Source: Phycisphaerales bacterium (GTDB taxonomy: Bacteria > Planctomycetota > Phycisphaerae > UBA1845). From it: a stretch of 64,000 nt of DNA. Shown in pieces: positions 1 through 64,000 of this stretch. Every line of letters starts with the position of its first letter. The first letter of the stretch is position 1. The DNA lies in contig JADZBE010000013.1 in the NCBI GenBank assembly GCA_020852275.1, positions 62,001 through 126,000 on the forward strand. The letters run 5' to 3'. Made by a program: the position numbers and the translations under genes. The notes below the pieces were generated by a model. That model searched no databases and was not told the DNA's origin. It saw only the letters and a list, made by a program, of their open reading frames with translations.

Positions 1-1
1 C

Positions 2-796
2 TGGCCTGCGGGATTCCTCGGCTCGGGTTTCGCGCCGTTTCAGATCGAGAATCCGGACCGCCCCGCGCAGAACCTCGAATATCACCGGTCTGTGGACGAC
101 AAGCACTTTCAGTCGCGGCTCAAGCTGCTCAACGAGTTTGACAAGAAGTTCGCCGCCGAGCATCGCGGGGCAGACGTCATCGAGGCGTACGCCAACCACT
201 ACAAGGCCGCGTACAAGCTGATGAAGAGCAAGAGCGTGGCGGCGTTCGACCTCTCCGGCGAAGCGCCGGCGCTGCGCGAGCGGTATGGGCTGACGTTCTT
301 CGGCCAGGGGTGCTTGCTCTCGCGGCGGCTGGTGCAAGCGGGCGTCCGCTTCATCGAGGTCAGCTTCGGCGGCTGGGACACGCACCAGGACAACTTCGAG
401 CGCGTGACGGAGCTTTCGGCGGCGCTGGATCAGGGTGTCAGCGCACTGCTGGCCGATCTGCGCCGCCTCGACATGCTCGACCGCACGCTCGTCCTGCTAT
501 GCAGCGAGTTCGGCCGCACCCCGACGATCAACGGCAATCAAGGCCGCGACCATTGGCCTCGCGCGTGGAGCGCGCTGCTGGCGGGCGGAGGCATCACCGG
601 CGGCAAGGTCATCGGCCGCACCGACGACACCGGCAGCGAGCCGGCGGAGCGCCCCGTCCAGATCGGCGAGCTGCACGCCACCGTCTGCAAGTGCCTGGGG
701 ATCGACCCCACCGCGCAGAACTACGCCCCCGACGGCCGCCCCATCCGCGTCGTCCAGGATGTCAACCTGCACCCCGTCGATGGGCTGTTTGGTTGA
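2..796 (+). CDS. DUF1501 domain protein, C-terminal part (5' truncated by window edge)
   Basis: This is the last 264 residues of a DUF1501 protein. The reading frame is open from base 2, so the GTG in the ORF track at 92 is internal and the true start lies before the window. The visible start 'GFLGSGFAPFQI' followed by 'NLEYHRSVD', and the later 'SFGGWDTHQDNF', 'LVLLCSEFGRTP' and 'GRDHWPRAWSALLAGGGI', are typical of the family. DUF1501 proteins have a sulfatase/alkaline-phosphatase-like fold and are very abundant in planctomycetes, usually exported by Tat and paired with a DUF1549/DUF1553 cytochrome-like gene. That partner would lie upstream and cannot be seen. The substrate is unknown. Confidence 0.9.
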   Translation, partial: WPAGFLGSGFAPFQIENPDRPAQNLEYHRSVDDKHFQSRLKLLNEFDKKFAAEHRGADVIEAYANHYKAAYKLMKSKSVAAFDLSGEAPALRERYGLTFFGQGCLLSRRLVQAGVRFIEVSFGGWDTHQDNFERVTELSAALDQGVSALLADLRRLDMLDRTLVLLCSEFGRTPTINGNQGRDHWPRAWSALLAGGGITGGKVIGRTDDTGSEPAERPVQIGELHATVCKCLGIDPTAQNYAPDGRPIRVVQDVNLHPVDGLFG

Positions 797-915
797 TATG
801 CTCATCAACGGCTGGAAACGCGACGCCGCACGCCGCATAATCCCCGACTGGCGGAGCCGATGAACTCGCGGGTCTGCGGCCGGCCGCCGGACTTCAAGGG
901 AACCGGGGAATCTCC

Positions 916-1410
916 ATGCCGCCGCCGCCGTTGTTTGATCTGGACGGGCTGAACCTCGACCGCACCGAGATCTCGCGCGAGGATATCTACCGCCGCTTCC
1001 TGCCGCATCGGCATGAGTTCATGCTGCTGGGAGGCATCGCCCACTTTGACGCGGAGCAGGCGCGCATCGTCGGGTACTACGACGCCCAACCGGAAGATTG
1101 GTGGGTGAAGGGGCACATTCCGGGTCGCCCGCTGCTGCCGGGGGTGTTGATGCTGGAGATGGCGGCGCAGACCGCGAGCGTGGGCATCACGCTGCTCGAC
1201 GAGCATCGCGGCGCGGCGAAGCGCCCCTTCGTCGGGTTCGGCGGCGTTTCAGACTGCAAGTTCCGCGACGCCGTGATTCCTCCGGCCCGGCTGCACATTC
1301 TCTGCACCGAGGCGGAGAACCGCCCGCGCCGTTTCATCTCCGCCACGCAGGGCTGGGTCGGAAAGTCGCTCGTGTTCGAGGCCACGATTACGGGAATGGT
1401 GATGGGCTGA
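916..1410 (+). CDS. FabZ/FabA-like hotdog-fold 3-hydroxyacyl-ACP dehydratase
   Basis: A 164-aa protein of the FabZ/FabA hotdog family. The segment 'GHIPGRPLLPGVLMLEMAAQ' is the family signature, with the His of the GHIP loop as catalytic base and the PGVL-ML-E helix entry following. The N-terminus 'RFLPHRHEFMLLGGI' corresponds to the FabZ 'PHRYPFLLVD' stretch. Such enzymes remove water from 3-hydroxyacyl-ACP in fatty-acid synthesis. The 'FL/FE' helix residues are not typical enough to separate a housekeeping FabZ from a paralogue working on another acyl chain. It starts with ATG at 916 after a GGGGAA-type site. It stands alone, 119 bases after the DUF1501 gene, with no other fab gene nearby, which favours a paralogue. 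Confidence 0.82.
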   Translation: MPPPPLFDLDGLNLDRTEISREDIYRRFLPHRHEFMLLGGIAHFDAEQARIVGYYDAQPEDWWVKGHIPGRPLLPGVLMLEMAAQTASVGITLLDEHRGAAKRPFVGFGGVSDCKFRDAVIPPARLHILCTEAENRPRRFISATQGWVGKSLVFEATITGMVMG

Positions 1411-2090
1411 CGCGGCGCATGTTTGGGCATGGATTGGGGAACGCCAGCCTGCAGCCAAGTCGCCCGATCTCCCGCGGCGGGCTACCCCGGCGAGACGAGG
1501 GGGCGCTTGTCGGATCGTGTCGGTCGCTGCCGACGCGCGGGGGCATGTGTCCGTGACAGCGTCGGCGGCCCCAGCGGGGCCAAGGGTTGTAGCCACGGGT
1601 GGAGCGACGACCTTCAGGTCGGAGCGGAACCCGTGGTCACGATGGGCATCGGACCGCGACCCCGGATGGGGTCGAGGAAATCCTGCTTGCGGCTTCGTCG
1701 CAGCAGGCGTCTCCTCCGCCCCTCGCGGGGCGGCGTCGCGCACGATCCTGGCAACCACGGGTTCCGGTCGCGGAGGCGACCTCCACCCGTGGCTACAATC
1801 CTGCGCCCCTGTCAGGGCGAACATCCGTCCGCCCGAACCGTCCCGCACCCGGGGACCATCTACCGCGGCGAGCGGATTTCCCAGACCCGCGGGAGATGGG
1901 TACAATCATGCGCCCGCTTTGCACCGCGGGCGGGGTCGCCGGCGCGCGTCGGGGTGCGTCGCATGGATGGCGCGCGCGGAAGGTCTCCCGGTTCGCGGTG
2001 TTTCTCGACCGGTTCAGGCAGACGCGATCTGGCGAACAGGTGGGCACGGGATTGCGACGGGAACGCAGACACTCAAACCGGGGGATCGTC
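1411..2090. other. 680-base gene-free stretch with nested inverted repeats
   Basis: Several long ORFs cross this stretch in three frames, but none has a recognisable protein sequence. The 1154-aa ORF that begins here is explained by a GTG start at 2091. The stretch holds the nested inverted repeat described at 1586-1799. The remainder is GC-rich with no clear promoter that I can defend. Confidence 0.6.
1586..1799. repeat. Nested long inverted repeat
   Basis: The left outer arm GTTGTAGCCACGGGTGGAG (1586-1604) is matched at 18 of 19 bases by the reverse complement at 1781-1799. Inside it, CGGAACCCGTGGT (about 1624-1636) is matched by ACCACGGGTTCCG at 1754-1766. The pairs are nested, as in a single long hairpin or two facing copies of one element. 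Confidence 0.75.
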
Positions 2091-5063
2091 GTGAGAACAT
2101 CAACCTATCGCCGCATTCTGCTGGGTCTGGCGGCTTGTGCCCTTGGACTGCTCGGCATCGATGCGCTGGCGGGACCGAACCTCGTGGCCGTGGGCTTTTT
2201 CGACCTGGCGCCCAAGCTCGCCGTAAACCGTTACAGCCTGACGGACCCGAAGACGGTCATTCTCGAGTTCGAGGGCGAACACAACTTCGGTCGGATCTAC
2301 GTCCAATCGAATTCGCCGCGGTCGGTGGTGAAGCGCGACCTTCGCGCGTACTACTCGGGTGCACGAGGCGGCGCGCCGGGATTCATGGTGTTCGACCGCT
2401 CCGGGGCGCAGAATCTCGAATCTCCTCGCATCTGGATCGAGTTCGACCTGAAGGGTGAGATTCGTCCGGGTCGCACCTACGAGTACGAGTGCGAGATTGC
2501 CCCCGAGAACGACATCGAGGGCGGCATTCCGGCGATCATGCCGGCCTTCTGGGCCGACGGAAAGTCCTACGGCGTGCAGGTCACGCTCACCGAGCCGGTG
2601 ATCAACTTCGAGAAGATCCAGCGGCTTCAGTACATCCGCGGCACAGTGACCATCCCGCAGTTCGAGCGCATGACCTCCGGCGCTTCCATCATCCTCAAGC
2701 TCCCGGACAACTTCGGCAGCCGCTTCGGCGTTCAGCGCATGACGTTCCGCGAGATCGATGAGGAGCTCAAGGCAGGTCTGGAACCGGAAATGCCGGCGCC
2801 CATCCGCTACATCGACATCAAGACGCCGGTCGAGGGGCAGATTTTCGACGCCATGGAGAAGGAGCGGGAGTACTTCCTCGACGGTCTGAAGAACAACCCC
2901 GACCACTTCCTGGACGTTGGCGACCGCGAGCAGTCGATCACGCTGACGGCGACGGTGGTCAGCGCGCTGGGCGAACTGGGCGACCCCAAGCTCGAAGATC
3001 CGATGCGCAAGGCCATCGACTGGCTGGTGGAGCAGGCGCCGGAGCAGGGGCAGTTCTACAGGCCGACCACCATCGCGGCGCGGTTGTACACCGTGGCGAG
3101 ATTCGGCGGGGTCGAGAAGTATCGCAAGCAGATCACCCGCGACATGGATTACCTCGTTCGCGCCCAGTACGACACCGGTGGGTGGTCCAGTGTAAGCTGG
3201 ACGACGCAGTCTGAACCCGCGTCGACTACGCCGCCGGACCACCGCACGACATTCGTGATCATGTACGCCCTGCGTGAAGCGGCGTTCGCGGGCGTGGACG
3301 CTCCCAGCAAGGTGTGGCGAAATGCGATCCAGTACTGGACCACCGCCCAGTCCGACCTGCGCAGCGGCGGGTTCCGCCACAAGCTCGAGCAGTACGGCGG
3401 TCTCAGCGAGAACGTGTCCGATGAATACACCGCGATGGGGCTGACCGCCCTGATGGTCTCGCTGGAAATGGCCTCCGGACCAGGCTCGCGGGACTGCAAG
3501 CAGTTCCTCGCCCACAAGCCGGTGCTGAAGGGCATCGACGCGGCGGCGCGATGGTTGGATGAACGATACGGGGACGAGTATGCCGGGCAGATCATGCAGC
3601 AATTGGATCGGGCCGAGCTGCTCGATCCGGTTACCCGTCTGTGGTACTTCCAGTTGCTGCGGTCGATATCCGGCATCCCACGATTCAACGACAAAGATTA
3701 CTTCCGCCTCGAGGCGGAAGTATTGTTCGACCCGCAGCGTGGGCTTTATGATTTCGGCTCGGGACAATTCGCCGGCGGTCCGCTGGCGACCGCGAATTGC
3801 ATGGAGGCGTTCTCGATGGGCGCCTCCCCCACCGTCCTGCAGCGCGTCGTCGTGGGCGACGGGCCTGACGCCCGCGCCTACGAGCACAGTTGGGACGCGC
3901 AGCACGCCACGCGCTACATGATGGCCCAGCGCAAGCGCCCGCTGAACTGGCGGCGCTCCACCATCAACCAGGACGTCCACGACTGGCTTGAGGTGCCCAT
4001 GATGTTCCTCAACGTCGCCGGTGAGTGGAAGCCCACGAAGGAAGAGCTGGCCAAGCTGCGGGAATACGCGTTCAACGGCGGGACCATCCTCGTCAACATC
4101 GTCGCCACGGCGGAGGCGAAACGCGACGCCGTGGCATCCGCGGTGCGCGAGGCCTTCCCCGAATACGAGCTTCGGGCCATGCCCGCTGACCACCCGGCGA
4201 TGTCGATCCGCGAGAAGATCGAAAAACCCGTCGCGGCGAAAGTGCTCGGCAACGGCATCCGCGATTTCCTGTTCCTCGCGGACAAGGAGGAGAGCGCCGA
4301 CTGGTCGTGCGACTTCCACACCTACCGCACGAAGAAGGACCAATCGGCGGAGAAGTTCTCCTTCGTGAACAACCTCCTGGACTACACGCTGGACGGCGCG
4401 CCGTTCCGCACGTCGTTCGACGGCACGACCCTGCCGCGCGGCTCGGCCCCGATGCGGGAATTCCGCGTCGCCACGCTGGAAATCGGCGGCGACAAGCCGG
4501 CGTATCCCGACCTGCTCAAGACGCTGGACCAGGCCATGACCGGCAACTACCGCACGCACATCGTCAGCGCCGGCACCGGCGAGGCGCCGCTGCTGTGGGT
4601 CATGGTGACCGGCGAGAAGCCGCTGACGGTCGAGCAGAAGCAGCGCATCCTGGGACACATTCAGTCCGGCGGCTACCTGCTCGTGGACGTGGTCACCGGC
4701 AACGCGAAATGGGGCGAAGCGGCGCTGGCGGCGATCCGAAGCCTCTCGACGGACATCAGCGCCCGCCCGATGCGGACGCTGCATCCGATCTACACCGGGA
4801 AGATCCCCGGCACGCAGGGCTTCGACTCCCGCGGCGGACCGCTGCGCAAGGCGCTGACCAGTGAGTTGATCACGCAGGGGCGCAACGAGTTCACCACCCT
4901 TTACCTCAAGGGCGCGGAGTTCGGCGTGTTCAGCCACTACGATCTCTCGAGCGGGCTGACGTACAATCAGTTCCCCGGCTGTCGTGGGCTGCTGCCGGAT
5001 GAGGCCCGCGAGCTGGTGATGAACGGCGTGCTGGCGGCCATGCAGCATGAAAAGCAGAAGTAG
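2091..5063 (+). CDS. Exported DUF4159 protein with terpene-cyclase-like repeat domain
   Basis: A 990-aa exported protein. I choose the GTG at 2091, preceded by GGGGGA, because it gives a signal peptide ('RRILLGLAACALGLLGIDALA'); the upstream 164 residues of the ORF look non-coding. Residues about 255-490 form alpha/alpha repeats like the squalene-hopene cyclase/prenyltransferase barrel. Residues about 625-815 and 790-985 resemble two DUF4159 domains ('LEVPMMFLNVAGEWKPTKEE', 'LRKYAFNGGTILVN'-like). DUF4159 proteins are common in planctomycetes next to MoxR/BatA-type genes, but their biochemical role is not known. It is the first gene of a run with two more exported proteins; the next ORF start nearly abuts its stop. 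A 1090-aa antisense ORF is a GC-frame shadow. Confidence 0.85.
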   Translation: MRTSTYRRILLGLAACALGLLGIDALAGPNLVAVGFFDLAPKLAVNRYSLTDPKTVILEFEGEHNFGRIYVQSNSPRSVVKRDLRAYYSGARGGAPGFMVFDRSGAQNLESPRIWIEFDLKGEIRPGRTYEYECEIAPENDIEGGIPAIMPAFWADGKSYGVQVTLTEPVINFEKIQRLQYIRGTVTIPQFERMTSGASIILKLPDNFGSRFGVQRMTFREIDEELKAGLEPEMPAPIRYIDIKTPVEGQIFDAMEKEREYFLDGLKNNPDHFLDVGDREQSITLTATVVSALGELGDPKLEDPMRKAIDWLVEQAPEQGQFYRPTTIAARLYTVARFGGVEKYRKQITRDMDYLVRAQYDTGGWSSVSWTTQSEPASTTPPDHRTTFVIMYALREAAFAGVDAPSKVWRNAIQYWTTAQSDLRSGGFRHKLEQYGGLSENVSDEYTAMGLTALMVSLEMASGPGSRDCKQFLAHKPVLKGIDAAARWLDERYGDEYAGQIMQQLDRAELLDPVTRLWYFQLLRSISGIPRFNDKDYFRLEAEVLFDPQRGLYDFGSGQFAGGPLATANCMEAFSMGASPTVLQRVVVGDGPDARAYEHSWDAQHATRYMMAQRKRPLNWRRSTINQDVHDWLEVPMMFLNVAGEWKPTKEELAKLREYAFNGGTILVNIVATAEAKRDAVASAVREAFPEYELRAMPADHPAMSIREKIEKPVAAKVLGNGIRDFLFLADKEESADWSCDFHTYRTKKDQSAEKFSFVNNLLDYTLDGAPFRTSFDGTTLPRGSAPMREFRVATLEIGGDKPAYPDLLKTLDQAMTGNYRTHIVSAGTGEAPLLWVMVTGEKPLTVEQKQRILGHIQSGGYLLVDVVTGNAKWGEAALAAIRSLSTDISARPMRTLHPIYTGKIPGTQGFDSRGGPLRKALTSELITQGRNEFTTLYLKGAEFGVFSHYDLSSGLTYNQFPGCRGLLPDEARELVMNGVLAAMQHEKQK

Positions 5064-5082
5064 TTTGCAACGGATAAGACGC

Positions 5083-6279
5083 ATGAGCATAGCGACCATG
5101 ACAAGACGAATGCCGGGCATGGTTCTGGGCGCCCTGCTGGCGGCGGCTTCGGGCGCCTGGGGCGCGACGATTGTCCTGAAAGACGGCTCCATCGTGGAGG
5201 GCGTGATCCTGGAGGAGAAGAAGACCTCCACCACGATCCGCGTCCGCACGCCGTTCGATGAACGCCTCATCAACCGCAAGGACATTGACAAGATCTTCGA
5301 CGAGGAGGCCGTGGACCAGACCGGCCTGAACAAGTTCGAGGAGCTGCCGGAGAAGGTCCGGTCGCTGCTCAACGCCCGGGCCGACTATCGGATGGGCAAC
5401 TATCAGCGCGTGATCGACCGCCTTCAGCCCTTCGCCGAGAAGGAAACCCAGGCGGGGATGAAGTCGGCGATGCTCTGGCCGATCATCGAGGCCAAGGAGC
5501 GCGCCGCCCAGTGGGACGAAGTGCGAAAAATGCTGGAGGATCGGGAAAAGAACGGCACGCCGGAGGACAAGCACCGCGCGCGGGCCCACCTCGACATTTT
5601 CGACGACAACAAGGAATGGGACTACAGCCTGCGCCGCGTGGACAAGGCCTGGGCGAGGAATTTCCTCCCCGTCGAGATGCGCGCCGACGCGCAGGACCCC
5701 AATGCGCTGGCGCGGCAGGACATGATGGCCAAGGCGCTGGAGGAGTACTGCAGCCAGCTCGTGCGCGATGAGAAGTCGGGCGTCGCCACGGTGCGCGAGC
5801 GCATGGACCCGCGCAAGACGGTCGAGGAGGTGCGCAAGCTGCCGAAGGGCGTGCGATCCCAGGACGTGCTGGAGCGCATGCCGTATTACGAGGAGCTGAG
5901 GCGCGCGGAAACCTCGATCCACAAGGCGCAGGCCATCCTGCCGGGGTATGCCGACGCCTTCCAGCTCGACCTCATCCGCGCGGAGGGGGAGCAACTGGTC
6001 CGCGCCCTCGAAACGCTGCTGGGCGAGGCGATCCAGACCAGTCCGCTCAACATCCCGCTGCCCAAAACGCCGGACGCGGCCGCCCGCCAGCAGTGGCAGC
6101 AGGCGTGCGACGACTGGCTGACGAAGACCGACCCGGCGGAAGTCGTTGGCGAGTACTTCCTCGACAAGCTGAACGCGTACCCCAAGGAGATGCGCATGGA
6201 GTGGCACATGATCCGGGACGTTCAGGATCGGTTGATTGAAATGCGCGAGTCCGTGCGCCGGCAGCGGCGCACGCGGTAG
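5083..6279 (+). CDS. Exported protein of unknown function (planctomycete type)
   Basis: A 398-aa protein from the ATG at 5083. In-frame ATGs also exist at 5047, 5098 and 5110, and the 5047 start would overlap the DUF4159 gene by 17 bases. A signal peptide is visible ('GMVLGALLAAASGAWGA'). It is followed by a short beta-rich stretch 'IVLKDGSIVEGVILEE', of a kind seen at the N-terminus of other exported planctomycete proteins. The rest is mostly charged helix with a TPR-like stretch around 'ARADYRMGNYQRVIDRLQPF'. No catalytic motif is seen. The tight spacing to the genes before and after suggests one transcript for an envelope or periplasmic function. I do not recognise a named family. Confidence 0.75.
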   Translation: MSIATMTRRMPGMVLGALLAAASGAWGATIVLKDGSIVEGVILEEKKTSTTIRVRTPFDERLINRKDIDKIFDEEAVDQTGLNKFEELPEKVRSLLNARADYRMGNYQRVIDRLQPFAEKETQAGMKSAMLWPIIEAKERAAQWDEVRKMLEDREKNGTPEDKHRARAHLDIFDDNKEWDYSLRRVDKAWARNFLPVEMRADAQDPNALARQDMMAKALEEYCSQLVRDEKSGVATVRERMDPRKTVEEVRKLPKGVRSQDVLERMPYYEELRRAETSIHKAQAILPGYADAFQLDLIRAEGEQLVRALETLLGEAIQTSPLNIPLPKTPDAAARQQWQQACDDWLTKTDPAEVVGEYFLDKLNAYPKEMRMEWHMIRDVQDRLIEMRESVRRQRRTR

Positions 6280-6308
6280 AGGCTGAGATGATGCCGGGAG
6301 AGAAACGC

Positions 6309-8198
6309 ATGAACCATAATCGTACATACGCGCCGGCGGCGCTGGGGTTGCTGGTGATCGCGGTCGGTCTCACCGCGCCGGTCCGCGCGTCGGACCTGGA
6401 CAAGGCGCGCGAACTGATTGCCAAGGAGCTGTGGTCCGAAGCCATCGAGCCGCTTAAGAAGGAGATCGAGTCCAACCCCGGCAACGAGCAGGCCTACATG
6501 CTGCTGATCGAGGCGTGCGACCGCGGCAATCGCCCGGAAGAGGCCATCGACGCGTGCCGCCGCCTGCTGAGCATCTCGCACAACGAGGAGCGCCGCTCGG
6601 CGGCGCGTTTCACGCTGGTCAAGCTCACGCGCGGGCAGCTTGAGGAGAAGGTCCACAACGTCACGGGGAAGACGGAGCTTGAGGACAACCTGCGGCTCAA
6701 GCTTCCGCCGATCGACGACGACCAGTGGAAACGGCTTGAAGTCGTCGAAGACGCCACCTATCGCCCGAACTTCGAGCTGCAGGAAAACGTCCCCCCCTTC
6801 GAGTGGGACACGCAGCACTTCCGCGTCTTCGCCTGCAACGAAGAGCTGGCCAAGCTGGTCGCGGAAAACGCCGAAGTCTATCTGGACTTCATGACCAAGC
6901 GGCTTTTCGGCGGACGCGAGTGGTCCTTCCGGCTGCCCATCATGGTGTACAAGGACGAGGCCGACTACATCAGCGTCGGCGGCGCGCCGCAAGGCTCGCA
7001 TGGCGTGACCAGCGGCGACTTCCTCGGGCGCTCCAGGTGGGTCAAGATCTTCCAGCTCATCGAGCTGCGCGCCCCGGACAAGAGCACGCGCATCACCGTT
7101 TACAAGTACGCCATCGACAGCATTCTCTACCATGAGCTGACCCACGCGATGCTCAACGAGTTCTTCGGCAATGAGACGCCGCAGTGGCTGCACGAGGCCG
7201 TCGCCGGGCGCCTCGAGCAGACGCGCGATCACTACGGCGAAGCCGCGCGCCTGGCCCGCGCCGTGGTCGCCGGCGAGCACTTCCGTCTGCGCGACCTGTT
7301 CGATCAGGAAGGTTATCCCGCGCGCATCTCGCTCTTCTACGAAAGCGCAGCCATCATCGTGCTCTTCCTCTTCGAGGCGGGCGACGAGGCCATGTACACC
7401 TTCCTCAGCGAGCTGGCCAAATATCCGCGCAACGAGCGCCACGACGCGGCGTGCGCGGCGGTGTTCGGCATCCCGCGGGAGAAGGCCGTCGAGGAGTTTG
7501 AGAAACGCTGGGTTCAGTGGATGACCCGGCGCTACGTCAAGGACCTTGCGCCGGACCAGAGCGAGAAGCCGCCCCTCCCCGTTCAGGAAAGCTCCGACGC
7601 CGTCTTCCAGCCGGCGGTCAACGAGCTGGCCGCGTTTCAGGCCATCACCACCTGGCGCGACGTGGACCTCGGCTCGCTGACCGGCTTCGTCGGCATCGGC
7701 GGATCGAAGGAGGACTGGTCGTCTTCCGGCGGCCGGCTGGTGTGCAAGGTGCCGAAGGGCGAGTCCAGCTTCCTCGGCATCCGCATGAAGGAGCTTAGCC
7801 CGCTCGTGATCGAGTGCGAGGTCCGGTGGACCGGCGACCCCGCGGAAGGCAGCGGCTGGATGGGCTTCAACCAGTTCAACGCCGACAAGCTCGACACGAA
7901 GGTGAACGTCCTCGCCCGACTTCAGGACGCAGCCCCGCACACGCTCTACTGCATGTTGGGCGACGACCTCGCCTTATACCTGGACGGCAAGCTCGTTTCG
8001 CGTGAAGCCGCGTTCGTCCCCACGCGGGACAGCCGCGACATCGACTTCCCCCTGGCGCTGATGACGCAGAGCCAGATCGAGATCAGCAAGCTGCGCGTGG
8101 CCCACATCGACAAGTTCCCCGGCGCGCCGCCGCCGGTGCCGGAGGGCACGCAGCCGCCGGAAGGCCAGCAGCCCCCACCGGAGGGCGGACATCCCTGA
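6309..8198 (+). CDS. Exported MA-clan metallopeptidase with TPR and C-terminal lectin-like domain
   Basis: A 629-aa protein starting at the ATG at 6309, which has GGGAGAG six bases upstream and opens a signal peptide ('ALGLLVIAVGLTAPVRA'); the ORF-track start at 6288 lacks these. Residues about 25-110 are TPR-like. A gluzincin motif HELTHAMLNE (H275, E276) followed by 'PQWLHEAVA', supplying the third zinc ligand Glu, places it in the peptidase MA-like family. Residues about 455-600 ('LVIECEVRWTGDP', 'LYLDGKLVS') look like the DUF1080/3-keto-disaccharide-hydrolase jelly-roll fold. The tail is Pro-rich ('PPPVPEGTQPPEG'). It is last in a three-gene exported block. The substrate is unknown. Confidence 0.85.
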   Translation: MNHNRTYAPAALGLLVIAVGLTAPVRASDLDKARELIAKELWSEAIEPLKKEIESNPGNEQAYMLLIEACDRGNRPEEAIDACRRLLSISHNEERRSAARFTLVKLTRGQLEEKVHNVTGKTELEDNLRLKLPPIDDDQWKRLEVVEDATYRPNFELQENVPPFEWDTQHFRVFACNEELAKLVAENAEVYLDFMTKRLFGGREWSFRLPIMVYKDEADYISVGGAPQGSHGVTSGDFLGRSRWVKIFQLIELRAPDKSTRITVYKYAIDSILYHELTHAMLNEFFGNETPQWLHEAVAGRLEQTRDHYGEAARLARAVVAGEHFRLRDLFDQEGYPARISLFYESAAIIVLFLFEAGDEAMYTFLSELAKYPRNERHDAACAAVFGIPREKAVEEFEKRWVQWMTRRYVKDLAPDQSEKPPLPVQESSDAVFQPAVNELAAFQAITTWRDVDLGSLTGFVGIGGSKEDWSSSGGRLVCKVPKGESSFLGIRMKELSPLVIECEVRWTGDPAEGSGWMGFNQFNADKLDTKVNVLARLQDAAPHTLYCMLGDDLALYLDGKLVSREAAFVPTRDSRDIDFPLALMTQSQIEISKLRVAHIDKFPGAPPPVPEGTQPPEGQQPPPEGGHP

Positions 8199-8253
8199 TG
8201 CGTTGCGGAGGGGGGTGCTGCGCCCGTGCAACAATCGCCAACATGAAAGGACC

Positions 8254-8284
8254 GAGGCGCGGTCGGCATAGCTGATCGCGCCTC
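8254..8284. terminator. Hairpin between convergent genes
   Basis: GAGGCGCG (8254-8261) pairs with CGCGCCTC (8277-8284) around a 15-base loop, between the end of the metallopeptidase gene and the end of the opposing gene at 8361. There is no clean T-run, so it may be a weak bidirectional terminator or only a stem. Confidence 0.35.
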
Positions 8285-8360
8285 GCGTTGATTCTGTCTT
8301 TCGCCCGTCACCGTGACGCGGGCGTGGGTTCGCCCCAATGCTCCCGGGCGACTCCGGTCC

Positions 8361-8819
8361 CTACAACCCGCAGTCCACGATGATCGGGCGGAAGCAGTTT
8401 GGCGGATCGAGAACCTCGCAGAATTGCTGCCCCACGCGGTTCTCCAGCACCAGCTTGGCCCGCCGCCCGTTGAACGGCACACAGAACGGCTGACCGTTCA
8501 CTCCGATCAGGACGTTCATTTGCGGGCCCGGACCAGGATCCGGTGGAACGAGCTTCACCTTGACAATCAGCAGGCCGATGACGCGCAGCCTGCAACGCGC
8601 CTTGAATCGCAGAAGCTCCTCACACGGCGGAATGCCCGGACAGCCTTGCGGCGACTCCTCACCCCCCAGCGCAGCCGCATCGGTCACCGGCACACCGCTG
8701 ACCGACCCTCCTCCCCGCGGCGGTCCGGAGGCAGCGGCCGACCGGTACGCTCCAAGGCCGGCGCCCACGATGACGCAAAGAACTCCAGAAACCACGCGCA
8801 GCTTTCCCGAGTGAAGCAT
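8361..8819 (-). CDS. Small exported Cys-containing protein
   Basis: A 152-aa protein. The start at 8819 is chosen over the longer ORF because GGGAGG lies just upstream and it opens a signal peptide ('LRVVSGVLCVIVGAGLGAYRSAAA'). The mature part has seven cysteines and reads as a single beta-rich domain ('LRVIGLLIVKVKLVPP', 'VLIGVNGQPFCVPFNGR', ending 'RPIIVDCGL'). Its layout resembles the C-terminal modules of the Kelch (13060), FG-GAP (22954) and WD40-type (48956) exported proteins in this window; see findings. Function is unknown. It faces away from the PilZ gene. Confidence 0.7.
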   Translation of the reverse strand: MLHSGKLRVVSGVLCVIVGAGLGAYRSAAASGPPRGGGSVSGVPVTDAAALGGEESPQGCPGIPPCEELLRFKARCRLRVIGLLIVKVKLVPPDPGPGPQMNVLIGVNGQPFCVPFNGRRAKLVLENRVGQQFCEVLDPPNCFRPIIVDCGL

Positions 8820-9216
8820 GACCGCCCTCCCTGCCGCAAGGTCGGTTTGGCCCGCGACGATCGAAGACCAACTCCCCATTGTACACACTGGCTCGACGTT
8901 CACCGAACTTCCACTCGCGCGAAGGAATATTCCCCGCGGAGGAGCGCAGCGCCTGGGCCGGGATCCCCTTCCCGGCCTGTCGAATTCGGCCCGCCAAGTC
9001 CTGCCGGACAAGGGCGAACTCGGCTTCCCCCGAACCGGAGCGGGATTGTCGTGTGACAACGCAATACAAGGTCCGTCGCTTTACAAGACCGGTTCCGTGG
9101 CGAAGCGCAATCTTCGGATTCCCACGAGTTTGTGCTTGCGTTTTCCCGTGAATCGGGTAGAAGCGCGAATTGACAGGCTCGATGGGCTACGGCTTTTTGA
9201 GGAAAAGGAATCCCTC
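8820..9216. other. 397-base divergent intergenic region
   Basis: This is the promoter region between the small exported protein (minus) and the PilZ gene (plus). A possible sigma-70 promoter for the PilZ gene is TTGCGT (9136-9141), 16 bases, TAGAAG (9158-9163); a TTGACA at about 9169 has no good -10. These are weak calls. No gene is visible here. Confidence 0.35.
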
Positions 9217-9600
9217 ATGTCTACGATTCTCCCCTCAGCGGCTTCCGACGGGTTCAGCGAGCCGGGCCTCGCCGCCGCGTCGGTCTTGGACGAGCGACGA
9301 TGCGATGATCGCGTATCGCGCGATTTGCGCGTGACGCTGATCCGCGAAGACGGCTCGCGCATCGGTCCGTACCCCACGGACAATCTCAGCGAGAGCGGGC
9401 TGCACGTCACGGTTCCGGTGGGCTACGGACTGGCGGTGGGCCAGCGTTACGAGGTCGTGCTCCGCGATTCCAACAGCCCGCCGAGCGTTCGGATCGACGA
9501 GGGTCTCTATGCGACGGTGGTGCGCACCCAAATGCGCACGGAAACCGAGCGCAATGCGATCGGCGTGGGGCTGCGTCTGGATCAGCCGCTGTTCCTCTAG
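9217..9600 (+). CDS. PilZ domain protein (predicted cyclic-di-GMP receptor)
   Basis: A 127-aa protein from the ATG at 9217, preceded by GAGGAAAAGGA; the ORF-track start at 8818 is far upstream in non-coding DNA. It is a single PilZ domain. The Arg-rich entry 'DERRCDDRVSRDLRV' corresponds to the RxxxR motif and 'DNLSESGLHV' to the D/NxSxxG motif that bind cyclic-di-GMP. The C-terminus 'RNAIGVGLRLDQPL' matches the last PilZ strand. It has no other domain, so it would act by contacting a partner, for instance in motility, surface behaviour or export. The neighbours do not say which; a fliD gene lies 42 kb away. Confidence 0.85.
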   Translation: MSTILPSAASDGFSEPGLAAASVLDERRCDDRVSRDLRVTLIREDGSRIGPYPTDNLSESGLHVTVPVGYGLAVGQRYEVVLRDSNSPPSVRIDEGLYATVVRTQMRTETERNAIGVGLRLDQPLFL

Positions 9601-9991
9601 ACCGCCCGGTCAAACGGCGTCGAGACCGGATCGCCGCGCCACGAGACGTTCACGCCGGCAGGGAACATCCAGGCCGTGACCCCACCCCTGCGCAGCGGCG
9701 CGGCGCCCAAGTCCCCGAAAAAAAACGCTGATTCTCGCCTGCCGAAAGCTTGCAAGCCCTGCGGAGGTGGAGTATAGGTCACCGCTGTGCGGCTGCGTGA
9801 TCGACGCGGACCGCGGGCATTGGCGGTCGTGGCTCCGTGCGGGAGCGGGACCGGCGAGGATTGCGTCATTATTCATTCATGGCGCGCGGGTCGGCGATGC
9901 AGAGCCGGCCCGGCGACGGAGAATCGCGGGTTCGCCGAACCAGGGGGTTGATGGGCGGATCGGCGACTGGCTTGATCGCAGGAGTACGGCT

Positions 9992-10885
9992 TTGAGCACC
10001 CTGACGAAAGTCTTCGTGGTGATGCTGGTGGTCTCCAGCATCGCCTTTACGACCGTTGCGGTTTCCATCAGCGCGCAGACGACGCGATGGAAGGCCGCTT
10101 ACGACGCGAAAGAAAAAGAGGCGAACGTCGCGGATGTGACGATTCGCAATCTGCACGCAGGACACGCGGCGCAGGTTGCCACGCTGCGCGACACGCTCAA
10201 CTCGCAGCAGGCGCGCCTCGCCGCGCTGGAAGGCGATCTCGAAAGCGTGCGCAAGGAAGCCTCGGCGAAGGAGGCATCGCTCAAGCAGATGCAGGCCGAG
10301 CGCGCCAACCTCGAAGCCATGAACCGCGGGCTGCTCGGTCAGCTTCAGGTCAGCAACTCCAACGGCGAGAGTTTCCGCCAGCAGCGCGACCGCATGGAGG
10401 CCGCCTCGCTCGATCTTCAGACCCGCAACATCCACCTGACGGAACGCGTCAACGACCAGACGGCGCAAATCGCCGTCCTGATGGAGCAGCGCCGGCAGTT
10501 TGAGCAGCAGCTCGAAATGCTCAAGCGCGAGAATTCGGGCCTGTCGCGACAGGCGAATCGGCTGGGCGCGGGCGCCACGATGGAGGATCCGAAGGGCGTC
10601 GGTTTGCCCGGCGTCACGGCGGCGGCGCCGGTGTCCAGTTCAGCCGTCCGCGGCAAGGTTCTAGGCGTCGAAGGCAACATCGTGACGCTCAGCGTCGGTT
10701 CGGCTGACGGCGTGGAGCGCGACATGGTTTTCGTCATCCGCCGCAGCGGCGAATACATCGGCGACGTGACGATCAACGCGGTGGAGCCGAACCAGTCGGC
10801 GGGTCGTTTGACGCGGCAGCGCCTCGCTCCGCAGGCGAGCGACGAAGTCATTGACCTCAGCCACCTGGCCTCTTCGAGAGGATAA
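9992..10885 (+). CDS. Membrane-anchored coiled-coil protein with MreC-like C-terminal barrel
   Basis: A 297-aa protein starting with TTG at 9992, seven bases after AGGAG. The ORF-track start at 9767 would put the membrane helix far inside. One N-terminal membrane segment ('VFVVMLVVSSIAFTTVAVSI') is followed by a coiled coil (about residues 30-190). A beta-rich end follows, with 'GKVLGVEGNIVTLSVGSADG' and 'GEYIGDVTI'. This order of helix, coiled coil and small barrel, and the GSxDGV...IGxV pattern, match MreC, the cell-shape protein that bridges MreB and the wall machinery. The next two genes are a 50-aa membrane peptide and mreB, which supports that reading. Sequence similarity to MreC is only at pattern level, so the call is tentative. 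Confidence 0.65.
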   Translation: MSTLTKVFVVMLVVSSIAFTTVAVSISAQTTRWKAAYDAKEKEANVADVTIRNLHAGHAAQVATLRDTLNSQQARLAALEGDLESVRKEASAKEASLKQMQAERANLEAMNRGLLGQLQVSNSNGESFRQQRDRMEAASLDLQTRNIHLTERVNDQTAQIAVLMEQRRQFEQQLEMLKRENSGLSRQANRLGAGATMEDPKGVGLPGVTAAAPVSSSAVRGKVLGVEGNIVTLSVGSADGVERDMVFVIRRSGEYIGDVTINAVEPNQSAGRLTRQRLAPQASDEVIDLSHLASSRG

Positions 10886-10890
10886 CCGCC

Positions 10891-11043
10891 ATGAGCGATC
10901 GTCCATCCACGATGCGTCCTGAAAGCGACATCTACACCGTGCTGACGGTGCTGGCGACGGTGGTTGTCCTGGCGGGGACGGTGTTCCTGTTCATCCGCAG
11001 CCAGCAGCTCTTCGGATCCTGGAACCCGTTCACGAAGGCCTAG
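10891..11043 (+). CDS. 50-aa single-pass membrane protein (below ORF-track cutoff)
   Basis: The ATG at 10891 lies 5 bases after the stop of the coiled-coil gene and has GAGAGG upstream. The frame runs 50 codons to TAG at 11041. It encodes a short polar N-terminus with an acidic residue pair, one strong membrane helix ('VLTVLATVVVLAGTVFLFI') and a short tail ending 'GSWNPFTKA'. The tight spacing indicates translational linkage to the coiled-coil gene, and mreB follows 213 bases later. No family is recognised. It could be a small partner of the upstream protein, in the place where mreD or a RodZ-like anchor might be expected, but that is inference from position. Confidence 0.65.
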   Translation: MSDRPSTMRPESDIYTVLTVLATVVVLAGTVFLFIRSQQLFGSWNPFTKA

Positions 11044-11256
11044 CGGGATCGCGGTGGGCACGCGGCTGGCCCGGTGGTGCGGACGGCGGAGGCGAAATCC
11101 CGATGCGTTCGGAAACGCGGCGAGGTCGGCCAGCGCGCCGGTCTCGTCGCTTGCGCATCCGTCGGCGGACTGCGTGAACTTCAGCGGGACGCGGACCCGC
11201 GCTGCTTGGCAACTTGACGTGCGCACCCGCCCGCCCGGACGGGGAAGGAGCCGGAC

Positions 11257-12309
11257 ATGATCGGTGATCGTCTGCTGGGTCTGTTCAGCCTCGACATGGG
11301 CATCGACCTGGGCACGTGCAACACCCTGGTCTGCATCAAGGGCGAGGGCATCGTGCTCAACGAGCCGTCCGTCGTCGCCGTCCGCCGAGGCACCACCCAG
11401 GTTCTGCAGAACGGCAACGCCGTCGGCCTGGTCGCCAAGGAGATGCTCGGCAAGACGCCCGGCTCCATCGTCGCCATCCGCCCGCTCAAAGACGGCGTCA
11501 TCGCCGACTTTGACATCACCGAGGCGATGCTCGGCTACTTCATCCGCAAGGTCCACGGCCGCCGCGCGTTCGCCCGCCCGCGCGTGGTCATCGCCATTCC
11601 GTCAGGCATCACCGCCGTTGAGAAGCGCGCGGTCTACAACTCCGCCGAGCGCGCCGGGGCGCGCGAGGTGTACCTCCTGGAAGAGCCCATGGCCGCGGGC
11701 ATCGGCGCCGGTCTGCCCATCGGCGAATCCACCGGCTCGATGATCGTGGACATCGGCGGCGGCACGACGGAAGTGGCCATCATGTCGCTGGGCGACATCG
11801 CCGTCTGCGAGAGCATCCGCGTGGCGGGCGACGACCTCGACGAGTCCGTGGTCAACTACATGCGCCGCACGTACAACCTGTGCATCGGTCCGCAGACCGC
11901 CGAGGCGATCAAGATCGAAATCGGCTCCGTCGCGCCGCAGGAGTCGGAACTGACGCGCGAGGTTCGCGGTCGCGACAACGTCAGCGGCCTGCCGCGCGCC
12001 TGCACGATTACCAGCGAGGAAATCCGCGACGCGCTGCGCGAGCCGGTTGATCAGATCATCGAGTGCGTCATCCGCACGCTGGAGCGCGCCGAGCCGGAGC
12101 TGTCCGCCGATCTTGTGGCCAACGGCATTCATCTCGCCGGCGGCGGCGCGCTGCTGCGCGGGCTGGACAAAGTCGTCGCTCAAGCCACGGGGCTGGACGT
12201 GCACATCGCCGACGACCCGCTCACGTGCGTCGCCCGCGGCACGGCCGTCTATCTGGAGAACCTCGCGCAGTGGAAAGAGACGCTCGAGTCCGACGCGGAC
12301 GGGTATTGA
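11257..12309 (+). CDS. mreB: Rod shape-determining protein MreB
   Basis: A 350-aa actin-fold ATPase that forms membrane filaments directing wall growth. Family motifs are clear: phosphate-1 'MGIDLGTCNTLVCIKG', 'EPSVVAVRR', 'PLKDGVIADFDITEAML', phosphate-2 'MIVDIGGGTTEVAIMSLGDI', and adenosine loop 'IHLAGGGALLRGLD'. Length is as expected (about 345). The ATG at 11257 follows GGAAGGAG. The upstream coiled-coil and micropeptide genes read the same way and may form one shape module, although 213 bases separate them from mreB. A 24-bp perfect hairpin repeat sits 40 bases downstream and may end transcription. Not every planctomycete keeps mreB, so it is informative about the lineage. Confidence 0.93.
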   Translation: MIGDRLLGLFSLDMGIDLGTCNTLVCIKGEGIVLNEPSVVAVRRGTTQVLQNGNAVGLVAKEMLGKTPGSIVAIRPLKDGVIADFDITEAMLGYFIRKVHGRRAFARPRVVIAIPSGITAVEKRAVYNSAERAGAREVYLLEEPMAAGIGAGLPIGESTGSMIVDIGGGTTEVAIMSLGDIAVCESIRVAGDDLDESVVNYMRRTYNLCIGPQTAEAIKIEIGSVAPQESELTREVRGRDNVSGLPRACTITSEEIRDALREPVDQIIECVIRTLERAEPELSADLVANGIHLAGGGALLRGLDKVVAQATGLDVHIADDPLTCVARGTAVYLENLAQWKETLESDADGY

Positions 12310-12349
12310 GGAGCGACTGCTACGGCGCCTTGTTGAAATGGCATCGCAT

Positions 12350-12421
12350 CAGAGCCGCGACCGTAAGGGAGCGTTCCCGCTTCCCAGCGTCAGGATTCGC
12401 TCCCTTACGGTCGCGGCTCTG
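12350..12421. repeat. 24-bp perfect inverted repeat (family C palindrome) after mreB
   Basis: CAGAGCCGCGACCGTAAGGG-AGCG (12350-12373) is repeated exactly in reverse complement at 12398-12421 with a 24-base loop. A third partial copy follows at about 12427-12442. Single arms of the same sequence occur at 19334, 38304 and 51108. No T-run follows. Confidence 0.85.
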
Positions 12422-12584
12422 AAAGACACGGTCGCGGCTCTGAAAGATAGACGAATCTCCTGCCGCCAAGGGTGGGTCCGCGGAGAGGAGTATTCGCTGC
12501 TGGCGCAGGCTCCCCGATCGCGTGCTTTTCTAGAAATGCGGATTCACGAGCCGCGGTTGCGGTGGGTTTGGTTTCCAAGGTAGC

Positions 12585-12812
12585 ATGACCATGCCTCGCG
12601 GCCTGAAATGGACCGACAGCGAAGACATCGCCTTGGCGCTGCTGGATCGCTTCCCCGATCTGGACCCGCTGACGGTGCGGTTTACCGACCTGCACGACTG
12701 GGTGCTTGAAATCCCCGGCTTCGCCGACGACGCCAAGGCATCGAACGAAGCGAAGCTGGAAGCGATCCAGATGGCCTGGCTGGAGGAGTGGAAGTCGGTG
12801 GAGGGGGACTGA
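12585..12812 (+). CDS. iscX: Fe-S assembly protein IscX (YfhJ family)
   Basis: A 75-aa acidic protein that matches the IscX family almost throughout: '[20 protein letters not shown]', '[20 protein letters not shown]', '[17 protein letters not shown]'. IscX binds IscS and iron and modulates Fe-S cluster assembly. In most genomes it is at the end of the isc operon; here it stands alone with no iscS, iscU or fdx in view. Two ATGs are possible (12585, 12591). The first has AAGG four bases upstream and the second places it at 10, so the exact start is open by two residues. Confidence 0.92.
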
Positions 12813-13059
12813 CCGACGCTCCCGCGGGAGTCGCCGGCTCTCGGTTTCCAGCCGGGGCCGCCGGCCAAGCCTCCGCGGAACAACTCCCTGCGCTGCCATC
12901 GGTCTGACGAATCTCCGGACAGGCGTTTCTTGATCCGCGCGAACACGCGCTGATCCCGCGGCGTACGGGGAATGGGGAAGCCCAGGGTAGGATGGCGTTG
13001 GATCCGACGGACGGGGTGACCCTCGCGGATCAGCGTTCCCGGCAGCGGAGACCACATCG

Positions 13060-14367
13060 ATGAACAGGACCCACCCGACCGGTCTCGCCCGCATGTTCCG
13101 TCACAACTCGACGCGCGTTTGCAAGGTTCGGCGGGTCTGGGGAATCTTCGGCGCGCCGTTTTGGGCGATCTGCGGAGCAGTCCTGCATTCGCTGGCGGGC
13201 GCCTCGTCAGCACATGCGGATGAATGCGGCTGGGTGCAGCGGGCGACTGAAATCGCGCCCTCGGCTCGTCAGCACCACGCGACGGCCTACGACTCCGCCC
13301 GCAGCGTTACCGTCCTCTTTGGAGGATACGAGGGAGGCAGGCTCAGTGGCGAAACGTGGGAATGGAATGGCGCCGCATGGACGCTGCGCGCTACCACCGG
13401 ACCTTCCGCGCGCAGCGGACACGGCATGGCCTTCGACAGCGAGCGTGGCGTGACCGTGCTGTTCGGCGGGCAAGATAATCGCGGAGACAATGGCGAAACG
13501 TGGGAATGGAATGGGCAGGAGTGGACGTTGCGCGCCGCTGCCGGTCCGTCGCCGCGATCCATCCGCGCGCTGGCCTACGACAGTGCGCGGAGCGTCACGG
13601 TTTTGTTCGGCGGAGGTTCCTCCGGGATTGGGTCTTACGACGAAACATGGGAATGGGACGGCGTCGCCGGGACCTGGGAGCTGCGCGCCGAATCCGGCCC
13701 CTCTGCGCGGGCCGCCCACTCGCTGGCGTACGACGCCGCTCGCGGCGTCACTGTCTTGTTCGGAGGATGGGACGACTGGTTCGACGGCGAAACGTGGGAA
13801 TGGGACGGCGAATCATGGGTGCTGCGCTCGACCGAGGGTCCGTCGCCACGATACCTCCACGCGCTCGCCTACGACAGCGCGCGGGGCGTCTGCGTCCTGT
13901 TCGGCGGAGCGGACCGCGTCGTCAACAACGAGACATGGGAATGGGACGGTACGACCTGGACGCCTCGCGGGAGGACGGGGCCGTCTCCGCGCTACGATCA
14001 CACTTCGTCCTATGACAGCGCCCGCGGCGTCGCCGTGCTCTTTGGAGGATGGAGTGACGACGGCCAACACGGCGACACATGGGAACTCTGCGGCGACTTT
14101 CCCTGCGAAACGGTTGCTCGGTTCGAGGTGGCGCTGAAGCAGGCCCGCCGCCATTGCCGGATACGCGCCAAGGCGTTCACCTCGCTTCCCGCGGGACGGT
14201 TCTTGACCCTCTGCTTTGGATCCGGCTCGGCGTGCGAATGCCAGACCGTCGCCGTCGGCGAGTTGGGGCTGGCGGTGGCCTCCTGCAAAACGCGAACGAG
14301 CGGCGAGTTCAATGTGTGCGTCCAAGGTTGCCCTGAACTGTGCCGCACCGTGTCCTGCCGTCCTTGA
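13060..14367 (+). CDS. Exported Kelch-type beta-propeller protein with Cys-rich C-terminal module
   Basis: A 435-aa protein. ATG 13060 has GGAGA at good distance. A long signal region ('FWAICGAVLHSLAGASSAHA') precedes six near-identical repeats of about 50 residues, each of the form 'GPSxR...AYDSARGVxVLFGG...ETWEWDG.xW', the Kelch pattern. The last about 85 residues form a separate module with eight or more cysteines ('CRIRAKAFTSLPAGRFLTLC', ending 'CRTVSCRP'), comparable to the ends of other exported proteins in this window. The high identity of the repeats at DNA level (for example AAACGTGGGAATGGAATGG repeated) suggests recent internal duplication. Role unknown; probably periplasmic or surface binding. 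Confidence 0.82.
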   Translation: MNRTHPTGLARMFRHNSTRVCKVRRVWGIFGAPFWAICGAVLHSLAGASSAHADECGWVQRATEIAPSARQHHATAYDSARSVTVLFGGYEGGRLSGETWEWNGAAWTLRATTGPSARSGHGMAFDSERGVTVLFGGQDNRGDNGETWEWNGQEWTLRAAAGPSPRSIRALAYDSARSVTVLFGGGSSGIGSYDETWEWDGVAGTWELRAESGPSARAAHSLAYDAARGVTVLFGGWDDWFDGETWEWDGESWVLRSTEGPSPRYLHALAYDSARGVCVLFGGADRVVNNETWEWDGTTWTPRGRTGPSPRYDHTSSYDSARGVAVLFGGWSDDGQHGDTWELCGDFPCETVARFEVALKQARRHCRIRAKAFTSLPAGRFLTLCFGSGSACECQTVAVGELGLAVASCKTRTSGEFNVCVQGCPELCRTVSCRP

Positions 14368-14632
14368 TTCCCGCATCGCACCCGGGCATCCGGCGAGGCA
14401 ACTCATCGCGCGCCATCGCTGCGTGACGCGCGGGCCTCGGCTTCCTAGAATCTACATCCGTGTTCGGCGCAGCATCTCATACTCGAAGGGGCGGAGCGTC
14501 TTTCCTCGGGAAGTCCGCGACGCTCCTTCGAGAGAAGGACGGGGCGCGTGTTGCCTGGCGGTCTTTCCACGTGCGCCGGTGCACCGGGCCTCGGATCGCT
14601 CGGGAGCGGGACCAGGCAACGAGAACAGCACC

Positions 14633-17110
14633 ATGCAACAGGCCGACGACCGCGGGGACAACGGGATGGGTAATGTCGCAGGCGAATTTCATGACGGAGC
14701 CGCGGATGAGCGCGTGGACGGGAGTACGCCCGCTGCGGCGCGAAACCGTACATCGGACAACGGCCACCCTGGCAAGCCGCCTCGCACAGGCCGCGTGATC
14801 CTGCGATTCTTCAGCTCCGTCTGGCTGGGGATCGGCCTGCTGGTTCTGCTGTTCATATACAGCTCGATCGGCAGCGCCATGCCCTTCGTGCGGCAGCACC
14901 GCTGGCTGGAGATGACCGAGTTCGAGTGGTTTCACTGGTGGCCTTTCGACGTGCTCGTCGCGCTGATCTGCGCGAACATCACGGTGGTCACGCTGCGTCG
15001 GATCCCGTTTCGCCCGGTCAACTACGGGGTATGGATGATCCATGCGGGGATCCTGATCCTCGCGGGCGGATCGGTTTACTACTTCGGCACCAAGATCGAG
15101 GGCGATGCACAGGTTCTTCGCCGTCACGTGCGCATCGTCGTGCCCGGCGCCGACGAGCCGGCGGGGCTTGTCGTCCTCCCCGGAAACGAGACCACGATGC
15201 AGACCCCGCAGGGCGCGTGGACGTTTTCCATCCAGGAGACGAACTCCGAATACCGCCTGATGACCGGCGACGACAAGGGCAAGCGGGCGCACGCCGTCAT
15301 GGTCGCCGTTCAGCCGCCGCAGGGGGAATCGTTCGTCCGCCAGCTTCTCACCGGCTATCCGCAGTTCACGGAGGACGTGCTCCCCGGCAAGGGTCGCGCG
15401 ATCAAGGCGATCGGCAAGCCGCTGGTGGATGAGACGCTGCAACTGAGCCTGGAGTACGAGCCGCAGGAGTGGTTCCACGTCATCAACTCCTGGGCGTTGT
15501 ACGTCCGCGAGGAAGGGGCGAAGGAATGGACGCAGGCCCCGCTGCGCCACATGCCGCGCTACAACGCCTGTGTTCCAGCCCGCGACGATGTCCTCTCCGA
15601 CACGCCGGTGGAGCTGCGCCCGCTCGATTTGCCCGTGGAGTTTCCGAAGGATCAAGTCAACCTCGGCGACGCGACGTTTCACATCAGCGGTTACCTGCCC
15701 TATGCGGAAATGCGTCGCAACTGGCTGGAGGGCGGCTCGCGACTGAACCCCTACCTCCGCGTCAACATCATCGAGGGCGACGCTTCGCCCCGATCCATCG
15801 AGATGCTCGCGCTCGATGCCAACTCGAGGCGGGCGCTGGACGGGGCGGTCGAGTTCCGCCTCCTCTCCGACGAGAGCGAGATCGATCAGCTCCCCAGGAC
15901 GTCCATGCCCGCGCTGACGATCCGCGTGCCGGCAACCCGCTTCGAGCGCCGGCTCGAGCTGACCCAGGACAGGGTGGTGGGCAACGACGGTCCGTGGACC
16001 GAGCTGGAGGGCGCGGGGCTGTCGTATCGCGTTTCGCAGGTGATGGAAGACCTGGAAGTCGCGCCGGGGCGCACCGCTTCGCTGGTCTGGCTGGACCTCA
16101 AGACGCCTGAAAAAGAATGGACGCGCGTGGTGATGGACGACGCGGCCGGCTCGTTCGACATGCCGGGGCTGGGCTTTGACCCGCACGCGGCCGGGGCGGC
16201 GCGCGAGCGCGGCACGGACCCGGCGATCGAGACCGAATTCTCACCGTCTTCGGCGCGGCTGATCTTTTCGGCGCTGCCGGACGGGCGGCTGCACGTCGTT
16301 TGGAACGGCTCGGACTCCTCGGCTTTCCGCCGTTTTGCGAAGGTCGGCGAGGCGCTGCCGCTGGCGCCGCACATCCGCGTCGTGGCGACGAGCCTGCTGC
16401 TCAACGCCGTGTCCGAGGTGAAGCCGTACATCGTTCCGCCGCAGCGACGCGAGAAGGAGATGATGTCGCAGTTTCTGCTCTCGATGATCCGTCTCGACAT
16501 GACCAGCGGCGGGCGGACGCGCAGCGAGTGGATCCCGTTCAGCACCTATGCGGCACTCGACGAGAACTACGGCTATCGCGGGCGTTACCCGTTTCGACCG
16601 CTCAGGTTAATGCTTGCCGACGGCCGCCGCATTGAAGTGCTGTTCTCCAGGGAGCGTCACCGACTCCCCGCGCCCGTGGCGCTGGAGGACTTCGAGCTGC
16701 TCGCTCAACTCGGCGGCTACACCGGCGAGAGCCTCACCGTGCGCAACTGGCGCAGCGACCTGCGATTCTGGAGCGACGCCGGCTGGACCGGCTCCCAGCC
16801 CGTCAGCGTCAACTCTCCCAGCGAAAACCGCGGCTACTGGTATTACCAGGCCGCCTGGGACCCGCCGCCGCAGAATGCGTCGGGGGGGGGGATGAATTAC
16901 ACCGTGCTCGGCGTGGGCAACCGCAACGGGGTAAACATCATGCTGGCGGGCTGCTGCCTGTCGGTGATCGGCATGATCTACGCGTTCTATTTCAAGCCCC
17001 GCATCATCCGTCGCCGCAAGGAGCAGGCCGCGCTGAAACTGGGTCGAGGGCGGCACGACGGCGCGGAGCTTGATCCGGCCGCGGACCGGATGGCGTTGGG
17101 TGTGGGGTGA
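14633..17110 (+). CDS. ResB-like cytochrome c biogenesis protein
   Basis: An 825-aa membrane protein from ATG 14633; the ORF-track start at 14216 overlaps the Kelch gene and is not credible. A soluble N-terminus of about 60 residues precedes three membrane helices ('SVWLGIGLLVLLFIYSSIGS', 'FDVLVALICANITVVTLRRI', 'GVWMIHAGILILAGGSVYYF'). A periplasmic domain of more than 600 residues follows, then a final helix ('IMLAGCCLSVIGMIYAFYF') with a basic tail. This is the ResB/Ccs1 plan enlarged, as seen in planctomycetes. ResB and CcsA form the System II haem-handling complex that attaches haem to apocytochrome c outside the membrane. The CcsA-like gene follows after 175 bases that contain two palindromic repeats. 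Confidence 0.82.
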   Translation: MQQADDRGDNGMGNVAGEFHDGAADERVDGSTPAAARNRTSDNGHPGKPPRTGRVILRFFSSVWLGIGLLVLLFIYSSIGSAMPFVRQHRWLEMTEFEWFHWWPFDVLVALICANITVVTLRRIPFRPVNYGVWMIHAGILILAGGSVYYFGTKIEGDAQVLRRHVRIVVPGADEPAGLVVLPGNETTMQTPQGAWTFSIQETNSEYRLMTGDDKGKRAHAVMVAVQPPQGESFVRQLLTGYPQFTEDVLPGKGRAIKAIGKPLVDETLQLSLEYEPQEWFHVINSWALYVREEGAKEWTQAPLRHMPRYNACVPARDDVLSDTPVELRPLDLPVEFPKDQVNLGDATFHISGYLPYAEMRRNWLEGGSRLNPYLRVNIIEGDASPRSIEMLALDANSRRALDGAVEFRLLSDESEIDQLPRTSMPALTIRVPATRFERRLELTQDRVVGNDGPWTELEGAGLSYRVSQVMEDLEVAPGRTASLVWLDLKTPEKEWTRVVMDDAAGSFDMPGLGFDPHAAGAARERGTDPAIETEFSPSSARLIFSALPDGRLHVVWNGSDSSAFRRFAKVGEALPLAPHIRVVATSLLLNAVSEVKPYIVPPQRREKEMMSQFLLSMIRLDMTSGGRTRSEWIPFSTYAALDENYGYRGRYPFRPLRLMLADGRRIEVLFSRERHRLPAPVALEDFELLAQLGGYTGESLTVRNWRSDLRFWSDAGWTGSQPVSVNSPSENRGYWYYQAAWDPPPQNASGGGMNYTVLGVGNRNGVNIMLAGCCLSVIGMIYAFYFKPRIIRRRKEQAALKLGRGRHDGAELDPAADRMALGVG

Positions 17111-17157
17111 ACGATTTGATGGGGGTGTTGCGTTCTTGGGAATCCGCGAAAACGAGG

Positions 17158-17200
17158 CGGGTGGCAGGGTCGACGGTACTTTGTGGACCCTGCTTTTGCC
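17158..17200. repeat. Family B-like palindrome between resB-like and ccsA-like genes
   Basis: GGGTGGCAGGGTC...GGACCCTGCTTTTGCCAC is an imperfect palindrome like the family B copies at 31644, 54466 and 58238. It directly precedes a family A element. Confidence 0.55.
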
Positions 17201-17206
17201 ACGCTC

Positions 17207-17264
17207 GCCACGGCTTGGTGAGCACGCCAGACCGTGCCACCCCGTTTCCCTTCAGCGAGCTTCC
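17207..17264 (-). repeat. Family A 58-bp dispersed element, minus copy
   Basis: The reverse complement GGAAGCTCGCTGAAGGGAAA... aligns without gaps at 50 of 58 bases to 41824-41881 on the plus strand. The core GCACGGTCTGGCGT...CGTGG is shared with 47983-48021 and 58541-58579. It ends 21 bases before the ccsA-like start. Confidence 0.8.
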
Positions 17265-17285
17265 GTCTAGATTGGAGTTGCTACG

Positions 17286-19319
17286 ATGACATCTCGCCGG
17301 CGCATACGACTGATCGACGTGCTCGTGTTCGGCGGACTGATCGCCGCCGCGGCGGGGTACGGTCTCCGCCGCCCCGCCGCTTCCTCCGCGGAAGATCAAA
17401 CTTCCGCGTTTGCAAAGCAGGTGGACCTCGCGCCCCTGCACAAAGTGGCGGTCATGGCCGACGGACGCCTGCGCTCCTTCGAGTCGCACGCCACGGCCTA
17501 TCTGCGCTTCGTCGTGGGTCCCCGCGTCATCGACGGGCAGAGCACGAGCTTCACCTACCTGGACATGCTGCTTCGCCCTGAGAAGTACGCCGACCGGGAC
17601 GTCGTATACGTCAAGAACCCGCTGGTGCTGGGGCAGATTCTGGACGTGCTGGAACGCGACGGGCACATGGAGGCCGCGCGCCGCAAGGCGATTGAAAAGA
17701 GCAAGCTCATCGCCCCGCACCTGCTGGACGCGTTACCCGTGCAGGCACTCCTGTCGCAGCTCAGCGGCGATCTCGTGAAAACCGCCAAGCCCGTGCAGCA
17801 GATCAACTCCGCGCTGGCGGTGATGCAGGACCGCGTGCTGGGCGGCGAGCTTCGGCTGATCCCCGCGCCGCAGGGCGCGTCGGACAAGCAGTGGACCTCG
17901 CTGTGGAACCTGTCGCGCAAGGCGCCCGCGGAAGAAACCGACCTCGCCGCGCTCGCCCAGGTCGCGGGCGTTCCCGCGGATACCCTCAAGACCCTGGTGG
18001 AGCAGTGGACGCAGCTCGCCGCCGCGTGGAAGGTCGAAAACACCGCGGAGGTCAACCGCCTCCTCGCCTCACTCTCAGATTCCCTGCGCGCGCTCTCGCC
18101 AAACGGCTACCCCGAGGCCGCGCGCCTCGAGTGGGAAAGCCGCTACTTCCGCATGAACAGCATGACGTGGATCTGGCTTGTCTACTTGGCGAGCGTCATC
18201 CCCCTGCTGCTGGCGGTGATCAATCGCTGGTCGGGCGCGCGCGCCGTCGGGCTGATCCTCTTCGCGATCGCCTTCGCCCTTCAGACCGCCTCCGTGGCGA
18301 TCCGCTGGTACGTTTCCGGGCGCTGGCCCAACGCCAACATGTTCGAGGCCGTCACGACCTCGGCCTGGTTCGGCGGCGTGCTCGCGTTGATATTGGAACT
18401 CGTCGCCCGCCGCAGCGCGCTGAAGAACCTCTTCGCCCTCGGCTCCGCCGTGGTTTCCATGACCGCGCTGATGGCCGCGTACCTGCTGCCCACCGACCTC
18501 GACTCCTCGCTGAGCAACATCATGCCCGCCCTCCACGACGTCTGGCTCTACATCCACACCAACATGATCATCTGGAGCTACGCGGTGATCGGGCTGGCGG
18601 CGGTGACGGCCTTGCTTTTCCTGCGACAGCGCTGGTGCGCCCTGTGGGACAGCGGCGTGGTCTCGAAATCGCGGCTGGCGATCATGCCGGTTGCGTTTAC
18701 GCTTGTGCACGTAACCGGCTGGCAGATTCTGATGGCTATCCTTGGCTCGGAGCGCTACGACCTGCGCGACTCGTTCTGGGCGGGGATGTTGTCAAGGTTG
18801 GGACTGGGGGAGGGCGTCGCGCACGCCGCCGCGCCTTACGCAGCGCTTGGCGTCTTCGGCGCTTCCGTTACGGTTCTGCTTTTCGAGATGCTCGAAGCGC
18901 GCATCCGCTCGCGCTCGCTGACGAGTGAAGACCGCGGCTTCGCCGGTCCGGCCACCGCCGCGCTGGCCTCCTCGCCCAAGGCGAATCCCTTCCTCACACC
19001 GGGCGCGCCATCGTCCGCGCAAGTCTTCGACGCCGCCACGATGGTGACGATGCAGGTCGCCTTCATCATGCTCTGGGCCGGCATCGTCATGGGCGCCATC
19101 TGGGCCGACCACTCCTGGGGCCGACCCTGGGGCTGGGACCCCAAGGAAGTCTTCGCCCTCAACACGTTCATCATCTTCCTGGTCCTCGTCCACGTGCGGC
19201 TGAAGGTCCGCGACAAGGGCTTCTGGACGGCGCTGATCGCCGTCTTCGGCTTCGAGACGATGATGTTCAACTGGATCGTCATCAACTTCATCATCAGCGG
19301 TCTGCACAGCTACGCGTGA
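17286..19319 (+). CDS. ccsA: CcsA-like cytochrome c biogenesis protein (haem handling)
   Basis: A 677-aa protein. It has an N-terminal anchor, a periplasmic region of about 250 residues, then about eight membrane helices. The haem-binding WWD signature 'WADHSWGRPWGWDPKEVFAL' lies near the end and conserved histidines flank it in the helices ('DVWLYIHTNMIIWSYAVIGL', 'LVLVHVRL'). This is the CcsA/CcsB partner of ResB in System II cytochrome c maturation. The large N-terminal periplasmic extension is not present in the short plastid or Bacillus forms but is usual in planctomycete, delta- and epsilonproteobacterial versions. The ATG at 17286 follows TTGGAG. Co-transcription with the ResB-like gene is likely despite the 175-base repeat insertion. 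Confidence 0.9.
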   Translation: MTSRRRIRLIDVLVFGGLIAAAAGYGLRRPAASSAEDQTSAFAKQVDLAPLHKVAVMADGRLRSFESHATAYLRFVVGPRVIDGQSTSFTYLDMLLRPEKYADRDVVYVKNPLVLGQILDVLERDGHMEAARRKAIEKSKLIAPHLLDALPVQALLSQLSGDLVKTAKPVQQINSALAVMQDRVLGGELRLIPAPQGASDKQWTSLWNLSRKAPAEETDLAALAQVAGVPADTLKTLVEQWTQLAAAWKVENTAEVNRLLASLSDSLRALSPNGYPEAARLEWESRYFRMNSMTWIWLVYLASVIPLLLAVINRWSGARAVGLILFAIAFALQTASVAIRWYVSGRWPNANMFEAVTTSAWFGGVLALILELVARRSALKNLFALGSAVVSMTALMAAYLLPTDLDSSLSNIMPALHDVWLYIHTNMIIWSYAVIGLAAVTALLFLRQRWCALWDSGVVSKSRLAIMPVAFTLVHVTGWQILMAILGSERYDLRDSFWAGMLSRLGLGEGVAHAAAPYAALGVFGASVTVLLFEMLEARIRSRSLTSEDRGFAGPATAALASSPKANPFLTPGAPSSAQVFDAATMVTMQVAFIMLWAGIVMGAIWADHSWGRPWGWDPKEVFALNTFIIFLVLVHVRLKVRDKGFWTALIAVFGFETMMFNWIVINFIISGLHSYA

Positions 19320-19333
19320 CCCGGTGTCGATAT

Positions 19334-19358
19334 CAGAGCCGCGCCCGTAAGGAGGCGG
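19334..19358 (+). repeat. Family C arm (single)
   Basis: CAGAGCCGCGCCCGTAAGGAGGCGG, a variant single arm of the hairpin found after mreB. It lies 15 bases after the stop of the ccsA-like gene. Confidence 0.7.
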
Positions 19359-19403
19359 TTCTTCAACGTCACCGCGCCATGAAAAGGCGCACGCGTTGCA
19401 AGT

Positions 19404-19540
19404 CCCCTCGCTTGCGTGAGGGGTTCTGATGACGGCATTCGCTATTCGCCATTCTCGCTTCGCTATTCGTTATTCGCCGTTCGCCATTCGCCATTCGCTA
19501 TGGGTCGCTCGCCCTCGCTGGCGCTTCGGGTTCTGATGCC
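19404..19540. repeat. Composite repeat: CCCCTCGCTTGCGTGAGGGG palindrome plus ATTCGCY heptamer array
   Basis: A palindrome CCCCTCGCTTGCGTGAGGGG-TTCTGAT (19404-19430) is followed by about nine imperfect 7-base units ATTCGCY/ATTCTCG (19436-19500). A second unit CGCTCGCCCTCGCTGGCGCT...GGGTTCTGAT follows (about 19505-19537). The same three parts recur near 34.0 and 34.9-35.1 kb. Confidence 0.85.
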
Positions 19541-19606
19541 GCGCCGCGCAGCAGGCGGTCTCATGACCTTGACGCAAGCCTTGGCCACCCGCACGATAAA
19601 CCTACC

Positions 19607-21067
19607 ATGTCCGAAGCTTACACAGGTCCGCTCGAGCGCCTCGATCCTTGGCGATGGCGCATCCCGAAATCGTACAAGCCCGGGATGCGCGTGGACGGGC
19701 TGATCTTCGCCAGCGACGCCCTGATTCAGCACATCCGCGGCGACAAATCGCCCGAGCAGGTCGCCAACGTTGCCTGCCTGCCGGGCATCGTCCGCCACTC
19801 GATGGCCATGCCCGACATTCACTGGGGTTACGGCTTCCCCATCGGCGGGGTGGCCGCGACCGATCCCGCGCGCGGCGGCGTTATCAGCCCCGGCGGCGTC
19901 GGCTACGACATCAACTGCGGCGTGCGGCTGATCCGCACCAACATCCCGCTGAAGCGCGCCGAGAAGCGGATGGAGAAGCTGATCGAGACGCTGTTCGACA
20001 CCGTGCCCTGCGGCGTGGGTCGCGGCGGGCGCATCAAGTTCGGCCCCAGGGAAATGAGCAAGCTGCTGGAGCGCGGCTCGCCGTTCGTGGTCGGCGAAGG
20101 ATACGGCTGGGACAGCGACGTGGAAGTCACCGAGGGCGGCGGGCACATCGACGGCGCTCGACCGGATTACGTCAGCGAAACCGCCTATCAGCGCGGCGAA
20201 GGGCAATGCGGCACGCTCGGCAGCGGCAATCACTTTCTCGAAGTGCAGGTCGTGGAGCGCGTGGACGACGCGGCTGCAGCGAAGGTGCTGGGGCTTGAGG
20301 AAGGCCGGCTCACCGTGATGATCCACTCCGGCTCGCGCGGGCTGGGCTACCAGGTATGCGAGGATGCGCTGATGGAGATGCGCGATGTGCCGGAAAAATA
20401 CGGTATCGATCTGCCGGATCGCCAGCTCGCGTGCGCACCGGTGAACTCGGCGGAGGGGCAGCGATACCTCGGCGCGATGCGCGCGGCCGCGAACTTTGCG
20501 TGGTCCAACCGGCAGATCATGACGCACCTGGCGCGCGAGGCGTTCTCGCAGGTGTTCGAAGTCCCGGCGGAGCAACTGGGCATGACGCTGGTGTACGATG
20601 TGGCCCACAACATTGCCAAGATGGAACCGTACGACGTGGATGGAAAGCCGGTCCCGCTCTGCGTTCACCGCAAGGGCGCCACGCGCGCTTTTCCACCGGG
20701 TCATGCGGAACTGCCGCAGCGGTACCGCGCCATCGGGCAGCCGGTCCTCGTCCCCGGCGACATGGGCCGCGCGAGCTGGGTGCTCGTCGGGCGCGAAGGG
20801 TCGATGCTGGAGACGTTCGGAAGCTGCTGCCACGGCGCGGGCCGACAAATGTCCCGCGGCGCCGCCATCCGCGCCAGCAAGGGTCGCAATATTCGCAAGG
20901 AACTCCTCGCCAAAGGCGTCATCGCCCGCGCCCGGGGCCGCACCGGCCTCGATGAAGAACAACCCGACGCCTACAAGGACGTCAACGACGTGGTGGACGT
21001 GCTGCATGAAGCGGGCATCAGCGCCCGCGTGGCGCGGCTCAAGCCGGTGGGCGTGATCAAGGGATAG
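19607..21067 (+). CDS. rtcB: RNA-splicing ligase RtcB
   Basis: A 486-aa RtcB, the GTP- and Mn-dependent ligase that joins 2',3'-cyclic-phosphate or 3'-phosphate ends to 5'-OH ends in RNA repair and splicing. The metal and nucleotide motifs are all present: 'GGVGYDINCGVRLI' (active-site Cys), 'QCGTLGSGNHFLEVQ', 'VMIHSGSRGLGYQV', 'VYDVAHNIAK', and 'FGSCCHGAGRQMSRGAA' with the guanylylated His. Length is standard. The ATG at 19607 has no strong ribosome-binding site, and the composite repeat ends 66 bases upstream. Its activator archease is encoded at 45946, so the pair is split. Confidence 0.95.
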   Translation: MSEAYTGPLERLDPWRWRIPKSYKPGMRVDGLIFASDALIQHIRGDKSPEQVANVACLPGIVRHSMAMPDIHWGYGFPIGGVAATDPARGGVISPGGVGYDINCGVRLIRTNIPLKRAEKRMEKLIETLFDTVPCGVGRGGRIKFGPREMSKLLERGSPFVVGEGYGWDSDVEVTEGGGHIDGARPDYVSETAYQRGEGQCGTLGSGNHFLEVQVVERVDDAAAAKVLGLEEGRLTVMIHSGSRGLGYQVCEDALMEMRDVPEKYGIDLPDRQLACAPVNSAEGQRYLGAMRAAANFAWSNRQIMTHLAREAFSQVFEVPAEQLGMTLVYDVAHNIAKMEPYDVDGKPVPLCVHRKGATRAFPPGHAELPQRYRAIGQPVLVPGDMGRASWVLVGREGSMLETFGSCCHGAGRQMSRGAAIRASKGRNIRKELLAKGVIARARGRTGLDEEQPDAYKDVNDVVDVLHEAGISARVARLKPVGVIKG

Positions 21068-21113
21068 CTCGGGCCGGATCGTGTGCGGCCCCGACTGTGC
21101 GACATAAGGGCTC

Positions 21114-22922
21114 TTAGCGCGCAGCGTGAAAGCCGAGGTCTACGCGCTTGCGATCACGCCGACCGTCCACCCGTGTCGTCAAGAAACCCATACCCAGACG
21201 ATCCGCACGGTCCCTTCCCGCATCCACGCATGGACTGGTCTCGCCCTGCCCCGCGCGCACGTCGCTAAGATAGAAGTCGCCGCCCTCTCCATCGACAAAC
21301 AGGGGATCGCTGGAGAAGTTGCCGGCGTCTTGATCGCGGCACGCGTGACGGCAGTCCATGATACAGCACCGCACAATGGAAGGTAGTCCGCCGCGAATCT
21401 GCGCACCCTCGTCCATTCCGGTCGAATCCGCGTTGCCCCACAGGATGCTGTGAAGGAGGTCCGCCGCGGCGTCGGGCTCTGCATAGATCCCACCGCCACG
21501 CTGATCGGCGACATTGCGTGCGACCGTGCACTGGCGGATCTGCACCCGGCTGCGGCCTTCCATGTACACGCCGCCGCCTTCAATCCCGGCGTGGTTGGCG
21601 GCAAGGAGGCAGTTGGAAAGCACTCTCCCATCATCCGCGTGCCTGTAGAAAACTCCAGCGCCATGGGGGGCGGCATTGCCAATAATCTGTGATCCTTCGA
21701 TTGTGCCCTCGTCGCCGTTGTAAACACCTCCGCCGGCTATGGCAGCGCGATTTCCGGTGACGAGGCAGTCGACGATCACCGCATCGTATTCCTGATAGAC
21801 ACCTCCACCATTTCCGCCTTCGGCCTCGTTGTCGAAAACCTCACACTCTCGCATCACAGTGTTGTACCACAGTCGTACACCTCCAATGCTCTGCAACGCC
21901 CGGTTCCCCGAAATCAGGCAGCCTTGAATCACCCCGTAGGCAACGGAGCCCCCTCCCATCATCGTGGAGGACGTGTTTCCAATAAACTGGCAGTCAAGGA
22001 TTTCATGGCAGTTGACGGCCAGGCCTCCAGCGGACCGCGCTGAGTTGCCTGCAAATCGACAGCGGTGCAACGTGGATTGGCGTCCGCTTGAGGCGGGGTG
22101 CACTAGGACACCTCCAGCATCCTGTGCCGAAACGTTTCCAAGAATCTCGCAATCCGCCACTGCCGCGTTGCTCAAGCTGACCACTGCCAGCGCCCCGCCG
22201 CCCGTGCCGCTCTGGTCCCTTCGCTCCGCCCTGTTCTCCACAAAGACGCACCCGCTCACGATTACATCCTGACTCCCGGAAACACACAGTCCTCCTCCAT
22301 TATAGGGCGCCAAGTTGCCCTCGAATTCGCAATGCTCCACCCGCAGGCGGTGCGCCGCGACACCCATGATCGCGCCGCCATTTCCAGAGGGGTAGGAACC
22401 ATTGGCGCGATTCGAAACAAATACACAACGCGTGATCAGCGGGGCGGATGAGTCACAATAGATCGCGCCGCCGCTGTTTGATGATGGGTCATTCGTCTTC
22501 GACCCGTTCGTGATCGTCAAGCCCGACAGGACGGTTTCGCTGGTTTCGCCGTCCTGTAACCGGAACCCGCGGCCGGTGTTCTGGCAGTCGAGAATGCACG
22601 TGTCGGCGCCATTCTCGGATCGGATCGTGATCTTGCGGCCCCATGTGCGAATATCTCGATTCCCCGCGCCGGTATAAACGCCGTCCGCGATCAGAACCAC
22701 ATCCCCGTCCACGGAGGCATCCACGGCCGCCTGAATAGTCGCAAACTCCGCCGGCACCCGAAGGTCGTCCGGCCGTGCCGGCGCAGCCGCCGCTGTCAGA
22801 ATGCATAGGGCGCCGGTGGCGGCAAGCCGCCGGGTCATCCCGGCTGCGATCATGCGAACACGCCCCCGCGGGACAGCGACGTCGAATTGTCCAGTCAGTG
22901 TCTTCATGCGCGTCTCCATCAT
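21114..22922 (-). CDS. Exported right-handed beta-helix repeat protein
   Basis: A 602-aa protein with basic N-terminus and signal region ('LAATGALCILTAAAAPARP'). The 'VPAEFATIQAAVDASVDGDVVLIADGVY' region is the classic entry to a right-handed parallel beta-helix, and about 14 coils follow with 'GGG(V/I)Y', 'C.(V/I).GN.A' turns as in the polymorphic-outer-membrane/choice-of-anchor-Q group. The end 'TSPCVDAGRDRADRLG...VDGRRDRKRVDLGFHA' is the usual C-cap of these proteins. Such helices often bind or cut polysaccharide, but no catalytic residues can be assigned. The FG-GAP gene ends 31 bases upstream on the same strand, so the two are probably one operon. Starts at 22922, 22919 or 22907 are all possible. 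Confidence 0.85.
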   Translation of the reverse strand: MMETRMKTLTGQFDVAVPRGRVRMIAAGMTRRLAATGALCILTAAAAPARPDDLRVPAEFATIQAAVDASVDGDVVLIADGVYTGAGNRDIRTWGRKITIRSENGADTCILDCQNTGRGFRLQDGETSETVLSGLTITNGSKTNDPSSNSGGAIYCDSSAPLITRCVFVSNRANGSYPSGNGGAIMGVAAHRLRVEHCEFEGNLAPYNGGGLCVSGSQDVIVSGCVFVENRAERRDQSGTGGGALAVVSLSNAAVADCEILGNVSAQDAGGVLVHPASSGRQSTLHRCRFAGNSARSAGGLAVNCHEILDCQFIGNTSSTMMGGGSVAYGVIQGCLISGNRALQSIGGVRLWYNTVMRECEVFDNEAEGGNGGGVYQEYDAVIVDCLVTGNRAAIAGGGVYNGDEGTIEGSQIIGNAAPHGAGVFYRHADDGRVLSNCLLAANHAGIEGGGVYMEGRSRVQIRQCTVARNVADQRGGGIYAEPDAAADLLHSILWGNADSTGMDEGAQIRGGLPSIVRCCIMDCRHACRDQDAGNFSSDPLFVDGEGGDFYLSDVRAGQGETSPCVDAGRDRADRLGMGFLTTRVDGRRDRKRVDLGFHAAR

Positions 22923-22953
22923 GCGGCGTGCTCCAAAGGCGCCGCCAATGAGC

Positions 22954-24450
22954 CTAAGGACATGAGAAGGTGGCCTCTTCCACGGCCCCGCATCCCCACC
23001 GCACGGTCGCGGATCCCACCGGGGGCGAGTCGGTGCGCCAGCGAATCCGCCCCTCGCCGTTCAGCGCCAATCGGGTGGACTTGGACTTGCCGCTGTCGAG
23101 TTTCACCTCGACCAGATCGCGCGGAAGGCCCCCGGTAAGCCTGAACACCAGCGCCCAACGCTCGTTCCTCGTGCGGCACCGCACCCTGTGTATCTCCTCC
23201 CGCCGCGTGCAGCGGGGCATGCAATCAAGTTCCATGGCGAACGCGGCGCCAGCCCCGGTCCCGCCTGGCGGCCCCCCCACCGCCGTCCGCGTCGCCGTCG
23301 CGGCAATCGACAGGCCGAACTTCTGCCCATACTGATCGTCGTCGCCGGCTGTCCACACCTCACACTCTTCCCAGCGGCGCCCGTTGAAACGAAACACATG
23401 GACCGTGCCGGTGCTGAAATCATGCTGCGGCGCGCCGACGCAAAGCACGCCGTTCTGCAGAACGAGTGAGCTTCCAAACATGTCATACGCTCTGCCATCT
23501 GCGGCGAAGAGCCGATCGAAGTGCTCCCATGCCCCGTCGACGAACCGGAACATCTCCACGACGCCCGACTCAGCCGCACGATGCCAGGCGTTCGGTGCGC
23601 CCACCGCCGCCCACTCACCGTGCACCGCGACGGCTTGGCCAAGGTGATCCTCTCCGTTGGTCTCGGACCCGAGTAGCTTGGCCTCCTCCACCCAAATGCC
23701 GCCTGTGTTGCGGAAGACATAAGCGCTCCCGCTCGACGATCCAAGATCATCGCTCCATGGCGCTCCAATTAACGCACAATCGCCCTTTACGCTGACGGCA
23801 GTGCCGAACTGGTCCGAGTTTGTTGCGTCCGCGGCTTTCAGTCGTGCCACACGCTGCCATGGACCCGATCCGTCGCGCGTGAACAAGTGGGCACGACCCT
23901 CACCCTGAAAGGCTTGGGGAGCCCCAATGATGGCCACGCCGCCATCGAGGGACAGACTTCTCCCATATTGATCATCGCCGTCATCCGCCGGAAGCTGCTG
24001 GCGTTCGACCCACGACCCTCCAACACGCGAATAGACGACGACCGACGGCGCCGAATACGAGCTGCTTCCCACTAGGAGCGTATCGCCGAAAATCGCCAGT
24101 GAGGCGCCGAAGCTGGAACCCCGCCACGTGGAAGGAGGGGAGATTTGCTGAACTAGACTCCAGTGATTCCCCTCCGAGACGAAAGCTTCTACGAAATCCT
24201 CGTTGCCGTACGGGCAACCGATAAGCAGCGATTCGTCCGTCAAAGCTACAGCCTGTCCGTAGCCGGACCCACGCCAGTTCGATGGAAGGATGCGCTCCGT
24301 TGGGGTGCATTGGGCCTGCAGGCGATCAAGATCCCGCGACACCGTGAGGCCGACACCGAGCACCATTGTGGCGCGGAGCGCCCTTCCCCTGCCAGCGATT
24401 GCGGAAAGCCGAGGCCGCCGTCCGCCGTCGACGACATTGGAATGAGCCAT
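22954..24450 (-). CDS. Exported FG-GAP (integrin-alpha-like) propeller with Cys-rich C-terminal module
   Basis: A 498-aa protein. I choose ATG 24450 over 24537 because AGGAGAGA lies nine bases upstream. About seven FG-GAP blades are visible with the pattern 'D.FG.(A/S)(V/L)(A/S)(V/L).GD..L(V/I)GAP', for instance 'DQYGRSLSLDGGVAIIGAPQ' and 'DQFGTAVSVKGDCALIGAPW'. The last about 80 residues are a different module, starting at 'CMPRCTRREEIHRVRC' and ending 'WGCGAVEEATFSCP', of the same kind as the ends of the Kelch and WD40-type proteins here. It is upstream of the beta-helix gene in a likely two-gene operon. Function unknown; the architecture suggests an exported binding protein. Confidence 0.83.
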   Translation of the reverse strand: MAHSNVVDGGRRPRLSAIAGRGRALRATMVLGVGLTVSRDLDRLQAQCTPTERILPSNWRGSGYGQAVALTDESLLIGCPYGNEDFVEAFVSEGNHWSLVQQISPPSTWRGSSFGASLAIFGDTLLVGSSSYSAPSVVVYSRVGGSWVERQQLPADDGDDQYGRSLSLDGGVAIIGAPQAFQGEGRAHLFTRDGSGPWQRVARLKAADATNSDQFGTAVSVKGDCALIGAPWSDDLGSSSGSAYVFRNTGGIWVEEAKLLGSETNGEDHLGQAVAVHGEWAAVGAPNAWHRAAESGVVEMFRFVDGAWEHFDRLFAADGRAYDMFGSSLVLQNGVLCVGAPQHDFSTGTVHVFRFNGRRWEECEVWTAGDDDQYGQKFGLSIAATATRTAVGGPPGGTGAGAAFAMELDCMPRCTRREEIHRVRCRTRNERWALVFRLTGGLPRDLVEVKLDSGKSKSTRLALNGEGRIRWRTDSPPVGSATVRWGCGAVEEATFSCP

Positions 24451-25152
24451 GAGTCGAATCTCTCCTGTGAAGCAGTCCGCGGCCACCCGGGGCCCCCACT
24501 TTGCGTGTGCCGCCTGGAGATCGTTGAGCGACGCCAATCAGAGATGCTCGCCATCGGGTACGCGATTCAGAACATCCGGCCCCAAACGGACCGAACCCCG
24601 TCCCCAAGTTGCCCAATCTATCTCCGCCTCGAGTCTGGTTCAACGAATAAATTCAGCTTTCATGCGTCCCCCTCCCTCCCCCCTGGCCAAGCCGGTGATC
24701 ACCCGAATCCGAGGTGCAACGCCAGCAGGCATTGGGGTCCAGGGCGAGACACGCCGCAGCTCCCCTGTCCGGATGAAGGCCGGCGACCATTCCGTCCAAA
24801 CCCTGCTCGCACAAACTTGGCTTCTTGCGGGACGCGGGCGGCGTGGTCCGCATATCCCCTCCTCGCCTCGCCGCCCTGCGCGCGAATCGTAAGCTCCACA
24901 CAGGCCAATTCTGCCGATGGGCAAAACTGGCCCGCGGCTCAGCCTTATCGGGCTGAGCCGGCATCGCGCGGGCGGCGGGCTTTCATCGGACGTTGCCCGA
25001 CGGTGGATACGGGAGGCGAAATACGACTTCCATGCGGATGAGCCACGTGGCGTGCGACGGTTGCGCCCTGGCCTCCGCGACACTTGCGCCTTGAGGTGCA
25101 CGGCGGTTCCCCTTTCCGCCGCGCGCCTTTGAGTCTGCACAAGGGGTACACC
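24451..25152. other. 702-base divergent region, no convincing gene
   Basis: Overlapping ORFs on both strands (24449-24892, 24640-25140 and others) show only low-complexity Arg/Pro-rich translations and no ribosome-binding site, so I leave them out. It should hold promoters for the FG-GAP operon (minus) and the von Willebrand gene (plus). A strong hairpin is annotated at 24936-24959. Confidence 0.55.
24936..24959. other. Strong hairpin upstream of the TadG-like gene
   Basis: GGCTCAGCC (24936-24944) pairs perfectly with GGCTGAGCC (24951-24959) around TTATCG. An outer CCCGCG/CGCGGG pair (about 24931 and 24966) can extend it. It lies about 190 bases before the ATG at 25153. It does not match a riboswitch class I can name. 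Confidence 0.4.
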
Positions 25153-27006
25153 ATGCCGGGCATGGGGCTCGGCGTCTGGAGGACGTATATGCGGATGGGT
25201 GCCGGAAGGACCGGTCGACTAAAGCGCCGAAGAGGCGTCGTCGCGGTTCAGGTCGCCGTCATGCTGGTGGTGCTCACCGGCTTTGCGGCGCTGACCATCG
25301 ACGTGGGCGTGATCTACAACACGCGGCAGGATCTGCAGCGGACGGCCGACGCCGCCGCGCTCGCCGCCGCCGCCATGCTCTCGGACTACAGCGAGGGCAA
25401 TCCCATCGGCGTCGCCACGGCCGCGGCGGAGCAGTTCACGGCGGCCAACCATGTGTTCGGCGGCGATGTCACGCTTGACGCGGACATGGACGTCGTCTTC
25501 GGTCAGGCCAGTCTGAACTCGGGCACGGGACAGTATGACTTCGTCGAGACGCAGGCGGCCCCCAATGCCGTGCGCGTCACCGTGCGCAAAACGGCCGACT
25601 CGCCCAACGGCGCCGCGCAGCTCTTCTTCGCGCGCGTCTTCGGCATGAATGAAAGCGACGTCAGCGCCCGCGCCACAGCCGTTATGGTCCCGCGCGACAT
25701 CGCCGTCGTCGCCGACCTGTCCGCTTCCCACACCGACGACAGCGAGCTGGGCCACTACCAGCTCACCGACATCAATCTCTACGACGTCTGGGACGACTGG
25801 CCCGGCGGCATTGATGACGGCGGCGGGTCGATTTGGGATGAAGAGCAGATTCCGGATGAATGGTGGAACGAAGAGGGCGGCGCCCCGCAGGCCGCGGGCC
25901 CCGCCTGGGGTTACCTCAAGGAACTGGGGTACGGCACCGAGGACATCACTTCGGACTACAACCCCACCACCGACCCGGGTCTGGTGTATCTGAAGTACAA
26001 CACCAACTGGAGCAATGCCGCGCTCACCACCTATATGACGGACCGCGGGTACAGCTCCACCGAACGCTCCTGGATGAACAGCGCGTCGTACGACAGCTCC
26101 TATTACAAGTACCGCGTCGCCGTGGCGCTGGGGCTGGCCGACTGGAGCAGCGGAAAGACCGGCGGTCTGTGGGTCAGCAAGGGCTACACCGCCGGCGACG
26201 GTGATGACAAGATCGAGAGCGGCGAGCTGGTCTGGCTGGAAACCATCAACGGGCGCAGCGTCGCCAACTCCAAGACCCTCTGGCTCAACTGGATCCAGAA
26301 TTACGTCAAGAGCAACAATACGGAGATGTACTACGCCAACAGCAACTTCCGCTATCGCTTCGGCGTCAAGACGCTCATGAACTACTTCCTGGAGGATCTG
26401 CCTTACAACGACGACATGCCGGAACTCGCCGACACGCGCGAGCAGCCGATGCAGTCCGTCAAGGACGCCACGGAAGTGCTGACCACGTACATCTCCGGTC
26501 TTGAGAGCGACGACCAGATGTCGCTGGAAATCTATGGCGAGACGGCGCACCACGAGGTCAACCTCACCATGGACGTCCAGCAGGTCAGCGACCGCCTCAC
26601 CGAGATGCAGGCCGCGTATTATGACGGCTGGACCAACATGGGCGGCGGCATGGCCAAGGGCATCACGGAGCTGACCGGCTCTCGCGCCCGGGGCGCCAGC
26701 CGCAAGGTCATGCTCCTGCTCACCGACGGTTACGCCAACGTCAACGCGGACGGCGGGACCGGCGACTACTCCGGCGGCGAGGCCTACGCCCTCGCTGAGG
26801 CGCAGGAAGCGGCGGACCTGGGCATCCAGATCTACTGCGTCAGCGTCGGCGCCTATTGCAACATCGAGCTGATGGACTCCATCGCCGAGATCGGCGGCGG
26901 GCAGCACTACGCCGCGAGCGACGCGGACATCGAAGATTACTCAGCCCAACTCATCGAGATCTTCGAGATCATCGGCGGCAAGCGCCCGGTCGAGTTGATC
27001 GAGTAA
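25153..27006 (+). CDS. TadG-like membrane-anchored von Willebrand A protein with large insert
   Basis: A 617-aa protein from ATG 25153, five bases after AAGGGG. The N-terminus 'RRRGVVAVQVAVMLVVLTGF' is the TadE/TadG-type membrane segment, followed by 'TIDVGVIYNTRQDLQRTADA'. A von Willebrand A domain begins with the MIDAS motif 'VVADLSASHTDD' (DxSxS). It is interrupted by about 210 residues rich in Asp, Trp, Tyr and Gly, and resumes at 'DATEVLTTYISGLESDDQMS' with 'GWTNMGGGMAKGI' (the Thr of the MIDAS) and 'KVMLLLTDGYANV'. Proteins of this type occur with Tad pili, but no other tad gene is in view. A clear terminator follows at 27054. Confidence 0.85.
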   Translation: MPGMGLGVWRTYMRMGAGRTGRLKRRRGVVAVQVAVMLVVLTGFAALTIDVGVIYNTRQDLQRTADAAALAAAAMLSDYSEGNPIGVATAAAEQFTAANHVFGGDVTLDADMDVVFGQASLNSGTGQYDFVETQAAPNAVRVTVRKTADSPNGAAQLFFARVFGMNESDVSARATAVMVPRDIAVVADLSASHTDDSELGHYQLTDINLYDVWDDWPGGIDDGGGSIWDEEQIPDEWWNEEGGAPQAAGPAWGYLKELGYGTEDITSDYNPTTDPGLVYLKYNTNWSNAALTTYMTDRGYSSTERSWMNSASYDSSYYKYRVAVALGLADWSSGKTGGLWVSKGYTAGDGDDKIESGELVWLETINGRSVANSKTLWLNWIQNYVKSNNTEMYYANSNFRYRFGVKTLMNYFLEDLPYNDDMPELADTREQPMQSVKDATEVLTTYISGLESDDQMSLEIYGETAHHEVNLTMDVQQVSDRLTEMQAAYYDGWTNMGGGMAKGITELTGSRARGASRKVMLLLTDGYANVNADGGTGDYSGGEAYALAEAQEAADLGIQIYCVSVGAYCNIELMDSIAEIGGGQHYAASDADIEDYSAQLIEIFEIIGGKRPVELIE

Positions 27007-27053
27007 GGCCGCAGCCGATAACGGCGGATCGTCCTCCGCCGCGAATCGTCTCC

Positions 27054-27091
27054 AGCGGGGTCCGTTGCACCGGCAGCGGACCCCGCTTTTT
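27054..27091 (+). terminator. Intrinsic terminator after the TadG-like gene
   Basis: AGCGGGGTCCG (27054-27064) pairs perfectly with CGGACCCCGCT (27077-27087) over a 12-base loop and is followed by TTTTT. It is the clearest rho-independent terminator in the window. Confidence 0.9.
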
Positions 27092-27289
27092 CATGCGCCA
27101 CGGTGATTCCAACGACCGGCGTGATCCACGCGCCGCGTATCCGGGCGATGGGCTTGCATGGCACAAGCCGGACGGAAAGCGGTCGAATCACCTCACGGGT
27201 TTGAACGGCACGTCCCGTGGTATTCAGTACTGATACGGCTGCGAAACGGGCATCCGAACAATGTCCAGCGCTGTCACAATCACGCGAGA

Positions 27290-28498
27290 TTACTTGCTCG
27301 TAGCTGCGGCAGGATTCAGGGCTTGGCCGTTTCCACGCCCATTCTTCGATGCATGTCGGCTCGTCCACTCCTCAATCAATGCATGGGCGGACCGCAGGTC
27401 CTCCGAGGATAACATCTCCTTGGCTCGGTCGCGGACGGTGTCGGCGAGCTTGTCGCCGCGCATGTCCGAAAGACTGGCCCACACGAACGCCGCGACGGGA
27501 TCCCCGGGGAGATCCTCTCCGGCGAGATACAACTGCCCCAGCCTGAGCATGGCCCTGGGATGCCCGGCCTCCGCCGCCTGCAGATACCAATCCGACGCCG
27601 CCGTCATGTCCCTTTCGATCGAGCGACCTCGCTCGTGTATGGCCCCCAGCTCAAACATGGCGTCTGAATCGCCATGCTCAGCGGCCTTGACATACCAAGA
27701 GAGGCCTGCCTCGATGTTCCGCGGCTGCGGGCAGCCGCCGCAGTAGAACTCGGCCAAGTAACACATGGCTGCGGCGTATCCGCTTTCGGCGGCTTGGAGA
27801 AACAAAGCCTCCGCCTTCTCGTCGTCCTTGGGAACGCCTTTGCCGTCTTCGTACAGCAAGCCCAGCATCACCATGGAATTGACCTCACCCAGCTCGACGG
27901 CGCGAAAGTACCATGCGGCTGCTTCTGCATAATCTTTGCGGAATCCCGGACGACCTTCGTAGAGCTGCCCCAGGCGGAACATCGCACCGCGATCCCCGTG
28001 TTCGCCGGCGCGGCGATACCACTCCACGGCCGCCGTGTAGTCCCTCTCCTCGACCGGACCCTCGGAGAACCGCGCGCCTAGGGTCCACATGGCTTGGACG
28101 TTCCCCAGATGCGCGGCACGCTCAAACCACCCCAACGCCGTCTTCGGATCCCGCTCGACGCCGTCTCCCCGGTCATGTCGGTAGGCAAGCTGTATCGCAG
28201 CATGGGCATCCCCCAGTTTGGCGGCCTTGGCGAGCCATTCCGCGCTCGCTTTGCGATCCTTCGGGACGCTGCTGCTGCCGGAGTAGTATCGGTTCGCCAG
28301 CAGTCGAATCGCTTCAAGATCACCCTGCTCCGCTTTTTCCCGCAACTGCTCCATTTCCAAGATCATCGCGCTCTTCAGGCTGTTCGATGCGGGCAGCTTG
28401 GGTCCGTCCGGCGTCTGGCCACATACGGCTTGGGCCAGAGCGATCACCGTGAAACCCAGCGTCAAACGGAAAGACGCGGTCCAGCGCAGCAGATTCAT
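27290..28498 (-). CDS. Exported Sel1-repeat protein
   Basis: A 402-aa protein with AAGGAGAAG upstream of ATG 28498 and a signal peptide ('LTLGFTVIALAQAVCG'). Eight to nine Sel1-like repeats of 36 residues follow ('A...G...A...LA..Y..G..V..D...A..WL.KAA..GD'), for instance 'PKTALGWFERAAHLGNVQAM'. Sel1 repeats form superhelical scaffolds that hold protein partners, often in envelope processes. The last about 60 residues ('AAFVWASLSDMRGDKLADTV') form the usual capping helices. It stands alone between the terminator at 27054 and the divergent response-regulator gene. Confidence 0.88.
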   Translation of the reverse strand: MNLLRWTASFRLTLGFTVIALAQAVCGQTPDGPKLPASNSLKSAMILEMEQLREKAEQGDLEAIRLLANRYYSGSSSVPKDRKASAEWLAKAAKLGDAHAAIQLAYRHDRGDGVERDPKTALGWFERAAHLGNVQAMWTLGARFSEGPVEERDYTAAVEWYRRAGEHGDRGAMFRLGQLYEGRPGFRKDYAEAAAWYFRAVELGEVNSMVMLGLLYEDGKGVPKDDEKAEALFLQAAESGYAAAMCYLAEFYCGGCPQPRNIEAGLSWYVKAAEHGDSDAMFELGAIHERGRSIERDMTAASDWYLQAAEAGHPRAMLRLGQLYLAGEDLPGDPVAAFVWASLSDMRGDKLADTVRDRAKEMLSSEDLRSAHALIEEWTSRHASKNGRGNGQALNPAAATSK

Positions 28499-28855
28499 GC
28501 ACTTCTCCTTCGACTTTCGGGCTGGCGCGAGGCTTGGCTCTCGTCGGGTGGCGACTCATCGGTAGGGTCACGGAAACCTCCAGCGCGCCTCAACGACCTT
28601 TCGCGCCCACCGTAGAGGATACTCCCTTCCGAACGCGCTTTTCAACCGGGCCTGATGAATTGCGGCATGTGGGCGGAAGATGCCCCCTGATCGGCTAATC
28701 GGGCTGATGGACAGGCCGCCGCGTCAGCCTTTGTCGCCCCTCCCCGCGGTCTTGTGGCTTCTTGCATCATGTTTTCCTCCTGCTCCCGCGGCGGGTATGC
28801 TTTTGTCGGGGATGTCTTGCGGGTTCCGACCTAACCCGCGCGGGAGGTGACTGCG
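28499..28855. other. 357-base divergent intergenic region
   Basis: It must contain promoters for the Sel1 gene (minus) and the response regulator (plus). I see no clear -10/-35 pair, repeat or small gene. Confidence 0.4.
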
Positions 28856-29536
28856 ATGGCACGCATTCTGGTGGCGGAAGATCAAAGCGACATGGCCATG
28901 GGGCTGCGGGACAACCTGCAGTTCGAGGGCTACGATGTGCTCGAAGCCGCGGACGGCGAGGCCGCGCTGAAAAAGGCCCTTGCGGACCGGCCTGACCTGA
29001 TGCTCCTCGACCTGATGATGCCCAAGATGGAGGGGCTGGAAGTCTGCAAGCGCGTGCGCGAGGCGGGCTTCACCATCCCCATCATCATGCTCACCGCCAA
29101 GAGCCAGGAGATCGACGTCGTCAAGGGGTTCGAGGTCGGCGCCGACGACTACGTCACCAAGCCGTTCAGCATGAGGGAGCTGCTGGCGCGCATCAAGGCC
29201 GCCCTGCGCCGCAGCGGCTCGGCGCCGCACGTTTCGCGCATCGTCCGCATCGGCCAGACCGAAGTTGACCTCGTCACCGGCAAGGTCGAGCGCGGCAAGG
29301 AAGTCTTCCGCATGGGGCACTTCGAGATCGAGATTCTTCGCATGCTCCTCGACAAGGCCGAGCAGCCCGTGGAACGCAACCACATCCTCGCGCAGATCTG
29401 GGGGCTGGACCCGTACCCGACCAACCGCACGGTGGACAACCACATCGTCAGTCTGCGGCGCAAGATCGAAGTGGACGCCAAGAACCCCAAGCACATCGTC
29501 ACTGTGCACAGCATCGGGTACAAGTTCGTGCCGTAG
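28856..29536 (+). CDS. OmpR/PhoB-family response regulator (orphan)
   Basis: A 226-aa two-domain regulator. ATG 28856 is preferred over the GTG at 28847 because GGGAGG lies eight bases before it. The receiver domain (1-120) has the acidic pocket 'VAEDQ', phospho-acceptor 'LMLLDLMMPKMEG', the Thr of 'IIMLTAKS' and the Lys of 'VTKPFSMREL'. The winged helix (about 130-226) has 'DNHIVSLRRKIE' and ends 'HSIGYKFV'. It would bind DNA on phosphorylation. No histidine kinase is next to it, so its sensor lies elsewhere. Nothing around it reveals the regulon. Confidence 0.93.
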   Translation: MARILVAEDQSDMAMGLRDNLQFEGYDVLEAADGEAALKKALADRPDLMLLDLMMPKMEGLEVCKRVREAGFTIPIIMLTAKSQEIDVVKGFEVGADDYVTKPFSMRELLARIKAALRRSGSAPHVSRIVRIGQTEVDLVTGKVERGKEVFRMGHFEIEILRMLLDKAEQPVERNHILAQIWGLDPYPTNRTVDNHIVSLRRKIEVDAKNPKHIVTVHSIGYKFVP

Positions 29537-29684
29537 CGGTGAGGCCTGCACGGCAAACGCCGGGTCTCATGCTTGGCGGCCGGAGTGAAGGAGCGGCGCC
29601 CTCACCGGACGACGCGATGGGGTTCAGATAACCGCGGAGCGGACACGCAATGTGCCGCCCGAAACCGCGCTCGGCACGAGCGGC

Positions 29685-30044
29685 TCACAGCCCGAAAGCC
29701 AGCCTCAACTTGCCCAAGGCCGTAGCTTTCGTCGTCCGTCCCAGCGCGCCGAGACGCCGCAGGATGACCGTCCGCGAGACGGTGGCGACCTTGTCGAGGC
29801 GCAGCAGCGAGCTGACCTTCAACCCCGTTGCGGCGAACTCGGCGTCGTCGGGCAACAACTCGACTTCAGCCCCGCGAGGCGATCGGTTGGTCATCACGCT
29901 GGTAACGAATGCGATCAGCAGCTCCGACCCCTGTGGGTCGGCGGAGATGATCACCGCCGGACGCAGTTTCATGCTGGAAAAATCCGCAAATGGAAAAGGC
30001 AAAAGGACAATGTCGCCTTGACAAAGCGATCCGGGTCCGGCCAT
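29685..30044 (-). CDS. MazF/PemK-type toxin (predicted mRNA endoribonuclease)
   Basis: A 119-aa protein of the PemK/MazF family: 'QGDIVLLPFPFADFSSMKLR' followed by 'PAVIIS', then 'LLIAFVTSVMTN', match the strand order of the fold, including the conserved Arg-Pro-Ala turn. These toxins cut mRNA at short sequences and are held by a co-encoded antitoxin. The antitoxin gene lies immediately upstream with a 2-base gap. Length is normal (about 110-120). Activity cannot be judged from sequence. Confidence 0.85.
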   Translation of the reverse strand: MAGPGSLCQGDIVLLPFPFADFSSMKLRPAVIISADPQGSELLIAFVTSVMTNRSPRGAEVELLPDDAEFAATGLKVSSLLRLDKVATVSRTVILRRLGALGRTTKATALGKLRLAFGL

Positions 30045-30046
30045 GC

Positions 30047-30262
30047 CTAGACGCCCTCGCCGTCGGTTTGCGAATATATGTCCTCACGGGGATCGTCGAG
30101 GAACGCGAATGCGCCGCCCGCATGCGCGGCGGCGGCGAGACCTTCCAAGGGCAGGTCATCGCCTTCGAAGAGCGCAAGCGTAAGGCGCGTGTTTTCCGGC
30201 AGGTCGAGCGGCTCGAGCGGCTTTAGTTGCCCGGCACTGAATATGGCGCGTATGGTGCGCAT
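30047..30262 (-). CDS. AF2212/DUF104-type antitoxin
   Basis: A 71-aa protein from ATG 30262, preceded by AGAGGTG; the 163-aa ORF in the track runs through repeat DNA and is not the gene. The N-terminus 'MRTIRAIFSAGQLKPLEPLD' then 'LPENTRLTL' is the AF2212/PG0164 pattern (strand, 'G.(F/L)KPLEP', strand). The C-terminus is acidic ('DDPREDIYSQTDGEG'), as expected for the part that covers a toxin. Two bases separate its stop from the toxin start, so the pair is translationally linked. AF2212-type antitoxins are most often listed with VapC/PIN toxins, so the pairing with a PemK-like toxin is slightly unusual. Confidence 0.8.
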   Translation of the reverse strand: MRTIRAIFSAGQLKPLEPLDLPENTRLTLALFEGDDLPLEGLAAAAHAGGAFAFLDDPREDIYSQTDGEGV

Positions 30263-30409
30263 GGTGAACACCTCTGATTCATCATACGTGGCGGCCTCGG
30301 GCGAATCCAGTACGCCAGGCCCCGGTCGTTGGAATCGGTCGCATCGGACCCTGCTGCCTTGTGCCGGTTGCCTGTTGCCGATCCGCCCGAGGTGGAACTC
30401 GATACCAGA

Positions 30410-30525
30410 CGCTGGACCCGTCGCCCCCGCGCAGGCGGGGGTCCAGGGTGCTGAGGAAAACCGCTGGATTGTGTCGCCTCGCAAGCCCGCGGCTGGATTC
30501 CCGCCTTCGCGGGAATGACGCGCGT
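30410..30525. repeat. Family F palindromes (CCCCCGC..GCGGGGG and GGATTCCCGCCTTCGCGGGAATGAC)
   Basis: A palindrome TGGACCC..CCCCCGCGCAGGCGGGGG-TCCA is followed by GGATTCCCGCC-TTCGC-GGGAATGAC (30495-30519). A related element with two copies of the second palindrome is at 48712-48766, with shared flanks (AGGAAAAC before, CTTTCACSA after). The repeat belongs to a type widespread in bacteria. Between 30263 and 30581 there is no gene. Confidence 0.8.
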
Positions 30526-30581
30526 CGGCTTTCACCACGGGCTGGCAGGGGCAACGGAATGGGGCTGTGCGCGTGCATTGC

Positions 30582-31571
30582 TCACCCTCCGATCTGAAAC
30601 ATGCTGCGCACTTCCGTGCTCACGCCCTTGTCGAGGTCGTGACCCGTTGGCTTGGACGCCACCGCTTTCAGCAGCAGTTCCCGGATCTTCTCGACCCCTC
30701 CGCCGTTGCGCAGGGCGCTCTTCACGTCGATCTCGTCGTCGTGCAGCAGGCACAGATGAAACTTGCCGTCGGCCGTGAGGCGCATCCGGTTGCAATCCCC
30801 GCAGTACGGCTCGCTGACCGGCGAGATGAATCCGAGCACGCCCTTGCCGTGCTCGAGGCGGAAGTTGCGCGATTCGTCCGAAGCGTGCGAACTGGGGAGT
30901 TCGACCAGCGGGCCCAGCGCGCTTTCGATCCGCCGCCGCGACTCCGCGCTGGGCACGAACTGGCTCAGCGAAAGCTGCGCGCAAGGCCCCCCCCCCAGCG
31001 GCATCAGCTCGATGAACCGCACGTGCCACGATCGCTCCAGCGTCAGCTTCGCCAGCTCCACCACGTCCTGATCGTTGTAATCGCGCACCACGACAGCGTT
31101 GATCTTGATCGGCGAAAGCCCGGCCGCCTCCGCCGCATGAATGCCCGCGAGCATGTCGTCGAGATGGCTGAACCGCATCACGCGCTTGAGGCGCTCCGGA
31201 TCGAGCGAGTCGATGTGGATGTTGATCCGGCTCAGCCCTGCGGCAACCAGCTCTCGCGCCATGCCCGGCAGGAGCAGCGCGTTGGTGGTCATGCCGATGT
31301 CGCGGATGCCCTGCACGCTCGAGATGCCCGAGATGATGTCGAGCAGGTCCGCGCGCAGCGTCGGCTCGCCGCCCGTCAGCCGGACCTTGCGAAACCCGAC
31401 CGACGCCGCGGCCTTCACCACCGCGACGATCTCCGCACACGTCAGCAGCTCCGGACCGGGAATGAATGACAACCCGCGCAGCGGCATGCAATACACGCAG
31501 CGCAGGTTGCAACGGTCGATGACCGAGATGCGCAGGTAGTCGATTTCGCGTCCGAATGGATCCTTCGGCAT
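30582..31571 (-). CDS. moaA: GTP 3',8-cyclase MoaA (molybdenum cofactor biosynthesis)
   Basis: A 329-aa radical-SAM enzyme. I choose ATG 31571, with GGAGAG upstream, over the ORF start 38 codons earlier. The N-terminal cluster motif 'CNLRCVYCMP' (CxxxCxxC), 'RLTGGEPTLR', and the second C-terminal cluster 'CGDCNRMRLTADGKFHLCL' (CxxC-x13-C) are diagnostic of MoaA, which turns GTP into the 3',8-cyclo-GTP precursor of molybdopterin. The expected C-terminal GG dipeptide is present ('FQIGG'). No other moa gene is adjacent. The upstream region on the coding strand holds a family B palindrome. Confidence 0.95.
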   Translation of the reverse strand: MPKDPFGREIDYLRISVIDRCNLRCVYCMPLRGLSFIPGPELLTCAEIVAVVKAAASVGFRKVRLTGGEPTLRADLLDIISGISSVQGIRDIGMTTNALLLPGMARELVAAGLSRINIHIDSLDPERLKRVMRFSHLDDMLAGIHAAEAAGLSPIKINAVVVRDYNDQDVVELAKLTLERSWHVRFIELMPLGGGPCAQLSLSQFVPSAESRRRIESALGPLVELPSSHASDESRNFRLEHGKGVLGFISPVSEPYCGDCNRMRLTADGKFHLCLLHDDEIDVKSALRNGGGVEKIRELLLKAVASKPTGHDLDKGVSTEVRSMFQIGG

Positions 31572-31643
31572 AACCAGGCTCTCCGTCCTTTCCGAGGGAC
31601 ATGGTAGCCGACGTTGCCGAACCCGCGAAACGCGGTTTCGCAT

Positions 31644-31678
31644 GGGTGGCACGGGTTCGCAGCAGCCGACCCGTGCGG
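31644..31678. repeat. Family B palindrome
   Basis: GGGTGGCACGGGTTCGCAGC-AGCCGACCCGTGCGG, a near copy of 58238-58272 and 54466-54500. It lies between moaA and the CPBP gene. Confidence 0.75.
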
Positions 31679-31784
31679 CGCGCACGCGTATTCGAGTTGC
31701 ACGTTCGCCACGGTCTGGAAGCGCTGCCTCACGGCGCGAGACCTTGCCACTTATCTCGCTCAGTGAGTTCCCACTGGTGGCGGC

Positions 31785-32798
31785 TTACGCCCACGCCGTC
31801 ATCAGCAGATACGCCGTGCCCGCCGTCGCCAAGTGCAGCAGGAGCGGCGTCGCCAGCGTATCCGTGCGATAGGCCAAGTACGCGGAAGCAATCCCGCCAG
31901 GCAGCGAGAGCAACAGCTCCCGCGCGTCTTTCCCCCAGTGGACCAGCGCAAACAGCACGCCCGATGCCAGCACCGCCCACTCGCCATGATCGGGCACGCC
32001 GAGTCCGCGCATCACTCCGCGCCAGCCGGTCGCCCCGCGACGATCATCCGCCAAGCCCAGCCATCGCAACCCGCCGCGCCACCATTTCATGGGCGGGAGG
32101 GGCAGAGGTGGGATTGGCAAGCATGGTGACGACGCCCCGATACCGACGGCACACGGTGCAGGGGATGAACCCGTTCCACCCCCCCGCGCATCAGGCCACC
32201 GCGCATCCTCCATGCGTTCTTCAGGCCACCGCGCCCCCGGATACAGCACCGCCAGAATCACGCCGTGAAACAGAAAGTGCTCCCCCACCATCGTCACGGT
32301 GTAGAACGAGAGAAACCCGGCCGCGCCGCGCTTGAGCTGGGATTCGTAATACGGTCGAAACGTGGGACTTGCCGCCATCCAGACAATGAAGGGCAGCGCC
32401 ACGAAGTAGGAGATGCTCAGAAGCCTGGCCCCGAAAATGTTGGGCATGCGCCAGCCCAGTTCCGCCGGTCGCCGCCTTCGCAGACACGCAAGGATCAGCC
32501 AGGGGGCGATCAGCATGGTCAGCGTGAAGTACGTTCCCTGCCTGACGAAATACGCCGACGGTGCGACGCCCGTTCGTTCTGCAAGCGTGTTCACGGCCTG
32601 CATCACCGCCTGCCGAGGCCAGCGCAGCGCCGCATCGACCCGCGCCTCGGACGTCTTCGGCATCGCGGTAAGCAGAAGAGCAACGTAGATCGCCAGCGCC
32701 GCGAACTTGCCTAGAAACGCCGGCGCGCGGAACCGCACGCACGTGGCAGCGCCGTTGCCGTTGCCGCTGCCGACGCCCTCCAGCGCTGCGCCCTGCAT
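31785..32798 (-). CDS. CPBP-family membrane protease with variant first motif
   Basis: A 337-aa membrane protein. It starts with ATG 32798 inside TGATG, sharing one base with the Hsp20 stop; a GTG at 32801 is also possible. Membrane helices and the motif order of the CPBP (Abi/CAAX-protease) family are visible: motif 1 'GEHFLFHGVILAVL', motif 2 'GVLFALVHWG', and a late His in 'LLLHLATAGTAYLL'. In the usual family, motif 1 is EExxxR; here the second Glu is His and the Arg is His, so activity is uncertain. A Pro/Gly-rich insert of about 70 residues lies between motifs 1 and 2 and contains a 10-residue in-frame duplication (ARWPEERMED/ARWPDARGGG). Confidence 0.78.
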   Translation of the reverse strand: MQGAALEGVGSGNGNGAATCVRFRAPAFLGKFAALAIYVALLLTAMPKTSEARVDAALRWPRQAVMQAVNTLAERTGVAPSAYFVRQGTYFTLTMLIAPWLILACLRRRRPAELGWRMPNIFGARLLSISYFVALPFIVWMAASPTFRPYYESQLKRGAAGFLSFYTVTMVGEHFLFHGVILAVLYPGARWPEERMEDARWPDARGGGTGSSPAPCAVGIGASSPCLPIPPLPLPPMKWWRGGLRWLGLADDRRGATGWRGVMRGLGVPDHGEWAVLASGVLFALVHWGKDARELLLSLPGGIASAYLAYRTDTLATPLLLHLATAGTAYLLMTAWA

Positions 32799-33259
32799 CA
32801 CGGCTCGCCTTCGATCTTGATCGTCCGTGCCGTGGCCGATCGCGCCTTGACCAGCACAATCTCCAGCACGCCCTTCTTGCAGGTCGCCGTGATCTTGTCC
32901 GGCTCAACCTTGTGCGGGATCGGCAGCGTCCGCGTGAACGAGCCGTAGCGCCGCTCGCCGATGAGCTTCTTGCTTCCGCTGCCTTCCGGCGGGGCGGCCT
33001 CCGCCTTGGTGCCGCTGATCGTCAGCAGCCCCTCCGCGAACGAGACATCGACCGCGCCGAGGTCCACGCCGGGAACCTCCGCCGTCACCACCACGCGGTC
33101 CGCCTCGTCGCGCACGTCCGCGTAGGGGATCCAGTCGCTCTCGCTGAACGGGTTGACCCGCGCCCCGGCGGACCACAGCCGCTGGAACATGCGGTTCATC
33201 TCGTCCTGAATGTCGCTCATGTTCAGGTGGATCTCTTTGCCAAACGGGTTAAACGCCAT
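32798..33259 (-). CDS. Hsp20/alpha-crystallin small heat-shock protein
   Basis: A 153-aa chaperone. ATG 33259 with CAGGAG upstream begins 'MAFNPFGKEIHLN'. The alpha-crystallin domain spans about residues 40-140: 'WIPYADVRDEADRVVVTAEV', 'PGVDLGAVDVSF', 'GLLTISGTK', and 'ERRYGSFTRTLPIPHKV' with 'GVLEIVLVK', the hallmark strands. Such proteins bind unfolding clients without ATP. The overlapping stop/start with the downstream CPBP protease gene suggests translational coupling and perhaps a shared stress role. Confidence 0.93.
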   Translation of the reverse strand: MAFNPFGKEIHLNMSDIQDEMNRMFQRLWSAGARVNPFSESDWIPYADVRDEADRVVVTAEVPGVDLGAVDVSFAEGLLTISGTKAEAAPPEGSGSKKLIGERRYGSFTRTLPIPHKVEPDKITATCKKGVLEIVLVKARSATARTIKIEGEP

Positions 33260-33325
33260 GGCAGGCTCCTGGGATTGAGGATGTCTCGCGGCGCGGGTCG
33301 GCGCCGCTGGTTGCTCCACCAGATG

Positions 33326-34012
33326 CTACGCACCCCGCTCCAACCGGGCAAGACGCTCCGCAAGCTGCTCCACCGTGTGCTCCAGACGCTCCACGCGGGC
33401 GCCGATGGATTCTCGTTCAGCCGTGGGCATCGCCCTTGAGGCCGGCTCCGATTCCTTCAGCGCCGCCGCGTTCACCGGGCCGCACAAGAGATGCGCATAC
33501 CGATCCTCGCGCCGTCCGGGCGATCTCGGGAGCATCACCACCCACGGAGACTGCGCCGCCGAAAGCTCGCCGAGGACGGCAAGTACCGCCGTCACATCCG
33601 GCAGCGATGTCATGCGTCCGGCGTGTCCGCGCAGCTCGCCCGGCGTCTGCGGACCGCGCAGGATCAGCTCCGCCATCACGGCCTGCTGGCGCCGGTCCCA
33701 GTGCAGCGTCTCCAACGCCTTGTGGACATAGCGGTTGGAGCGCGCGCCCGGCGACGGCGGCGCCTGATCGGCCAGTCCCTTGGAACGCAGCGTGCTCAGG
33801 GCGCGCATCACCACGCCCTCGTCAAACTCGGTGACGGGATCGCGATTGGTCTTCTGGTTGCACCCCATCGTCAGCGAGTTCACCGTCAACGGATACTGCT
33901 CCGGCGTCGTCATCGCCTTCTCGATCAGCACCGCCAGCAGCCGCGCCTGTTCGAACGTCAGTTCTTGCGTCAGGGGTTCTGATCCCGGCCTTTGCCATTC
34001 GCTATTCGTCAT
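33326..34012 (-). CDS. yceH: YceH/UPF0502 (DUF480) family protein
   Basis: A 228-aa protein of two winged-helix domains. 'LLAVLIEKAMTTPEQYPLTV' and 'GCNQKTNRDPVTEFDEGVV' are near-exact family signatures, followed by 'RYVHKALETLHWDRRQQAVM' and 'LILRGPQTPGELRGHAGRM'. The C-terminal about 35 residues form a coiled coil ('RVERLEHTVEQLAERLARLE'). Function is not established. The first codons up to 'LTQELTFEQ' lie within the composite repeat (CAGAACCCCTGACGCAAG on the coding strand is its palindrome), so the start is uncertain. Without the repeat the protein would begin at about 'LTFEQARLL', as in other family members. Confidence 0.85.
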   Translation of the reverse strand: MTNSEWQRPGSEPLTQELTFEQARLLAVLIEKAMTTPEQYPLTVNSLTMGCNQKTNRDPVTEFDEGVVMRALSTLRSKGLADQAPPSPGARSNRYVHKALETLHWDRRQQAVMAELILRGPQTPGELRGHAGRMTSLPDVTAVLAVLGELSAAQSPWVVMLPRSPGRREDRYAHLLCGPVNAAALKESEPASRAMPTAERESIGARVERLEHTVEQLAERLARLERGA

Positions 34013-34099
34013 TCGCTATTCGCCATTCGCTATTCGCCACTCGCTATTCGCCATTCGCTATTCGCCATTCGCCATTCGCAATTCGCAATTCGCCATTGC
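33968..34099. repeat. Heptamer array (ATTCGCY)n with palindrome half, at the start of yceH
   Basis: About 14 tandem units of ATTCGCC/ATTCGCT/ATTCGCA (about 33999-34096) adjoin CAGGGGTTCTGAT (33972-33984). Together they form the same composite as at 19404 and 34899. It fills the gap between yceH and the HisB-like gene and enters the first codons of yceH. Confidence 0.85.
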
Positions 34100-34108
34100 G
34101 CGCCCGCT

Positions 34109-34807
34109 TCATTCCTCTCGCAGCGCTTCCGCCGTGTACCCCGGCGCGCCCGCCAGCCCGCTCGAATCGCCCGGCAACCGCGGGACCAGCGCCCTCAAAC
34201 CCAGCGCCTCCCCGACCGCATCGCCGAGCGCGCGGAACACCGTCTCATACACATGGTGCAGGTTGCCCGCGCGAGTAATTTGGATCGACACCGACGCCCC
34301 GCTCCCATATGAGAATCCATCCACATATTGCCGAAGGTTCGTTCCGCTCGCCCAGCCTGCCATCTGCCCCTGCTCGTCGTACCATGCGTCCACGAAGCCG
34401 TTGATGTCCGCGCGCCGCGGCACCTCCCACGCCACCGACGCACGGCTCTCGAAGCTCACCGTCACGTGGCTCTCCGCGTCGTCCATGCACGCCTGCCCCG
34501 CAGCGCGCCCGGCCGCGCCGCGCGTCCGCACGAGCTCCTCCAATACTCCCGCTACCGCCCGCCCCGTCAGTTGCCCCATGTCCTCGCACAAGACGTGATC
34601 CAGCGCCCACGACCCGGGCCACTCCGTCCGCTCCAGCTCAAACGACATGCCGCACGCCTTGGCGAAGTGGTCGATGAAGTGGGACAGCAGCCGATTGGCA
34701 AGCGGCATCGACGCCGCTCGATCCACGCGCGGGCGCACGATCAACCCGAAACAGGTCTCCCCCGTGCGGCGTTCAACTCTCAAAGGTGTGAACAGTTGGC
34801 TTGCCAT
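34109..34807 (-). CDS. HisB-like protein (imidazoleglycerol-phosphate dehydratase fold) with altered metal ligands
   Basis: A 232-aa protein, start at ATG 34807 ('MASQLFTPLRVERRTGETCF'). The order of blocks follows HisB: 'RRTGET', 'LLSHFIDHFAKACGMSFEL' (HisB FLDHML..), 'LDHVLCEDMGQLTGRAV' (HisB DHHTVED.G), 'MDDAESHVTVSFESRA' (HisB MDEALA...SGR), and 'AGNLHHVYETVFRALGDAV' (HisB G.N.HH..E..FKA.A). HisB makes imidazole-acetol phosphate in histidine synthesis using two Mn ions. Here the first HHxxE is HVLCE, so one His is missing, and the His of the usual 'LH(I/V)' strand is also absent ('VSIQITRAG'). Its place beside hisD and hisG supports a linked role, but standard activity is doubtful. Confidence 0.68.
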   Translation of the reverse strand: MASQLFTPLRVERRTGETCFGLIVRPRVDRAASMPLANRLLSHFIDHFAKACGMSFELERTEWPGSWALDHVLCEDMGQLTGRAVAGVLEELVRTRGAAGRAAGQACMDDAESHVTVSFESRASVAWEVPRRADINGFVDAWYDEQGQMAGWASGTNLRQYVDGFSYGSGASVSIQITRAGNLHHVYETVFRALGDAVGEALGLRALVPRLPGDSSGLAGAPGYTAEALREE

Positions 34808-34898
34808 TTCGCCGCCTTTCGCATGTGGCTCATCGTCCCGCACGCCGGTCTGCCCGTCCAAGGGGAAGACGCCCGGGCCCGGACCTTCTGGAATCCGC

Positions 34899-35090
34899 TT
34901 CATTCTGCATTCTGCATTCTACATTCGCTATTGCACGCTCGCCCTCACTTGCGCTACGGGTTCTGATGGCCCCTTGGCGGTCGCACACAAGACCCCTCAC
35001 TTGCGTGAGGGGTTCTGATTTCGCTATTCGCCATTCGCCATTCGCCATTCTGCATTCGGCATTCGGCATTCAGCATTCGCCATTCCCCCA
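34899..35090. repeat. Composite heptamer/palindrome array overlapping the 3' end of hisD
   Basis: CATTCTG/ATTCGCY heptamers (34899-34931), CGCTCGCCCTCACTTGCGCT...GGGTTCTGAT (34936-34967), CCCCTCACTTGCGTGAGGGG-TTCTGAT (34993-35019), then another heptamer run to about 35086. It encodes about the last 44 residues of the hisD product on the minus strand. Confidence 0.88.
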
Positions 35091-36375
35091 CCGCCTCATG
35101 ATGCGCCGAAAACCCCTCATCCCGGCTCATCACGTCCACCACGCCGCGCAGCGCCTCGAACCCTTCCCGCGTCACAAATCCCACGCCGACGCGCTTCATG
35201 AAATCCTGCACGCCGACGCCCGAAGACACGCGCGCCCGACCGCCTGTCGGCAGGATCGCATTCAGCCCCATCGCATAATTGCCCAGGCTGATGATCGGCG
35301 CGTCGCCGAACAAAATCTCCCCCGCGTGTCGAATCCGGGGCCACACCGCCCACGGCTCGGCGACCATCACGGCGACGTGCTCCGCCGCGAATCGGTTCGC
35401 AAACTCGATCGACTCATCCAGGCTCCGCGTCAGGACGATCCCTCCGCGCCGCGCCAGCACCTCGTCCACGTATCGTCGCCGCTGTTCGGTGAGCTTCAAA
35501 CGCGCCTCCCCCACCGCGCGACACACCGGCTCGACCAGCGCCTCGGCGTGCGTCACCAGCACCGCGCATGAGTTCTCCCCATGCTCCGCTTCGATCAACA
35601 GGTTCCACGCGGCGTTGCCCGGGTCGGCCGTCGCATCGCAGAGGATCAGCGACTCGCTGGGCCCGGCGGGCGGACCCGGGTCCAGTTTCAGCGACAGCAT
35701 GCGCCGCGCGCAGGACACGTACACATTGCCCGGACCGACAATCTTGTCGCACGTGGGAATCGTGTCCGTGCCAAACGCGACCGCCGCGACCGCCTGCGCC
35801 CCGCCGACGCGATACACTTCGTCGATGCCGATCATCCGCGCCGCAATTAGCGTCGCATCGTCCACGCGACCCTCCGCGCCCGGCGGCGTACACAGGATGA
35901 TCCGCGGAACGCCCGCCAGCTTCGCCGGCACGCCCAACATGCACGCCACGGAGGAAAACGAGCCGCGCCCCCTGGGCACATAGAGACAAACCGCGTCGAT
36001 CGGCGTCCATCGCTCGCCGCACCACGCGCCCGGCGAGGTCTCCACCCAGCGCGTCTCGCGCGCAACCGCAACCTCGTGAAACCGGCGGATGTGCTCGATC
36101 GACGACTGCAACGCGCCGCGCATCTCGCCCGACAGCCGCCCGTCCGCTTCGTCAAACTCCGGCGCAGCCACGCGCAGACCTCGCGCCGTCAAATCCACCC
36201 CGTCAAACTGCCTTGCAAACTGAAGCAGCGCCGCGTCGCCCTCGCGCCGCACCGCCTCAATGATTTCGCCACAGGCCGCCGCAGCGCCTTCGATTTCCGC
36301 CTGCGAGCGGTTCAGCAGCGCGTCCAGCTCCGCGCTCGACATCTCCGCCAGACGCAGCACGCGCACCGCCCTCAT
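34954..36375 (-). CDS. hisD: HisD family protein (histidinol dehydrogenase-like) with changed zinc ligands and repeat-coded tail
   Basis: A 473-aa protein; ATG 36375 overlaps the hisG stop by ATGA, so the long ORF start is rejected. HisD motifs are present: 'DAVCLYVPRGRGSFSSVACM', 'YRVGGAQAVAAVAFGTDTIP', 'DKIVGPGNVYVS', 'PAGPSESLILCD', and the catalytic Glu-His in 'RFAAEHVAVMV'. Against the E. coli zinc set (Q259, H262, D360, H419), the Gln is Glu ('IEAEHGEN') and the Asp is Asn ('SLGNYAMG'); the two His are kept. The usual 'NHVLPT' is 'NAILPT'. From about residue 430 the normal C-terminus is replaced by 'GEWRMLNAECRMQNGEWRMA', coded by the heptamer repeat. It belongs to HisD; whether it oxidises histidinol is open. 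Confidence 0.83.
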   Translation of the reverse strand: MRAVRVLRLAEMSSAELDALLNRSQAEIEGAAAACGEIIEAVRREGDAALLQFARQFDGVDLTARGLRVAAPEFDEADGRLSGEMRGALQSSIEHIRRFHEVAVARETRWVETSPGAWCGERWTPIDAVCLYVPRGRGSFSSVACMLGVPAKLAGVPRIILCTPPGAEGRVDDATLIAARMIGIDEVYRVGGAQAVAAVAFGTDTIPTCDKIVGPGNVYVSCARRMLSLKLDPGPPAGPSESLILCDATADPGNAAWNLLIEAEHGENSCAVLVTHAEALVEPVCRAVGEARLKLTEQRRRYVDEVLARRGGIVLTRSLDESIEFANRFAAEHVAVMVAEPWAVWPRIRHAGEILFGDAPIISLGNYAMGLNAILPTGGRARVSSGVGVQDFMKRVGVGFVTREGFEALRGVVDVMSRDEGFSAHHEAVGEWRMLNAECRMQNGEWRMANSEIRTPHASEGSCVRPPRGHQNP

Positions 36376-37235
36376 ACGATCACCCGTTGAATCGCCGTCT
36401 GCAGAATGTCCGTTGCTCCGGCCTGGCGCAGCTTGGGAATCAGCGCCGCGACCTGGTCCTTCGGAACTGCCGCTCGCACGGCGAACGAGTCGTCGCCATA
36501 GAGCGCCTGAATCGTCGGAGACTTCATCGCCGGCAGGATCCGCACGACCGCGTCGAGGCGATCCTTCGAGACGTTCATGTCCAGCAGCACGCGCTGCCGC
36601 GCGTCCAGCACGCTCTGAACCAGAACCCTCAGCTCTTCGATGATCGCCGCCCGCATCGGGTCGTCCATCACCCGGCGGTTCGCCACCAGCAGCGTCGTCG
36701 AGCGCATCACCTCGTCGAGAATCTCCAGCCCGTTCGCCGCCAGCGCCGCCCCCGTCGCCGTGTTGTCCACGATCAGGTCCGCATCCTCCGGCGGGAATAC
36801 CTCCGTCGCGCCCCACGTCCGGACGTATTGCCACTCCACGCCCTTTGACGACATGTATCCGCGCGTCAGGTTCTCGTATTCCGACGCCGCCATGACGGGG
36901 CGGCCGCGATCCCGCCCGAACGGATTCGACCCGACCGGCGCCGCCGCCACGATGCGCACCGGCTGCATCCCGGTATCCAGAAGCGTCGCCACGTCCGCGC
37001 GCGTCTCGCGGATCCAGTCCAGCCCGCAGAAGCCGAGGTCGTGCGCCCCCAGTTCCACCAGCCGCGGAACGTTGGCAGCCTTGAGCAGCTTCACCTCGAA
37101 CCGCGCATCGCTCACCGGAGGCCGGTACCCGGACGCCGGCATGGTGATCTTCACCCCCGCATCCGCCAGCAGGCTCACCACCGACTCATTCAGCCGCCCC
37201 GTCGGGACGACCAGCTTGACTTTCACCTCGTTCAT
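36372..37235 (-). CDS. hisG: ATP phosphoribosyltransferase HisG, long form
   Basis: A 287-aa HisG of the long, homohexameric type with a C-terminal regulatory domain. The catalytic part has 'KLVVPTGRLNESVVSLLADA', 'HDLGFCGLDWI' and the PRPP loop 'ADLIVDNTATGAALAANGLE'. The second Thr of the usual TGxTL loop is Ala. The regulatory part (about 210-287) has 'LLDMNVSKDRLDAVVRILPA' and the end 'GATDILQTAIQRVIV', where histidine normally binds to inhibit. HisG starts histidine synthesis from PRPP and ATP. Its stop overlaps the start of hisD. The 200 bases upstream, up to the divergent thioredoxin gene, should hold the promoter. Confidence 0.92.
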   Translation of the reverse strand: MNEVKVKLVVPTGRLNESVVSLLADAGVKITMPASGYRPPVSDARFEVKLLKAANVPRLVELGAHDLGFCGLDWIRETRADVATLLDTGMQPVRIVAAAPVGSNPFGRDRGRPVMAASEYENLTRGYMSSKGVEWQYVRTWGATEVFPPEDADLIVDNTATGAALAANGLEILDEVMRSTTLLVANRRVMDDPMRAAIIEELRVLVQSVLDARQRVLLDMNVSKDRLDAVVRILPAMKSPTIQALYGDDSFAVRAAVPKDQVAALIPKLRQAGATDILQTAIQRVIV

Positions 37236-37443
37236 GGCCTGATTCTCAAAGCTTGGTAGCCCATTGGCAACCGCTCATCCCTTCGACGCCCGGAGGGCGC
37301 GCGGGTGTCTTGCCGTAAAATCGGCGCATCCTTTGACAACATCCCACACCCCACGCTACCCGGCGGGCATCAAAGGTCGATAGAATGAGCCGAGGGAGAG
37401 TGGCATGCGAGTGCGAAACACAAGGACGACGAGGAGCGACTTC

Positions 37444-38268
37444 ATGGTACGATGGAGCAAGGCGGCATTCCTGCTGCTGGTGGCAACGGGCGGCGCGGGC
37501 GCGGCGGAGATGCCCTGGGTGAAGGACTGGCCGGCGGCGCAGAAGTCCGCCGAAGCCTCCGGCAAGCTCATCATGGTGGACTTCTATACCGACTGGTGCG
37601 GCTGGTGCAAACGCCTCGACCGCGACACCTACGGCAACGAGAAGGTCATTAAGTTCGCCGCCGACATCGTCCCGCTCAAGGTCAACGCAGAGAAGGAAGG
37701 CGCTCCGCTCCAGCAGCAGTACCAGACGCTCGTCAGCGGATACCCGACCATCCTCTTCCTCGATCACACCGGCGCTGTGATCGGTCTGATCGACGGCTAC
37801 CTTGCCGCGGAGCCGTTCATCGAGCAGGTGGGCAAGATCCGCGACACGCACCAGCGGTTCAAGCAGGCGCAGACGACGCTCAAGGAGAAACCCGACGACG
37901 GCGAAGCCAACGCCGTGCTCGCCTCCGTGCTCTCCATCGGCGGCAAGCGCGAGGAAGCCGAAGCGGCCATCCGCCGCGCCGAAGCCGCCAAGTTCACCGG
38001 CGATGCCCTCGGAAACGCCTACAACAGCGTCGCCCGCCTGTACGTCGCCGAGGAGAAGTACGATCTCGCGCTCCCCCTGTACATCAAGGCCGATGCCGTC
38101 GCAAAGGACGTCGAGGTCCGCGCCCTCGCCAAGATCTCCATCACCGCATGCCATCACAGCAAGGGGGATTTGGTCAGTGCCAAGAAAACGGCACAGGAGG
38201 TTCTCGATCTGAAGGGCGCACCGGAGCAGTACGTCAAAGTCGCCCGGCAGGTGCTGCAAATGCCGTAG
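37444..38268 (+). CDS. Exported thioredoxin-fold protein with C-terminal TPR region
   Basis: A 274-aa protein from ATG 37444, after GAGGAG; the ORF start at 37405 lacks a ribosome-binding site. A signal peptide ('AAFLLLVATGGAGAAE') is followed by a thioredoxin domain with the redox motif in 'MVDFYTDWCGWCKRLDRDTY' (CGWC) and the cis-Pro region 'VSGYPTILFLDHTG'. Residues about 150-274 are TPR-like helices. The fold resembles DsbD-gamma or thioredoxin_7 proteins, which handle periplasmic disulfides. It may serve cytochrome c maturation or exported Cys-rich proteins, but nothing adjacent shows this. Confidence 0.88.
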   Translation: MVRWSKAAFLLLVATGGAGAAEMPWVKDWPAAQKSAEASGKLIMVDFYTDWCGWCKRLDRDTYGNEKVIKFAADIVPLKVNAEKEGAPLQQQYQTLVSGYPTILFLDHTGAVIGLIDGYLAAEPFIEQVGKIRDTHQRFKQAQTTLKEKPDDGEANAVLASVLSIGGKREEAEAAIRRAEAAKFTGDALGNAYNSVARLYVAEEKYDLALPLYIKADAVAKDVEVRALAKISITACHHSKGDLVSAKKTAQEVLDLKGAPEQYVKVARQVLQMP

Positions 38269-38303
38269 CGTAGCGCCTCTGGTTGCTTGCATCCCTCGAC
38301 TTT

Positions 38304-38326
38304 CAGAGCCGCGATCGTAAGGGCTT
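38304..38326 (+). repeat. Family C arm (single)
   Basis: CAGAGCCGCGATCGTAAGGG-CTT, a variant of the mreB-distal palindrome arm, 36 bases after the thioredoxin gene stop and just before the transposase remnant. Confidence 0.7.
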
Positions 38327-38347
38327 AGGTTTGCAGACATCCTTGCT

Positions 38348-38971
38348 TTGGCGGACGATAAGTTTTTTTCCTGCGGGTGTGTGGCGCGGGAGGGGAGGTG
38401 GCCATGGATGGCCCGTTTGCGGGAGACGATTGAAGCTTGGGCGGCGCGTCGGGCGGGGACGTTGCCTGAGAAGCTCAACGGGCGGTCGCCGCGGGTGGGC
38501 GCGGATCGCATGTTCAACAACCCGAAGGGGACTCATCGGCGGATTCTCCAGGCGCACCGCGCCGAGAGTCTGGTGCCGCTCGAGGGATTCCAAGGCCAGG
38601 CCCTGCTGCTGCACGACGCCACCGTGCGGGACGATTCGGGGTTGGACGTGGACGGACTGGGGTAGGTGGGCGACGGCCATGGCCGCGGGTTACACGCGCA
38701 CCACGGTTTGAGGGTGATTCCGTCGACGCGCGAGGTCGTGGGATTGCCGAATCAGATTCTGCACCGTCGCGCCGAGGCGCCGGCGGGGGAGCGCCGGTCG
38801 CAACGGATGGAGCGGGCGGACCGCGAGAGCCGGCTTGGGAACGAGGCGGTGGCGGGGTGGCCGCGGATGCCCGAGGGCGCGCGGGTGATCGACGCGTCGG
38901 ATCGCGGCTCCGACATCCGCGAGTCCATCGCCTCCGAGGTCGCGGCTCCGTCACGCGTGCGGAGACACTAG
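38348..38971 (+). pseudogene. Decayed IS4/Tn5-type transposase fragment
   Basis: One frame reads through a TAG at 38663-38665 from 38348 to 38971 and gives about 207 residues. Before the stop, 'GADRMFNNPKGTHRRILQAH' and 'GQALLLHDATVRDDSGLDVD' match the N-terminal region and first catalytic Asp of Tn5-like IS4 transposases. After it, 'GRGLHAHHGLRVIPSTREVV' and 'MPEGARVIDASDRGSDIRE' match the segment with the second catalytic Asp (usually 'VADREGDIYE'). The catalytic Glu region and the C-terminus are missing; a full protein is about 450 residues. No terminal inverted repeats or target duplications are seen. It is an old, truncated remnant. Confidence 0.8.
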
Positions 38972-39028
38972 CCGCTTCAGGCCCGCGATAGACGATTTCC
39001 CGCCAGGACGATACGCTCCTGCGAATTT

Positions 39029-41101
39029 ATGACCGACGGCTTATCTCTCATCCGCAACATCGGCATCGCCGCGCACATTGACGCGGGCAAGACGACCACG
39101 ACCGAGCGCATCCTGTACTACACCGGCAAGCTCCATCGCATGGGCGACGTGGACGACGGCACGACCACGACCGACTTCGATTCGCAGGAGCAGGAGCGCG
39201 GCATCACCATCTACTCCGCCGCCGTCACCTGCCCGTGGCGCGGGCACACGATCAACCTGATCGACACGCCGGGGCACGTGGACTTCACGGCGGAGGTGGA
39301 GCGGTCGCTGCGGGTGCTCGACGGGGCGGTGGCGGTGTTCGACGCGAAGGAGGGGGTGGAGCCGCAGTCGGAAACGGTCTGGCGGCAGTGCGAACGCTAC
39401 CACGTGCCGCGCATCTGCTTTCTCAACAAGATGGACAAGATCGGGGCGGACTTCGTGCGCTCCGTCGAATCCATCGTCGAGCGGCTGCACGGTCGCCCGG
39501 TCGTCCTGCAATTCCCCATCGGCGCCGGTCCCACGTTCGAGGGGCTGGTTGATCTCCTGACGATGAAGGCCGTGTACTACAAGCCGGAGGAGCTTGGCTC
39601 GAAGTTCACGGAGCGGGACGTGCCCGCGGACTTGCTGGACGAGGCGCAGCTTCGCCGGCACGAGCTGGAGGAAATCGCCGCGGACTTTGACGAGCGCGTG
39701 ATGGAGCACTTCGTCGCCGGCGAGCCGATCAGCGCAGACGACCTGCGTCGCGCGTTGCGCAAGGCGACCATTGCCGGAAAGGTGCAGCCGCTGCTGTGCG
39801 GCAGCTCGCTGCGCTACATCGGCGTGCAGCGCATGTTGGACGCGGTCGTGGATTTTCTGCCCAGCCCGCTCGACCTGCCGCCGGTGGAGGCGCACGACGT
39901 CAAGAAGGCGGAGGTGATGCACAAACTCCCCGCGGATCCGAAAGGCCCGCTGGCCGCGTTGGTGTTCAAGATCGTGGCGGAAAAACCGGTGGATCTCTAC
40001 TTCATGCGCGTGTACAGCGGCACGCTCAAGGCCAACTCGCGCCTGCTCAACCCCGCCACCGGCGAGAAGGAGAATATCAGCAAGATTTACCGCATGTTCG
40101 CCCGCCGGCGCGATCAGGTGGACGCGGCCACCGCGGGGGACATCGTCGCGGTCATCGGGCCGCGCCATGCCGTGACGGGCGCGACGCTCTGCGACTCGCA
40201 CAAACCGGTGCTGCTGGAGCCGATACGCTTTCCCGAAACGGTCATCAGCATCTCCATCGAGCCGAAGTCGTCGAAGGACCGCGACAAGCTGGCCGAGTGT
40301 CTGCGCATGGTCGAGCGGCAGGACCCGACGATCCACGTTTCCATCAACGAAGAGACGGGGCAGACGCTGGTGTCCGGCATGGGCGAGCTGCACCTGGAGG
40401 TGCAGGTTGAGCGGCTGAAGCGCGACATGAAGCTGGAGGTCAACGTCGGCCAGCCGCGCGTGGCGTACCGCGAGACGATACAGCACGCCGGCGAAGGCGT
40501 CGGACGTTTCGAGCGCGAGCTGGCGGGGCACGTCCACTTTGGCGTCGTTCGCCTGAAGCTCGCGCCGTATCAAGCTCAAGACGGTCAGCCGCCCATGCTC
40601 ATCCTCAACCAGATCGCGGATGCGGACTTCCCCGAGGAATGCCTGGCCGCGGTTCAGGAGGGCATCCGCGGCGCCGCGCTGGCGGGCGAGCTGGCGGGAT
40701 ACCCGGTGATCGACTGGAAAGCGACGATCCTCGGCGTGGAGCATCGCCCGTCCGAGAGCACGCCGCTGGCGTATGAAAACGCCGCGCGGCTGGCGTTCAA
40801 CGAGGCCATGCGGAAGGCACAGCCCGTGCTGCTGGAGCCGATCATGAGCGTCGAGGTGGTGACGGAGGAGGCTTATTTCGGCTCGATCGTGGGCGACCTC
40901 AACGCGCGCCGCGCGGAGATCCGCGACACGCTGATGCGCGGCAGCAGCCGAGTCATCAAGGCGATGGTCCCGCTGCGCGAGATGTTCGGCTACGTGACCA
41001 AGCTGCGGAGCCTCTCCAGCGGCCGGGCGTCGGCGACGATGTCTCCGGCACGCTACGCCCCCGTCCCCGCGGCGGAGGCGAGGGCGCTGGTGGGATCGTG
41101 A
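39029..41101 (+). CDS. fusA: Elongation factor G paralogue
   Basis: A 690-aa translational GTPase with all EF-G parts: G1 '[20 protein letters not shown]', G2 '[10 protein letters not shown]', G3 '[20 protein letters not shown]', G4 '[12 protein letters not shown]', G5 '[11 protein letters not shown]', then domains II-V ending at '[20 protein letters not shown]'. EF-G moves tRNAs during elongation and helps to split ribosomes. It is not next to rpsL, rpsG or tuf, which is where the housekeeping copy usually lies, and it begins '[12 protein letters not shown]'. I therefore read it as one of the extra EF-G copies common in planctomycetes. No strong ribosome-binding site precedes the ATG. A 711-aa antisense ORF is a shadow. 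Confidence 0.93.
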
Positions 41102-41284
41102 TCCGGCGCTCAGCCTGCGAGTCGCCGCGAAGACCCTGGGAGGCGCGGCGAAGAGCCTGCGAGGCGCCGCCGGCACCCTGTTTCCTTTCGCCGGAGCGCG
41201 CGGCAGGCGCCGCGAGAAGCGTCGCGCGGGCTGAAGCCTCGCGGCTCGGGCACGCGGCTCGGGAATGGGACATTGCGGCCTTCC

Positions 41285-41779
41285 TTAACGGCCGCGCGCG
41301 GCTTTCCTTGCCTTGGGTTTGGTCTTCGGCTTTGAACTTGAGGAGGAGTTCCGCGACGGTTTCACGGCGATCTTGGCGGCCTTGACGGCGTTCTTCGCGT
41401 CATCCGGGGAACCGACGCCGAGGTTGATGACGGCGCGGTTGCCGATGACGGCCGCCGTCGCGCCGCGCAGGTTGACGCCGGCGCCCGCCACCGCGCGGGT
41501 GATCGCGGCGCCCAGTCCCGGGCGGTCCGGGCCTTCGATGCGCACCGTGTGCATGTTGGCGGTGCGCGCCAGGCCCACGTCCATCGCGGCCTGCAGAACC
41601 TTCTTGCCCTTGATGGGCGAGAGGAACACGCGGCTGGTGTTCTCGTTGACCTTGCGGGCGACCATGAACTCGAGGTTCGCCCCCGCCGTCGTCAGCGCCT
41701 CAACCACGCGCGCCAACATGCCCGGCCGGTTGAGAATGTCCCCCGCCCACACTTCGATCTGCTTGATGGAATACGACAT
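41285..41779 (-). CDS. Double ACT-domain protein with basic tail
   Basis: A 164-aa protein from ATG 41779, preceded by GGAG; the 254-aa ORF includes upstream repeat DNA. Two ACT domains are visible. The first is 'IEVWAGDILNRPGMLARVVE' to about residue 70, the second 'HTVRIEGPDRPGLGAAITRA' to 'RAVINLGVGSPDDA'. ACT domains bind amino acids or similar ligands, and the 'RPG' turns are their hallmark. The last about 25 residues are Ser/Lys/Arg-rich ('SSSSSKPKTKPKARKAARGR'), which could contact nucleic acid or ribosomes. No enzyme domain is attached, so it may sense amino acids for a separate partner. Confidence 0.82.
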   Translation of the reverse strand: MSYSIKQIEVWAGDILNRPGMLARVVEALTTAGANLEFMVARKVNENTSRVFLSPIKGKKVLQAAMDVGLARTANMHTVRIEGPDRPGLGAAITRAVAGAGVNLRGATAAVIGNRAVINLGVGSPDDAKNAVKAAKIAVKPSRNSSSSSKPKTKPKARKAARGR

Positions 41780-41823
41780 GGATGGACTCCAAAAAAACCC
41801 GCGAGCGCTGCGCCCGCCTGAAT

Positions 41824-41881
41824 GGAAGCCCGCTGAAAGGAAACCGGGTGCCACAGTCTGGCGTACTCGCCAGGCCGTGGC
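41824..41881 (+). repeat. Family A 58-bp dispersed element, plus copy
   Basis: GGAAGCCCGCTGAAAGGAAA... through CCAGGCCGTGGC, the same length as 17207-17264 and matching at 50 of 58 bases with no gap. A further ACGCTGCGCGAGACCGTGCC lies 20 bases downstream. It sits between the ACT gene and the TlyA-like gene. Confidence 0.8.
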
Positions 41882-42045
41882 ATGGCCGGGAAACACGGCC
41901 ACGCTGCGCGAGACCGTGCCGCCCGAAAACCGACGCCAGCTTACCTTCAACGAGGAGTCAGTCGAGGTGCAGTATAGCTGTTTACCGATCGGCGGGAATG
42001 CCCGATGCCGCACCCTTGGCACGAGTCGTTTTTCACCCGCGTGGG

Positions 42046-42612
42046 TCAAGCGCGTTCCAGCGAAAGGAGCACCTCGCGGTTGCCCCCGTGCCCGGACAGC
42101 GGGCTTTCAACACGCGTCAGCACGCTCCAGCCACCGGACTTGATCCGCCCGATGATCAGCGAAACGACGGATTCCACGTGATCGGGTGCGAGAACGCCGT
42201 CGACAAGGAGCGAGGGTTCCGCCTCGTAATGCGGCTTGACGAGCGTGATCACGCGGCCGCTCGGCTTGAGCATCCGCGCGACATTGGGCAGCACGTGCTC
42301 CTGCCGCGTCCAGCCGACGTCGACGGTGACCAAGTCCACCGGCTCCGGCAGGGTTGCGTGCATGGCGTTGGTGCGTTCCATCACCACCACGCGCGGATCG
42401 CGCCGCAGTTTCCACGCCAGCGTTCCATAGGACGTGTCGATGCTGTACACCTTGCCCGCTCCGTGCTGCAGCAGGCAGTCCACGAATCCACCTGCATGGC
42501 TGCCCAAGTCGGCGCACACGAGACCGCTCACATCCACGTTAAATGCGATCAATGCGGCTTCGAGCTTGAAGCCTGCGCGCGTGACGTAGGAGTTGGGAAT
42601 CGGTTCAGTCAA
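42046..42612 (-). CDS. TlyA-like rRNA 2'-O-methyltransferase lacking the S4 domain
   Basis: A 188-aa SAM-dependent methyltransferase of the FtsJ/TlyA type. 'YVTRAGFKLEAALIAFNVDV', 'ADLGSHAGGFVDCLLQHGAG', 'YGTLAWKLRRDPRVVVMERT', 'VDLVTVDVGWTRQEHVLP' and 'VITLVKPHYEA' follow TlyA closely, including the SAM loop and the catalytic Lys positions. TlyA modifies cytidines in 16S and 23S rRNA and normally has an N-terminal S4 RNA-binding domain of about 60 residues, which is absent. The start is TTG at 42612 with no good ribosome-binding site, directly against the heptamer repeat, so loss of a 5' part by repeat insertion is possible. Confidence 0.8.
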   Translation of the reverse strand: MTEPIPNSYVTRAGFKLEAALIAFNVDVSGLVCADLGSHAGGFVDCLLQHGAGKVYSIDTSYGTLAWKLRRDPRVVVMERTNAMHATLPEPVDLVTVDVGWTRQEHVLPNVARMLKPSGRVITLVKPHYEAEPSLLVDGVLAPDHVESVVSLIIGRIKSGGWSVLTRVESPLSGHGGNREVLLSLERA

Positions 42613-42625
42613 TGCGATGGCTCAG

Positions 42626-42715
42626 AATGGTGAATGCTGAATGGCGAATGCGGAATTCCGAATGTCAGAGGCTGAGTACAGAATGCCGAGTGCAGAATGC
42701 AACACTACAGAACAT
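42626..42715. repeat. Heptamer array (GAATNNN)n
   Basis: On the plus strand GAATGGT-GAATGCT-GAATGGC-GAATGCG-GAATTCC-GAATGTC and further decayed units to about 42710. This is the reverse complement of the ATTCGCY arrays. It starts 14 bases after the TlyA-like start codon. Confidence 0.8.
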
Positions 42716-42734
42716 GCGCAGGTTGAAAGCCTGT

Positions 42735-42844
42735 GCCACAGCCACCGGTTGGAAACCGGTGCCACAGCCACCCGTCGGATGCCGGTGCCACAGCCACGGG
42801 TCGGATGCCGGCGCCACAGCCACCCGTCGGATGCCGGTGCCACA
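42735..42844. repeat. 26-bp tandem repeat, four copies plus a partial
   Basis: Units of GCCACAGCCACCCGTCGGAT-GCCGGT occur at 42735, 42761, 42787 and 42813, with a partial unit at 42839. Units 2 and 4 are identical. They are contiguous, with no spacers, so this is not CRISPR. With the two heptamer arrays it fills the gene-free 42613-42969. Confidence 0.9.
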
Positions 42845-42891
42845 CATGTTTCAGTCGCCGTCGCTGGAATCCTCCTTCACCCTCGAGCGAT

Positions 42892-42962
42892 TGACATTCT
42901 GCATTCTGCATTCTGCATTCGCCATTCGCCATTCGGCATTCGCCATTCGCCATTCAGCATTT
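42892..42962. repeat. Heptamer array (ATTCNGC)n
   Basis: CATTCTGCATTCTGCATTCTGC then ATTCGCC/ATTCGGC units to 42960, about ten heptamers. It ends eight bases before the stop codon of the M28 peptidase gene. Confidence 0.85.
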
Positions 42963-42969
42963 CCCCCCA

Positions 42970-43950
42970 TTACTTCGCCGCCGCGTCCCGCCATGCCGGT
43001 CTTTCCGGCAGCCGCGCCAGCGCTTCCGCCGCGACGTAGATCAGCCGCGAAACCCGCTCGATCTCCTCGCGGTTGATCTTGTCGGCCGTGTCGGTGGGGC
43101 GGTGGTAGTCGGGGTGGTCCTCGACGCCGAAGTAGATGAACGGGATCTTCTCGGCGAAGAAAACGTAGTGGTCGCTCTGGTAGGTCCACTCCGGGTGATC
43201 GAACTTCATCTCAATCCCCACGCGCTTCGCCGCCAATTCCACAAGCTCGCCGAACGCGGCGCAAGTCTGGTTACCCGTGCCGTGGATCGTCGGCGTGTCG
43301 CAGCGGCCGATCATGTCGGCGCAGATCATGGCGACGATGCGCTCCTTGGGCACGGGCGGGTTCTGAATGAAATGCCGCGAGCCGACGAACCCGCGTTCCT
43401 CGCCGGTGAAAAAGCAGAAGAGGATCGAGCGGGCCGGCGCGGGCTGCGCCTTCTTGAAGACCTTGGCGACTTCGATCACACCCGCTACGCCGGACGCGTT
43501 GTCGTCCGCGCCGTGATAAACCTGCCCGTCATGCACGCCGAGGTGATCCAGGTGCGCGCCGATGACCAGCCACTCGTCCGCAAGCTTGGCGTCCGCGCCG
43601 GGCAGGGCGAAGACGACGTTGTGCGCGGTCAACGCGCCGGTCTGAAATTCCTGGATGGGCGAGGCCCAGCCGGCGGGCGGCTTCAGGCCCGCCTGCGTCA
43701 ACTCCCTGGCGATGTACTCGGCGGTGAGCTTCTCCTCCGCCGAACCCATCGCCCGACCTTTCATGTCGGCGCTGGCGAGATACTCGACGTGCCGCATGAG
43801 CGCGTCACGGTGGATGCCCGCTTCGGGCAGGGCGGGTTTCGAGGAATCCTCCGCCGAGAGGCCCGTGGCGGGCAGCGACCCGCAGGCGCCACCCGGCAGA
43901 AGCGAACCCAGCACCCACCCGCAGCGTAGAATCCAGAAGAGCGTATTCAT
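42970..43950 (-). CDS. Exported M28-family zinc peptidase
   Basis: A 326-aa peptidase from ATG 43950; the ORF-track start would overlap the divergent gene. The N-terminus has a hydrophobic signal ('LFWILRCGWVLGSLLPGGAC'), with a Cys that could be a lipobox of poor quality. M28 zinc ligands are in place: 'LVIGAHLDHLG' (H, D), 'GADDNASGVAGVIEVAKV', 'FFTGEERGFVGSRHFI' (catalytic Glu and ligand), 'MICADMIGR' and 'DHPDYHRPTDTADKIN' (last His). These enzymes are aminopeptidases that release amino acids from peptides, here outside the inner membrane. It is divergent from the zinc-ribbon membrane gene by 35 bases. Confidence 0.9.
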   Translation of the reverse strand: MNTLFWILRCGWVLGSLLPGGACGSLPATGLSAEDSSKPALPEAGIHRDALMRHVEYLASADMKGRAMGSAEEKLTAEYIARELTQAGLKPPAGWASPIQEFQTGALTAHNVVFALPGADAKLADEWLVIGAHLDHLGVHDGQVYHGADDNASGVAGVIEVAKVFKKAQPAPARSILFCFFTGEERGFVGSRHFIQNPPVPKERIVAMICADMIGRCDTPTIHGTGNQTCAAFGELVELAAKRVGIEMKFDHPEWTYQSDHYVFFAEKIPFIYFGVEDHPDYHRPTDTADKINREEIERVSRLIYVAAEALARLPERPAWRDAAAK

Positions 43951-43985
43951 GAACGCATGATACCACCGAGCCTTTCGCGTGCTGC

Positions 43986-44519
43986 ATGGATTCCCAACCA
44001 CGACCCAAGCCGGGGCGACTGATACTGTTCTGGCTGGCATCGGCGTTCTTCTCGTTCATCCTTGGTGTTCCGGCAGTGACGCCGCCGGGCAATGTATGGA
44101 CACTTGGTCATACGATCGGGCTGGCTATTCTGCTGCTCGGCGCCATGGTCTGTGCCCGATGGGAACGCTCCCGCTGGGTGTTCTTTGCATACGGTGGCTT
44201 CGGTGCGCTGCCCTTCCTGTTCATCCTTGTTCCGGACAGCCGGGACATGATGCGCATCGCGAGCAGCTCGGAGAGCCTTTGGGGCTACATCCACATGTGC
44301 TGGGCATTCGTGGTGTTCTGCTGCCTGGCGTGCCGTGGGCTGGCGACGCTGACGTGGAAAAGGATGGATGAGCGCCGCAAGGTCCGTGAGCAGTCGCCGC
44401 AGTGCATCCGCTGCGGGTACCTGCTGTACGGTTTGTCCGAAGATCGCTGCCCGGAGTGCGGCACGTTCTTCGACGGTCCGCCGCCGCCGGCGCCTGATGC
44501 CGGCGCCAGTCAGGTGTGA
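43986..44519 (+). CDS. Four-helix membrane protein with C-terminal zinc ribbon
   Basis: A 177-aa protein. Four membrane helices are visible ('LILFWLASAFFSFILGVPAV', 'TIGLAILLLGAMVCA', 'WVFFAYGGFGALPFLFILVP', 'MCWAFVVFCCLACRGLATLT'). Then comes a cytoplasmic zinc ribbon 'CIRCGYLLYGLSEDRCPECG' with the CxRCGYxLxGL...RCPECG pattern, which I know from many planctomycete proteins of unknown role, and a Pro-rich tail. The ribbon may hold zinc or mediate contacts. The ATG at 43986 is only 35 bases from the divergent peptidase start, so both promoters overlap. Confidence 0.75.
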   Translation: MDSQPRPKPGRLILFWLASAFFSFILGVPAVTPPGNVWTLGHTIGLAILLLGAMVCARWERSRWVFFAYGGFGALPFLFILVPDSRDMMRIASSSESLWGYIHMCWAFVVFCCLACRGLATLTWKRMDERRKVREQSPQCIRCGYLLYGLSEDRCPECGTFFDGPPPPAPDAGASQV

Positions 44520-44602
44520 CTGGATGACGATCTCGCAGAGTTGCCGCCGGGAGAGGTGAGCAGCGACCCTGAAAAAACGTTTCCGCTTCCCAGCGTCTTC
44601 AT

Positions 44603-45613
44603 CTACGCCGCGCCCGTCTGCACCGCCTTCGGCTCCTGGTGCTTGGCGCGTTCGCGGAGGATGTCCAGGCGTTCGCGGACCTCGGTGGCCATGCGCGAGT
44701 TGGGGAACTCGCGGATGAGCTGCGCGCCGGCCTCCAGCGCGTCGTGCCAGCGATGCTCGGTGACGGCGAAGCGGAACTGCACGCCGAGCTGCATCAGCTT
44801 CTCCTTGAACACGGATCGCGCTGAATCCTGCAGCTCCTGCGCTTCATCCGGCGTCATGTACAAATCCAGGTCGCGCAGCACCTCGATGGCGCGGTCCACA
44901 TCGTGGCGCTGCACGGCCTGCCGCCAGTCCGCCAGCAACCCGTTCTTCCGCTCCTCCCATAGCGCCTTCAGCCGCCCCGGAAGCGGCGTGACGCGCGGAT
45001 CATCCGGCAGCAGTTTCAGCAGGCGATCCACCTCGCTGCGCGCAAGCTGCCACTCCGACTTGCGGCAGTGCTCGTCGATCAGCGCCATCGCCTCGTTGAG
45101 ACGGCGAGTTATCGCCTCGGCCTTGGAGTCGTGGATCTCGTCGCGAATCTGCGCCGCTTCCTCGCGGTAGCCGAACCGTCGCTCCATCTCGTCCGCAAGA
45201 TGATACGCGCCTTCCCAGTCCTCCCGCCGAACGGAGCCGCGGATCGTCTGGCGCAGCGAATCCAACTCGTGGTCGCGGTGGACCAGCGACTTGGCGAGGT
45301 CGGAAATCTCCGAGTTGGTCACCAGCACGTCGAGCCGGGCGAGCTGCTTGTGAATCGTCTCGTGCAGGTCGCGCAGCTCCCCGAGCTGACGCGCGTTGTT
45401 CGACTCGATTTTGATGAGGATGGAAATGACGGCCGTGGCGAAGAAGCCCAGCACGATTGCGGCGATGCCCCCGATGTACGGCCAGGGGTTGATCGTCGTC
45501 GGCGTCTCCACCAGCCCATAGCCGATCAGCCCGACGCCCGCGAGCACGGACGCCAGCGCGCAGATGCCGACGATGAAGTACCAGTGTCCAAACCTTCCCG
45601 GCAATGAGTTCAT
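44603..45613 (-). CDS. Two-helix membrane protein with coiled-coil/TPR-like cytoplasmic region
   Basis: A 336-aa protein with AGGAGGTG four bases from ATG 45613. Two close membrane helices ('WYFIVGICALASVLAGVGLI', 'YIGGIAAIVLGFFATAVISI') are followed by a helical region of about 270 residues, rich in Glu, Arg and Leu. It contains a coiled coil ('RQLGELRDLHETIHKQLARL') and TPR-like hairpins ('EDWEGAYHLADEMERRF', 'RWHDALEAGAQLIREFPNSR'). No enzyme motif is present. It is probably a scaffold at the inner membrane. The family is not recognised, and the neighbours (zinc-ribbon protein, archease) do not inform. Confidence 0.75.
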   Translation of the reverse strand: MNSLPGRFGHWYFIVGICALASVLAGVGLIGYGLVETPTTINPWPYIGGIAAIVLGFFATAVISILIKIESNNARQLGELRDLHETIHKQLARLDVLVTNSEISDLAKSLVHRDHELDSLRQTIRGSVRREDWEGAYHLADEMERRFGYREEAAQIRDEIHDSKAEAITRRLNEAMALIDEHCRKSEWQLARSEVDRLLKLLPDDPRVTPLPGRLKALWEERKNGLLADWRQAVQRHDVDRAIEVLRDLDLYMTPDEAQELQDSARSVFKEKLMQLGVQFRFAVTEHRWHDALEAGAQLIREFPNSRMATEVRERLDILRERAKHQEPKAVQTGAA

Positions 45614-45655
45614 CGAGCACCTCCTGTCTCATCGCGGTACCGACCCGCGGCCGTG

Positions 45656-45797
45656 TGCCACTGCTCTGTGAGCAGTGGAAAGCCCTATCCATCGTCGTCA
45701 CAAGACGCGCTGCTTGCGCCCTCCAGGAGGCACTGCTCACAGAGCAGTGGCACGCCCCACAGAACAGTGGCACGCCCCACAGAAGAGTGGCACGCCC
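45656..45797. repeat. 20-bp tandem repeat (three copies) with a facing inverted copy
   Basis: CACAGAGCAGTGGCACGCCC, CACAGAACAGTGGCACGCCC and CACAGAAGAGTGGCACGCCC run from 45738 to 45797. TGCCACTGCTCTGTG at 45656-45670 is the exact reverse complement of part of the unit. This accounts for much of the gene-free 45614-45945; nothing else is recognised there. Confidence 0.85.
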
Positions 45798-45945
45798 CAT
45801 CTATCGTCGGCACAACGCGCGCCGTTGCGTTGGCCTGTTTGCTTCACACGGGTGCACGTGATATCGGACGAACCGCGTTGCCTGCGGCCTCAGGTTCGAC
45901 TCTTGCGCCTCCCGTGAGGGGACTTCGCAACGCATCTGCCCAGAC

Positions 45946-46365
45946 TCAGATATCCACGATGACGCGCGCCTCCACGCCTCCCGCAACCTCCCGGATCGAA
46001 AGCTCATGGTACGTTACCGCCTTCACCTCGCGCAGGCACTCTGAAGCCGCTTCATCGAGGACGGCCCACTCCCCCGCCACGCGCAGCACCTGCCCATCAA
46101 ATTGGACGGCCGCCGGCTGCGTCAGGATGCGTCGATTCCGCTCGAACTCCACGAGCAGCCTGGTGAGGTAATCCCGAAGCAGCGTCTCCGCGTCGCCTCC
46201 CTGAAACTCCAAGTTCGCCATTTCAGAGACGGGTCCGCCATGCAGATTCCCAATTGCGGCATAGAACGCCTCCGCGGCGGGTGGGATGAGTTGGGCTGGA
46301 CTTGGCGCCCAGATCCGCAGCCCCATGTCGGCTGTGTGATCGAAAAGTTCGAATCCCGCCTCCAC
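45946..46365 (-). CDS. Archease (RtcB activator)
   Basis: A 139-aa protein. 'FELFDHTADMGLRIWAPSPA' with 'AAEAFYAAIG' is the archease N-terminal signature. 'VKAVTYHELSIREV' followed by 'VEARVIVDI' at the C-terminus supplies the invariant 'KA(V/I)T(Y/H)H' and final Asp that bind metal. Archease speeds guanylylation of RtcB and allows multiple turnover. The start is uncertain: GTG 46365 fits the protein length of the family, but its AGGAGG lies only one base upstream. The next start, ATG 46443, adds 26 unlikely residues. rtcB is 25 kb away in the window. Confidence 0.88.
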   Translation of the reverse strand: MEAGFELFDHTADMGLRIWAPSPAQLIPPAAEAFYAAIGNLHGGPVSEMANLEFQGGDAETLLRDYLTRLLVEFERNRRILTQPAAVQFDGQVLRVAGEWAVLDEAASECLREVKAVTYHELSIREVAGGVEARVIVDI

Positions 46366-46580
46366 GCCTCCTTTATAAGACCCGCAAGGAGGGAGGAAAA
46401 GGGTCGTCGGGTAGAGCCTCCTGGGTCCGAACCGACAAGCCACGGGGCACAGAGGCGGCCTGCTGCCGACGCCGGCCTATTACTCCGGCCACTCCAGGCC
46501 GCTTGGGTGTCCCTGTGCTCTTGAGGAGTGCGGCGCTTGGAAGATTCGCGTCTGCGCCGATCCTGCGGGCTTTCCCGATT

Positions 46581-46599
46581 TTGGCATGGCCCTTGCAAT
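46581..46599 (+). promoter_or_regulatory. Sigma-54-type promoter upstream of gltA
   Basis: TTGGCATGGCCCTTGCAAT matches the -24/-12 consensus TGGCAC-N5-TTGCA. The GG at 46583-46584 and GC at 46595-46596 are exactly ten bases apart. Transcription would begin near 46607, about 137 bases before the gltA ATG. The match is at sequence level only. Confidence 0.6.
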
Positions 46600-46743
46600 C
46601 CTTGAGCCAAAGTCAATAGGATACTCTTAGTGCGAACGCAGCGGTTGTTTTGTGCGATTGCAAACTCGCGGGGAGCGAATGTCACTTGAGCTTTTGCAAA
46701 TAAAGCAAGGGTGATTCTCCACATTCAGACAGAGGTTCGACTC

Positions 46744-47880
46744 ATGGCTATCACTGAGATCATTCCGGGTTTGGAGGGTGTTCCGATTGCGGAGTCGGCC
46801 ATCAGCCGCGTGGACGGTCAGCGGTCGCTGCTCGAGTACCGCGGGTTGAGCATTGAAACTCTGGCGGAGCACAGCACGTTTGAGGAGACGTGCTACATGC
46901 TGCTGTACGGCAAGCTGCCGACGCGCACCGAGCTGTCGGACTTTGCGGCGGATGGCACGCGGCATCGCCGCCTGAAGTACCGCATCGTCGATCTGCTCAA
47001 GTGCCTTCCGGAGCATGGCCATCCGATGGAAGCGCTGCAGGCGGCCGTCGCCGCGATCGGCATGTTCTATCCGGACCGGTACAACCCGAACGCGGCGCAG
47101 AAGCGCCTGTCATGCCTGCGCCTCATCGAGAAGGTTCCCGTCGTCGTCGCCAGCTTTCATCGTTTGCGCAACGGCGACGACAACGTGGTTCCGCGCCGCG
47201 ACCTCAACATCGCCGGGAACTTCCTCTACATGCTCACGGGCAACGAGCCGGACCCGCAGGCCACCCGCATCCTCGACATCTGCATGATCCTCCACGCAGA
47301 GCACACGATGAACGCCTCGACGTTCGCCGGGCGGGTGGTGGCCTCGACGTTGGCGCATCCCTACTGCGTGGTCAGCTCCGCGCTGGGGGCGCTGTCGGGT
47401 CCGCTGCACGGCGGGGCGAACGAGCAGGTGCTGCAGATGCTGGAGAGAATCGGCTCCCCGGAGAACGCCCGCGCGGCGCTGGCGCGCATGGTGGAGACGA
47501 AAGAGAAGATCATGGGCTTCGGGCACCGCGTGTACAAGACGGTGGACCCGCGGGCCAAGATCCTCAAGAAATATGCGGAGGATCTCTGCCGGCGCAGCGG
47601 CAACAAGCTGTACGACATCGCCGCGAAGGTGGAGGAGGTTGCGTCGGAGGTTCTCTCGGACCGGGGCATCTGCCCCAACGTGGACTTCTACTCCGGGCTG
47701 GTGTACGCCGAGCTGGGCATCCCGCGAGACTGCTTCACCTCGGTGTTCGCCATGGCGCGGGTCGTCGGCTGGCTGGCGCACTGGCTGGAGCAGATCGAGA
47801 ACAACCGCATCTTCCGACCCACGCAGCGCTACGTCGGCAAGGTGGGAGACGCCTACGTTCCGATCGCCGATCGGCGCTGA
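46744..47880 (+). CDS. gltA: Citrate synthase
   Basis: A 378-aa citrate synthase of the short, dimeric type; ATG 46744 with AGAGG upstream ('MAITEIIPGLEGVPIAESAI') is chosen over 46711. Active-site elements are in place: 'HAEHTMNASTFAGRVVAST', 'GALSGPLHGGANEQVLQML', 'KIMGFGHRVYKTVDPRAKIL' (catalytic His), and 'CPNVDFYSGLVYAELGI' (catalytic Asp). The enzyme condenses acetyl-CoA and oxaloacetate to enter the TCA cycle; short forms may also accept propionyl-CoA. The upstream 378-base gap is less GC-rich and carries a sigma-54-type element, suggesting regulated expression. Confidence 0.94.
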   Translation: MAITEIIPGLEGVPIAESAISRVDGQRSLLEYRGLSIETLAEHSTFEETCYMLLYGKLPTRTELSDFAADGTRHRRLKYRIVDLLKCLPEHGHPMEALQAAVAAIGMFYPDRYNPNAAQKRLSCLRLIEKVPVVVASFHRLRNGDDNVVPRRDLNIAGNFLYMLTGNEPDPQATRILDICMILHAEHTMNASTFAGRVVASTLAHPYCVVSSALGALSGPLHGGANEQVLQMLERIGSPENARAALARMVETKEKIMGFGHRVYKTVDPRAKILKKYAEDLCRRSGNKLYDIAAKVEEVASEVLSDRGICPNVDFYSGLVYAELGIPRDCFTSVFAMARVVGWLAHWLEQIENNRIFRPTQRYVGKVGDAYVPIADRR

Positions 47881-47982
47881 GCGGTCGGCCTCGACGCACG
47901 TTCGGGGCAAGACCAGACCGTGAGTATTGCGATTCCCGCGGTCCCGCACGGTAGAACCGGCGGTATTGCAGAGCCACATGCG

Positions 47983-48021
47983 GCCGGGCGGCACGGTCTG
48001 GCGTACGCGCCAGGTCGTGGG
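47983..48021 (+). repeat. Family A core copy
   Basis: GCCGGGCGGCACGGTCTGGC-GTACGCGCCAGGTCGTGGG. It matches the 3' two-thirds of the 58-bp element at 17207 and 41824. Confidence 0.75.
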
Positions 48022-48319
48022 TAAGTCAGCGGACCTCGGCGGTGAAATGCCTGGGTTTCCCCGGAAAAGTCGGGCCATCGTCTTCATCGCGCGCCTGTGT
48101 GGAAACTGTGACTCCCCATAATCTCACAATCAAGCGACAGCCTGTTGGCACTCGGAAGGACGCGGCCGGGGCGGCGAGGTGAACGGGTTTTCGCGCGAGT
48201 GCCGCAACGCTGGCATCGGGAGTTTTCCCCACGAAAGGGCTGAGAATCCAGGCTTTTGACGGACCGAAAAAGATTTTTTGAGAAATCTTGGAAAAAAGTT
48301 TGTTACGGCGCGGGTCTGC

Positions 48320-48410
48320 ATACGATATTAGAAGTGTCCGAAACAACCTCCTCCTTCCTCCTGGGAATTCGCCAGCGCGGCGTTGAAGCCGTGTTGGCGA
48401 ATTCCCGTTT
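48320..48410 (+). ncRNA. Candidate small RNA with a 19-bp hairpin
   Basis: GGGAATTCGCCAGCGCGGC (48363-48381) and GCCGTGTTGGCGAATTCCC (48388-48406) form a 19-bp stem with a six-base loop when read as plus-strand RNA, with two G-U pairs; as minus-strand RNA these two pairs would be A-C mismatches. Just before it is AACCTCCTCCTTCCTCCTGG, complementary to Shine-Dalgarno sequences. A possible promoter, TTGTTA (about 48299) with TACGAT or GATATT 15-18 bases later, lies upstream. No known RNA class is recognised. Confidence 0.35.
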
Positions 48411-48711
48411 ATGGACCGTCCGATGGCGGTCCCAAGGCCCGATTCCTTCAAGGCAAAGGTCAGCATCGCGCAGGTTGCGGGCGCGCGGAGCCCGCCGTGC
48501 CCGACCCCCCGAGTTTTTTTGAGATTGCCCTGCCCGCGCTGCGCGGCGGGCGTTGCGTGAATCTGACGTGGCCCCCGCACCCATCATCGAGAGCATTCGC
48601 GTTCGTTCATGCTCGGTGAGCAGAGCTTGGCGGCCGGCGGTGGAACTTCACACCCGACAGGGGCACGCCACCCTCGCGCTGGCGGAGGTCGAGGGCTCGC
48701 AGGAAAACTTT

Positions 48712-48766
48712 GGATTCCCGCCTTCGCGGGAATGACGAAGCTGGATTCCCGTCTTCGCGGGAATGG
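48712..48766. repeat. Family F double palindrome
   Basis: GGATTCCCGCC-TTCGC-GGGAATGAC (48712-48736) and GGATTCCCGTC-TTCGC-GGGAATGG (48743-48766) in tandem. Compare 30495-30519. Confidence 0.85.
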
Positions 48767-48955
48767 CGAGCGTTGCCTTTCACGACGGATGGATGGCCGG
48801 GGTCGTCGTTGACGGCGCCAGGGAGAGATGCTCCGTTCGCTGCCATCTACGCATGGCGCCTCGGGGATACCGCGGAGCTTCAAAGCCGCGAAGGTGGAGC
48901 AGCGGTCCTGCTTGCGAAGCCCGCACCCATTCTTGGCAGGCACCGTGGATTGTGC

Positions 48956-50149
48956 TTATGGACACTCATCCTGCAGATGGCAGACATTCACCCGATGGGC
49001 GCCCGGCGCGACGCCGGTGTAGGTGACGGTTGCCCGACCGTCGGGATCGGTCATGACCTCCATGGGGTTGTCGCCGTCCAGCGTGAACGTGACGATGCTG
49101 TTGCGATACGCCTGCTTCAACTCCGCGGTCACTTCCGTGCCGTCGTCGTTGCAGGTCACGCTCAGATCGGCGACCGGTTTGCAATCGCCGCTGGCCGGGT
49201 TGCGGGCGAGAAAGATGTTGCCGTTGGCGTGACCGAACGCAAAGGCCTTGCCGTCGGGCGCGAACTGGATGGAGTTGACCGTCCGCTCCCGATCAGACGT
49301 TCGCACGCGCGAGCCGTCTTCAAGGTTCCATAGAATGAGATCCGGATCGAGCCTGCCGCCCGTGACGAGGTACTGGCCATCCGGAGAGAACGAGAGGCAG
49401 TTGGTGCTGAAGTGTCCCCGGAGCGTCGCAAGCAACGCGCCATCGGCGACACCCCAGAGCTTCACCTCGCGCCCCGCGGTTCCGAGGACGAGGCTGTCGG
49501 GCGAGAACGCGATGGCCGTGATGGCGTTTCCATGCGACAGCGTCCGGAGGAGCACACCGTCCGACACGCGCCAAACCTTGGCGGACGCGCCGGTTACGGT
49601 CGCCAGCAACGCGCCGTCCGGTGAATACGTCAAGGACGTTACGCTTCCGGTGTTCCATGTTCCGACCAAGGATCCATCTGAAACCCGGTAAAAGTTGACG
49701 CCGTCGCCGCCGGGTGCCGCGAGGAGTTCCCCATCCGGAGAAATTGAAAACGAACCCGCGGCGGCGGGAATCGTGTAAATCGGGACGCGGTCCGGCAGGC
49801 GCCAGACTGTGATTCCGACGAAGGACCCCGCCGCGGCGAGCAAGGCGCCATCCGGCGAGAACTGCAGGACCCGGGCGTTGCCTCCCATTCGAAACCTCCC
49901 GAGCTGCGCCCCGTCCTCCATCCGAAGCAGGGCAAGATGCCGGCGCCTGATGCTTCCCGCCGCCACCAGCGTTCCGTCCGGCGAAATGTCCAGCGCGACA
50001 ACCGGTTGGCCCAGAGCATCCGCCTTCCAGATCACCTCGCGATTGCCCTGCGCCCACGCGAGGGCTGACATGGCACAGCCGCATGCAGCGGCCATGATGA
50101 TGAGCCTGGCAACCGGAATTCGACGCTCCTGACGATTCGTGCGAAACAT
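48956..50149 (-). CDS. Exported WD40-type propeller with Cys-containing C-terminal module
   Basis: A 397-aa protein from ATG 50149, which has GGGGAG upstream and a signal peptide ('LIIMAAACGCAMSALAWAQ'). About seven to eight blades follow with the repeated 'SPDGxLLAxxG...V.(L/V)WRxxDG' pattern (for example 'TSLTYSPDGALLATVTGASA'). The last about 75 residues leave the propeller at 'CKPVADLSVTCNDDGTEVTA' and end 'VAPGAHRVNVCHLQDECP', a beta-sandwich-like module comparable to other exported proteins here. It probably acts outside the inner membrane as a binding protein. Partner unknown. No operon partner is adjacent. Confidence 0.83.
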   Translation of the reverse strand: MFRTNRQERRIPVARLIIMAAACGCAMSALAWAQGNREVIWKADALGQPVVALDISPDGTLVAAGSIRRRHLALLRMEDGAQLGRFRMGGNARVLQFSPDGALLAAAGSFVGITVWRLPDRVPIYTIPAAAGSFSISPDGELLAAPGGDGVNFYRVSDGSLVGTWNTGSVTSLTYSPDGALLATVTGASAKVWRVSDGVLLRTLSHGNAITAIAFSPDSLVLGTAGREVKLWGVADGALLATLRGHFSTNCLSFSPDGQYLVTGGRLDPDLILWNLEDGSRVRTSDRERTVNSIQFAPDGKAFAFGHANGNIFLARNPASGDCKPVADLSVTCNDDGTEVTAELKQAYRNSIVTFTLDGDNPMEVMTDPDGRATVTYTGVAPGAHRVNVCHLQDECP

Positions 50150-50557
50150 GTGCGTCACTCCCCTCAAGACCACGAAATCTCGTCCACGCCGTTCTGGGGG
50201 CCAAGCCACAAGCGACCTCATAAGGCTGAAGCGAATGTCCGCTGCAACCGTGTCCACTCGGATTGCAAGCTGGCTGTCAATCGCCGGCGGGACGAAGGAT
50301 CTGAAGAGGGAAAAGACCCACTGGAGTGCAGGGTTCATCTCCCCTCCCTGCGGCGCTGGCTGGCTTTCTCCTTACCGGCAAAGGATCAAGCCCGGATGCT
50401 GTCATTCTACCGTGTGGGCTTCGGGTGTTCAATAACTTCATTGTTGGTTGGGCGACCACAGCGTCTGGCACCGGATTTGGGCATTTCCGTTCGAGTCGCG
50501 CCCGATTTCGATTTCATCCTGGGAGGCTCGAACCATTGCCCGGGGTCGAGTGGACTC

Positions 50558-50716
50558 GATCGCCGAAGCTAAGTCAGTTGATCGCCGAAGCCGAGTCAGT
50601 CGATCGCCGAAGCCGAGTCGGCCCGATCTCCGAAGCCGATTCAGCTTGATCCCCGGAGCCGATTCAGCTTGATCCCCGGAGTGGCGTCAGCCCGATCCCC
50701 GCAGGGGATCAACGTG
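50558..50716. repeat. 22-23-bp tandem repeat, seven copies
   Basis: Units begin with GATC at 50558, 50580, 50602, 50625, 50648, 50671 and 50694 (periods 22, 22, 23, 23, 23, 23), of the type GATCGCCGAAGCCGAGTCAG-TC drifting to GATCCCCGGAGCCGATTCAG-CTT. The period is not a multiple of three and there are no spacers. Confidence 0.9.
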
Positions 50717-51107
50717 AGTAGCCGTGGGCGCAGCCCACGGAATCTGGCGCGTGGGGGACGCAACCCCGAATGAGGTTGTACGTCTGCTGCAATTCCGGTG
50801 CGCGCACGGGAGCTGATGGTGCGACCCCTCCGGGGTCGAACCGCCGTGGGCGCGTTTCCCGCAAGCTGCGCCCGGGGCTATTCACGTATTTGCCCTTTAT
50901 CGCCGGGCGGTGCGAGCCTGCGACCACGTGGATTCCTGGCGGCGTGGACACGCCGACTCGCGAGGCGGTCGCCAAATGGACACCCGGCGCCGCGACCGTC
51001 AAGGAACAAATTTCACGACCCGGGATCTCGCTCTCCGTCGCGCGGTAGCGCATCCGCATCCGGGAGATGTTGGGAACAGGCGTCCGCGCGATCGGCGCCG
51101 AACGGGT

Positions 51108-51131
51108 CGCTCCCGCACGGTCGCGGCTCTG
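51108..51131 (-). repeat. Family C arm (single)
   Basis: CGCTCCCGCACGGTCGCGGC-TCTG, one mismatch from the reverse arm at 12398-12421. It lies 30 bases downstream of the fliD stop. Confidence 0.75.
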
Positions 51132-51160
51132 ATCAGATGCAACTCGTGCCAGGCACTGCA

Positions 51161-54100
51161 CTACCGAGCCGCGGCGGCAAGCGCCTGGAGCTGCGACAGC
51201 GCGGTCTGGTTCCCCTGGAGTCTCGCCAGCGCGCTTTCGAGTCCGGCGAACTGACGCTCCAGCCGGGCCCGCTTGCCGTCGAGCAGCTTGGTCAGCGCGG
51301 CAATGCGGTCGTTCATCAGCTCTTTCTGCCCGTCGAGCAGCTCGGTCTTTCCGGGGATGATCCCGCTCTCTCCGGTGAGCGCGTCGAGCGTCTCTTCCAT
51401 GGCGACGCCGATCCCGCCCTCCTCGTCGGTGAACAAGGCCTCGATCTGCTGCGGCGACTGCGCGTACGCCTCGCGGAACTTCTCCTCGTCGAACTCCAGC
51501 GTGTGATTGGAACCGATGGACAGACCCACCGAGCTGAGGCGGCCGAACTGATCGCCGCCCGGCTCGAACCGCGAGAAGAACAAGTTTGTCAGCCGCCCGC
51601 GCACGTTGTCCACCGTCGAGTCGCCGAACAGAATGCCCCTCGCCAGCGTCTCCGAGTTGAACCGCGTCGAGGCGGTCATCGAGCTTTGCGCGGCGTTGAC
51701 GGCCTCGACAAACTGCTTGACGGCCTCAACGATCTTGTCCACGTCCTGCGCAACGGTGACGGTGATCGGCTCATCGGACACGTCCAGCAGATTGAGCGTG
51801 ACGCCGGGCACGACGTTTTCCAGCGTGTTGGACGAGCTGCTGATGAGCACGCCCGCCGAGTGGTCATCGGAGCCGTAGGTGAGGATCGCGTCCTGCGCGC
51901 GGATGAGCGTCTCCAGACCCAGCTCCAGCCCGCCTGAATCCACGATGAGATCGCCCGCCCGCCCCGTCACTTTCGAGGACAGCGTCAGCGTGTATGGCAG
52001 CCCCCCCCCGCCGGTGTTGATGACAGCGGCGGTGACGTCCGCGCCGGCGGCGTTGATCTTGTCGCGGATGGCGCTGAGCGAATCTCCCGCGGCAATGTCG
52101 ATGCGAGTCTCATACGTGCCGTTGATGTAGGCTTGGCCCGACTTCGCCGAGCCGAGCAGGTTCAAGTCCGCGGCCGTCGTGCCGCCCTCTTCGCGCACGG
52201 TGAGCTTGCCCGCGCCGGTGGAGGCGTCGTCTAGTTGGATGCCGTCGCCCGTGTCGTTGATCCGCGCCGTCACATCGACGCCGGCCTGCTTCGCCGCCGC
52301 GTTGATGCGGTCGATGACCTGGCCGACGTTTTGCGTCGCGTTCGACGAGAGCGTGACGCGGAAGCTCTTGCCGTCCGCGGCGGTGACGCTGAACTCGCCG
52401 AACTCCGTGCCGCGCCCTTGATTCAGACTGGCGAGCAGCGTTCCTTCGGCGATGTATCGCAGTTGCAGATTGCCGCCGTCCACGACGTTGCCCGATACGG
52501 TTCGGCCAGAATCACCCCCTACCACGATCCCGAGGTCGGCCGCCGTGGCGCCGATGTCGTCGCTGATGCGGATCTCGCCGCTCCCGCCGGACGTGTCCGT
52601 GACGCGAATGCCGTTGCCGGTGGGGCTGATGGACGCGCCCATCGCCATCGCTCCCAGGTCGCGGTTGATGATGTCCACCACGTCCTGCAGGGTCTTGGCC
52701 GAGGTGAAATCCACAGTCGCCGACTGCCCCGCGCGATTGGTGAACGTCGTCTGCCCGAGGGCCACGCCGTCGCCGCCGTTGAGGCTGGAGAGCATGACCG
52801 TGTCAAGTCCGCCGATCAGGTCGCGCGAAAGGAACGCCGCGCCGAAGTTCACCTCCGCATTCTCAATCCCCAGGTCGCGCGCCGCGGTGGAGATGGACCC
52901 GTCCTCGCGCGAGCCGGCCTTGACCGTGACAGACACATCCAAGCCGGAAGTTTCCAGGACGAGGCTCTTTCCTTCGATGCGCGCGGTGACGGCGCCGTCG
53001 TTGCCATCGGCGAGGTTGATCGCGCGGACCACGTCGCCCAGCGTGCGGATGCCGTACACGTCGCGCCCGGAGATCGTGCCCGTGTCCGACTCGCCGATGA
53101 TGCCGAGGTCCGCCGCCGCGAACCCGGAGACGTCCTCGATCTTCAGCGTCGGCGGAGGGTCGCCCTTGCCAGTGGTGTCGTCCGCGATGACGAGATGCGA
53201 CTGCACGATCTGCGCGCGGACGGGCAGGCCGGAGCTGTTGAGGCGATCCAACACGTCCTGGGTGGAGCGCGCGCCGGTCAGATCGACTTCCGCGCTGCGG
53301 CCGTCGCGCGTCGTAATGCGCACCGTGCCCAGTCGCACGCCGTGCCCGCCGTTCATCGCCCCCAGCTTGGTCTCGCCCTCAAGGAAATCCGCAAGCGACA
53401 CTCCGAACGTCCCTTCCCCGCCGGCCATCTCGAAGATCAGGTCGTCGGTCAGCGAGCCGTTGGCAAGCCGCCCCATGCCGTTGCCGTCGTTGAGGAAGGA
53501 AAGCTGCGTCGCGTCGGACAGTTCAAGCAACGCCGAGCCGTCGAGCCTTGCCCCTGCGGCGCGACCGGCGATGCCGAGATCCTCCGCCGTGAATCCGCCG
53601 CGAACGCTTTCGATGGCGAGGTCGGAGGTCGTTTTTCCCGTGAGATCCTCGATCACGAGGCGGTCGCCCGAGGCGCCGTTCTCGTCCATCCCCGTGACGC
53701 GCGCGCGGACGCGAATGCCGTCGGCGGAGTTGATCGCCTCCACCACGTCTTCAAGCGTGAGCGCAAAGGACAGGTCCACGTCGGCCGTGGCGCCGCCGCG
53801 GTCCGTGATCTGGATTGATCCGCGGCGCACGCCCTGTCCTCCGTTGAGCACGCTCAAGTCCGTGCCCGCGTTGACGCGTCCCTTTCCCAACTCCATGGAG
53901 AGCGTGCCCGCGCCGACGGGCGTGCGGTCCGCGTCCGCGAAGCCGCGGCTGATCAGTTGCGCGCTGGTGACAAGCTGCCGAACCCGGAAGGTGAAGGTCC
54001 CAGGCGCAGCGCCTGCGCCGGCGGTGGCCGTCAGCGCGTCGGGGTTTGAGCTGGCTGAGGAGAACACGTCGAAGAAGGACGTGCTCTTGAATCTCGCGCT

Positions 54101-54283
54101 GGAGTTCTTGATGGCCAGCAGGCGGGCGCTGAGTTCCAGAAACGCCGTCTTGCGCGCGTCGAGCTGCCCGATGCGGGCGCGCAGCGCATCCACCGGGCGC
54201 GCCTCGATGGCCATGAGCTGCTCGATGAGCTGCGCCGTGTTGATGCCCGAGATAAGCCCGACGCCCGTGCTGATGCCGCTCAT
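51161..54283 (-). CDS. fliD: Flagellar hook-associated protein FliD, very long form
   Basis: A 1040-aa filament cap protein; ATG 54283 after GGGAG begins 'MSGISTGVGLISGINTAQLI', the usual FliD start, so the 43-residue upstream extension is rejected. The N-terminal domain (about 1-110) and the C-terminal coiled-coil domain (about 780-1040, with 'LSSVGLSIGSNHTLEFDEEK' and 'LERQFAGLESALARLQGNQT') are typical. Between them lie at least six flagellin hook-IN units ('TLEDVVEAINSADG', 'STQDVLDRLNSSGL', 'TLGDVVRAINLADG', 'TLQDVVDIINRDLG', 'NVGQVIDRINAAAK', 'SLSAIRDKINAAGA'). Enterobacterial FliD is about 470 residues. No other flagellar gene is adjacent. A sigma-28-like box lies upstream. Confidence 0.92.
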   Translation of the reverse strand: MSGISTGVGLISGINTAQLIEQLMAIEARPVDALRARIGQLDARKTAFLELSARLLAIKNSSARFKSTSFFDVFSSASSNPDALTATAGAGAAPGTFTFRVRQLVTSAQLISRGFADADRTPVGAGTLSMELGKGRVNAGTDLSVLNGGQGVRRGSIQITDRGGATADVDLSFALTLEDVVEAINSADGIRVRARVTGMDENGASGDRLVIEDLTGKTTSDLAIESVRGGFTAEDLGIAGRAAGARLDGSALLELSDATQLSFLNDGNGMGRLANGSLTDDLIFEMAGGEGTFGVSLADFLEGETKLGAMNGGHGVRLGTVRITTRDGRSAEVDLTGARSTQDVLDRLNSSGLPVRAQIVQSHLVIADDTTGKGDPPPTLKIEDVSGFAAADLGIIGESDTGTISGRDVYGIRTLGDVVRAINLADGNDGAVTARIEGKSLVLETSGLDVSVTVKAGSREDGSISTAARDLGIENAEVNFGAAFLSRDLIGGLDTVMLSSLNGGDGVALGQTTFTNRAGQSATVDFTSAKTLQDVVDIINRDLGAMAMGASISPTGNGIRVTDTSGGSGEIRISDDIGATAADLGIVVGGDSGRTVSGNVVDGGNLQLRYIAEGTLLASLNQGRGTEFGEFSVTAADGKSFRVTLSSNATQNVGQVIDRINAAAKQAGVDVTARINDTGDGIQLDDASTGAGKLTVREEGGTTAADLNLLGSAKSGQAYINGTYETRIDIAAGDSLSAIRDKINAAGADVTAAVINTGGGGLPYTLTLSSKVTGRAGDLIVDSGGLELGLETLIRAQDAILTYGSDDHSAGVLISSSSNTLENVVPGVTLNLLDVSDEPITVTVAQDVDKIVEAVKQFVEAVNAAQSSMTASTRFNSETLARGILFGDSTVDNVRGRLTNLFFSRFEPGGDQFGRLSSVGLSIGSNHTLEFDEEKFREAYAQSPQQIEALFTDEEGGIGVAMEETLDALTGESGIIPGKTELLDGQKELMNDRIAALTKLLDGKRARLERQFAGLESALARLQGNQTALSQLQALAAAAR

Positions 54284-54418
54284 ACCCGATGTCTCCCGAA
54301 TGCGGCGCCGCCGCGCACAGCGCCGCAGGCGCGAGCGTCCACACGACGCGCTGAGCTCCACATGTCGCACGGTCGGCCGACCCGCGCGGCGCCGCGCACC
54401 GGACATCCGCATATCGTC

Positions 54419-54426
54419 CTATCGGC
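54419..54426 (-). promoter_or_regulatory. Sigma-28-like -10 element for fliD
   Basis: On the minus strand GCCGATAG differs from the flagellar sigma -10 consensus GCCGATAA only in the last base, about 135 bases before the fliD ATG. The -35 side (CTTTAGCGG) is a poor match to TAAAGTTT, so this is tentative. Confidence 0.4.
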
Positions 54427-54465
54427 AGGAAATGCAGTCCGCTAAAGGCCGGTCGAGCCGCGGGC

Positions 54466-54500
54466 GGGTGGCAGGGGTCTGCAGCAGTGGACCCGTGGGC
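54466..54500. repeat. Family B palindrome
   Basis: GGGTGGCAGGGGTCTGCAGC-AGTGGACCCGTGGGC, similar to 31644 and 58238. It lies between fliD and tRNA-Ala. Confidence 0.7.
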
Positions 54501-54658
54501 GCTCCGGGATCGCCGGAGTCGGCTGACCTCAACGTCCGGGCAAGGGCGCCGGACGTTCCCACTCCAATTCGAGGTCAAGAGGCCGCGGATCCCAGGGTCT
54601 ACAGCGCGCGACGTGTTGCAGAATCAGCAGTCCGCGCCCAGAATACCCGGCGAGACGG

Positions 54659-54731
54659 GGGGCCGTAGCTCAGTTGGGAGAGCGCCTGGTTTGCAACCAG
54701 GAGGTTGCCGGTTCGATCCCGGTCGGCTCCA
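54659..54731 (+). tRNA. tRNA-Ala (anticodon TGC)
   Basis: A 73-base cloverleaf. Acceptor GGGGCCG pairs with CGGCTCC plus discriminator A; D arm GCTC AGTTGGGA GAGC; anticodon arm CCTGG TTTGCAA CCAGG with anticodon TGC; T arm GCCGG TTCGATC CCGGT. The 3' CCA is not encoded. It is the only tRNA seen in the window. Confidence 0.97.
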
Positions 54732-54888
54732 GTTTGGCTCGCGTGCGAGGACCCCTTCATGCTCCCGAGAACGTTTTTGGGGGCGGCGCGCTGCGCGGGG
54801 GGCGACGCCTCGGCCGCGAAGAGGCCGACTGGGCTGGGGAAATGCCGCCGCTGCAGCGATAAGACCGACGCCGCTACGCGGTGGCGAG

Positions 54889-55599
54889 CTAGCCAAGCTC
54901 ATCGGAGAGGGAAGAAACGATCAGCAGCAGGCAGCCTTCCTTCGTGCTTTGCACGTCGTGGCGGCTCCCGGGGGTCATGCGCTGGTAGTCGCCCTTGTGG
55001 AACTCCACGTCGCCCGCCCACAGGTCGCCGTCGAGCACGAGGCACTCCTCCGGACCGTCGTGGATATGGCGGGGGTAGGCAGTGCCGGCAGCCATGCGGA
55101 CGAGGGCGGTCATCTGATTGCGCTGCGGGTCAACGAAGAGACGGCGAACTTGAATCCCGGTGATGCCTGTCTCTTCCCACGCGCCCTCGTCGCGGCGGCG
55201 GATGAACCAGTCCGTCGAAGCTTCGTCGCCTTGCCAGCGCTTCCAGACTTGGGGATTCGGCTGGGCGTGGGCCGAAGCAGTTTCGCCGGGGGCGTGCGCG
55301 ACCACCGCCTGGCGCCGCGCGGCAGTCCCATCGCCGGCTGGCAAAGCGGCCGCCTGATCGACTCGACTTTCGATGCGCGCGATGACCTTCTGCTTCAGCG
55401 CGGCGTCCACGGTCACGAGCGCCGTCGAGGTACACAGCTCATCGACCACCGCATCCAGTTGATGCAGCTCGACCCGGCAGCGCGGACAGCCATCGTGCAC
55501 GTGGCGCTCGAAGGCGGCGGCCTCGTCGGCGGTCAGCGCGCCGGCGACGTACAACGTCGCCAGTTCCTGCGGGTCTCCAATCGAATGCTCATGGCTCAT
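54889..55599 (-). CDS. Zinc-binding anti-sigma factor with ChrR-type cupin domain
   Basis: A 236-aa protein whose ATG 55599 overlaps the sigma gene stop (ATGA). The N-terminal anti-sigma zinc motif is 'FERHVHDGCPRCRVEL' (Hx3Cx2C). After a linker, residues about 130-230 form a cupin with 'PRHIHDGPEECLVLDGDLWA' (HxH, Glu) and 'GDYQRMTPGSRHDVQS' (second His). This is the ChrR plan, in which the zinc domain holds the ECF sigma factor and the cupin metal site is needed for the response to singlet oxygen or peroxide in Rhodobacter. Here the signal is unknown. No membrane helix is present, so it acts in the cytoplasm. Confidence 0.88.
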   Translation of the reverse strand: MSHEHSIGDPQELATLYVAGALTADEAAAFERHVHDGCPRCRVELHQLDAVVDELCTSTALVTVDAALKQKVIARIESRVDQAAALPAGDGTAARRQAVVAHAPGETASAHAQPNPQVWKRWQGDEASTDWFIRRRDEGAWEETGITGIQVRRLFVDPQRNQMTALVRMAAGTAYPRHIHDGPEECLVLDGDLWAGDVEFHKGDYQRMTPGSRHDVQSTKEGCLLLIVSSLSDELG

Positions 55600-56147
55600 G
55601 GCGTCGGCTCCATGATCTGTCCGCTGAGAATGTCCTTCAGCTTCTGTATCCCGCGGCGAATCCGCGTCTTGACCGTCCCCAGGGGAAGCGACTCGCGCTG
55701 CGCAATCTGCTCGTGCGTCAGCCCACCGTAGAACGCCAGCCCGATCAGCGAGCTTTGCTCGCGCGGCAGGCTTTGCAGCGCCCGACCGGCGAACTGACTC
55801 CAGTCGGCCAGCTCCAGGTGCTCCGCGGCATCGCCGCCGTCGGGCACGTCGGATTCGAGCGTCGAAGTCGCGCGGCGTTTGCGGCGCCGCAGATGATCCA
55901 TGGCCCGGCTTCGGGCGATCAGCAGCAACCACGCCAGCGGCTTGGCTCGCTGCGGATCATACCGGTCCGCCGTCGTCCACACCTGGTAGAAGACGTCCTG
56001 AAGCAAATCCTCTGCCTCTGATCGTGCGCGGACGAGCTTGATGAGGAAGCCAAGCACGCGCGGCGCATGACGATCGAAGAGGCGTGCAAACGCCTCCCGG
56101 TCGCCGCGCGCGACAAGCCCGACGAGTTCCCCATCCGCCAACGACAT
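55596..56147 (-). CDS. ECF RNA polymerase sigma factor
   Basis: A 183-aa sigma factor from ATG 56147. Region 2 ('AFARLFDRHAPRVLGFLIKL', 'AEDLLQDVFYQVWTTADRYD', 'PLAWLLLIARSRAMDHLRRR') and region 4 ('LQSLPREQSSLIGLAFYGGL', 'THEQIAQRESLPLGTVKTRI') are complete, joined by an acidic linker. It directs RNA polymerase to a small set of promoters once released by the anti-sigma factor encoded next. A GAATCC-N16-CGTATCCCCT element lies about 100 bases upstream and the same element precedes the divergent DUF4331 gene, so it probably activates both, including itself. Confidence 0.92.
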   Translation of the reverse strand: MSLADGELVGLVARGDREAFARLFDRHAPRVLGFLIKLVRARSEAEDLLQDVFYQVWTTADRYDPQRAKPLAWLLLIARSRAMDHLRRRKRRATSTLESDVPDGGDAAEHLELADWSQFAGRALQSLPREQSSLIGLAFYGGLTHEQIAQRESLPLGTVKTRIRRGIQKLKDILSGQIMEPTP

Positions 56148-56249
56148 CGTATCCGCCCGACCCGATGCAACGCGAGAAACTCCCCGCGCCCGGAAGCACG
56201 CTCCCAGATTATCGGAATGAAAAGGCAGAAGCAATCGACCGTCTCCTGC

Positions 56250-56281
56250 AGGGGATACGTCGCAGCGTGGATCGCGGATTC
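56250..56281 (-). promoter_or_regulatory. Predicted ECF promoter of the sigma/anti-sigma operon
   Basis: On the minus strand GAATCC (56281-56276), a 16-base spacer, then CGTATCCCCT (56259-56250). It has the same two boxes and spacing as 56604-56635. The leader to ATG 56147 would be about 95 bases. Confidence 0.7.
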
Positions 56282-56603
56282 AGGTGCAGTGAAAAAATAT
56301 CGGCGAGCCCGTCCTTGCCGACAGGAGCATGGCCAACGGAGTACCGTAGGCCATGCCACCCGCCCGCAGGTGAGATTGCCGCGGGTGGGGCGGCTCTCCG
56401 AGCCGCCACGGTCCATCAGCTCTCTGAGCTGATGCGCACCCCAGCAACCTCTCGACGATCATGGCGCGGCGCATCGCACTCGGATAGCAACATAGCATGA
56501 AGGAGCAGAATCCTCATGACCGTTCCGCAGGTCGCACACCTGCTCCGCCCCTGGGTCGCGCATTCACCTTGATCCAGCATCGCCAGAAATTTCCTCTTCC
56601 CCC

Positions 56604-56635
56604 GAATCCGCCCGCGCCGCCTCGTCGTATCCCCT
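56604..56635 (+). promoter_or_regulatory. Predicted ECF promoter of the DUF4331 gene
   Basis: GAATCC (56604-56609), a 16-base spacer, then CGTATCCCCT (56626-56635). The spacer sequences of the two sites differ, so the matching boxes are not part of one longer repeat. The leader to ATG 56702 would be about 60 bases. Confidence 0.7.
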
Positions 56636-56701
56636 CGCGTACACCCTGATCGTTCAGGCGTGGCTTACCAGACACCTTGTTCTTAACGAGGAGGATTCAC
56701 G

Positions 56702-58171
56702 ATGAGTTTCTTGAGAGGAAGGTCCGCGCGCCTGGCCGCCGCGGTCCTGGTTGTGGGGATGCTGCTGGGCGTGGCGAAGGCTTCAAGCCATCGCGAGGCG
56801 CCGTACATCACGGAACACCCGAAGGTCGATGCGACGGACTTCTACATGTTCCGCGCGTATGAGCCGGGGCGCGAAGACTATGTCGTGCTCGTCGCCAACT
56901 ACGTGCCGCTGCAGAACCCCTATGGCGGTCCGAACTACTTCCAGCTCGATCCCGAGGCCGTTTACGAAATCCACATCGACAACAACGGCGACGCGATCGA
57001 GGACATCACGTTCCAGTTCCAGTTCAACAACACGCTGCAGGACATTCAACTTCCCATCGGCACGGGCGACAACGCCGCGAACGTCTCCATTCCGCTCGTT
57101 CAGGCGGGACAGATCTTCGCCGGCAACACCTCGGCGCTGAACGTCGTGGAGTCGTACACCGTCACGATGGTGGAAGGCGACCGCCGCACGGGCAGCGCCT
57201 CGCCGGTCTGGAACTTCGACACCGGAGCGATGGACTTCGCCAAGCCGGTGGACAACATCGGCACCAAGACGCTGCCGGATTACGAAGCCTACGCGGCGCA
57301 GCACATGTACACGATCGGCATCCCCGGCTGCGCGCAGCAGGGGCGCATGTTCGTCGGTCAGCGCAAAGACTCGTTCGTCGTCAACCTCGGCGAAATCTTC
57401 GACCTCGTGAACGTGACCAATCCGCTGGGCCCGGTGGACGCGGAGCATGACGACCTTGACGACGCCAACGTGACGTCGCTGGTCCTCGAGCTCCCGATCT
57501 CCTGCGTCCGCACTGAGGCCGGCAGCACCATCGGCGCCTGGACGACCGCGAGCCTGCCGAAGAAGCGCAAGCTCAAGACCAACGCCACCTTCGAGCGCCC
57601 CTCCAGCGAGAGCGGCGAGTGGGTGCAGGTCTCGCGTCTGGGCATGCCTCTGGTCAATGAAATCGTGATCGGGCTGAAGGACAAGAATCGGTTCAACGCC
57701 TCCGAGCCGATGAACGACCTGGCGCAGTTCGCCACCTACGTCACCAACCCGACCTTCCCGGCCCTGCTCGAGATTCTCTTCTTCGACGCCGGCGTCCGCG
57801 CTCCGACCGCGATTCCGCGAGCGGACCTTGTAGCTGCGTTCGTCACGGGGATTGACGGTCTCAATGCCAACGGCGGCGTGGGCGAGATGGTGCGTCTGAA
57901 CCTGGACATTCCGCCGACCGCGGCGGACGCGCAGAGCAACCTCGGCGTGCTGGGCGCGGACCTGGCCGGTTTCCCGAACGGTCGCCGTTTGGGCGACGAC
58001 GTGGTGGACATCGAGCTGCGCGTGGCGATGGGGGTGCTGCTGCCGATCGAGCAGGCCCCGTCCGGTCAACTTCCGTTCACCGACGGTGCGTACGTCGATT
58101 CCAGCTACTTTGACGCGGTGTTCCCATACCTGAAGACGCCGCTGGCGGGTTCGCCGAACAACACGCCGTGA
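56702..58171 (+). CDS. Exported DUF4331 protein
   Basis: A 489-aa protein with GAGGAGG upstream of ATG 56702 and a signal peptide ('LAAAVLVVGMLLGVAKASS'). The mature start 'SHREAPYITEHPKVDATDFY' followed by 'MFRAYEPGREDYVVLVANY' is the defining DUF4331 signature ('SSHREAP...D.TD.Y.F'). 'PLQNPYGGPNYFQLDPEAVY', 'QRKDSFVVNLGEIFDLVN' and 'DDVVDIELRVAMGVLL' near the end also match. The molecular role of DUF4331 proteins is not known. Their genes are often found beside ECF sigma genes, as here. It is divergently arranged with the sigma gene and shares its promoter motif. Confidence 0.92.
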   Translation: MSFLRGRSARLAAAVLVVGMLLGVAKASSHREAPYITEHPKVDATDFYMFRAYEPGREDYVVLVANYVPLQNPYGGPNYFQLDPEAVYEIHIDNNGDAIEDITFQFQFNNTLQDIQLPIGTGDNAANVSIPLVQAGQIFAGNTSALNVVESYTVTMVEGDRRTGSASPVWNFDTGAMDFAKPVDNIGTKTLPDYEAYAAQHMYTIGIPGCAQQGRMFVGQRKDSFVVNLGEIFDLVNVTNPLGPVDAEHDDLDDANVTSLVLELPISCVRTEAGSTIGAWTTASLPKKRKLKTNATFERPSSESGEWVQVSRLGMPLVNEIVIGLKDKNRFNASEPMNDLAQFATYVTNPTFPALLEILFFDAGVRAPTAIPRADLVAAFVTGIDGLNANGGVGEMVRLNLDIPPTAADAQSNLGVLGADLAGFPNGRRLGDDVVDIELRVAMGVLLPIEQAPSGQLPFTDGAYVDSSYFDAVFPYLKTPLAGSPNNTP

Positions 58172-58237
58172 TCGCGCCGAACCACACGCCGTGATCGCGC
58201 CGAACCACGCTGGAACGCAGAAGGAATGACCCTTGGC

Positions 58238-58272
58238 GGGTGGCACGGGTCCGCAGCAGCGGACCCGTGTGG
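58238..58272. repeat. Family B palindrome
   Basis: GGGTGGCACGGGTCCGCAGC-AGCGGACCCGTGTGG; the inner GGGTCCGC/GCGGACCC arms are perfect. Confidence 0.8.
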
Positions 58273-58540
58273 CCTTGGCAGCGGTCTCAGCCGGCAGGGA
58301 GCTTGCGTGTGTCAGGAGGCAACTCATTCTGCAATTCCACTGAGGCGCCGTGATCGCGCTGAACAACGAGCCGAGATCTCAGGGATCACGGTTTGACAGG
58401 AGGGTGAGTGACCGCGACCGCTTCGGTTCGTCGCAAAGATCGTCGCCAACGATCCTCGCGGCGAGCCGGGCGGCTCGCGGTTTTTCTGTCAGGTGCCCGC
58501 GAGGACCTCGGCATCGCGCGGGTGCCTCGGCGTGCGGCTC

Positions 58541-58579
58541 GGTGGGTGGCACGGTCTGGCATACTCGCCAGGCCGTGGT
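58541..58579 (+). repeat. Family A core copy
   Basis: GGTGGGTGGCACGGTCTGGC-ATACTCGCCAGGCCGTGGT, matching 41847-41881 and 17207-17242 (minus). Confidence 0.8.
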
Positions 58580-58762
58580 TCGCTCCGGATGCATTTCGCG
58601 CCCGTCACCGCGCAAGCCAAACGTCCGCTTCTGCGAACCCGCGCCACCCAAGTTCGCGGACACTCCTTGAATGCGCCTGCGCTGCAGGAACGAACCGGAA
58701 GGCCATGCCCTCGTTGCACATCGAGGTGCAGCGCCTACCATGCGGTGCGGGGAGCCACGAGC

Positions 58763-59464
58763 ATGAATCCGACACGAACGGCGGCACAGATCGCCGCAGC
58801 GATTGACCACACCTTGCTCGCCGCGCATGCGACGACCGCGGAGATTGACAAGCTCTGCGACGAGGCGCGGGAGTTTGCGTTCTGCGCCGTCTGCATCAAC
58901 CCCGTCCACGTCGAGCGGGCGCGCCGCCGGCTGGAAGGCTCGAAGGTCGGCATCGCCACGGTCGTGGGGTTCCCGCTCGGGGCCAACCGACCGGACGTCA
59001 AGGCCGATGAGACGCGGCGGGCGGTGGATGACGGCGCGGACGAGATCGACATGGTGGTCGCATTGGGCCATCTGGTCGGCTCGGATGCGGCCTACGTGCG
59101 CAGGGACATCGAGGCCGTCTCAAGGGCGACGCACGAGGATGGTCGAGGACGCATCCTGAAGGTGATCCTCGAAACCAGTGCGTTGACGCCGGAGCAGATC
59201 ATCGTTGGCTGCCGCTGCGCCGCGGAGGGCGAGGCGGATTTCGTCAAGACCTCCACGGGGTTTCATCCCAGCGGCGGCGCGACGCTGGAAGCTGTTCGCC
59301 TGCTGCACCGACACGCCAGCCCGTTGAAGGTTAAGGCTTCAGGTGGCATCCGCGACCTCGCCTCGTTGCAGGCCATGCTCGACGCCGGCGCTTCCCGCAT
59401 TGGTACCTCTTCCGGCGTCAAGATCGTGCGGGAGGCGGCGGGAAACGGTCCGCGGAACGCGTGA
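58763..59464 (+). CDS. deoC: Deoxyribose-phosphate aldolase DeoC
   Basis: A 233-aa class I aldolase from ATG 58763 (GGGGAG upstream). Family motifs: 'AAAIDHTLLAAHATTAEIDK', 'FCAVCINPVHVERARRRLEG', 'VVGFPLGANRPDVKADETRR', 'GADEIDMVVALGHLVGSDAA' (catalytic Asp), 'LKVILETSALT', 'FVKTSTGFHPSGGATLEAV' (Lys region), and 'LKVKASGGIRDLASLQAMLD', whose Lys forms the Schiff base. It splits deoxyribose 5-phosphate into glyceraldehyde 3-phosphate and acetaldehyde in nucleoside salvage. Length is normal. It appears to be a single-gene unit, with an inverted repeat downstream. Confidence 0.95.
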   Translation: MNPTRTAAQIAAAIDHTLLAAHATTAEIDKLCDEAREFAFCAVCINPVHVERARRRLEGSKVGIATVVGFPLGANRPDVKADETRRAVDDGADEIDMVVALGHLVGSDAAYVRRDIEAVSRATHEDGRGRILKVILETSALTPEQIIVGCRCAAEGEADFVKTSTGFHPSGGATLEAVRLLHRHASPLKVKASGGIRDLASLQAMLDAGASRIGTSSGVKIVREAAGNGPRNA

Positions 59465-60124
59465 CGCGGGGCCGGAAACGCAGGGGCGCCGACTCCGCCC
59501 CGTGCCGACACCTCGTGTCCACGATTCAGCCGTCGCCTCGGAACTTTCGCCTCATCCCCTTGGACATCCCAGCACCGAACGTGCTGGGCGACTATCGGAA
59601 TCCCCGATGAGGCACAAGTCGATCAGGCAGCGCTCGAGAACAAATCAAGCCTGTTCTGTCTTCGGAGACAGGATTTGCAGGATGAACAGGATGGACGCAT
59701 TCCCGCGGCCAAAGGCCCGAAACATCACCATCCTGTTCATGGAGTTCGTCCTGTCCTTTTCGGAGTGTTCCTGTTGCTGCTCAGCGACGCACCATGCGGT
59801 TTCCGCCGCCGCGATCCGCTCGACCGCTGCGTTTGCCAACCCCCGGCGTGATCCTTACGATTCGTCTTTCTGCCGCGGTTTTGGCGTCGGCATCCCCGTC
59901 GCAACGGGGATGGCCAGGCTGGAATCTTTGCGGCCACGGAGGTTAGCGGCTTCAACGCCTCGGCGCTGGGGACCGATACACAGGAGAGGCGCGGGCGTTT
60001 GAGCGGGCGGGCAGCCGCAGTGCCGCGCCGGTTGCATTTCCACGCGGCGACGCCATGCGTTCGGACCTTGGGGCGGGGGATCGCCCAGGGAACTCGACGT
60101 CGCTTGGATCAGGAGCTTGCTTGC
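59465..60124. other. 660-base region before metK
   Basis: It contains the inverted repeat at 59667-59755 and otherwise nothing recognisable. I looked for a SAM-type riboswitch before metK and did not see the core of a class I know. The ORF-track start of the metK frame at 59999 is upstream of the real start. Confidence 0.5.
59667..59755. repeat. 28-bp inverted repeat of the CAGGATNAACAGGAT type
   Basis: GACAGGATTTGCAGGATGAA-CAGGATGG (59667-59694) faces CCATCCTGTTCATGGAGTTC-GTCCTGTC (59728-59755). A run CTTTTC follows the right arm, so it could end deoC transcription. The internal motif resembles repeats known from many bacterial genomes. Confidence 0.8.
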
Positions 60125-61381
60125 ATGAGTTCATCGTCAGCCAACGGATCGTTTTGTTTCTCCTCCGAGTGCGTCTCCATGGGGCACCCGGACAAGGTGG
60201 CCGACCAGCTCTCCGACGCGGTTCTCGACAGCCTGCTGAAGCACGATCCGGACGCGCGCGTGGCGGTCGAGTCGTTGGTGACGACGGGTCTGGTCGTGCT
60301 CGCGGGCGAGGTGACGGTGCACAACGAGGCGGCGATGCGCGCGCTCGGCGAGGCGGAGGAAACCGCGCGGGAGACGATCCGCCAGATCGGCTACGACGAC
60401 GCCACGTCGGGCTTCGACTACCGCAGTTGCGCCGTGGTGCGCACGTTGCACGCGCAGTCCGCGGACATCAGCCGCGGCGTCACCTCGGCGCACGACAAGG
60501 AAGAGGAGCAGGGCGCCGGCGACCAAGGGCTGATGTTCGGCTATGCCTGCGACGAGACCTCCAGCTTGATGCCGTTGCCGATCCATCTTTCGCGCCAGAT
60601 CATCGCCAAGCTGACCGATCTGCGCGAGCAGGGTGTGATCGACTGGCTGCGGCCGGACGCCAAGAGCCAGGTCTCCGTGGAGTATCGCGGGGACAAGGCC
60701 GTCGGGCTGCCCACGATCGTCCTTTCGACGCAGCACACGGAGGCGGCGCTGGACAAGCCGTCCGATCCGCAGTCGCTCATGTCGGAAGCCGCGCGGCGAA
60801 AACTCATTGCGGAGGTAATCCGCCCAGTGGTGATGAGCGAATGCCCGGCGCTGTGGTCCGACCGCATCCGATTTCACATCAATCCCACGGGGCGGTTCAT
60901 CATCGGCGGTCCGCACGGCGACAGCGGGCTGACCGGTCGCAAGATCATCGTGGATACCTACGGCGGCTGGGGGCGGCACGGGGGGGGGGCCTTCTCCGGC
61001 AAGGATCCCAGCAAGGTGGACCGCTCCGCCGCCTACATGGCGCGGCACATCGCCAAGAACGTCGTCGCCGCCGGGCTGGCGCGGCGCTGCGAGGTGCAGT
61101 TCGCCTACGCCATCGGCGTGGCCGAGCCGGTCAGCCTCTGGGTGGACACCTTCGGCACGAGTGACCTGTCCAACGAGCGGCTCGTGGAGATCATCCGCGA
61201 CGTGTTCCGCCCGCTCACGCCAAAGGGGATTATCAGCTACCTGAAGCTCAAGAGACCCATCTACCTTTCCACCGCGCGCTACGGACACTTCGGCCGCCAG
61301 GGCGACGGGCGGACGTGGGAGGAGACGAATCGCGCGGCGGACTTGAAGAGCGCGGCCAAGTCGATGGCGGTTCGCGCTTGA
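60125..61381 (+). CDS. metK: S-adenosylmethionine synthetase MetK
   Basis: A 418-aa enzyme from ATG 60125, nine bases after AGGAG. Signatures: '[20 protein letters not shown]' (ATP site His), '[15 protein letters not shown]', '[20 protein letters not shown]'-like '[20 protein letters not shown]', '[20 protein letters not shown]' and '[20 protein letters not shown]'. It makes SAM from methionine and ATP. Slightly longer than E. coli MetK (384), mainly in loops. SAM is used by several enzymes in this window (MoaA, MqnC, the TlyA-like protein), but the genes are not one operon. It is convergent with mqnC, with an 8-base tandem repeat between. Confidence 0.96.
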
Positions 61382-61504
61382 CGAAACCACTGCCCGGGCG
61401 GGGGAGAAGTGATTTTGCTCCTGCTTGGACAGGTTGGAAGCAATGTAGGCCGCTTCCTGAGAGAGGCGAGTGGTTCAAGCCTCGCGAACAGCTCGAATAC
61501 CCGC

Positions 61505-61536
61505 TACCCGAGTACCCGAGTACCCGAGTACCCGAG
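61505..61536. repeat. 8-bp tandem repeat (TACCCGAG)4
   Basis: Four exact copies of TACCCGAG, then CGAGCGAGAGAAAGCGAG, between the convergent ends of metK and mqnC. Such short arrays vary by slippage. Confidence 0.9.
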
Positions 61537-61561
61537 CGAGCGAGAGAAAGCGAGCAGTCGT

Positions 61562-62713
61562 TCAAGACGCGCGGGCCACGGGCTGGTAGTAGCAGTCGCG
61601 CTGCTGCGGCTCCCAGCCGGCGTCGCGGATGAGGTGGCGGATGCGCTCCTCCGTCAGCTTGAACGTCGTGCCCGCGGCGGAGACGACGTTTTCCTCCATC
61701 ATCACCGAACCCATGTCGTTGGCGCCGTAGTAGAGCGCGAGCTGGCCGATCTTTTCGCCCTGTGTCACCCAGCTTGATTGCACGTTGGGGATATTGTCGA
61801 GGTAGAGTCGCGCGAGAGCGTTCATGCGCAGGTACTCGGCCGCGTCGGCGAGGACGAGGTGCTCTCCGTCCGGGACGCGCTTGCGGTCCGGCGGCGGCGG
61901 CTTAACCCGGCCCAGCGGCGTGCCGCCGGGTTGAAACGTCCAGCAGATGAACGCGGTGAATCCGCCGGTTTCGTCCTGCAGATCGCGGATGCGCCGCAGG
62001 TGTTCGATGCGATCCTCGACCGACTCGACGTGCCCGAACATCATGGTGATGCTGGTGCGCATGCCCAGCAGGTGCGCCTCGCGCATGACGGCAAGGTACT
62101 GCTGCGTGTTTGTCTTGCCCTGCGCGATGCGCTCGCGCACCCGGTCCACAAGGATTTCGCCGCCGCCGCCGGGGATGGTGTCCAGTCCCGCCTCGCGCAG
62201 CTCAAGCAGCACGTCGCGCACGGGCAGGTTGAAGATCTCGTGAAACGCCCATATCTCCGGCGGACTGAACGCGTGGACGTGGATGCGCGGGAAGTTCTTC
62301 TTGATGAACCGCAGCAGCTCCAGATACCACGAAAACGGCAGGATCTCAGCCGGCACCAGACCGCCTTGCATCAGCACCTGCGTCCCGCCGATCGCCTCCA
62401 GCTCTACGATCTTCCGCGCGACTTCGTCCAGCGAGAGCACGTAGCCTTCGGGCAGGTCGGTGCGTCCGGTTTTCATGCCCGGCGGATCGGCCTTGAAGTT
62501 GCAGAAGATGCAGCGCGCCGTGCACCAGTTGGCGTAGTTGATGTTGCGATCGACGACGTAGGTGCGGAACGGCTCGGGGTGGAGGCGCTGCGTGACGGCG
62601 TGCGCGCGGCGCCCCAGCTCGTGGATCGGGCAGTCGAAGTACAGGTCGCGCGCCTCCGCGTCGCGGATGCGCGCTCCGGTTGCGTTCGGCGGCGGAAGGG
62701 CGACGGCGGTCAT
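61562..62713 (-). CDS. mqnC: Cyclic dehypoxanthinyl futalosine synthase MqnC
   Basis: A 383-aa radical-SAM enzyme of the futalosine route to menaquinone. The cluster motif is in 'NWCTARCIFCNFKADPPG' (CxxxCxxC), followed by 'QVLMQGGLVPAEILPFSWYL', 'HAFSPPEIWAF', 'GLDTIPGGGGEILVDRVRER' and 'TSITMMFGHVESVEDRIEHL', all typical. MqnC cyclises dehypoxanthine futalosine. Its ATG at 62713 overlaps the mqnA stop (ATGA), so the two are co-translated, with mqnA first. The other genes of the pathway (mqnB, D, E) are not in the window. Confidence 0.95.
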   Translation of the reverse strand: MTAVALPPPNATGARIRDAEARDLYFDCPIHELGRRAHAVTQRLHPEPFRTYVVDRNINYANWCTARCIFCNFKADPPGMKTGRTDLPEGYVLSLDEVARKIVELEAIGGTQVLMQGGLVPAEILPFSWYLELLRFIKKNFPRIHVHAFSPPEIWAFHEIFNLPVRDVLLELREAGLDTIPGGGGEILVDRVRERIAQGKTNTQQYLAVMREAHLLGMRTSITMMFGHVESVEDRIEHLRRIRDLQDETGGFTAFICWTFQPGGTPLGRVKPPPPDRKRVPDGEHLVLADAAEYLRMNALARLYLDNIPNVQSSWVTQGEKIGQLALYYGANDMGSVMMEENVVSAAGTTFKLTEERIRHLIRDAGWEPQQRDCYYQPVARAS

Positions 62714-63498
62714 GCGAAGACAAGCTCCCGCTGCGGCTCGATGAGCCGGTGTTTCTTGGCCAGCTCCAGGAATCTCGCCATGCCTTCACGCGCCCGCGGC
62801 GTCAGCGTGAAGCGGAGGCGCTGCGTGAGGTATCGCTTCGCCACCGCCACCGGCCAGCCCATGTGCGGGCCGACCTGCTCGGCGATCTCCGCGGCGCGGC
62901 GCACGCCCTCGTCGCGCGCGGCGCTCAAGATCGCCGACAGCGGCGCGGCGTCAAAATCGCCGGGCGCCGCCCACACGGCGAACACGAACGGCAACCCGGT
63001 CAGCGTCTTCCATGCGGCGCCCAGGTCCGTCTCCGTGTCGAACACCGAGGGGCGTTGTGTCACGACCTTGTCACCGATGAGCAGCACGGCATGACTTTCC
63101 TGCGCGCCCGTCCCTTCCCACGGGGCAAGCTCCAGGTCCACGCCGTACATCTCGCGCCACAGCAGCCGCGCCAGCGCGACCGACGTGTGCGAATCGCCGT
63201 CCACGTGCAGGCGCGTGACGCGCTGCGGCGGGACGTTGGAGAACACGCGGACGGTCAGCGTCTCGCCGTCGCAGCCGATGCAGGCGTCGGAGAGGATGCG
63301 CCAGCTCCGCTGATACGTGAGCAAGTCAATGATCGGCACCAGCGCGGCGTCCACCTCGCCGCGCTCCAGCAGCCCCGCCAGCCGAGACGGAACATCCAGC
63401 CGCAGCTCCACGCGCGGGTCCGCCTCCAGCCCGCAGATCAGCGGGCGCGAGTTCAGAAACGACACTACGCCAAGCCGTTGTTTCCTGACTGCTGCCAT
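62710..63498 (-). CDS. mqnA: Chorismate dehydratase MqnA
   Basis: A 262-aa protein from ATG 63498, after GAAGAGAA; the 399-aa ORF has a non-coding extension. 'RLGVVSFLNSRPLICGLEAD', 'PSRLAGLLERGEVDAALVPI', 'VRVFSNVPPQRVTRLHVDGD', 'SHTSVALARLLW' and 'HAVLLIGDKVV' are MqnA motifs on a periplasmic-binding-protein-like fold. It converts chorismate to 3-enolpyruvyl-benzoate, the first step of the futalosine pathway. The end 'FLELAKKHRLIEPQRELVFA' matches family members. It is first of the mqnA-mqnC pair. Confidence 0.94.
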   Translation of the reverse strand: MAAVRKQRLGVVSFLNSRPLICGLEADPRVELRLDVPSRLAGLLERGEVDAALVPIIDLLTYQRSWRILSDACIGCDGETLTVRVFSNVPPQRVTRLHVDGDSHTSVALARLLWREMYGVDLELAPWEGTGAQESHAVLLIGDKVVTQRPSVFDTETDLGAAWKTLTGLPFVFAVWAAPGDFDAAPLSAILSAARDEGVRRAAEIAEQVGPHMGWPVAVAKRYLTQRLRFTLTPRAREGMARFLELAKKHRLIEPQRELVFA

Positions 63499-63896
63499 TC
63501 GGTTCTCTTCAGCGGGCACGCTCCAGGGAGAGTCTCGCCACCTCCCCCTTTCGAAACGGTCCAGAGAGGGTGATTCCCCGGCGATCATCACCCACTTCGT
63601 AACTACGTCACGGGAGCGGAGTGGAGGATTGCACAACCCCGCTTCGACGATACGACCCAGTGCCGCCGCGTCGCAAGCCCACGTTCTTTTTTGAAAACAC
63701 GCGAGGCAGCCGGCGGCTCGCCGACGCATCCTGAATCCAGTACTTCTGCGACGTTCCCCGTTGCGCCCTTGGGCTTCGCCCCATATTGACCGGGCTGTCC
63801 CGATTCGCGGGCCACTGTACTCGAAATCGCAGCCAAGGGCCAAAAACCTGGCATCGCCGGCCAACGCGACGACCTCGCCGTGGAAACCGAAGACCT
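63499..63896. other. Region upstream of mqnA, no convincing gene
   Basis: ORFs on the minus strand (63603-63854, 63608-63991) lack family features and have Arg/Ser-rich translations. This should hold the mqnA promoter; no clear one is seen. Confidence 0.45.
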
Positions 63897-64000
63897 TCAC
63901 TCCTGACACCCACGCAGCCGGATCCCCATGTCCGCAGCGCCATCCTGCTGCTCGAAGCGAGCCTCCGTCCCCAGGATTTCCCGCTGCCCAACCGCAGAAT
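63897..64000 (-). CDS. Possible C-terminal end of an unidentified gene (window edge)
   Basis: On the minus strand one frame enters from the window edge and reads 33 residues ('AVGQREILGTEARFEQQDGA' then 'ADMGIRLRGCQE') to TGA at 63899-63897. The composition looks protein-like, more so than the other two open frames, but it is too short to place. Confidence 0.3.
   Translation of the reverse strand, partial: SAVGQREILGTEARFEQQDGAADMGIRLRGCQE

Follow-up and report, generated by a model that had tools for sequence, protein, structure and literature searches.

The window analysed here, a 64-kb stretch of DNA from a Phycisphaerales bacterium, contains a divergent gene arrangement in which an ECF sigma factor gene and its anti-sigma factor gene lie on the minus strand, while a gene for a predicted exported DUF4331 protein lies on the plus strand. 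The features of this locus are listed below.

54889..55599, minus strand: gene of a ChrR-type anti-sigma factor with a cupin at its C-terminus; its start codon and the stop codon of the sigma gene overlap (ATGA)
55596..56147, minus strand: ECF sigma factor gene, 183 aa from the ATG at 56147
56250..56281, minus strand: predicted promoter of the sigma/anti-sigma operon, with GAATCC at 56281-56276, a 16-base spacer at 56275-56260 and CGTATCCCCT at 56259-56250 (-10 box CGTATC at 56259-56254, then CCCT)
56282..56603, no strand assigned: stretch of 322 bases separating the two promoters, with two dispersed short repeats of the genome
56604..56635, plus strand: predicted promoter of the DUF4331 gene, with GAATCC at 56604-56609, a 16-base spacer at 56610-56625 and CGTATCCCCT at 56626-56635 (-10 box CGTATC at 56626-56631, then CCCT)
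56688..56694, plus strand: GAGGAGG ribosome-binding site of the DUF4331 gene, read from the sequence
56702..58171, plus strand: DUF4331 protein gene, 489 aa (PF14224, E=1.2e-144)
56702-56782, plus strand: predicted signal peptide of the DUF4331 protein, a signal-peptide-like N-terminus ending in AKA
From 56783 (56783-56803), plus strand: predicted mature N-terminus SSHREAP, with a conserved AxA/SSH junction

An earlier reading of this DNA, made from the sequence without database searches (the sequence-only reading), had called an ECF sigma factor gene opposite a DUF4331 gene, and Pfam confirms the ECF sigma factor, the ChrR-type anti-sigma factor and the DUF4331 protein. The sigma factor consists of regions 2 and 4 only (Sigma70_r2 and Sigma70_r4). 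Among solved structures, RpoE of R. sphaeroides comes closest to it (E=3.5e-31), followed by SigK (1.8e-22), with all others weaker. A start at the TTG at 56234 is unlikely because orthologue alignments begin within the first residues of the 183-aa form. In a tree, the ChrR-partnered ECF factors group together, although this tree includes only four references, and the R. sphaeroides reference forms a long branch (2.16).

The anti-sigma factor is composed of an N-terminal anti-sigma domain and a C-terminal ChrR cupin, and it matches the PDB structures of ChrR (3o14 and 2q1z). In the Pfam search, Cupin_7 was recognized (E=5.4e-19) and no match to RskA_C was obtained; the matches to TIGR02451 (anti_sig_ChrR) and zf-HC2 were below cut-off. 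The cupin zinc ligands, as known from the prototype ChrR (PMC6852236; HxHxxxE...H), correspond to H177, H179, E183 and H213, which are invariant in 11 sequences. The N-terminal zinc finger (H...Hx3Cx2C in the prototype) reads HVHDGCPRC in the window, with one extra residue ahead of the first cysteine, and the anti-sigma factors of four related loci (L057, L060, L061 and L063) are devoid of the zinc-finger cysteines. The window system is of the ChrR type.

The sequence-only reading had described one two-box element on both sides of the gene pair, and direct inspection reproduces it to the base: GAATCC-N16-CGTATCCCCT is exact in both copies, at 56281-56250 on the minus strand and at 56604-56635 on the plus strand. 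Both copies are oriented toward their genes, the -10 box ending about 106 bases upstream of the sigma ATG in one case and 70 bases upstream of the DUF4331 ATG in the other. The identical spacing that had been claimed therefore stands, while the description of the spacers as unrelated holds only in part, because both start with GC. This spacer start agrees with a preference for G or A directly 3' of the -35 box in other genomes. A coincidence had been regarded as unlikely, and the counts agree, since GAATCC-N14-18-CGTATC occurs in the window at these two places only, whereas 100 dinucleotide shuffles of the window gave a mean of 0.01 matches and never two.

The two elements are 322 bases apart in the window versus about 95 bases in same-genus relatives. 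Between them, the segments 56322-56370 and 56383-56437 have copies at about 47 other places of the genome with 82-98% identity, and the latter segment contains strong hairpins (CGGCTCTCCGAGCCG and TCAGCTCTCTGAGCTGA).

Conservation was assessed in a set of 80 genomes, namely that of the window and 79 relatives. The sigma factor has few close orthologues in this set, and DUF4331 occurs in 11 of the 80 genomes (the own genome included), usually adjoining such an orthologue. Where the divergent arrangement is the same, both promoters are kept, as the comparison of relatives proposed in the sequence-only reading would predict. The three same-genus genomes (G001-G003) have GAATCC-N16-CGTATA paired with GAATCC-N16-CGTAAA or CGTAAT, a genome of the same family (G031) has the element on both sides, and G066 has TGATCC-N16-CGTAT on both. 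In six further genomes (G019, G035, G045, G050, G060 and G069), the DUF4331 gene is apart from the sigma gene or in line with it, and the element precedes DUF4331. No element was found upstream of distant ECF paralogues that lack ChrR (L067-L070). DUF4331 also occurs in a shortened version of about 390 aa: in G031 (L057, C34:18066-19052) it matches the family in separate pieces, with the divergent twin promoters kept, and it recurs in G321, G286 and G396.

A wider view was obtained by a DUF4331 alignment scan of genome contigs, which returned 80 loci from Planctomycetota, Verrucomicrobiota, Acidobacteriota, Pseudomonadota, Myxococcota and Melainabacteria; 79 of them were used for upstream counts. 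Occurrences of ATCC-Nx-CGTA with x from 8 to 25 were tallied in the 300 bp ahead of the DUF4331 homology, and expected counts were taken from the remaining sequence of the same loci. The core was found 43 times at a gap of 16 (0.44 expected) and seven times at a gap of 17 (0.13 expected), with 0-2 counts at other gaps, in loci that are not independent samples. The chance estimate is this gap spectrum; a reversed-pattern control was set aside, since a pattern may differ in likelihood from its reverse. Upstream of the ECF genes of these loci, the exact core fills gaps 16 and 17 only. In a leave-one-out matrix analysis, 66 of the 79 loci have a site that exceeds the 99% null threshold. In a Planctomycetota sample drawn separately, the exact core was present in 21 of 28 cases, with one count beyond gaps 16 and 17 (at gap 11). 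The exported DUF4331 protein, proposed earlier as part of the regulon, is in this way followed across phyla, and on sequence evidence the finding extends well beyond its own genome.

The cross-phyla consensus is G[A/C]ATCC[G/A]-N15-CGTATA, and several Verrucomicrobia have CGTT as the -10 box in both promoters. The core of the predicted element is ATCC-N16(17)-CGTA; positions 1 and 2 of the -35 box and the sequence following CGTA vary among genomes. The binding rule put forward in the sequence-only reading is thus retained in its single sharp spacing and narrowed in its outer bases. Paired promoters within one genome resemble each other (123 versus 87.7 for shuffled pairs, p ~5e-5). Some within-genome resemblance is also seen in a spacer control, so composition or kinship accounts for some of the pairing signal, and the covariation serves as supporting evidence only.

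The element is associated with the ChrR-type partner as well. Full-length ChrR was found in 15 of 21 motif-positive genomes, in one of seven motif-negative genomes and in none of 11 genomes of the same family that lack DUF4331 (Fisher tests gave p values of 0.02 and 0.0009, with no correction for kinship). Taken together, these data make DUF4331 a predicted core target of ECF factors of the ChrR type and of the related RskA type. Not every member of the family has the promoter, because plasmid-borne genes of Rhodobacterales and Actinobacteria are without it: in the plasmid-borne set, the exact core is upstream in 3 of 15 cases and a GCATCC-N16-CGTT variant in one; the remainder includes five Rhodobacterales loci linked to type II secretion and others from Actinobacteria. 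Some Phycisphaerae also have DUF4331 genes that lack the promoter.

The genome-wide motif search proposed in the sequence-only reading, run with GAATCC-N14-18-CGTATC, yielded seven matches in 5.05 Mb, so the motif is far from abundant at random positions. Most matches beyond the promoter pair are inside open reading frames or have no following gene start. The looser GAATCC-N16/17-CGTA has 19 sites, mostly within predicted coding frames. No convincing third target emerged from this search of the own genome, and the regulon may consist of just two transcripts. A site common to G001 and G002 (L161/L165) was considered and rejected, as it lies inside a 743-aa open frame.

The two boxes had been read as the -35 and -10 elements of an ECF promoter, and this assignment agrees with experimentally defined promoters. 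The ChrR-linked ECF factor PSPTO_1043 of P. syringae has the binding consensus TGATCC-N16-CGTA (PMC5507510), and the same sequence characterizes the Shewanella RpoE2 promoters, whose starts were mapped (PMC4336711); the ATCC core, the spacing and the -10 box all match. Since the window also encodes an RpoE-like sigma factor and a ChrR-type partner, its boxes resemble an ECF11 promoter, and the element is very probably an ECF promoter read by the adjacent ECF11/ChrR-like sigma factor. It is improbable that another ECF factor of the same genome is the main reader and the adjacent sigma gene only a fellow target. The genome does contain 16 ECF-like matches, and at some DUF4331 loci the promoter is present with no ECF gene within 6 kb. 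Nevertheless, the promoter goes with ECF genes partnered by ChrR or RskA, often adjoining ones, the two promoters of a genome co-vary, paralogues without ChrR have no element, and the sequence of the element fits the class of the adjacent sigma factor.

Two further explanations deny that the boxes are promoters at all. That they are operators of a conventional DNA-binding regulator is very improbable: the boxes are neither inverted nor direct repeats of each other, they always face the gene at promoter distance, their gap of 16-17 equals that of mapped ECF11 promoters, and no conserved regulator besides the ECF pair was found among the neighbours, even though regulator sites can also consist of two boxes at a fixed distance. 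Least probable of all is a chance resemblance or a recent functionless duplication of one intergenic stretch. Chance is rejected by the conservation of the element across phyla at one spacing. As for duplication, the dispersed repeats between the boxes indicate that the region was rearranged in this species, but the match is limited to the boxes, the flanks differ, and relatives with a shorter and different intergenic region retain both elements.

The promoter reading leads to the DUF4331 protein, which matches its family over the full length (483 bits, the curated cut-off being 27; the alignment spans profile positions 1-421 of 421). This family has at least 573 relatives in many phyla. Behind the predicted signal peptide, 99 of 104 sequences continue with Ser-Ser-His. 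In 95 of 104, a typical cleavage site (small residue, any residue, Ala) stands immediately ahead of this position, and the histidine at mature position 3 shows no variation among 51 aligned sequences. An N-terminus of the form Xaa-Xaa-His, when free, is the ATCUN site for copper or nickel (compare PMC7701195), and the mature Ser-Ser-His is a candidate Cu/Ni-binding site. An AlphaFold2 model of the mature protein (56783-58168) has a mean pLDDT of 88.8 and a pTM of 0.91. When it was compared with the PDB, nothing exceeded a probability of 0.18 among the 50 matches listed, so no function can be drawn from the fold search; the modelled fold is possibly as yet unsolved.

In many phyla, DUF4331 (PF14224) genes form operons in the order DUF4331 - TPR - HupE/UreJ, some with a TonB-dependent receptor, whereas the window gene stands alone opposite the sigma operon, with no TPR or HupE/UreJ gene directly 3'. 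The recurrent operon, with either a TPR or a hypothetical protein in the middle, was seen at L071, L188, L192-L195 and others, and its HupE/UreJ product is named 'nickel transporter' in Streptomyces. In some Duganella (L093, L118), the TonB-dependent receptor of the operon has its own GAATCC-N16-CGTA promoter, and DUF4198 is a partner of DUF4331 at some loci. On plasmids of Rhodobacterales (L189, L190, L191, L197 and L198), DUF4331 adjoins an A24 prepilin peptidase and/or a type II secretion operon; the genes beside type II secretion are without the ECF promoter, and their products may be substrates of the adjacent secretion system. A more general proposal, tentative and on present evidence rather doubtful, is that DUF4331 is a secreted or envelope protein binding Cu(II)/Ni(II) through its SSH ATCUN motif, deployed across phyla by ChrR/RskA-type ECF factors, often with HupE/UreJ, DUF4198 or TonB receptors.

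In the circuit proposed for the window, the gene pair would have twin divergent promoters, each with the two boxes as its -35 and -10 elements, and RNA polymerase would read them with the sigma factor encoded alongside. In a resting cell, the ChrR-type anti-sigma factor made from the same operon would hold the sigma factor. A signal acting through the anti-sigma factor would set the sigma factor free; by analogy, this could be singlet oxygen, an organic peroxide or a metal acting at its metal sites. Starting from the predicted promoters, the free sigma factor would then have its own operon transcribed, giving positive feedback, together with the divergently oriented DUF4331 gene, from whose exported product the cell would presumably benefit. 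DUF4331 hence looks to be tied to an apparent redox- or metal-sensing stress circuit.

The promoter class and the type of circuit are already known, and the conserved DUF4331 target is the new part. Neither DUF4331 nor its link to ChrR/RskA-type ECF factors is named in any paper of the searched literature, which leaves most subscription journals and database supplements outside; the large ECF reclassification paper and its supplement, likewise outside the search, may list DUF4331 as an ECF neighbour. Within this literature, the locus offers a first regulatory context for a large family without a named paper or a solved fold. ATCC-N16/17-CGTA provides a testable binding rule for a ChrR-linked ECF group beyond the well-studied Proteobacteria, and the same layout in any cultivable host would be a route to the signal and to the role of DUF4331. 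If the metal-binding reading were true, it would define a metal and oxidative-stress regulon that is widely conserved and had no name before.

Among known systems, the closest likeness is to ECF11, represented by RpoE-ChrR of R. sphaeroides, PSPTO_1043 of P. syringae and RpoE2-ChrR of Shewanella. There, too, an ECF sigma gene overlaps the gene of a cupin anti-sigma factor, the operon is autoregulated (as predicted for the window), the cupin metal ligands are kept, and ATCC, a 16-base gap and CGTA are shared. The differences are that the -35 box starts with GA in the window (GC and others in relatives) rather than the TG of the studied ECF11 promoters, that the N-terminal zinc finger of the anti-sigma factor deviates in the window and is missing from some relatives, and that the conserved target is DUF4331, whereas the proteobacterial core regulon contains photolyase and fatty-acid genes. 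The second system to be compared is SigK/RskA (ECF19), as SigK is the second-best solved relative of the window sigma factor. In Burkholderiales and some Gammaproteobacteria, the ECF factors adjacent to DUF4331 have an RskA_C anti-sigma factor as their partner and group with SigK, whereas the window anti-sigma factor is of the soluble cupin type and not of the membrane RskA type. The sigma factors at DUF4331 loci thus span ChrR-partnered groups and one RskA-partnered group with M. tuberculosis SigK (its RskA domain checked in one member), which suggests that the anti-sigma type changes while the DUF4331 target stays constant.
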